From the NCBI GenBank assembly GCA_011192005.1, contig DUFB01000049.1:1-32054 (forward strand): DNA of 32,054 nucleotides, in the 5' to 3' direction. Source of the stretch: Dehalococcoidia bacterium. GTDB taxonomy: Bacteria > Chloroflexota > Dehalococcoidia > Dehalococcoidales > RBG-16-60-22. The notes under the pieces are model-generated. The model was not told the origin of the DNA and did not search any database. It saw nothing but the letters and a program-made list of their open reading frames with translations. Position 1 is the stretch's first letter, and each line of letters begins with the position of its first letter. Shown piece by piece: positions 1 through 32,054 of this stretch. The position numbers and the translations under genes were made by a program.

Positions 1-464
1 GCAATCTGCTCGCGGCTGGCGCCGGCGGCGAAGCTCTTCTCCTTGAACCTCTTCCGCACCGATTTCGGTTCCAGGCCGGCAATCTTCTTATCGGGTCGCA
101 CCAGCACTGCCGCGGTTATCAGTCCGGTCAGCGGGTCGGCGCAGAAGAGCGCTTTCTCTATGGTCGTTTTAGGGGAGAGACCGTGGGTCTCGTTATGACA
201 GAGGATGGCGCTGGATATCGCTTCGCTGGCGCCCAGGTCGCGGGCAAGGTCGGCACCGAGCTTGCTGTGGGTATTCATGTCCCCTCCGGTTAGCTCGACG
301 TCGATATCATGCAGCAGTCCGGCCAGCCCCCACTCCGCCTCGTTCTCCCCGAAGCGTTTGGCCAGGGCAATCATGATGGCTTCGGTGGCCAGCATGTGCT
401 TGATGAGGTTCTCGTTCTCGACGTTTTCCCTGATTGACTCGAGTGCTTCCTGTCGGTTTATCAT
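1..464 (-). CDS. HD/HDIG-domain protein (partial, runs off the left edge)
   Basis: The reverse strand reads MINRQEALESIRENVENENLIKHMLATEAIMIALAKRFGENEAEWGLAGLLHDIDVELTGGDMNTHSKLGADLARDLGASEAISSAILCHNETHG... with HD motif LLHDID. It is absent from the ORF track because it is open at the window edge. Confidence 0.85.
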   Translation of the reverse strand, partial: MINRQEALESIRENVENENLIKHMLATEAIMIALAKRFGENEAEWGLAGLLHDIDVELTGGDMNTHSKLGADLARDLGASEAISSAILCHNETHGLSPKTTIEKALFCADPLTGLITAAVLVRPDKKIAGLEPKSVRKRFKEKSFAAGASREQI

Positions 465-523
465 CCCTGCCTCAGGCAAAATATATAATATACCGCCTGG
501 ATATTCAAGTCTATCTCGTCGGT

Positions 524-1399
524 CTATTTCTGGCTCTCATCTTTAACGTACAATTTACCGGGCACGGTGGTGAAGTGGAATATGGGCTGGTCGACCCGCT
601 TGAGTATCAGCGGGCAGTGCTTCATTCCCGCCGGCACGAACACCATGGCGCTCCGGGTGATCACCTGCTTCTCGTCTTCCAGCCAGATTTCTATCTCCCC
701 GTGAAGGTTATAAGGGTCTTTCGGGTCGTTCCCGAAAAATCCGATTATCTCGTCAGAATCGTGGGTATGGGGTACATCTTCTAGGGTGGCAGCGGCTTTA
801 AGATACCAGGCCGTGTTCATGTGGAAAGCCCCCTCCACCACGTTCTTGTCCATCCAGAGAATCCGGAAGGCGTACTTTGCGTACGCTTCCGCGATAACCT
901 GTTTCTCCGGCGGTATCTTAAGCTCCGTTACCACGTATTTACCGTAGTCCGCTTCCAGCTTTCTCGCCTCGTCCATTTTCTGCTGGATATACTTCCCGCC
1001 GGTCACGGTGGAATAGTGGAAAATGGGTCTATCAACTTTTCTTAATATCAGGGGACAGTGGTTCATGCCCGCCGGTATGAAAACCATCGCCGTTCTGGTT
1101 ATGAGAAATTTCTGGTCTTCCAGCCAGAATTCTATCTCGCCGTGCAGGTTATATGGGTCTTTCGGGTCGTTGCCGAAGAAGCCGATGATTTCGTCGACGT
1201 CGTGCTGGTGCGATTCCGCCCCGTGCGCCCAGGGCTTCAGGTACCAGGAGCAGTTCATCTGGAATGCCCCTTCCACCACGTTCTCGTCCATCCAGAGTAT
1301 GCGGTTGGCGAATTTCTTATACGCCTCGACGAACTCCGGACGAAAGTCGGGGGTCTTAAGCTCGGTTACCACGTATTTCCCGTACTTGGAATCGGTCAT
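524..1399 (-). CDS. Cupin-like protein with two tandem copies of one domain
   Basis: 291-aa ORF with AGGAG upstream. Two halves share YGKYVVTELK, RILWMD-NVVEGAF, DEIIGFFGNDPKDPYNLHGEIE-WLED and MVF-PAGM-HCPLIL. Confidence 0.8.
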   Translation of the reverse strand: MTDSKYGKYVVTELKTPDFRPEFVEAYKKFANRILWMDENVVEGAFQMNCSWYLKPWAHGAESHQHDVDEIIGFFGNDPKDPYNLHGEIEFWLEDQKFLITRTAMVFIPAGMNHCPLILRKVDRPIFHYSTVTGGKYIQQKMDEARKLEADYGKYVVTELKIPPEKQVIAEAYAKYAFRILWMDKNVVEGAFHMNTAWYLKAAATLEDVPHTHDSDEIIGFFGNDPKDPYNLHGEIEIWLEDEKQVITRSAMVFVPAGMKHCPLILKRVDQPIFHFTTVPGKLYVKDESQK

Positions 1400-1441
1400 T
1401 TTATATAAACTCCTGATAAATCAATTTTTATAAGTGCGATA

Positions 1442-1894
1442 TTATTTTATCCCCCTGATGATATTGTCCTTCACGTATTTTCCGGTCAGGGATATTGCCA
1501 GAAACAGAAAGGGTCGCTCCACTCTCGTTACCCTCAGGGGACAATGCCTCAGTCCGGCGGGGGCGTAAATCAGACAGCTCCTGGTGAGGAGATATTTCTC
1601 GTCTTCCAGCCAGAATTCCACCTCTCCGCCCAGGTCATGGGGATTTTGCGGGTCGCTCCCCAGAAAGCCAACTATCTCGTCGAAATCGTGCGTGTGGGAA
1701 GGGGAACCTTCTTCCTCCGTGGCTTTCCAGTACCAGGAACAGATTACGCTGAAAGCCCCTTTTATTATCTCGTCTTCCAGCCACAGTATGCGGGTCGCTC
1801 TATCGTTATAATGGTGCTCCTCATCCAGTTCCCGTGCTCCTGTAGGCAGTACTAAATCACTCAGGATATATTTCTCGTATTTTCGTCCGGACAT
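1442..1894 (-). CDS. Single-domain paralogue of the neighbouring cupin-like protein
   Basis: Shares DEIVGFLGSDPQNPHDLGGEVEFWLEDEKYLLTR and PAGLRHCPL with the downstream gene. The start at 1894 (MSGRKYEKYIL) follows GAGGAGGT; the longer 1975 start has weaker support. Confidence 0.8.
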   Translation of the reverse strand: MSGRKYEKYILSDLVLPTGARELDEEHHYNDRATRILWLEDEIIKGAFSVICSWYWKATEEEGSPSHTHDFDEIVGFLGSDPQNPHDLGGEVEFWLEDEKYLLTRSCLIYAPAGLRHCPLRVTRVERPFLFLAISLTGKYVKDNIIRGIK

Positions 1895-1977
1895 ATTTTT
1901 ACCTCCTCGACTATTGGAATAGCGTATGCCTATTGTAACATCTTTTGACATTTTATAGTTAATCTCTTCAGTCACTC

Positions 1978-2006
1978 TTGACTTGCCGTACGTTTGATGT
2001 TATCAT
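1978..2006 (+). promoter_or_regulatory. Predicted sigma70 promoter for the 2237 operon leader
   Basis: TTGACT (1978-1983), 17-nt spacer, TATCAT (2001-2006). Confidence 0.55.
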
Positions 2007-2051
2007 TCCACTGACGATATTTATCTGAGAAACGTTGAAAAGGGGGTGTTG

Positions 2052-2114
2052 ATGTTAATTCAAGTTGTTGCCCAGCTCCATAGCGTCTTCACGCCCGCAC
2101 GGGTTTCCGGCTAG
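2052..2114 (+). CDS. Putative 20-aa leader peptide (MLIQVVAQLHSVFTPARVSG)
   Basis: AGGGGG at 2041-2046, then ATG at 2052 and TAG at 2112-2114. It lies between the predicted promoter and tandem terminators. Confidence 0.35.
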   Translation: MLIQVVAQLHSVFTPARVSG

Positions 2115-2140
2115 AATCCTCTTCCCATCATCGAAATCCG

Positions 2141-2170
2141 GCCGTTCCGTCGGGAACGGCTTTTGTATTT
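2141..2170 (+). terminator. Intrinsic terminator/attenuator hairpin 1
   Basis: GCCGTTCC-GTCG-GGAACGGC (8 bp perfect stem, 4-nt loop) followed by TTTTGTATTT. Confidence 0.7.
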
Positions 2171-2178
2171 TATTAGGG

Positions 2179-2206
2179 CCGCGGGTGTGATACGCCGCGG
2201 TTTTTT
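2179..2206 (+). terminator. Intrinsic terminator/attenuator hairpin 2
   Basis: CCGCGG-N10-CCGCGG followed by TTTTTT. Confidence 0.6.
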
Positions 2207-2236
2207 CTTATTCCCCGTAAGTTTATTGGAGGCAAT

Positions 2237-2812
2237 GTGAATATCCCTGATTTTATAACCAGATATTACCAGAAGGGTGAATATCCCTTTATGTCCCTCA
2301 ACGACCTGCCCCTTGGTGAAGCTAATCGGGTGAAGGCGGCCTATTGCTGGAAAAATAATATCGGGCGATTCTATGCCCAGGAAGACTACCTCATACACCG
2401 TAAAGAAATAGAGGACTGGATTTACCATGAATTGATGAGACTCGGTGGCCGTCCCGTAGATACGGTGCCGGTCTACATGACACTGGGGGAATCGCCACAA
2501 GGTGAACATGATATCCGGGAAGAACTACAGCAGAATGCCGAGGAGATAAGGATTCCCCTGGCGGCAATCGATCTGTCGGCGGTCAGTTTTACCTATCCGG
2601 ATAGCATGTACCGGCATATCGTCGATGACCGGGGCAATATTATATCGTCCGGACGTACCAACACCCCCGCGGTATATACTTATGATGATTTGCCGGCGGT
2701 AGTGGGAAAATACCGGGTCTATGATAACTACCGGTTCAATATCGAAGCGCAGGTCTGGGACCGCGCCATGCTGCACCGATACTGGCTGAAAATTAAAGGA
2801 GAAAAACAATGA
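2237..2812 (+). CDS. Hypothetical protein (191 aa)
   Basis: GTG start preceded by GGAGG. Stop overlaps the next ATG (ATGA at 2809-2812). Confidence 0.7.
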   Translation: MNIPDFITRYYQKGEYPFMSLNDLPLGEANRVKAAYCWKNNIGRFYAQEDYLIHRKEIEDWIYHELMRLGGRPVDTVPVYMTLGESPQGEHDIREELQQNAEEIRIPLAAIDLSAVSFTYPDSMYRHIVDDRGNIISSGRTNTPAVYTYDDLPAVVGKYRVYDNYRFNIEAQVWDRAMLHRYWLKIKGEKQ

Positions 2813-3600
2813 ATATAGATAAAACAAGAATGGCCGAATTATTGCGTAATGATAGGTATCCGCGTTCGGACAAGTACGACCCCGAGTGGGTACTGCAGGG
2901 ATGGATGGGCCCCAACGTGCTCTGGCTGACGGAGTGGCTTTGTGAGAGGATGGAGTTCAGGCCCGGTATGCGTGTGCTGGATATGGGCTGCGGCAAAGCG
3001 CTGAGCTCGATATTTCTGGCGAAGGAATTCGGCGTGGAGGTCTGGGCTAACGACCTCTGGATACCCGCCACCGAAAACTGGCAGCGCGTCAGGGAGGTGG
3101 GACTCGAAGACCGGGTGTTCCCCATTCATGCTGAAGCCCACGAGTTGCCCTACGCCGATGAATTCTTCGATGCCATTATCAGCCTGGACTCGTACCAGTA
3201 CTACGGCACCGACGACCTCTATCTGGGTTATTTCTGCAAATTCGTCAGGCCCGGTGGGCAGCTAGGTATCGTTGTTCCGGGGCTGATGCGGGACTTCGAT
3301 GGCCCTTTACCCGAGCACCTGACCCGTATTGTCGCCGACGGTAAGCCATTCTGGGAGCCGGAATGCTGGTGTTTCCATACCGCCGATTGGTGGCGGCAGC
3401 ACTGGGGGAAGGCGGGCCTGGTGGATGTGGAGGTGGCTGATGTCCTGCCGGATGGTTGGAAGGATTGGGTACAATATGAAAAAGCTTGTGGTGAGGCCGG
3501 TACGCTTCTCTTCCCTTCCGAGGAAGAAACCCTTGTCGAAGATGCCGGTCGTTACCTGGCCCTAGTACGCGTGGTGGCGAGGAGGCAGAAAGATGGGTAA
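2809..3600 (+). CDS. SAM-dependent class I methyltransferase
   Basis: Motif I VLDMGCGKALSSIFLA; DAIISLDSYQYYG; FVRPGGQLGIV. RBS AGGAG upstream. Confidence 0.85.
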   Translation: MNIDKTRMAELLRNDRYPRSDKYDPEWVLQGWMGPNVLWLTEWLCERMEFRPGMRVLDMGCGKALSSIFLAKEFGVEVWANDLWIPATENWQRVREVGLEDRVFPIHAEAHELPYADEFFDAIISLDSYQYYGTDDLYLGYFCKFVRPGGQLGIVVPGLMRDFDGPLPEHLTRIVADGKPFWEPECWCFHTADWWRQHWGKAGLVDVEVADVLPDGWKDWVQYEKACGEAGTLLFPSEEETLVEDAGRYLALVRVVARRQKDG

Positions 3601-4681
3601 ATCACCTCAGGGGATTCTACATCAACTGGGCTGGAACTCCTTCTTCGAAGATGAATTCCGTCGCCTGCAATCGGAAGAATGGCAACCATGCCGGGTTATT
3701 TCCCAGCAGAGGGATTCCTGCACGGTACAGGGTGAAAGTGGCGAGTTGAACGTCACTTTAGCCGGCCGGCTCCGCTATCAGGCTGATAACGCCGATGCCT
3801 ATCCGGTCGTAGGCGACTGGGTGGCGGTGACGGTCTCGCCCCGCGAGAAGAAGGGCATTATTCAGGCTATACTACCCCGGAAAAGCAGTTTCATGCGTAA
3901 AGCGGTCGGAGGTCCTACGCGGGAACAGGTCGTCGCCGCCAATGTGGATACGGTATTCCTCGTCAGCGGACTTGACGGCGGGCGGAACTTCAATCTGCGC
4001 AGCATCGAGCGTTACCTTACGGTAGCTTGGAACAGCGGGGCGCAGCCCGTGATTGTCCTCAACAAGGCGGATGTCTGCGAGGATGTCCCGTCACGTGTCA
4101 ACGAGGCTGAGTTCGTCGCTTCGGGCGTTCCCGTTCATGCCGTCAGCGCCCTTACCGGGCTGGGGCTGGAGTTATTAAGTGATTACATTGTTTCGGGTAG
4201 TACCGTGGCCCTGCTGGGGCGGTCCGGTGTCGGTAAGTCGGCCATCATTAACGCCCTGCTCGGCGAGGAACGCCAGGCGGTCCGGGAGGTTCGCGAAAGT
4301 GACCGGCGCGGTCGACATACCACCACCCGTCGCGAGCTTATCCTTCTCCCCTCCGGTGGCGTGGTTATCGATACGCCCGGCATGCGCGAGATTCAGCTCT
4401 GGGGCGAGGAGAGCGCCCTCGGTGACGCCTTTGATGATATCGAAAGACTTGCCGGTGATTGCCGTTTTGCCGATTGTCGGCACGATACCGAACCCGGTTG
4501 CGCCGTCCGGGAGGCAATCCAGCGCGGCGATATTGACGATGCCCGCTTTCGGAGCTACCTCAGACTCAAGCGCGAGTTGATGTTCCTCGAAGCGCGCCGC
4601 AACGACCGTGTCCGCATCGAGGAAAAGGAAAGGTGGAAGAAAATATCGCAGTGGGCAAAGCGGCTCAAGAAAGATAGATAG
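3593..4681 (+). CDS. rsgA: Ribosome small subunit-dependent GTPase RsgA
   Basis: Circularly permuted GTPase order: NKAD, then GRSGVGKS, then DTPGMRE. C-terminal Cys/His zinc motif CRFADCRHDTEPGCAV. Overlaps the upstream gene by 8 bp. Confidence 0.93.
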   Translation: MGKSPQGILHQLGWNSFFEDEFRRLQSEEWQPCRVISQQRDSCTVQGESGELNVTLAGRLRYQADNADAYPVVGDWVAVTVSPREKKGIIQAILPRKSSFMRKAVGGPTREQVVAANVDTVFLVSGLDGGRNFNLRSIERYLTVAWNSGAQPVIVLNKADVCEDVPSRVNEAEFVASGVPVHAVSALTGLGLELLSDYIVSGSTVALLGRSGVGKSAIINALLGEERQAVREVRESDRRGRHTTTRRELILLPSGGVVIDTPGMREIQLWGEESALGDAFDDIERLAGDCRFADCRHDTEPGCAVREAIQRGDIDDARFRSYLRLKRELMFLEARRNDRVRIEEKERWKKISQWAKRLKKDR

Positions 4682-4687
4682 CAATTC

Positions 4688-4717
4688 TTGACCCCCTCCC
4701 CCTTCTCCACGTACAAT
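4688..4717 (+). promoter_or_regulatory. Predicted promoter for ffh
   Basis: TTGACC (4688-4693), 18-nt spacer, TACAAT (4712-4717). ATG at 4727. Confidence 0.45.
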
Positions 4718-4726
4718 TAAACTGTT

Positions 4727-6061
4727 ATGTTTGAAGTCCTCAGTGAAAAACTCGGCAATGTCTTCCGCCTGCTGGGGAACCGCGGCAAACTCACCGAAAA
4801 GGATATCGACGAAGCCCTGCGGCAAGTACGCTTGGCTTTGCTGGAGGCGGATGTTAACTTCAAGGTGGTCAAGGATTTCACTATCCGTGTCAAGGAACGC
4901 TCCCTCGGCAAAGAAGTAATGCAAAGCCTGACCCCCGCCCAGCAGATTATTAAGATCGTCAACGAAGAGCTTATCGCCACCCTCGGCGAGGAAGAGCCGA
5001 GTAAGCTTTCGGTCTCGCCCCAGCCACCCGCGGTGATTATAATGGTCGGGCTTCAGGGCAGTGGCAAGACCACCACCGCCGCCAAGCTGGCGTATCACCT
5101 GAAACACTCCGGGCAAACTCCTCTATTGGTCGCGGCTGATAACCGCCGTCCTGCCGCCATCGAGCAGCTGGTTACCCTGGGCAAACAGCTTGAGGTTGAG
5201 GTTTACCGTGAAGACCCCAAGGTATCGAGCAAGGATATCGCCAGCCACGCCATGTCCCGGGCAAAAAAGATGGGGGCGACCCATGTTATCATCGATACCG
5301 CCGGCCGACTCCACATCGATGAGGAAATGATGGCAGAGCTCGTTCGGGTGAAGAAAGCCGTCAATCCCCACGAGGTTATCCTTGTAGTTGATGCCATGAC
5401 CGGTCAGGATGCCGTCAGGGTGGCGGAGGAGTTCCACGCCAGGGTCGATGTCACCGGGCTGATACTTACCAAGATGGACGGCGATGCCCGCGGTGGTGCC
5501 GCCCTGTCGATAAGGTGGGTCAGCGGCGTGCCGATTAAATTCATCGGCATCGGGGAGAAGGTGGATGCTTTCGAGCCCTTCCACCCCGACCGGCTCGCTT
5601 CACGTATTCTCGGTATGGGGGACGTTTTAACCTTTATTGAGAAAGCCGAAAAGACTCTCGACGAAGAGAAAGCCCTTGAACTGCAGAAGAAGGTTAAAAC
5701 AGCCACCTTTAACCTGGAGGACTTTCTGGAACAGCTCAGGGCTATCAGGAAGATGGGTCCCATCACCCAGCTGGCGGATATGCTGCCGGGGATAGGCAAG
5801 ATTGCCAGTCGCCTGCCCGACGGCGCTCAGGAGGAGCAACTCAAGAAGGTCGAAGCCATTGTCCTCTCCATGACCCCCGAGGAAAGGCAGAACCCCGGTA
5901 TCATCGGTGGCAGTCGACGGCGCCGCATCGCTAACGGCAGCGGTACCCGCACCAGCGATGTTAATCAGCTGCTTTCGCAATTCCAGCAGATGCAGAAGCT
6001 CATGAAGATGGGTGCCAGGGGTAAAGTGCCCAGGAATATTATGAATATGTTCGGGGGATAA
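4727..6061 (+). CDS. ffh: Signal recognition particle protein Ffh (SRP54)
   Basis: GLQGSGKTTTAAKLA, DTAGRLHIDEEMM, TKMDGDARGGAALS. Met-rich C-terminal M domain (FQQMQKLMKMGARGKV). Confidence 0.96.
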   Translation: MFEVLSEKLGNVFRLLGNRGKLTEKDIDEALRQVRLALLEADVNFKVVKDFTIRVKERSLGKEVMQSLTPAQQIIKIVNEELIATLGEEEPSKLSVSPQPPAVIIMVGLQGSGKTTTAAKLAYHLKHSGQTPLLVAADNRRPAAIEQLVTLGKQLEVEVYREDPKVSSKDIASHAMSRAKKMGATHVIIDTAGRLHIDEEMMAELVRVKKAVNPHEVILVVDAMTGQDAVRVAEEFHARVDVTGLILTKMDGDARGGAALSIRWVSGVPIKFIGIGEKVDAFEPFHPDRLASRILGMGDVLTFIEKAEKTLDEEKALELQKKVKTATFNLEDFLEQLRAIRKMGPITQLADMLPGIGKIASRLPDGAQEEQLKKVEAIVLSMTPEERQNPGIIGGSRRRRIANGSGTRTSDVNQLLSQFQQMQKLMKMGARGKVPRNIMNMFGG

Positions 6062-6079
6062 AAAGGAGGTTTGTACATA

Positions 6080-6757
6080 ATGAAAGGCCAGAGATATTTC
6101 ACCGATGAAGAACTGAAGGAAATGGGTCGGCGGACACTGGATGTCCTTATCGAAGCTATTGACGCCGGATATAAGGAAAAGGCCAAAGAACTGGCTCAGC
6201 GCATGTATAAGGAGTTCAATTACCTCCATGACGGCTATTTCACCTGGGTTACCGGTCTGCAAACATATATATATGAGAAACTCGGTGTTGATGCCGTCGA
6301 AGAAGCCGAACGCTTCGCCCATACCATCGAGTCGAAAATAGCCTTCATCCCCTCCGGCAAGACCGACTTCCGCGAGCGCGTGATTGACATGCTCGGTGGC
6401 TTGCGGGGGCACCTGCAACCGATTGAAATTAAAGAGGATGACGAGAAGGTGACCCTTACGATGAAGCCCTGCGGCTCTGGGAAGAGGCTCATTCAGAAGG
6501 GCGGCTACGAGGCGGGGCTGGCCAGGGTCAGGGAACCGCACCGCATTACCTGGGGCATGAAGGACTTTCCCCTCTACTGCGTCCACTGTCCGGTGATGGA
6601 GGCTCTGGGTATTGAGAGTACTGGCGATTTTGCCTTCTGTCGTTTTGTCTCCGATCCCGTCGGTGAGGAAGACTGCCAGTTCGTCTTTTACAAGGACCCG
6701 GTGGATATTCCCGAGGAGTTTTATACCCGGATAGACAAGAAAAAACCAGCAGTTTAA
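6080..6757 (+). CDS. Conserved hypothetical protein with Cys motifs (PLYCVHCPVMEALG...AFCRF)
   Basis: AAAAGGAGGT upstream; the ATG at 6080 is preferred over the TTG at 6071. Cys pattern resembles anaerobe proteins with a CxxC-type ligand; family uncertain. Confidence 0.7.
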   Translation: MKGQRYFTDEELKEMGRRTLDVLIEAIDAGYKEKAKELAQRMYKEFNYLHDGYFTWVTGLQTYIYEKLGVDAVEEAERFAHTIESKIAFIPSGKTDFRERVIDMLGGLRGHLQPIEIKEDDEKVTLTMKPCGSGKRLIQKGGYEAGLARVREPHRITWGMKDFPLYCVHCPVMEALGIESTGDFAFCRFVSDPVGEEDCQFVFYKDPVDIPEEFYTRIDKKKPAV

Positions 6758-6804
6758 CATCGCCGTTCGACTTATCCCGGATTATATCCCTCGTTTGGAT
6801 TTAC

Positions 6805-6861
6805 CACTCCCCCCTCCAGCCGGTTCCATATTACCGGGTTGAAATACTGGAGAGGGGAGTG
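6805..6861. repeat. Long imperfect inverted repeat with an inner hairpin, between convergent genes
   Basis: CACTCCCCCCTCCAG (6805-6819) pairs with CTGGAGAGGGGAGTG (6847-6861), one mismatch. Inner CCGGT/ACCGG. Confidence 0.75.
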
Positions 6862-6908
6862 TAAAAAGAGGAGGTATTAATCAAACACCGTATCTGCTGC
6901 GGAAAAGA

Positions 6909-8153
6909 TCAGTCATCCTTTACCCCGCTTTCAGCCGTGGAATTCTCCTCCACCTTCTGGTATTCCAGATTCATCAGGCTCTTGCTGAATAAAGCCAGGG
7001 TAAGAATAATCAGCCATGCCCCGCTGGCGATAAAGTAGAGTGAGCGTATACCGAAAGTGTCTGCCACCGGTCCGCCGATTATCAGTCCCAGTGGAAATGC
7101 CGCCGTTACCAATGAACCATATAGCGCGAATACCCGACCCTGCATGTCCCTGGCGACAACAGATTGCATGATGGCGGTACTCGGTGCACCAAAAAACGAA
7201 CCGCCCACTCCCATGAAAAACATGGCGGGTATAGTGGTAGCGTAGTAAATAGCGGGAGATGTTAGCCCCAGTCCTATACTGCAGGGTATCATTATCATAA
7301 GGCCCAGTATGGCGGTATGTATACGCCTTGATAGGCCGCCCCATACTCCCAGTAATAATCCGCCCAGCAAACCGCCGATGCCGCTGGCGGATGTCAGCCA
7401 GCCCAGCTTCAGTACGTCCCCCTCCAGGTGTTCGTTTACCAGTACCGGTATCAGACTGGACGCCGGCGCTACGAAGAATATGAGTAAAGCCATCATGCAT
7501 ATTAGTATTACCAGTCCGCGTCGTCCCCAGATATAGTGGAAGCCCTGCTTTATATCGCCGAAGTAATCAGGTTTCACTGCCAGGGTAGTGCGCGGCGGTC
7601 GTGGTATTGCCAGCGGCAGCAGGCAGGCAACCGCTATTACCGCCGTGATGATATCCACGAGAAGAACTCCCTGCATCGGCAGCGATTCCATGAGGAAAGC
7701 ACCTGCGGGTGGCCCCACTACCTTGATGCCGTTGTGTAACATCTGAAAAAGTCCGTTGGCACGTACCAGGTTTTTTCCCGGTACTATCATCGGGATTGAA
7801 GCCCCCAGCGCCGGGATCTGGAACGTATCACCGACAGCCCTGGCTATCATGATTAAATAGATATGCCATATTTCTACACTGTCCGTATAGAACAGGACGA
7901 CCAGCACCAGCGTTAACAGCATGACGTAGAGGTCGGCAAATATCATTATTTTTTTCCGGTCCCACCGGTCCACCAGTGGTCCCACGAAAGGACCCAGAAT
8001 TATCTGGGGAATCATCGCCACCATTAATGCCGTAGCCAGTACCGTGGCGGAGCCGGTCTCCTTGGTCAGGTACCACGCCAGCGCGAACTGCACCACCGCA
8101 CTTCCGAACAGGGAAGCCGCCTGGCTGGACCACAATACGAAGAATTTTTTCAA
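6909..8153 (-). CDS. MFS transporter
   Basis: 414 aa, about 12 hydrophobic segments. MFS signature GPFVGPLVDRWDRKKIMIFADL. Confidence 0.88.
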   Translation of the reverse strand: MKKFFVLWSSQAASLFGSAVVQFALAWYLTKETGSATVLATALMVAMIPQIILGPFVGPLVDRWDRKKIMIFADLYVMLLTLVLVVLFYTDSVEIWHIYLIMIARAVGDTFQIPALGASIPMIVPGKNLVRANGLFQMLHNGIKVVGPPAGAFLMESLPMQGVLLVDIITAVIAVACLLPLAIPRPPRTTLAVKPDYFGDIKQGFHYIWGRRGLVILICMMALLIFFVAPASSLIPVLVNEHLEGDVLKLGWLTSASGIGGLLGGLLLGVWGGLSRRIHTAILGLMIMIPCSIGLGLTSPAIYYATTIPAMFFMGVGGSFFGAPSTAIMQSVVARDMQGRVFALYGSLVTAAFPLGLIIGGPVADTFGIRSLYFIASGAWLIILTLALFSKSLMNLEYQKVEENSTAESGVKDD

Positions 8154-8210
8154 CGCGATATACCTCTCGTCGTGTCACACTTTTTATACCGGGAGGGATT
8201 TTGATCGTGG

Positions 8211-8840
8211 TTATTTTACTCTCCGGCGCTTTTTCGGCGGGCCGGAGAAAGTGCCGTTCAGTATTGCTTCGCAGACCTGGCCGTACGCTTTCAGGTTCAC
8301 GTTAGGTTCCAGTGATTTATGTATCATGATACCGAACACCATGCCCATGATGGTCCGGGCTATCGAAAGGGGGTCGAGGTCAGGGTTGATTAAGCCCGCA
8401 CGCTGGTTCTGTTCGATGAGTTCGACGAGTGTTTCGTGAGTGGTGGCCTGGTTTCGGAGTACAGCAGCCCGGATGCTGCTGTTGCGGGCAGCCTCCGCAT
8501 AAAATTCCAGTTGAACGCTGATACCCTTACCGATATCACCCTGTTTAATAGCAGAAAGCCAAAACCGGATGATATTGACAAGCGATTCATCAGGGTTCTC
8601 GGAAACCATCGATGTCAGCGAAGAAATAGTCCAATCGGTGACCTGTTCCAGCGCAGCAACTACAATATCTTCCTTGCTGGGGAAATAATTATAAACGGCC
8701 CCAGTGCTCAACTTTGTAGCTTTATAAATATCCTGCATCGTGGTATGATGAAAGCCCTTTTCCAGGAAGCATTTAAACGCAGCTTCGAGGATTTCGTTAC
8801 GCCTGGCTTCCAGGTAGGTTTCGGGAACTCTAGGTGACAT
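8211..8840 (-). CDS. TetR/AcrR family transcriptional regulator
   Basis: N-terminal HTH: RRNEILEAAFKCFLEKGFHHTTMQDIYKATKLSTGAVYNYFPSKEDIVVAAL. ATG at 8840 preceded by GGAGG (ORF track extends to a TTG at 8852). Confidence 0.92.
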   Translation of the reverse strand: MSPRVPETYLEARRNEILEAAFKCFLEKGFHHTTMQDIYKATKLSTGAVYNYFPSKEDIVVAALEQVTDWTISSLTSMVSENPDESLVNIIRFWLSAIKQGDIGKGISVQLEFYAEAARNSSIRAAVLRNQATTHETLVELIEQNQRAGLINPDLDPLSIARTIMGMVFGIMIHKSLEPNVNLKAYGQVCEAILNGTFSGPPKKRRRVK

Positions 8841-8872
8841 CGCTGCCTCCAATAAATCGAACGCTCTGTTTA

Positions 8873-8901
8873 TTTATAGACCAAGCAGTCTATTTTGTCA
8901 A
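8873..8901 (-). promoter_or_regulatory. Predicted promoter of tetR-MFS with an embedded operator
   Basis: Reverse strand TTGACA-N17-TATAAA. Palindrome ATAGAC-CAAGCA-GTCTAT at 8876-8893. Confidence 0.75.
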
Positions 8902-8934
8902 GAGGAAACTAATAAAATGTGATGAATATTCTAT

Positions 8935-8962
8935 AAAAAATCCCCCTCCAAAATGGAGGGGG
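8935..8962 (-). terminator. Intrinsic terminator downstream of rpoD
   Basis: CCCCCTCCA-TTT-TGGAGGGGG on the minus strand, followed by ATTTTTT. Confidence 0.85.
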
Positions 8963-8990
8963 AATGAGTAATCCGAATCCTGAAGTGTCT

Positions 8991-10532
8991 TTATTCCAGA
9001 TAGTCCTTCAGTTTCCGGCTCCGGCTTGGGTGACGCAGCTTGCGTAAAGCCTTGGCTTCTATCTGCCGTATCCGCTCGCGCGTCACGTTGAACTCCACTC
9101 CTACCTCTTCCAGGGTACGGCTGCGCCCGTCTTCCAGCCCGAACCGCAGTTGTAGCACCCGCTGCTCGCGCGGTGTCAGCGTACCCAGCACATCCTCTAT
9201 CTGTTCCTTCAGCAGCTGCTTGGAGGCTATGTCCACCGGCGGCAGGGCGTTCCTGTCCTCTATCGAGTTGCCCAGCGGGCTGTCCTCCTCCTCCCCGATG
9301 GGTGATTCCAGCGATATCGGCAGCTGCGATACCTTCACTATCTCCCTGACCTTGTCCGAGGATACCTCCATCTCCTTGGCTATTTCGCGAGAGCTGGGCT
9401 CTCGTCCGTACTCCTGCGCCAGACGCCGACTTATCCTGAGCAGGCGGTTAATGGTCTCCACCATGTGTACCGGTATGCGGATGGTGCGGGCCTGATCGGC
9501 GATAGCCCGGGTCAGCGCCTGCCGTATCCACCAGGTGGCGTAGGTGCTGAACTTGTAGCCCTTGCGATAATCGAACTTCTCCACCGCCCTCATCAGCCCG
9601 ATGTTCCCCTCCTGGATGAGGTCGAGGAGCGACATGCCCCGCCCGATATGCTTCTTGGCTACGCTTACGACCAGGCGCAGGTTGGCTTCAATCAGATGTC
9701 TTTCGGCGTCTCCACCCACCCGGATGATATCGACGAAATATTCCGAGAGCTGGCTTTCATTCGCCCGGATGGAATCGAGGAAAGCCGGGTCCGTAATCAT
9801 TTGCTCGATGTCGCTAAACTTTACGTCCTTCTTAATCGTCTTACGGACTTCCTCCGGCACCAGACGACTGCACAGCGAGAGTTTGACGATTTTTTCTTCT
9901 ATATCGGTTGTCGGTTCGTCGAGTTTATTGGCGATGCCTTCTATCAGTTCCGGTTCGATGGCGTTGTCGATTTTTTCTTGAAGCGATTCATCATAAAGAC
10001 TCTCGATGATTTTATCGTTCTTCTTGAGGCCGAGATGATCCCGGATGAGGCGCACGAGCGGTGCCGTGTCGGCCAGTTTCTGCAGCATGGCTGTTATCGT
10101 GTCCGTCGCCGAGGGTTGTCGCCCGTGTTGCTGAAGGTAGTCCTGCATGACATCCTTAATAAGTTTACCTTCTTCCATTTGCTTGGCTAACGTCTTTTCG
10201 CTTTCGGCGGTAAGGAGGTGTACCCTGCCTATCTCGTGGAGATAGATGCGCACCGGGTCGTCGGTGATATCCTGCTCGGAGAGTTCGTCCGCGCTCATGT
10301 CGATATCTATTTCCAGTGAGTCGGACTGCTTGCTGTCCGCGTGTTTCTGTTTCGACCATATTGCTTCCGAGTCCGAGATTTCTTCGTCGTCTATATCTTC
10401 ATCTTCATCCTCTTCGGAATCGTCGCTAAAGTCTTTCGGTTCGTCTTCTTCTTCGTCTTCGTCCTCGGTTTCCTCGTCGTTATCGTCGTCCTCTTCTTCA
10501 AGCCTGTCTTCAAAATCTCTTTTGTTGTCCAT
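8991..10532 (-). CDS. rpoD: Primary RNA polymerase sigma factor (sigma70/SigA)
   Basis: [76 protein letters not shown]; region 4 [16 protein letters not shown]...[18 protein letters not shown]. Confidence 0.97.
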
Positions 10533-10535
10533 GCC

Positions 10536-12275
10536 TCATCTCCTCGCTTCTCTTCGTTTCAGGTTCTTCTGGCTGTATACTTCTCTGAGCTGGGCGCTGA
10601 TTTCTATGTCTTCTTCACCCGGTTCGCCCGACTCCGCTTTACGGGCGGCCAGGTTTTTCAGGTATTTCTTCCTGAGTTCCATAACGCTGTCAGTAAATCT
10701 CTGGTCAATATTGTTTACGGTGGGTAGTCGCCTGTTGATTATTTTATCATAATGCTCGTGGAGGGCCGGGTCAAGTGTTTCCTTTACGTTTGAGATATCG
10801 TCTGCATTTTGCCATGCCAGGAATATCTCTCTATTTTCACTGATTTCAAAGTATTCTTTGGACAGTTCTTCCTGCCGGTCTTTCATCTCCGGATACTGCA
10901 ATAACAGCTTCAGGGCGTACTCCTCCAGCGGACTTGACAGGTAAGAACGCACTCCGGGCGTGGTCGCCGGTTTTCTCTCGGGGGCTTTACGCCTCACCGG
11001 GGCGGGTTTGAGCCGGTTCAGGGCTGCTTCGAGGGTGTTTACCCCAACTTTTACCAGCCCCGCCAGCTTCTGCATGTAATGTGCCTTCCGTATCGGGTCT
11101 TTTATCTCCGCCACTACCGGCAGCAGCCTGTCCACCGCCAGCGACTTATCGCGGGCAGTCGTTAAATCCAGCCTTGATATCACCATATCGAAGGTATAGT
11201 CCACAATAGGTACCGCCCTGTTCACAAGTTCTTCCCACGACTTCACGTCTTCTTTAATGACGTCATCGGGGTCTTTGCCTTCAGGCATGACGACCACGCG
11301 TATTTCCGCGTTCAGTATGTTTTCGTAGTCCACGCCCCGCAGCATCGCCTCCTCGCCGGCGGCGTCGGCATCGAGGGCAAGTACAAGGTTCTTGCTGCGT
11401 CTTTTCAACGCGTTCACCTGCGACTCCGTAACAGCTGTCCCCATCGAGGCTACGGCGTTGGTTATTCCGTTCTGGTGGGCGGTGATAACGTCCATGTAGC
11501 CTTCCATGATAATCGCCATGTCCTGCTTCCTGATGGCTGATGCTGCCCGGTCGATGCCGTAAATGATGGAGCTTTTATCGAAGGTCGGCGTCTGCGGCGA
11601 GTTGACGTATTTCGGTAGGGAGTCGTCCAGTACCCTCGCCCCGAAGCCCAGCGTACGACCCCGACTGTCGCGGATGGGAAACATCAGCTTGCCCCGGAAA
11701 CGGTCGTGGGTCTTGCCGTCGTCCGTCTGTACCAGCAAGCCAGCGTTCAGCATAACCTCCTCGCTGTAACCTTTACCCGCCAGGTAGTTTTTCAATTCTT
11801 CCCAGCTGTCCAGGCTGAACCCGAGTTGAAAGTCGCTTACGGTCTGGTCGGTAAACCCGCGCTTTTTCACGTAGTGTCTGGCTTTCTCCGCCCCTGGTGA
11901 CTTCAGCAAGAGGTTATTGTAGTACAGCGCTGCCGCTTCGTTTACTTTGTAAAATTCTTCCTTTTCTTCCTTTTCCTCAGAACGTCCGGAGTAGGCTGGC
12001 AGGATGACTCCGGCCCTGTCCGCCAGCAGCCTCAGCGCCTCCCCGAAGTCCAGGCTCTCTTTTCTCATGATAAAAGAGAATACGTCACCGCCGGTGTTGC
12101 AGGCCCCGAAGCAGTGCCAGCTCTGCTGTTCCGGATAAATGAAGAAGGAAGGGTGGTTCTCGCTGTGAAACGGGCAGAGCGCCATCAGGTTCTTGCCCGC
12201 CTTCTTTAAGGTGGCGTACTGTCCCACTACCTCGACGATATCCGTTTTCTGTTTTACTTCGTCAATAACGCTCAT
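10536..12275 (-). CDS. dnaG: DNA primase DnaG
   Basis: Zinc-binding CPFHSENHPSFF...WHCFGACNTGGDVFSF; TOPRIM IIMEGYMDVI and ALDADAAGEEA. Confidence 0.96.
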   Translation of the reverse strand: MSVIDEVKQKTDIVEVVGQYATLKKAGKNLMALCPFHSENHPSFFIYPEQQSWHCFGACNTGGDVFSFIMRKESLDFGEALRLLADRAGVILPAYSGRSEEKEEKEEFYKVNEAAALYYNNLLLKSPGAEKARHYVKKRGFTDQTVSDFQLGFSLDSWEELKNYLAGKGYSEEVMLNAGLLVQTDDGKTHDRFRGKLMFPIRDSRGRTLGFGARVLDDSLPKYVNSPQTPTFDKSSIIYGIDRAASAIRKQDMAIIMEGYMDVITAHQNGITNAVASMGTAVTESQVNALKRRSKNLVLALDADAAGEEAMLRGVDYENILNAEIRVVVMPEGKDPDDVIKEDVKSWEELVNRAVPIVDYTFDMVISRLDLTTARDKSLAVDRLLPVVAEIKDPIRKAHYMQKLAGLVKVGVNTLEAALNRLKPAPVRRKAPERKPATTPGVRSYLSSPLEEYALKLLLQYPEMKDRQEELSKEYFEISENREIFLAWQNADDISNVKETLDPALHEHYDKIINRRLPTVNNIDQRFTDSVMELRKKYLKNLAARKAESGEPGEEDIEISAQLREVYSQKNLKRREARR

Positions 12276-12354
12276 AATTTATTGTAAGTAATATAAAAGC
12301 GGTAATTTCTATTTTAATACTCTTTGTCTCAGAATAAAAGAGGGTTAGTGTATA

Positions 12355-12377
12355 TATCACGCATGATTCTCGTGATA
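12355..12377. promoter_or_regulatory. Perfect 7-bp inverted repeat in the dgt-dnaG intergenic region
   Basis: TATCACG-N9-CGTGATA. Confidence 0.3.
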
Positions 12378-12419
12378 CTGGAGAATTATTTCAACATCTT
12401 AAATAAGGATTTTTAACGT

Positions 12420-13457
12420 TTATTTCAGCTCTTCCGCCAGCCTCATCGCGTACTGGTCGGTCATGCCGGCGATATAGTCCACAATCCTGCGTTCGGTGGT
12501 GTCGCGGTGGAGTCGGTATTCCTGCGGCATTTTATCCTCGTGCTCTGTAAAATACCGATAAAGAAAGCGTACGATTTCCCTGGCTTTTTCCGTTTCCTCT
12601 CGGGCTGAATTGGGATTATACACCCTCTCGAAGAGAAAGTCGCGCAGAGTATTGGCAGCCGCCAGCACCTCCGGACTCATTTTTATGGCTGGCCTCTCTT
12701 CTATTATATCACATGTACGCACGTCCCAAGAGCGTTCGATGATATCCCTGACCATGCTGTTGATGCGTTCTGAATGAGATTTTCCCAGCACTCTGGATGC
12801 TTCACGCGGTAAATCGGCCTCGCTGAAAATGCCGGCGCGTATCGCGTCGCCGATGTCGTGATTAATCCAGCCGATCGTGTCCGAGATTTTGACCATTTCC
12901 CCCTCGATGGTGCCCACCTCGCCCCAGTCTTCTCCCAGCACGGCCACCCCCGATTTTGAGTGGTTTTTGATGCCGTCTCTCACCTCCCATGTCAGGTTCA
13001 GTCCCTGCCCGTCCTTCTCCAGGAAATCGACCACCCTCAAGCTCTGTTCATTGTGACGGAAACCCTCTTTGTACAGTTCGTCGAGGACGTCCTCGCCCAC
13101 GTGCCCGAAGGGCGTGTGCCCCAGGTCGTGCCCCAGGGCGATTGCCTCCGTCAGGTCTTCATTAAGGTTCAGGGCGCGGGCTATGGTGCGGGCTATCTGT
13201 GAGACCTCCAGTGTATGCGTCAGCCGCGTGACGTAATGGTCGCCCGTCGGTGCGATGAATACCTGCGTCTTGTGCTTTAACCGCCGGAACGACTTGCTGT
13301 GGATGATGCGGTCGCGGTCGCGCTGGAAGGACGTACGAATAGGACACGGCTCTTCGTATCGCTCGCGGTCCTTCGATAGTCTGCTCCTGACCGCATGAGG
13401 CGAGAGGCTTTCCTCTCTAGCCTCGCTCATTTCGCGGATGTGCAGTTTTTCAATCAC
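12420..13457 (-). CDS. dgt: dGTPase-like HD phosphohydrolase
   Basis: [67 protein letters not shown]. Confidence 0.92.
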
Positions 13458-13487
13458 TTGGTACCTGGTCTGGCTCTGGTCAGCCCT

Positions 13488-13841
13488 TTATTTATTCCCC
13501 CGGCACACCACTCCTTCAATCATTACCAGGCAGTCGTCATCGACGAATTCGGTGGTGGCACCCATCCTGGCCGGATACTTGCCTTCCTCGAAGTAGTCCC
13601 GGAAGAGCTTCTCATAAATGCGTATGTCCGCGACGTTCTTCAGCCAGACGTTTATTTTCACCAGGTCGGTCAGCTTCATGTCGTAAGCCGCCAGCGTCCT
13701 TTTCAGGTTGGCCAGTGTGTCGTGAAATTGCGTCGTAAAATCTTCGCCGGAGCCGCGGTGCATCGCCAGAAATAAATAGTTGCCCGCTTCGACTGCCGCC
13801 GAATAGCTCCAGGGTGTAGGAATCCGCTTCAGTTCGGTCAT
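13488..13841 (-). CDS. RidA/YjgF family protein
   Basis: 117 aa; SYSAAVEAGNYLFLA...QFHDTLANLKRTLAAYDMKLTDLVKINVWLKNV...YPARMGATTEFVDDDCLVMIEGVV. Confidence 0.85.
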   Translation of the reverse strand: MTELKRIPTPWSYSAAVEAGNYLFLAMHRGSGEDFTTQFHDTLANLKRTLAAYDMKLTDLVKINVWLKNVADIRIYEKLFRDYFEEGKYPARMGATTEFVDDDCLVMIEGVVCRGNK

Positions 13842-13866
13842 TATGCCCTGTGTATCTGGCTGTTAC

Positions 13867-16119
13867 TCACTTTACGCCCAGCTTCTTCTCGGCCGCGGCG
13901 ATAATGTCGCGGGTAACATCAATCATGTCCGGACTCACCGAGACCGACGTGCAACCCCACTCCACCAGCTTCTCTGTAATCTCCGGATAGACGGAAGGCG
14001 CCTGGCCGCAGATGGAGCAGGTTACACCCCTGGCTTTGCAGGTCCTGACGACCTTTTCGATGGATATCATCACGGCTTCGTTACGCTCGTCGAAGGTCTC
14101 CGCCAGCTTTGAGCTATCGCGGTCGATGCCCAGTGTCAGCTGGGTGAGGTCGTTGGAGCCGATGGATATCCCGTCGATGCCTACGTCGATGAATTCATCC
14201 AGGAGAATCACATTGGAGGGTACCTCACACATCATCCATATCTTGAAATTTTCAGCGCGCTTCAGCCCCTCTTCTTCCATGATTTTCAGCGTGCGTTCCA
14301 GCTCCGGTACCGTCCGCACGAAAGGAATCATTACCCAGAGGTTGTCGTATTCCTCCCGTACCTTTTTAATGGCATTTAGCTCCAGCTTGAATGTCTCGAT
14401 GTCCGTGATGTACCGGGAAGCGCCGCGGTAGCCTATCATCGGGTTTTCTTCGTCCTCTTCGTACTTCTCGCCGCCTTTCAGCGATTTGTACTCGTTCGAC
14501 TTAAAATCGTTGGTGCGGTAGACCACCTGGCGGGGATGAAATGCCTTGGCGAACTTTATCAGCTCGCGTGCCAGTTTATCCGTGAATTCACCACCGCGCC
14601 CTTCGGCAATCATGGCGCTGGGATGCTCCCCGATTTCAGCTACCATGAACTCGGCGCGCAGCAGCCCTATCCCGTCGACGTCCCGGTTGGCTATCCTGTC
14701 GACGATGTCCGGCTGCGCCAGGTTGGCCAGGAGCTTGGTCTTGGTGACCATTTCGCCGCGAGCCCTTATCTTCACGTCCGACTTTATTTCTATCCTGCCG
14801 GGGTAGACCTTGCCGTTGCTGCCGTCGACGGTGATTATCTGTCCGTCTTTCAGTGTGGTAGTGGCGTTTTCGCAGCCGACCACGCACGGGATGCCCAACT
14901 CTCGACTGACAATCGCCGCGTGGGCGGTCCTGCCGCCGCGGTCGGTAACGATTGCTGATGCCCTCTTCATAGCGGGCACGAAGTCCGGCGTTGTCATTTC
15001 CGCCACCAGGACATCGCCCTCCAGTACCTTATCTATCTGCGAAGGGTCGGGCACTATTTTCACCGGCCCCGAAGCCACTCCCGGGCTGGCGGCGGCGCCC
15101 GACACAAGAATCGGGGCGTCAATATCATGAGCTTCGCCAGTTGCTTCTTTGATGGTAGTTATCGGTCTCGTCTGGACGATATAGATTTCACCTTTCTCCG
15201 TGGCCCATTCGACGTCCTGCGGGAAATCGTAATGCTCTTCCAGCTGTTTGCCGATTTTGGCCAGGGTAATAATTTCTTCATCGGTGATTTTTTGCCTGGC
15301 CTGCTCCTCGGGCGTCAGGTCTATCTTGATGTTGTCTGCCTTGCCGTGATCGCCCGCTTTCTTGACCAGTTTCCATTCCTGTTTCTTGATTTCTTTTACC
15401 AGAATTTTTACATCGGCTTTGCCGACGATATAATGGTCCGGGGTAACGTCTCCGGAAACAATCATTTCACCCAGTCCCAGCACGGACTCGATGGCGATTT
15501 TATCACGGTCATTGGTCGTCGGTTCCACGGTGAACATCACCCCCGCCGCTTCCGACTGCACCATGTGCTGTACCGGTACGGCGATTCCGACCCTGAAATG
15601 GTCGAAGCCCTGCTCCTGCCGGTAGAAAATGGCTCTCGCCCCGAACAGTGATGCCCAGCAGTCCTGCACCGCCCTTACTACGTCCTTCTCACCCTCGACG
15701 TTGAGGAAGGTGGCCTGCTGTCCCGCGAAAGATGCCTCCGGCAGGTCCTCAGCCGTCGCCGAAGACCGCACCGCCACCAGTCCCTTGCCCATTTTAACGT
15801 AAGCTTCCTCGATTACTCTGGCAGTCTCGGCCGGCATCTGTGCTTCCTGTATTAACTTCTGTACTTGGATGGCAGTGTCCTGTAGCTGGCGGCTGTTGTG
15901 GACATCGACAGGCTCCAGTAATGCCTTGATTTTTTTCTGAAGGCCTGTCTTTTTTATGAAATCATAGTATGCGGCGGCAGTGACTATAAATCCGCCCGGA
16001 ACGGGTATGCCCGCGTTGGTCATCTCGCCAAGGTTGGCCCCTTTTCCGCCAACAAGTGGTATGTCTTTTCTGGTAACCTCTTCAAACCATACTACGGCTT
16101 TCTGCCCTTTATCCATCAT
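13867..16119 (-). CDS. ppsA: Phosphoenolpyruvate synthase (pyruvate, water dikinase)
   Basis: PLVGGKGANLGEM; AVRSSATAEDLPEASFAGQQ; swivelling-domain His in GGRTAHAAIVSRELGIPCVVG; SIGSNDLTQLTLGIDRDS; CSICGQAPS. Confidence 0.95.
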   Translation of the reverse strand: MMDKGQKAVVWFEEVTRKDIPLVGGKGANLGEMTNAGIPVPGGFIVTAAAYYDFIKKTGLQKKIKALLEPVDVHNSRQLQDTAIQVQKLIQEAQMPAETARVIEEAYVKMGKGLVAVRSSATAEDLPEASFAGQQATFLNVEGEKDVVRAVQDCWASLFGARAIFYRQEQGFDHFRVGIAVPVQHMVQSEAAGVMFTVEPTTNDRDKIAIESVLGLGEMIVSGDVTPDHYIVGKADVKILVKEIKKQEWKLVKKAGDHGKADNIKIDLTPEEQARQKITDEEIITLAKIGKQLEEHYDFPQDVEWATEKGEIYIVQTRPITTIKEATGEAHDIDAPILVSGAAASPGVASGPVKIVPDPSQIDKVLEGDVLVAEMTTPDFVPAMKRASAIVTDRGGRTAHAAIVSRELGIPCVVGCENATTTLKDGQIITVDGSNGKVYPGRIEIKSDVKIRARGEMVTKTKLLANLAQPDIVDRIANRDVDGIGLLRAEFMVAEIGEHPSAMIAEGRGGEFTDKLARELIKFAKAFHPRQVVYRTNDFKSNEYKSLKGGEKYEEDEENPMIGYRGASRYITDIETFKLELNAIKKVREEYDNLWVMIPFVRTVPELERTLKIMEEEGLKRAENFKIWMMCEVPSNVILLDEFIDVGIDGISIGSNDLTQLTLGIDRDSSKLAETFDERNEAVMISIEKVVRTCKARGVTCSICGQAPSVYPEITEKLVEWGCTSVSVSPDMIDVTRDIIAAAEKKLGVK

Positions 16120-16424
16120 ACCTCCATTATTTGGGGAAAATTTGTTATTGTTGTTTTATTATACACACAAAAACAAAATTAAAAAAGGGGGAATACCCCT
16201 GCTATCGATGGATACTGCTCCTTGATTATTCTCAAATTTTTACGTATTTCATACATTTATTTTATGTATTATTAACCTTGACTTCTTATAATACTTATGT
16301 AGGTATTGTCAGGGGAGGATTGGCAGGATGTGGTGGTTGCTGACGAAAAATGAGGGAGGCAGGAGGTTAAAAATAAATCCTTCTGAATGTCCTGTATTAC
16401 GTTTGACGGGAGGACAATTGCCAT

Positions 16425-16453
16425 TTGACAGCGCTAATATTTGGGTTTAGAAT
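16425..16453 (+). promoter_or_regulatory. Predicted strong promoter for the DUF151 gene
   Basis: TTGACA (16425-16430), 17-nt spacer, TAGAAT (16448-16453). Confidence 0.65.
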
Positions 16454-16492
16454 TAAGACGATAGCTGTAAAAGGCAATACGGAGTAATGTCT

Positions 16493-17044
16493 ATGATCGA
16501 AATGACGATTGACAGCATAAGAGTAAGCCTGATGAATTACCAGCGCGTGGTGATTCTTAAAGAGAAAATATCTGACCGTTATCTCCCTATCTGGATTGGC
16601 CCCGCCGAAGCTGATGCTATTGCGGTCAAGTTACAGGGTGTGGCTGTTCCCCGCCCCCTCACCCACGACCTTCTTAATTCTGTTATTGATACCCTCGGAG
16701 CCGCCATCAATTCAATTATTGTTAACGACCTCAAGAATGATACTTTCTACGCCAAGGTTATTCTTGATATTGACGGCAAGCAGATTGAGGTTGATTCCCG
16801 CCCCAGTGACGCCCTGGCGCTGGCGGTAAGGACCGGCGTTCCCATTTATGCTGACGATTCTGTCCTGGAAAAAGCGGGCATCATGCTCGACGGTGAAACC
16901 GGCAAGCCGATATTTGAAGAGGGTGAAGAGATTAAAGGCAAGGACAGCAAGGTAAGCGACGCCGAGATGAAGAAAAAAATGTCGGCTTTCTATGATTTTA
17001 TCAATACCCTCGACCTGGATGACTTCGATAAGCGCAAGTCTTAG
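16493..17044 (+). CDS. Bifunctional nuclease family (BFN/DUF151) protein
   Basis: VVILKE--SDRYLPIWIGPAEADAIA...RPLTHDLL...VDSRPSDALALAVRTGVPIY. GGAG at 16481 is better spaced from the ATG at 16493 than from that at 16487. Confidence 0.9.
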   Translation: MIEMTIDSIRVSLMNYQRVVILKEKISDRYLPIWIGPAEADAIAVKLQGVAVPRPLTHDLLNSVIDTLGAAINSIIVNDLKNDTFYAKVILDIDGKQIEVDSRPSDALALAVRTGVPIYADDSVLEKAGIMLDGETGKPIFEEGEEIKGKDSKVSDAEMKKKMSAFYDFINTLDLDDFDKRKS

Positions 17045-17080
17045 TCAGGCTTACCTTGCGGGTACCGGGAACCTGTATTT

Positions 17081-17413
17081 ATGGACGAACGTCTGATTAA
17101 GCGATTGATTGCCACGATTAAATGCGGTACCTGTGGGCAGAACTACCAGGAAGACCATGTCGAAATTGTTGAACATGACGATGACGTGTGGTTTCTCAAC
17201 GTCTTCTGTTCTTGTTGCCAGGTAAAATCCCTCGTGGCTGCCGTCATCAAGAGAGAGAAAGACCTCGAAGCTGTCAATGACCTGACCGGTGCGGAGGTAT
17301 CTAGGTTCCAGCACATTGATGCCGTCAATGGTAATGATATGCTGGATATGCGCGATTTTTTAAGAAGCTTCGATGGTGATTTCTCCGGCCTTTTCAGTAA
17401 TAAAGAATCCTGA
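17081..17413 (+). CDS. Small zinc-ribbon-like protein (110 aa)
   Basis: KCGTCGQNY...FCSCCQVKS: two CxxC-type pairs. Confidence 0.65.
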   Translation: MDERLIKRLIATIKCGTCGQNYQEDHVEIVEHDDDVWFLNVFCSCCQVKSLVAAVIKREKDLEAVNDLTGAEVSRFQHIDAVNGNDMLDMRDFLRSFDGDFSGLFSNKES

Positions 17414-17432
17414 TTTCAATTCTGCTATCGCT

Positions 17433-17464
17433 AAAAGCCCTCGGATTTCGGGGGTTTTTCTTTG
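17433..17464 (+). terminator. Intrinsic terminator
   Basis: CCCTCG-GATTT-CGGGGG (one G-T pair) followed by TTTTTCTTT. Confidence 0.6.
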
Positions 17465-17490
17465 ACTATCAGCGCTCGTTATGCTAATAT
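17462..17490 (+). promoter_or_regulatory. Predicted promoter for the 17553 gene
   Basis: TTGACT (17462-17467), 17-nt spacer, TAATAT (17485-17490). Confidence 0.55.
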
Positions 17491-17552
17491 TCCTTACGCC
17501 TGTTTATAAATAGAGGTAGCTTATTTCCTGATACTGATAAGGAGGACTGATC

Positions 17553-17852
17553 ATGGCGGTAGACGGCACTTACGAAATCACGATAGATACTCCCATGGGC
17601 GCTCAGACAGCCACCCTTACCCTCAAGACTGATGGTGATGCTCTCAGCGGCAAGATTGATAGCCCTCTGGGTGCGCAGGAATTCAGTGGCGGCAGTGTCA
17701 GCGGCGATGATATTACCTGGCAGATGGAAATTGATAGTCCCATGGGCAAGATAAACCTCGAGTATAAAGCTAAGGTAACCGGCGATGATATCGCCGGCGA
17801 GGTCAAGGCCGGGGGTTTCGGCTCGTCACCCTTAAAAGGTAAACGTGTGTAA
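17553..17852 (+). CDS. Small beta-rich repeat protein (99 aa), hypothetical
   Basis: AGGAGG upstream. Repeated motif IDTPMGAQ / IDSPLGAQ / IDSPMGK. Confidence 0.8.
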   Translation: MAVDGTYEITIDTPMGAQTATLTLKTDGDALSGKIDSPLGAQEFSGGSVSGDDITWQMEIDSPMGKINLEYKAKVTGDDIAGEVKAGGFGSSPLKGKRV

Positions 17853-17874
17853 CTCTCGCCCTTTAGGTTCTGAC

Positions 17875-17904
17875 TTGACCATTGCTACCGCCTTCTGCTA
17901 TCAT
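17875..17904 (+). promoter_or_regulatory. Predicted promoter of the ATP synthase operon
   Basis: TTGACC (17875-17880), 18-nt spacer, TATCAT (17899-17904), about 28 nt before the ATG at 17933. Confidence 0.5.
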
Positions 17905-17932
17905 TTTCTTGGTCACGAATTTTGAGGTTGGC

Positions 17933-18160
17933 ATGAGCAGGTGGGCAGCGGCTCTGAGGCTGACGGGTATCGGGTTTTTTATAGCTGCCTGTATCCTGGG
18001 TGGTATTCTCGCCGGCCTCTGGATAGATAACAAGCTTGATACAAGGCCTTTATTCATATTGCTCGGTTTAGCGGTGGGATTGGCGGTGGCTTTTACTGGT
18101 GTTTATCGTATGATTCGGTTGGTCATCGACAACAGACAGGACAAGGAGAATAACCAGTGA
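17933..18160 (+). CDS. AtpZ/AtpI-like membrane protein
   Basis: Two TM segments, FIAACILGGILAGLWIDNKLDTRPLFILLGLAVGLAVAFTGVYRMI, immediately upstream of atpB. Start at 17933 has upstream GAGG. Confidence 0.8.
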   Translation: MSRWAAALRLTGIGFFIAACILGGILAGLWIDNKLDTRPLFILLGLAVGLAVAFTGVYRMIRLVIDNRQDKENNQ

Positions 18161-19218
18161 CTCAGCCCAAACGCCGGGGCTGTCTCGGCTGTTCTTTCCC
18201 TGTATTAGTCATTATTATCATTGTCTTCCTGGCTTTGGGTATCTTTGGTTTTCTCTCCGGAGCTATCGGACAGGAATTATTGCAAAAATACGGCGTCGAT
18301 ATCAAATTCCCCGACTGGATGGTTATCGGTCAGCCCGAACCCCACCTCCCCGCCCCGGTTCTCTTCAACGTGTTCGGCATACCCATCACCAATACCCTCA
18401 TCGCCAGCTGGATAACGGTGGTTCTCCTGGTTGTTATCAGTTACGTCGTCACCCGCCGCATGAAGATCATCCCGGGCAGGCTCCAGACCCTCTTCGAAAG
18501 CTTTCTCGGCTGGATTTTTGACCTCTGCAAGAGTATTGCCGGCGATAAAAACGCCCGTCGTTTCTTCCCCATCATTGCCACCATTTTCCTCTATGTTCTC
18601 CTCAATGCATGGCTCAGCCTGATACCGGGCTACGGCTCTATAGAGTACACCGAATACGAGCCGGTCGCCACCCATACAGAAGAGCTCCCTGCTGGCGGTC
18701 ATGAAGGAGAATATACTATCGTCACTAAAGACGGCGTCGATTATATTGAGCACAGGCATGAGCTTATCCGTGGTGCCAATACGGATGTCAATACGCCCCT
18801 GGCCATCGCTATTATCTCATTCGTTGTCGTCGCCTATTTTGGCTTGACTTCCCTCGGCATGGGCTGGCTCCGCCAGTATTTCAACTTCGGGCCGTTGTTC
18901 CGCAGCCTCGGCCAGACATTTAAAGGCAAGCTCAACGTCATGGGGATTTTCTCCGGGGCTATAGATATTTTCGTGGGCTTCCTGGAACTGCTCAGCCGTT
19001 TTATTACGATTATCAGTTTTACTTTCCGTCTCTTCGGCAACATGACTGCCGGGGAGATACTGCTGTTGATAACAGCCTTCCTCGTTCCCTGGGTGCTGGC
19101 GATACCTTTCTATGGCCTCGAGATACTGATTGGTTTTGTCCAGGCGTTTATCTTCAGCGGGCTAACCCTTGTCTTTATTACCATGGCGGTAACGCCGCAT
19201 GAAGCAGAAGCACATTAA
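18157..19218 (+). CDS. atpB: F1Fo ATP synthase subunit a
   Basis: Conserved FTFRLFGNMTAGEILLL and GFVQAFIFSGLTLVFITMA. Confidence 0.95.
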   Translation: MTQPKRRGCLGCSFPVLVIIIIVFLALGIFGFLSGAIGQELLQKYGVDIKFPDWMVIGQPEPHLPAPVLFNVFGIPITNTLIASWITVVLLVVISYVVTRRMKIIPGRLQTLFESFLGWIFDLCKSIAGDKNARRFFPIIATIFLYVLLNAWLSLIPGYGSIEYTEYEPVATHTEELPAGGHEGEYTIVTKDGVDYIEHRHELIRGANTDVNTPLAIAIISFVVVAYFGLTSLGMGWLRQYFNFGPLFRSLGQTFKGKLNVMGIFSGAIDIFVGFLELLSRFITIISFTFRLFGNMTAGEILLLITAFLVPWVLAIPFYGLEILIGFVQAFIFSGLTLVFITMAVTPHEAEAH

Positions 19219-19242
19219 TTTACATATACAGGAATAAGCTAA

Positions 19243-19485
<243 letters not shown>

Positions 19486-19521
19486 AAATTCTCATTATAT
19501 GGAGAATAGAGGAGTATTAAC

Positions 19522-19632
19522 ATGGAAGAAAGTGGGATACCAGTATTCATTACCGTAATTGCTGCCGCGGTGATGGTTATTGCCGTCATCGTCGGTATGG
19601 CAGCCATCTCCTGGGTATTCCTCACCGGTTAA
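19522..19632 (+). CDS. Unannotated 36-aa single-TM small protein within the atp operon
   Basis: MEESGIPVFITVIAAAVMVIAVIVGMAAISWVFLTG*; GAGGAG 7-8 nt upstream of the ATG; lies between atpE and atpF; too short for the supplied ORF track. Confidence 0.6.
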   Translation: MEESGIPVFITVIAAAVMVIAVIVGMAAISWVFLTG

Positions 19633-19651
19633 GCGGTGGCTGTCGGTAATT

Positions 19652-19699
19652 TACGGGTCCCGGGAACGATGTCCGTACTGTATTTATGCCGGACCCGTA
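19652..19699 (+). promoter_or_regulatory. Intercistronic RNA hairpin upstream of atpF
   Basis: TACGGGTCC (19652-19660) pairs perfectly with GGACCCGTA (19691-19699), extendable with a one-base bulge (CGG/CCG). Confidence 0.6.
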
Positions 19700-19718
19700 C
19701 TGGAGATATGGAGGTATC

Positions 19719-20237
19719 GTGGGTGATTTATTAACGGAACTCGGAGTAAATGGCGGTGTGCTGATAACGCAGCTAGTGACTTTCATCATCCTGCTGGTTA
19801 TCCTGCGCTTTGTCGCCTATAAACCCCTGATGCGTATGCTCGACGAGCGCTCGAAGCGCGTCAAGGAAAGCATGGAGCAGGCCGAATCTGTCAAGGAGCA
19901 GTCGGCCCATGCCGAGGAAGAGGTGAAGAAGCAGCTCGTCGAAGCCAGCCGCGAAGGACAGGAAAGAATTGCCAGGGCGGTTAAGGCTGGCGAGGAGATG
20001 AAACAGAAGGCGCAGGAAGAAGCCAGACATGAGGCGGAAGCGCTTATCGAACGGGCGCGCGGTGAGATTCAACGGGAGCGTGATGAGGCTATCGGTGAGG
20101 TACGCCGTGAGTTCGCCGACCTGACGGTGCTGGCGGCGGGCAAGGTCATCGAGCGCACTCTGGACAAGGAAAAACACCGCGAGCTTATTGATAAGGTTCT
20201 CGAAGAAAGCTCAACTGAAAAGAAGGAACAACCGTAA
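19719..20237 (+). CDS. atpF: F1Fo ATP synthase subunit b
   Basis: N-terminal TM plus long charged helix. The in-frame GTG at 19719 follows GGAGG; the track start at 19686 falls inside the hairpin and lacks an RBS. Confidence 0.9.
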   Translation: MGDLLTELGVNGGVLITQLVTFIILLVILRFVAYKPLMRMLDERSKRVKESMEQAESVKEQSAHAEEEVKKQLVEASREGQERIARAVKAGEEMKQKAQEEARHEAEALIERARGEIQRERDEAIGEVRREFADLTVLAAGKVIERTLDKEKHRELIDKVLEESSTEKKEQP

Positions 20238-20252
20238 AAGCGGGAAGTTATC

Positions 20253-20798
20253 ATGCCTAAAAAAGCCTACGGTCGGCGCTACGCTCAGGCTATTTTTGAG
20301 CTGGCGCTGGAGAAAAATGAACTGGAACGGTGGCAGTCTGATTTACAGCAAATCAGCGATGCCGTTGCCGATAAGGAGTACCTGGCGGCTCTGGAAAGCC
20401 CCAAAATTTCCTTTAAGAAAAAATCGGAACTCCTATCGCAGCGCCTCTCCGGTCTGAACCCACTGGCGATGAACCTGGTGTATTTACTCATCACCAGGTC
20501 GGGCATCGGCATGGTCGCGGATATTGCCGCCGAATACCGGCGTTTGCTGGATAGTTACCGGGGGATAGAGCAGGCGGAGGTCATTACCGCCGTCCCCCTC
20601 GATGAGAATGATATTAAAAAGCTTACCGATAATCTGAGTGCTGTGGTGGGGAAACAGGTGGTGGTTAAAGCGGAGATTGACCCCGAGATACTGGGCGGGA
20701 TTATCGCCAGGATTGGCGGTAAGCTCCTCGACGGCAGCACCAGCAGCAAGCTGATTGCTCTCAAGCGGGAGCTCGTCGGCACTGAAAAGAAAAGATAA
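20253..20798 (+). CDS. atpH: F1Fo ATP synthase subunit delta
   Basis: YGRRYAQAIFELALEKNELE...; C-terminal DPEILGGIIARIGGKLLDGSTSSKL. Confidence 0.95.
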   Translation: MPKKAYGRRYAQAIFELALEKNELERWQSDLQQISDAVADKEYLAALESPKISFKKKSELLSQRLSGLNPLAMNLVYLLITRSGIGMVADIAAEYRRLLDSYRGIEQAEVITAVPLDENDIKKLTDNLSAVVGKQVVVKAEIDPEILGGIIARIGGKLLDGSTSSKLIALKRELVGTEKKR

Positions 20799-20840
20799 TC
20801 GGTATGGTTGGTTTAATCTCGGGCAAAGGAGGTAGCTAAG

Positions 20841-22355
20841 GTGACAACTAGAGGAGAGGATATTGTATCCATACTCAAGCAGCAGATTGAGCAGTTCGGT
20901 ACGGCCGTAACCATGGTGGACGTCGGTACCGTCATCGAGGTCGGTGACGGCATCGCCCGCATCCACGGTCTGGCGGCAGTAAAGTACAACGAGTTGCTTC
21001 AGTTTCCCAAGGATATTATCGGTATCGCCCTTAATCTGGAAGAGGATAGCGTCTCGGCGGTGGTCCTCGGCGACTATACCCAGATTAAGGAAGGCGACGA
21101 GGTCAGGTGTACCGGACGCATTGCCGAGGTACCTGTCGGTGAAGCCATGATAGGCCGTGTTGTTGACCCCCTCGGCCGCCCTCAGGATGGTAAGGGCGAT
21201 ATCAAGACCGACAAGACCCGTCCGATTGAGAGGGTGGCTCCCAACGTGGTCCTGCGTGCTTCGGTGGATACCCCGGTGCAGACCGGAATAAAAGCCGTCG
21301 ACAGCATGTTCCCCATCGGTCGCGGCCAGCGTGAGCTTATCATCGGCGACCGCTCCACCGGCAAGACCGCCATCGCCCTGGATACTATTATCAACCAGAA
21401 AGGCGGCGACCTTATCTGTATCTATGTCGCTATAGGCCAGAAGATATCTCAGGTAGCCCGCGTGGTGGCGACACTATCGCAGTACGGCGCCCTGGAGCAC
21501 ACCATCGTGGTAACCGCCAGTGCCGCCGAGTCTGTCGCCCTGCAGTATCTCGCCCCTTACGCCGGCTGTGCCATGGGCGAGGAGTTCATGGAGCAGGGCC
21601 GGGACGTCCTCATTATTTACGATGACCTCTCCAAACATGCCTGGGCTTACCGCCAGCTTTCGCTATTATTAAGACGGCCCCCCGGACGTGAGGCTTATCC
21701 CGGCGATGTTTTCTACCTGCACAGTCGTCTGCTAGAAAGGTCGGCCAAGTACGCCAAGGAATACGGCGGCGGCTCGCTTACCGCTCTCCCCATCATCGAG
21801 ACGCAGGCTGGAGACGTTTCCGCTTATATCCCTACCAACGTTATTTCCATTACCGACGGGCAGCTCTACCTGGTGTCTGACCTTTTTAACGCCGGTATAA
21901 AACCCGCGCTGGATGTCGGTATCTCGGTGTCCCGTGTCGGCAGTAAAGCTCAGACCTCGGCGATGAAAAGTGTCGCCAGCCGTCTCAAGCTGGATATGGG
22001 ACAGTACCGTGAGGTTGCTACTTTTGCCCAGCTCGGTACCGCTGATCTTGATAAAGCCACTCTGGCTCAGCTCGAACGCGGCCAGCGCATCCAGGAGGTT
22101 CTCAAGCAGGCACAATTCGTGCCGGTGACTCTGGAAAGACAGGTTGTGATTCTCTACGCCGTTATCAACGGTTACTTGGATGATATTCCGGTTGCCAAAG
22201 TAACCCCTTTCGAAAATGATTTCAACCAGTTTATCGAGACCAACTATGCTGAGCTGGCAAAAACTATCGCCGATAAAAAAGAGCTAGACGATAGCAGCAT
22301 CGAAACTCTGAAGAAGGCTATCGGAGAATTCAAGAAAGGCTATTCAACGGATTAA
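20841..22355 (+). CDS. atpA: F1Fo ATP synthase subunit alpha
   Basis: [47 protein letters not shown]. Confidence 0.98.
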
Positions 22356-22393
22356 TGTGGGAAACCTTAGAGGGGATGAGGTAGACAACAGAT

Positions 22394-23251
22394 ATGGCAG
22401 ATATTCGTAAGGTAAGAAGACGCATCAGGGGAGTCCAGAACATCGCCAAGATTACCCGCGCCATGGAGATGATTGCCGCCTCCAAGATGAGGCGCGCTCA
22501 GGAACGCGGCCTGGCAGGGCGCCCTTATTCGGAGAAAATCGAGCAGGTCATCGCCGATCTGGCTGCCTTACCCGGTATCGGCCTCCAGCACCCCCTCCTC
22601 CAGCAGCGCCCCGCCGAGCATATTGCCGTTGTCCATATCACCCCCGACCGCGGACTCTGCGGCGGACTCAACGGCAATCTCAACCGCAACCTGGCGGCTT
22701 TTATCCTCAAGCAGGAAGTACCCGTCAGGGTGGTTGCCGTCGGACGCAAGGGGCGTGATTTCTCCGTGCGGCAGGGCTGTGATATGGAGGCTGAGTTTAC
22801 CGAGCTGGGTGATAGGCCCAGCCTGCTGGATACTCTGCCCATATCACATATCATCATCGATGATTATGCCAATGGAAGTATCGATAATGTCTATATCTCT
22901 TACCCGCGATTTGTTTCCACCATGGTACAGACGCCGGTAGTCAGGCAGCTTCTCCCCGTCCAACCGGCGGAGATACCAGCTGTTTCCAACGTCGACTATA
23001 TTTACGAGCCCGGTGCGACGGACGTCCTAGGTGGGCTTCTTCCCCGCTTTGTCGAGATGCAGATATACCATGCCATTCTGGAGTCCATCGCCAGCGAGTA
23101 TTCAGCACGGATGGTCGCCATGAGAAATGCCACCGACAGTGCCAACGAGCTTATCGGCGACCTTACTTTGCTGTATAACAAGGCGCGCCAGGAAGCCATC
23201 ACCACGGAGCTCCTGGATATCACCGGCGGCGTTTCCGCTCTGGAAGGATAA
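22394..23251 (+). CDS. atpG: F1Fo ATP synthase subunit gamma
   Basis: RRRIRGVQNIAKITRAMEMIAASKMRRAQ; TPDRGLCGGLNGN; RNATDSANELIGDLTLLYNKARQEAITTELLDITGG. Confidence 0.97.
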   Translation: MADIRKVRRRIRGVQNIAKITRAMEMIAASKMRRAQERGLAGRPYSEKIEQVIADLAALPGIGLQHPLLQQRPAEHIAVVHITPDRGLCGGLNGNLNRNLAAFILKQEVPVRVVAVGRKGRDFSVRQGCDMEAEFTELGDRPSLLDTLPISHIIIDDYANGSIDNVYISYPRFVSTMVQTPVVRQLLPVQPAEIPAVSNVDYIYEPGATDVLGGLLPRFVEMQIYHAILESIASEYSARMVAMRNATDSANELIGDLTLLYNKARQEAITTELLDITGGVSALEG

Positions 23252-25103
<1,852 letters not shown>

Positions 25104-25154
25104 CCCCAGGAAAGCGTACGGTTCGGACGGTTCTCGCTGAGCATTATTTTGCGG

Positions 25155-26030
25155 TTACAGCTCCGCTTCCTTGATTACTTGGGGTACCAGTTCGTCCCAG
25201 CCCAGCGGCATTATATGAACCCCCTGGCATAGCGGTTTCACCTGCCGGATTATCCGCGCCGTTATCTCCACCGCCTGCTTCTTGCGGTCTTCCTTCGGGG
25301 TATCGGACATCTCCTCGATGATGCTGTCCGGCACGGTAATACCGGCTACGTTCTGGTTCATGAACTTGGCCATGGCGGCGCCCTTGAGAATCACTATCCC
25401 GGCGATAACCGGTACGTTGAATCCCTGTACCCGGTTCATGAAGTCCTCGAGCTTATCCGGTTCATAAACGGCCTGCGTCTGGAAAAATACCGCTCCGGCC
25501 TCGATTTTCTTCTTCATCTTGATAACCTGAGGTTCCACAGGATCGGCTCCAGGGGTTACTACCCCCCCCAGGAAGAAAGAGGGTTTGCTGTCCAGTTCGT
25601 GCCCGGACATGTCCTGGCCCTGGTTCAGAGTGCTGGCTGCTTTGATCAGTTGTACCGAGTCCAGGTCGTACACCGGTTTAGCCTCGGTGTGGTCGCCCAT
25701 GGCAGGATGGTCGCCGGTCAGGCATAGAACATTCTCGATACCCAGAGCCCAGGCGCTCAGCAGGTCCGACTGCAGTGCCAGTCGGTTACGGTCGCGACAG
25801 GTAAGCTGGTAAATTGGTTCCAGTCGCCGCTCTACCAGTTTGCAGGAGACCGCCAGCGATCCGATTCTGAACACCGCGCTCTGGAGGTCGGTAACGTTAA
25901 TGGCAGTGACGTAGTCCCGGAGTTGTTCGGCATCGTGCAGGCACCCGCTAATATCCACGCCCTTCGGCGGGCCGATTTCACCGGTAACCACGAATTCCCG
26001 GCTGCTCAGTTTATCTTTCAGTTTACTCAT
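25155..26030 (-). CDS. metF: Methylenetetrahydrofolate reductase-like protein
   Basis: EFVVTGEIGPPKGVD...NVLCLTGDHP...AVFFQTQAVYEPDKLEDFM...PVIAGIVIL. Confidence 0.88.
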   Translation of the reverse strand: MSKLKDKLSSREFVVTGEIGPPKGVDISGCLHDAEQLRDYVTAINVTDLQSAVFRIGSLAVSCKLVERRLEPIYQLTCRDRNRLALQSDLLSAWALGIENVLCLTGDHPAMGDHTEAKPVYDLDSVQLIKAASTLNQGQDMSGHELDSKPSFFLGGVVTPGADPVEPQVIKMKKKIEAGAVFFQTQAVYEPDKLEDFMNRVQGFNVPVIAGIVILKGAAMAKFMNQNVAGITVPDSIIEEMSDTPKEDRKKQAVEITARIIRQVKPLCQGVHIMPLGWDELVPQVIKEAEL

Positions 26031-26071
26031 TATCCGTTAATACTCCTTGTTATCTCTTTTATGTGCCTCGG

Positions 26072-26788
26072 CTAGTCTTTCCTGGAGATTGACAGTTCTC
26101 CCGCCAGTGACTTGAAGGTCGCCCCCGATTCAACCATGGTCAGGGAGCGCGGTCGACTCCACCGGGAGTTATTTTTCGGTGTCTGGTATTTATCCATCTC
26201 TTCCAGTCGGCCCAGTTCCTTCAAACGGTCGTAGATAAGTTGCCAGCCACAGTCGCGCGTGCGGTCTACCTCGCACTTTCCGTCCTTGGCACCGCCGCAG
26301 GGACCGTTAAGCAGGCTCTTGGCGCAGAGTGTTACCGGGCAAAGGCCCCCGGTGTATTCCACGATGCATTCTCCGCATAATGAGCAGTATTCGGTAATGA
26401 AGTCGTCCGTTACCGTTTCTCCCCCGAAAATGGTATCGCACCCGGGATGCACCATGCCCCCCTCAGTGGCGTCCATGACGGTATGGATGCCCTGGCCGCA
26501 GGCCAGAATGAGGAAAGAATCGGCTTTCTCCGTCTCTGTCTGGTAGGTTTCGTTAAGCATCTTTTTCACAATCGCCAGCTTGCAAAGACTCACACCGCTG
26601 TCGGTGCAGGCCCACCCCGCCACCTCCACGCCCTTCTTTTTCAGGCGTTCCGCCATCTCCTCCGTCTCCGGTGCCCCGCCCGAGTGGCACTTGGCGGCAC
26701 AGTTACCGCACCCCACCACAAAAACCTTCTCCCCGGGCCGCAAATACCCTGTTATCTCATCGATTGGTTTTTGTATTGTTGCGTGCAC
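26072..26788 (-). CDS. MetV-like / methylenetetrahydrofolate reductase C-terminal Cys-rich partner protein
   Basis: VFVVGCGNCAAKCHSGG; YCSLCGECIVEYTGGLCPVTLCAKSLLNGPCGGAKDGKCEV. GTG at 26788 is preceded by GAGGAGG; adjacent to metF. Confidence 0.82.
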   Translation of the reverse strand: MHATIQKPIDEITGYLRPGEKVFVVGCGNCAAKCHSGGAPETEEMAERLKKKGVEVAGWACTDSGVSLCKLAIVKKMLNETYQTETEKADSFLILACGQGIHTVMDATEGGMVHPGCDTIFGGETVTDDFITEYCSLCGECIVEYTGGLCPVTLCAKSLLNGPCGGAKDGKCEVDRTRDCGWQLIYDRLKELGRLEEMDKYQTPKNNSRWSRPRSLTMVESGATFKSLAGELSISRKD

Positions 26789-26877
26789 GTATAGTCCTCC
26801 TCTTTTTCTTGTTTTTTGCCCACGGGAGGGCAATGCTGCTGGATTCGATAGGGGATACGGGACGTTTAATCCGATTA

Positions 26878-26907
26878 ATATTACCATAGGGGGGTATAGT
26901 ATATCAA
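26878..26907 (-). promoter_or_regulatory. Predicted promoter for metV-metF
   Basis: Reverse strand TTGATA (26902-26907), 18-nt spacer, TAATAT (26878-26883). Confidence 0.4.
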
Positions 26908-27140
26908 TATCGGAAAGAAAAAGAGGTTGGTAAGTCCTGAATCAGCTTGTCATCTAGAAGCAGCCCGATTATCTGATAACGGGCATACTTTTACCCGGGC
27001 AGGAGGATTTATCGGTTTGGTTCCATTCGCATGAAACGTTCGCTTTGTGACCCTGTCTCCCGTAATAGAGAGTCAGTACTTCTGGAGGGGCATACTGGCG
27101 TTTTCCGTCTGTAAGAAGTTGCCTGTTGGCGGAAGATAAC

Positions 27141-27368
27141 CTACATTATTTCCAGTCTGACTCTGGTGGCGGCTTTCGCTGCTTTTACCCTGAGCAGAGT
27201 GCGCATGGCCTGGGCTATCTGGCCTTGCTTACCGATGATTCGCCCCTTGTCGTCGTCCGCAACGGTGAGTTTGAGTGTGATGCCGTCATCGTTTGTTTCC
27301 TCTTCGATGCTTACTGCGTCCGGATCATTGACGATCGACTTGGCGATATACTCCACTAGGTCTTTCAT
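27141..27368 (-). CDS. khpA: KH-domain RNA-binding protein (KhpA/YlqC family)
   Basis: 75 aa; VADDDKGRIIGKQGQIAQAMRTLLRVKA (GxxG KH motif). Overlaps rpsP by 4 bp. Confidence 0.92.
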   Translation of the reverse strand: MKDLVEYIAKSIVNDPDAVSIEEETNDDGITLKLTVADDDKGRIIGKQGQIAQAMRTLLRVKAAKAATRVRLEIM

Positions 27369-27634
27369 CGTTTCTCCTTAACAAGTTTGAACTTCTCCAG
27401 AACACCTGCCTTGTCTAGCAGTCTGGCGGTAGTATTAGTTGGTTTAGCTCCTTGTTGCAGCCAGTGCAGCGCTTTCTCTTCTTTTATCACAATCGTTTCC
27501 GGTTCTGTTAACGGATCATAGTGCCCCACTATATCTATGAAAGCACCGTCTCGCGGTGCCCGGACATCTGCTACTACCAGTCTGTAACTGGGTTTCTTCT
27601 TTGCTCCGACGCGTCTCAGTCTGATTTTTAACAT
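27365..27634 (-). CDS. rpsP: 30S ribosomal protein S16
   Basis: MLKIRLRRVGAKKKPSYRLVVADVRAPRDGAFIDIVGHYDPL. Confidence 0.97.
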   Translation of the reverse strand: MLKIRLRRVGAKKKPSYRLVVADVRAPRDGAFIDIVGHYDPLTEPETIVIKEEKALHWLQQGAKPTNTTARLLDKAGVLEKFKLVKEKR

Positions 27635-27676
27635 TTACTCCTTGCCACTTATGGTTTTATTTGATATACGTCACAT

Positions 27677-27705
27677 ATTATGCACCATTAACATTTGGCT
27701 GTCAA
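27677..27705 (-). promoter_or_regulatory. Predicted promoter for rpsP-khpA
   Basis: Reverse strand TTGACA (27700-27705), 17-nt spacer, CATAAT (27677-27682). Confidence 0.65.
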
Positions 27706-28011
27706 TGGGGGAGAATTTAAACTTTTCTATCAGATGATATATATTGATAAATTATTCTTGAATAGCTATACTGCATATACCTCCCGGAACCGATAATTTA
27801 AGGATGTCCATTTTTTCTTTTTGTTCAATTCTAGTCCTTGGGGTGTTAGATCTGACGTGCCGGACTCCGAGCATAATCCGTCGGCTTTTACCCAGGAAAC
27901 TTAACATAAACCTGAAGACGATTCAGAATTAATCAGTCCCTTTACACCGCTGAATTGTTTCCCGGGAACAATACCTTGCCTCGTGCGGGTTTATGCGTCT
28001 ATAATCAAGAT

Positions 28012-28713
28012 ATGAATATAGTCAGGTTACATGACTGGCATGTAACCACCTCTCGAGCTATACAGATACAAACGGAGATGGCGGGTCAGGTATCGCGGAC
28101 TGGTGATGTGAATCCGGAACTCATAGCCGGGGTGGATATATCCGTGGACAGACTATCGGGTACGGGGACGGGAGCCGTGGTTGTCCTGAGCTACCCCGGA
28201 CTTGATATAGTTGAAGTGCAGGTCGTGACAGACCGGATAGAATTCCCTTACGTACCCGGCCTCCTGTCATTTCGGGAGGCGCCGCTGGTACTGGCTGCCT
28301 GTGAGAAGCTAGCGGTAAAACCTGACCTGTTCATCGTGGACGGGCAGGGGATAGCCCATCCTCGACGTATCGGACTTGCCTCTCACCTGGGGCTGTTTTG
28401 GGATAAACCTACCATCGGTTGCGCCAAGTCGCGATTATGCGGCACCCATGAACTGCCCGGTGATAACGCCAAAAGTTATACTCAGCTGATTGACAAAGAT
28501 GATGTAGTGGGGGCGGTACTGCGTACTAGGACGGGGGTAAAACCCGTATACGTGTCTATCGGTCACAAAATCGGTTTAGCTTCAGCGATTAACTGGGTGC
28601 TGGCCTGCTGTCGGGGTTATCGCCTCCCGGAACCAACACGTCTCGCCCATCAGGCAGCCGGAGGTAATCTGAAAGCGGGGTCGATAACTGCTTATTTTGA
28701 GATGTTAAAATAA
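28012..28713 (+). CDS. nfi: Endonuclease V
   Basis: IAGVDISVD; FPYVPGLLSFREAPLVLAA; PDLFIVDGQGIAHPRRIGLASHLGL; PVYVSIGHKIGL. Start at 28012 preferred over 27955. Confidence 0.94.
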   Translation: MNIVRLHDWHVTTSRAIQIQTEMAGQVSRTGDVNPELIAGVDISVDRLSGTGTGAVVVLSYPGLDIVEVQVVTDRIEFPYVPGLLSFREAPLVLAACEKLAVKPDLFIVDGQGIAHPRRIGLASHLGLFWDKPTIGCAKSRLCGTHELPGDNAKSYTQLIDKDDVVGAVLRTRTGVKPVYVSIGHKIGLASAINWVLACCRGYRLPEPTRLAHQAAGGNLKAGSITAYFEMLK

Positions 28714-28736
28714 AACATAAGCCGAAGCGAGGTTTT

Positions 28737-29835
28737 ATGCCAGAGCTAAAAGACAGGTTAGAAGAACTAAAAGGCCGGGTTTCCCAGGCTATGGAGCATC
28801 TTTGACATCGCTGGCCAGGAAAAAGAGATAACCGAGCTGGAAAAGCAGTCCATGCAACCGGATTTCTGGAATGACCAGGCTACTGCTCAGAGTGTTATGC
28901 GTCAGCTGGCCGAAAAATCCCGGGTAGTGCAGCGATGGCGTGAACTGGAAAGCAAGCTGGCTGATTTATATGAGTTGTCTGACGTAGTGGAAGAGGATGA
29001 AAAATTCCAGGTTGAAGTAGAAAAGGAAGTAGATAAGCTGGCCAATTCCCTGGATGATATGGAATTTGAGCTAGCGTTCAGCAGTGAATATGACGCCAGA
29101 AATGCCATTCTGGCAATCCACGCCGGGGCTGGCGGTACCGAATCACAGGACTGGGCGGAAATGTTGATGAGGATGTACCTGCGCTGGTCGGAGCGCCGCG
29201 GTTACCAGGCCGAGGTGCTGGATACTTCGCCGGGAGATGAAGCCGGTGTTAAAAGCACGGTAATCGCCATCAACGGTGAATACGCCGCCGGGTATCTGAA
29301 ATCGGAGCATGGTGTCCATCGGCTTGTCAGGCTTTCACCGTTTGATGCCGATCATGCGCGGCATACGTCTTTTGCTCTGGTGGAGGTAATGCCCGAAGCT
29401 GAGGATGATATCAATGTGCAGATAGAACCTGATGATATCAAGGTGGAGACATTTCGTTCCAGCGGTCCCGGTGGCCAGCATATGCAGAAGACAAGTAGCG
29501 CCGTCAGGATAACACATCTGCCCACGGGTACGATGGCCAGCTGCCAGAGTGAACGTTCCCAGTTTATGAACAAGGACATCGCTATGAAAATATTAAGGGC
29601 GCGCCTGCTGGAAATGGAACTGGAAAAAAGAGAAGAAGAAAGGGCTAAGCTAAAGGGGAGAAGAATTGACGCTGGTTGGGGTAATCAAATCAGAAGCTAT
29701 ATATTGCATCCCTACAAAATGGTAAAAGACCACCGTACGGGTTACGAAGCAAGTAATCCTGAAGAGGTGCTTGATGGGGATCTGGATGACTTCATTACCG
29801 CTTATCTCCGGTCTTTAATGGGGAAAGAAGAATGA
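28737..29835 (+). CDS. prfB: Peptide chain release factor 2, translated via +1 programmed frameshift
   Basis: 0-frame ORF from ATG 28737 ends ...GGAG CAT CTT TGA C (TGA at 28803-28805). The +1 frame continues as DIAGQEKEITELEKQSMQPDFW to 29835. GPGGQ and SPF motifs present. Confidence 0.96.
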
Positions 29836-30947
29836 AACATAAAATAGGATTGTTGATAACCCTGGGTTTGATACTGGTAGTAGCATTATGGAATCCGTGC
29901 TTGGTCCAGGCTAGTAGCGAACTCAGCATTCTGGATTATTCGGCGGAGATAGATTTCCCCGTAAAGATTATTTTCGAAGTTTCTGCCCGGAGCGATGTGG
30001 ATATTGATGATATTCGTCTGCATTACAGGATTAACCGTACTGAACTTGCCCGGATAACAAGTGAGGTATATATTGAGTTTACACCATCGAAAACGGTATC
30101 CATCGATTGGGTATGGGATATGAGAAAAACGGGTGGATTACCACCTGGTTCCAGTCTGTATTACTGGTGGACGGTGACTGATGCCGACGGCGACAGCGTG
30201 CAGACCCCTCCGGTTGAAATGCTGGTATCCGATAAGCGTTATGATTGGCAGGAACTTACCGAAGGTGAGATAACCCTTTATTGGTATAAGGGTGATGATT
30301 CCTTTAGCGGTGAACTGATGGCTGCTGCCCAGGAAGCACTGGCACGTTTGTATGTGGAGACCGGAGCCGAACTGGAAAAGCCGGTGAGTATCTATATTTA
30401 TGCCAGTTCTGCAGACCTGCAGGGTTCGATGATTTTCCCCCAGGAGTGGACCGGTGGCGTTGCCTTTACACGGTACGGAATTATCACGATTGGTATCGGC
30501 ACGAGTTCCGGTGACATGGAATGGGGTAAGAGGGCGATTGCTCACGAACTTACTCATCTGGTCATTCACCAGATAACCCTGAATCCTTACAACGATTTAC
30601 CTGTCTGGCTAGATGAAGGCCTGGCCATGAATACCGAAGGTGAATTACTGTGGTATTTCATGGATGAACTCAATAAGGCCAGAGAAAACGGTACCTTTTT
30701 CTCGGTGCGCAGCCTGGCAAGTCCCTTTCCCACGGATACCAATGAAGCACTGCTCTCTTACGCCCAGAGTTATGAGCTGGTAAAATTTCTCATTGATGAG
30801 TACGGGCAGGAAAAGATGTTCGAGCTGCTCAGCACTTTCCGGGAAGGTGCTGGCTATGATGAAGCATTAAACAGGGTATACAACTTTGATATGGACGGGC
30901 TGGATGCCCGGTGGCGAGCCGCTTTCGAAGCTATGGTGATACTCTGA
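29832..30947 (+). CDS. Secreted/anchored peptidase MA-like metalloprotease (gluzincin)
   Basis: N-terminal hydrophobic signal, HELTH (HExxH) and downstream WLDEGLA. Start overlaps the prfB stop (ATGA). Confidence 0.8.
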   Translation: MKHKIGLLITLGLILVVALWNPCLVQASSELSILDYSAEIDFPVKIIFEVSARSDVDIDDIRLHYRINRTELARITSEVYIEFTPSKTVSIDWVWDMRKTGGLPPGSSLYYWWTVTDADGDSVQTPPVEMLVSDKRYDWQELTEGEITLYWYKGDDSFSGELMAAAQEALARLYVETGAELEKPVSIYIYASSADLQGSMIFPQEWTGGVAFTRYGIITIGIGTSSGDMEWGKRAIAHELTHLVIHQITLNPYNDLPVWLDEGLAMNTEGELLWYFMDELNKARENGTFFSVRSLASPFPTDTNEALLSYAQSYELVKFLIDEYGQEKMFELLSTFREGAGYDEALNRVYNFDMDGLDARWRAAFEAMVIL

Positions 30948-30949
30948 TT

Positions 30950-31159
30950 TTAGTCGTGACGTTCGGTAATCAACTGCGGGCTGGCTTTTACCGCCGGCGT
31001 ATCCATCTCGGTGCCGTTCATGAATTTAATTTTCGGCATTTTCTGATACCAGGTAGCGCCGCATTGTATGCACTCGGCATAAACACCGTAGACATCACAT
31101 TCCAGTGAAACGTCACCCCCGCATCTTTTGCAGGCTTTTATTCTAACGAGACAGAGCAT
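30950..31159 (-). CDS. Small zinc-ribbon protein (69 aa)
   Basis: ACKRCGGDV...ECIQCGATW: two CxxC knuckles. AAGGAG upstream of the ATG. Confidence 0.7.
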   Translation of the reverse strand: MLCLVRIKACKRCGGDVSLECDVYGVYAECIQCGATWYQKMPKIKFMNGTEMDTPAVKASPQLITERHD

Positions 31160-31380
31160 TTTTCTCCTTGCGCGTAATTCTAATGTTTATTCACAGGCCT
31201 CTATTTCCTGATGATAGATGTTGTGGTATCAGTTTAAAATCCTGTAAACCCTTATTCTAGCAATACTACACTCCCAAATATGATAATGGTTAATACCCAG
31301 TAATAAAGTAATATGGTCAAACAAAGGAAAACTGCCAGGTGGTTGCCATATTCTTCGTATTGGTGTTAGACTAGGCTGAT

Positions 31381-32054
31381 ATGAGTACACCAGCGGACTC
31401 CAAGCCAGATGGGTTGACCATTCACGACCTTCCGGTTTCCGACAGGCCGAGAGAAAGATTACAGAGGTTAGGAGTCGAGGCTCTATCAGCCCAGGAAATT
31501 TTAGCGGTTATTTTGGGCAGGGGTATTTCCGGAGAATCGGTGATGGTCACCGCCCAGAGATTACTCAGCAAGTTTGGTGGTCTTAAAGGAATCTCTAATG
31601 CTTCTCTTGAAGAGCTTGCCAGCATCAGGGGAATAGGTATCGCCAAGGCGGTGCAGATAAAGGCGGCGGTTGAACTTGCCAACCGCGTGGATGGTTATTC
31701 AGAGACGGGGACCAGGCTTCTTATAAAAACCCCCGAGGATGTAGCTGCACTCGTAAAAGGCAGATTGAAAGAGAAAAAAAGGGAGTATTTCCTGGCGGTG
31801 TTACTCGATACGAGAAACCAGTTGATAAAAATTGCCGAGATATCTATCGGCAGTCTTGATACCAGTATTGTCCATCCCCGCGAAGTATTTAAGGAAGCGA
31901 TATCCGCCAGTGCCGCGGCAGTGATTTTGGTGCATAATCACCCATCTGGCGATACCGAGGCGTCGGAAGACGATATTCAGTTAACTAAACGACTGGCGGA
32001 AGCCGGTGAGATTGTCGGCATAGATGTTCTCGACCATGTTATCATCGGCGGCAA
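31381..32054 (+). CDS. radC: RadC family (JAMM/MPN+) DNA repair-like protein, truncated at the right edge
   Basis: LPVSDRPRERLQRLGVEALSAQEILAVILGRG; HhH segment; JAMM motif HNHPSGDTEASEDD. Confidence 0.93.
   Translation, partial: MSTPADSKPDGLTIHDLPVSDRPRERLQRLGVEALSAQEILAVILGRGISGESVMVTAQRLLSKFGGLKGISNASLEELASIRGIGIAKAVQIKAAVELANRVDGYSETGTRLLIKTPEDVAALVKGRLKEKKREYFLAVLLDTRNQLIKIAEISIGSLDTSIVHPREVFKEAISASAAAVILVHNHPSGDTEASEDDIQLTKRLAEAGEIVGIDVLDHVIIGG

Follow-up and report, generated by a model that had tools for sequence, protein, structure and literature searches.

A conserved single-helix peptide gene between atpE and atpF in Dehalococcoidia and its possible link to the ATP synthase c-ring

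Genetic context of the small ORF

The window analyzed in this study, meaning the whole stretch of 32,054 nucleotides of contig DUFB01000049.1, is a 32-kb contig of a Dehalococcoidia assembly (2.1 Mb, about 80% complete), and it carries on its forward strand an F-type ATP synthase operon in canonical order, with one small ORF (sORF) in the series ATPase_gene1, a, c, sORF, b, delta, alpha, gamma, beta, and epsilon. The operon head encodes a two-transmembrane (TM) ATPase_gene1 protein of the AtpZ/AtpQ type (17882–18160; PF09527, E = 1.5e-13), followed by atpB for subunit a (18157–19218; PF00119), atpE for the 76-aa subunit c (19255–19485; PF00137, E = 7e-19), which from its column associations is the likely partner of the sORF, and atpF for subunit b (19719–20237; PF00430, E = 2.5e-28), with a likely GTG start and GGAGG upstream; delta, alpha, gamma, beta, and epsilon were named from their sequences. 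In subunit a of the window (18157–18800), an additional N-terminal hydrophobic segment and a charged insert between the usual helices, at about residues 165–210, were further observed.

The sORF (19522–19632, forward strand) encodes a 36-aa membrane peptide with the signature M-x3-G-[ILV]-P and one helix predicted at residues 8–35, and a Shine-Dalgarno (SD) sequence, GAGGAG, lies upstream (19510–19515). A preliminary description of this DNA had reported a 36-aa ORF with SD, ATG, and one hydrophobic helix in the slot between the c and b genes, and both points hold, the translation of 19522–19632 being exactly MEESGIPVFITVIAAAVMVIAVIVGMAAISWVFLTG followed by a stop, with Pfam matches for both flanking genes. 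In the window, 36 nt separate the stop of c from the sORF, and 86 nt separate the sORF from the GTG of b at position 19719. The preliminary description expected standard annotation to miss the sORF, which falls below a cut-off of 60 aa; since the usual gene-calling programs admit ORFs of about 90 nt and longer, the 111-nt sORF may nevertheless already be present as “hypothetical” in some records.

Conservation of the coding sequence

We searched for atpE in 60 relatives and inspected the c–b gap of each. The named relatives with a similar atpE were Dehalococcoidales/Dehalococcoidia MAGs of the Chloroflexota, and CP070729.1 (Dehalococcoidia bin423; L101) has a copy of the sORF. The same sORF peptide was also present in a locus labelled Deltaproteobacteria (L063; JAUVYB010000033.1), which is probably a mislabelled Dehalococcoidales MAG. 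The preliminary description had proposed that a genuine gene should recur as a short TM ORF between atpE and atpF with dN/dS below 1, and that its disruption in close relatives would speak against it; in fact, a 35–39-aa relative occupied the slot in 26 of 26 same-family genomes with an identified atpE, and pooled dN/dS was about 0.16 (pairwise counts), denoting purifying selection. In 11 pairs, the nonsynonymous share of changes was 0.43 against 0.74 expected under neutrality (p = 3e-27), and the closest useful pair, the window and L007, differed by about 18.5 synonymous and 5.5 nonsynonymous changes.

All copies start 9–60 nt past the c stop, and an SD-like tetramer was detected upstream in each of the 58 examined. 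Members of the family share the signature M-x(2-4)-G-[ILV]-P, after which comes a hydrophobic helix of 28 residues; in an alignment of 48 rows P7 is invariant, while conservation of M1 and G5 reaches 90% or more. Hence, the sORF is both encoded with the Fo genes and conserved as a protein, as would be asked of an Fo accessory gene. Since it is short, a chance ORF had to be considered, and length, SD, and hydrophobicity alone would have left this doubt standing; it is removed because the same slot, the same signature, and purifying selection recur in many genomes. Moreover, the SD accompanies all copies, and no similar frame occurs in the c–b gaps of sORF-negative genomes. On conservation and dN/dS a chance ORF was therefore rejected, being extremely improbable, and the sORF is almost certainly a real, conserved protein-coding gene.

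A position between c and b, genes of strongly different stoichiometry, would suit a leader peptide or spacer whose sole effect is on atpF translation, the peptide itself having no role. However, it is the amino acids themselves that are conserved, with dN/dS of 0.16 over 35 codons, which makes this reading highly unlikely; furthermore, the distance from sORF to atpF ranges from 7 to 109 nt, so there is no fixed coupling between the two, and the sORF is also found where atpF does not follow. A search for Rfam elements returned no match, which both weighs against the leader reading and led us to reject an RNA element.

Distribution across genomes

Within the class Dehalococcoidia, the sORF is patchy, occurring in 56 of 134 c–b junctions. 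When its presence in these 134 junctions was mapped on a tree of a, b, and c, 8 changes were required, compared with a mean of 43 after shuffling; the gene has therefore been inherited with some losses or transfers and is not randomly scattered. A profile search of 295 class genomes recovered 27 free-standing full-length matches in 26 genomes, of which 25 adjoin an atpE, and in a draw of 300 genomes from the phylum free-standing full-length matches were restricted to Dehalococcoidia. The sORF was absent from the named loci examined of Anaerolineae, Caldilineae, SAR202-labelled genomes, Patescibacteria, and Clostridia. From the phylum draw and these loci, a general feature of Chloroflexota was rejected, and the sORF is lineage-specific, confined to and patchy within Dehalococcoidia, and not general to ATP synthase operons. 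As far as our searches reach, it is a genuine, conserved, and previously undescribed gene family of this class.

In family f9, the sORF is absent and the c–b gap is 22–24 nt; f9 is presumed to represent Dehalococcoides and Dehalogenimonas, so that the lineage’s cultured genera appear to lack the gene. Because many Dehalococcoidia, apparently including cultured ones, do without it, the sORF is not essential to ATP synthase. Junctions negative for the sORF had a short gap or one without an sORF remnant, and decayed copies sought in the long c–b gaps of sORF-negative genomes were not found.

Two further features of this region were observed. A different single-TM ORF, MIEILQLIWLIVGVLIIVAIGASLGLALFFWLTKER, which lacks the G-[ILV]-P signature, occupies the c–b slot in L141 (G134:C8, after atpE at 42407–42622). 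In family f79 (L132, L136, L137, L145, and L151), a lipoprotein-like signal (e.g., MRQRIGLVVTIISLPLLLSGCDAAG...) lies ahead of the usual anchor helix of atpF, and given this apparent signal subunit b of the family looks as if it would be lipid-anchored.

Properties of the predicted helix

AlphaFold (AF2, with the 48-row alignment) predicted a single helix at residues 8–35 with a mean pLDDT of 93, and a helix of 28 residues would be long enough to cross the membrane and extend one or two turns beyond it. The N-terminal tail is short and acidic, residues 1–6 containing 1.6 D/E on average, and few positive charges occur, 12 of 58 copies having any. Small residues recur about every five positions, at 73 degrees per residue (permutation p = 0.005), and are thus placed all round the helix. 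A helix packing by one face was rejected, since no moment was seen at 100 degrees and the signal lies at 73 degrees. Cautiously, such a pattern would be compatible with a helix enclosed on several sides.

Association with subunit c

In atp operons the sORF always lies directly after c, and this pairing extends beyond them. In two genomes (G047 and G058), the sORF belongs to a stand-alone cassette together with an F-type c gene and a gene for a two-TM protein, and neither a or b nor any F1 gene lies nearby; the two-TM proteins of both had no Pfam family match. The G047 cassette (L049/L238, around L238 5300–5633; G047:C1 about 137.0–137.6 kb) lies beside trp genes in a genome that is a single 1.12-Mb contig and also has a normal atp operon with its own sORF. 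The G058 cassette (L240 around 3570–4217; G058:C58) belongs to a genome (93% complete) in which no F-type alpha was detected, the best match having 27% identity, as V/A-type or otherwise related ATPases would be expected to give, and in which an F-type a subunit was not found. No F-type ATP synthase was thus detected in the genome that carries this c plus sORF cassette; the contig is 12.6 kb long and might be mis-binned. Orphan c genes that neither belong to an atp operon nor have the sORF beside them were also seen (L186:4503–4972, G101:C3, and L066:3001–3231), a two-TM gene preceding the former.

Columns associated with sORF presence (MI > 0.25) made up 9% of subunit c, against 1% of a and 2% of b. 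The top associated column overall was Tyr31 of c, in the inner helix, which is Y or F in 52 of 52 sORF-positive vs. 19 of 69 sORF-negative sequences, and in family f45 position 31 is L or I in genomes without the sORF vs. F or Y in their sORF-positive sisters. Under phylogenetic control, the association of c columns is only a trend, with about 2.7 of 6 pairs in agreement and 0 opposed. Together, the stand-alone cassettes and association statistics that favor c over a and b point towards the c-ring, and the sORF is probably tied to it functionally in some way, in structure or in assembly.

At odds with a strict link to c, two of the 27 full-length matches lie away from atpE and adjoin nuoE/nuoF-type genes (L232:3398–3508 and L234:3–113, both on the reverse strand).

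Proposed role and alternatives

We propose, with about even confidence and on genomic and sequence grounds, that the peptide is a small accessory proteolipid of the ATP synthase rotor, a resident partner at or in the c-ring; among the readings considered this model is best supported because of the pairing with c and the small residues all round the helix. The sORF is probably co-transcribed with the subunit c gene and would be translated just after it. The peptide would then insert as one long helix that leaves a short acidic tail, closed by G-[ILV]-P, on one side of the membrane. It would bind the c-ring, with the lumen of the ring or the opening of the lumen as the likeliest site and a place alongside the ring as the alternative, and may thereby stabilise or seal the ring. 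In other rotary ATPases, the c-ring lumen holds a lipid plug (PMC6896225, PMC12325954). The preliminary description had offered an accessory Fo subunit, a c-ring plug or assembly factor, and a lipid-contact peptide as candidate roles; an extra single-TM gene of the Fo region is borne out by conservation, dN/dS, and synteny, and a role linked to the c-ring, as plug or assembly factor, is favored by the stand-alone cassettes and the c-enriched columns over a role in the stator or in lipid contact.

The nearest rival to a resident rotor proteolipid is a transient helper of c-ring assembly or insertion, similar to UncI/AtpI, that accompanies c monomers or keeps the ring together while it forms, and that is no longer part of the completed enzyme. 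This is a possible, if less probable, reading, and the pairing with c would serve it equally well, also in the stand-alone cassettes of two-TM gene, c, and sORF; a patchy loss would fit a dispensable helper, and UncI, itself a small membrane protein of atp operons, has a role in c-ring assembly (PMC4154653). However, this operon already encodes an ATPase_gene1 protein, and the sORF, which has no sequence relation to UncI or AtpZ, resembles the structural Fo genes in its SD and in its position between c and b, away from the operon head. A place on the stator side, as an accessory Fo subunit packed against a and b and positioned like mitochondrial 8, f, j/6.8PL, and k, seems unlikely. A single-helix peptide within the Fo gene group and adjoining b would be in keeping with it, as would the association of some a columns (307 and 229) with sORF presence, and mitochondrial Fo has several such helices (PMC12325954); it loses ground because copies of the sORF remain next to c at loci without a or b, and because c has proportionally more associated columns than either a or b. 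Finally, the two full-length relatives beside nuoE/nuoF-type genes might suggest a membrane peptide of the wider energy metabolism (e.g., a respiratory complex component) recruited beside atpE and not specific to ATP synthase, but 25 of the 27 full-length matches in the 295 class genomes adjoin atpE, and in one exception, G081, the atpE contig ends right after c and its own slot is unreadable, making this reading rather improbable.

As for the cassettes themselves, it is conceivable, if doubtful, that in some Dehalococcoidia the stand-alone set of two-TM gene, c, and sORF makes a c-ring without an ATP synthase, with a function other than ATP synthesis, in which the peptide would be a dedicated proteinaceous plug. 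These cassettes raise the question of c-ring use without ATP synthase.

The subunit set of bacterial F-type ATP synthases is regarded as minimal and fixed, and in mitochondria the c-ring role of the small Fo subunits is debated. If a conserved extra TM gene is linked to the c-ring, bacteria would have a counterpart of these mitochondrial subunits, and, as far as searches reach, the sORF extends a known machine by a lineage-specific component that has not been described before. Moreover, because close relatives differ in the sORF, a natural comparison with and without it is possible, through which ideas on the filling or sealing of the c-ring, commonly attributed to lipid (PMC6896225), could be tested.

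Comparison with known proteins

Searches of the family against Pfam, NCBIfam, and PDB sequences returned nothing beyond noise, and the sORF as a member of a known family was rejected; profile comparisons were likewise negative for a duplicate of c or of the anchor helix of b. Subunit c (PF00137) is, as the sORF product, a hydrophobic proteolipid, and is encoded next door, but it is a helical hairpin with an RNP-type loop and an ion-binding carboxylate, whereas the peptide is a single helix without an acidic residue inside; no Pfam match was found, and the hhalign probability was below 1%. Subunit b (PF00430) combines an N-terminal TM anchor with a long coiled stalk that the sORF lacks, and the two gave no meaningful profile alignment. 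A survey of F-type loci describes hypothetical intervening ORFs in some lineages, and in its passages covered here the sORF gene is not mentioned; targeted searches of the open-access literature gave no report of such a gene.

UncI/AtpI and ATPase_gene1/AtpZ resemble the sORF product as small hydrophobic proteins of atp operons outside the eight core subunits, and UncI acts on c-ring assembly (PMC4154653). They are longer, with about two TM helices, and are encoded at the operon head, in contrast to one helix of 36 aa in the c–b slot; no member of the 48-row alignment matched PF03899 or PF09527, whereas the operon’s own ATPase_gene1 protein does match PF09527. AtpR (PF12966), for which a role in c-ring assembly has been suggested in N-ATPases (PMC4154653), is likewise an additional small membrane gene in an F-type locus, but it precedes a in loci without delta, while the operon of the sORF is canonical, and no match to it was found among the sORF family. 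The supernumerary Fo subunits of mitochondria (ATP8, e, f, g, 6.8PL, and DAPIT) belong to a different lineage, showed no sequence relation to the sORF in the PDB search, and have dimerisation roles not expected for it; they are nevertheless similar as short single-helix Fo proteins, and the C-terminus of subunit e reaches towards the lipid of the c-ring lumen (PMC12325954).
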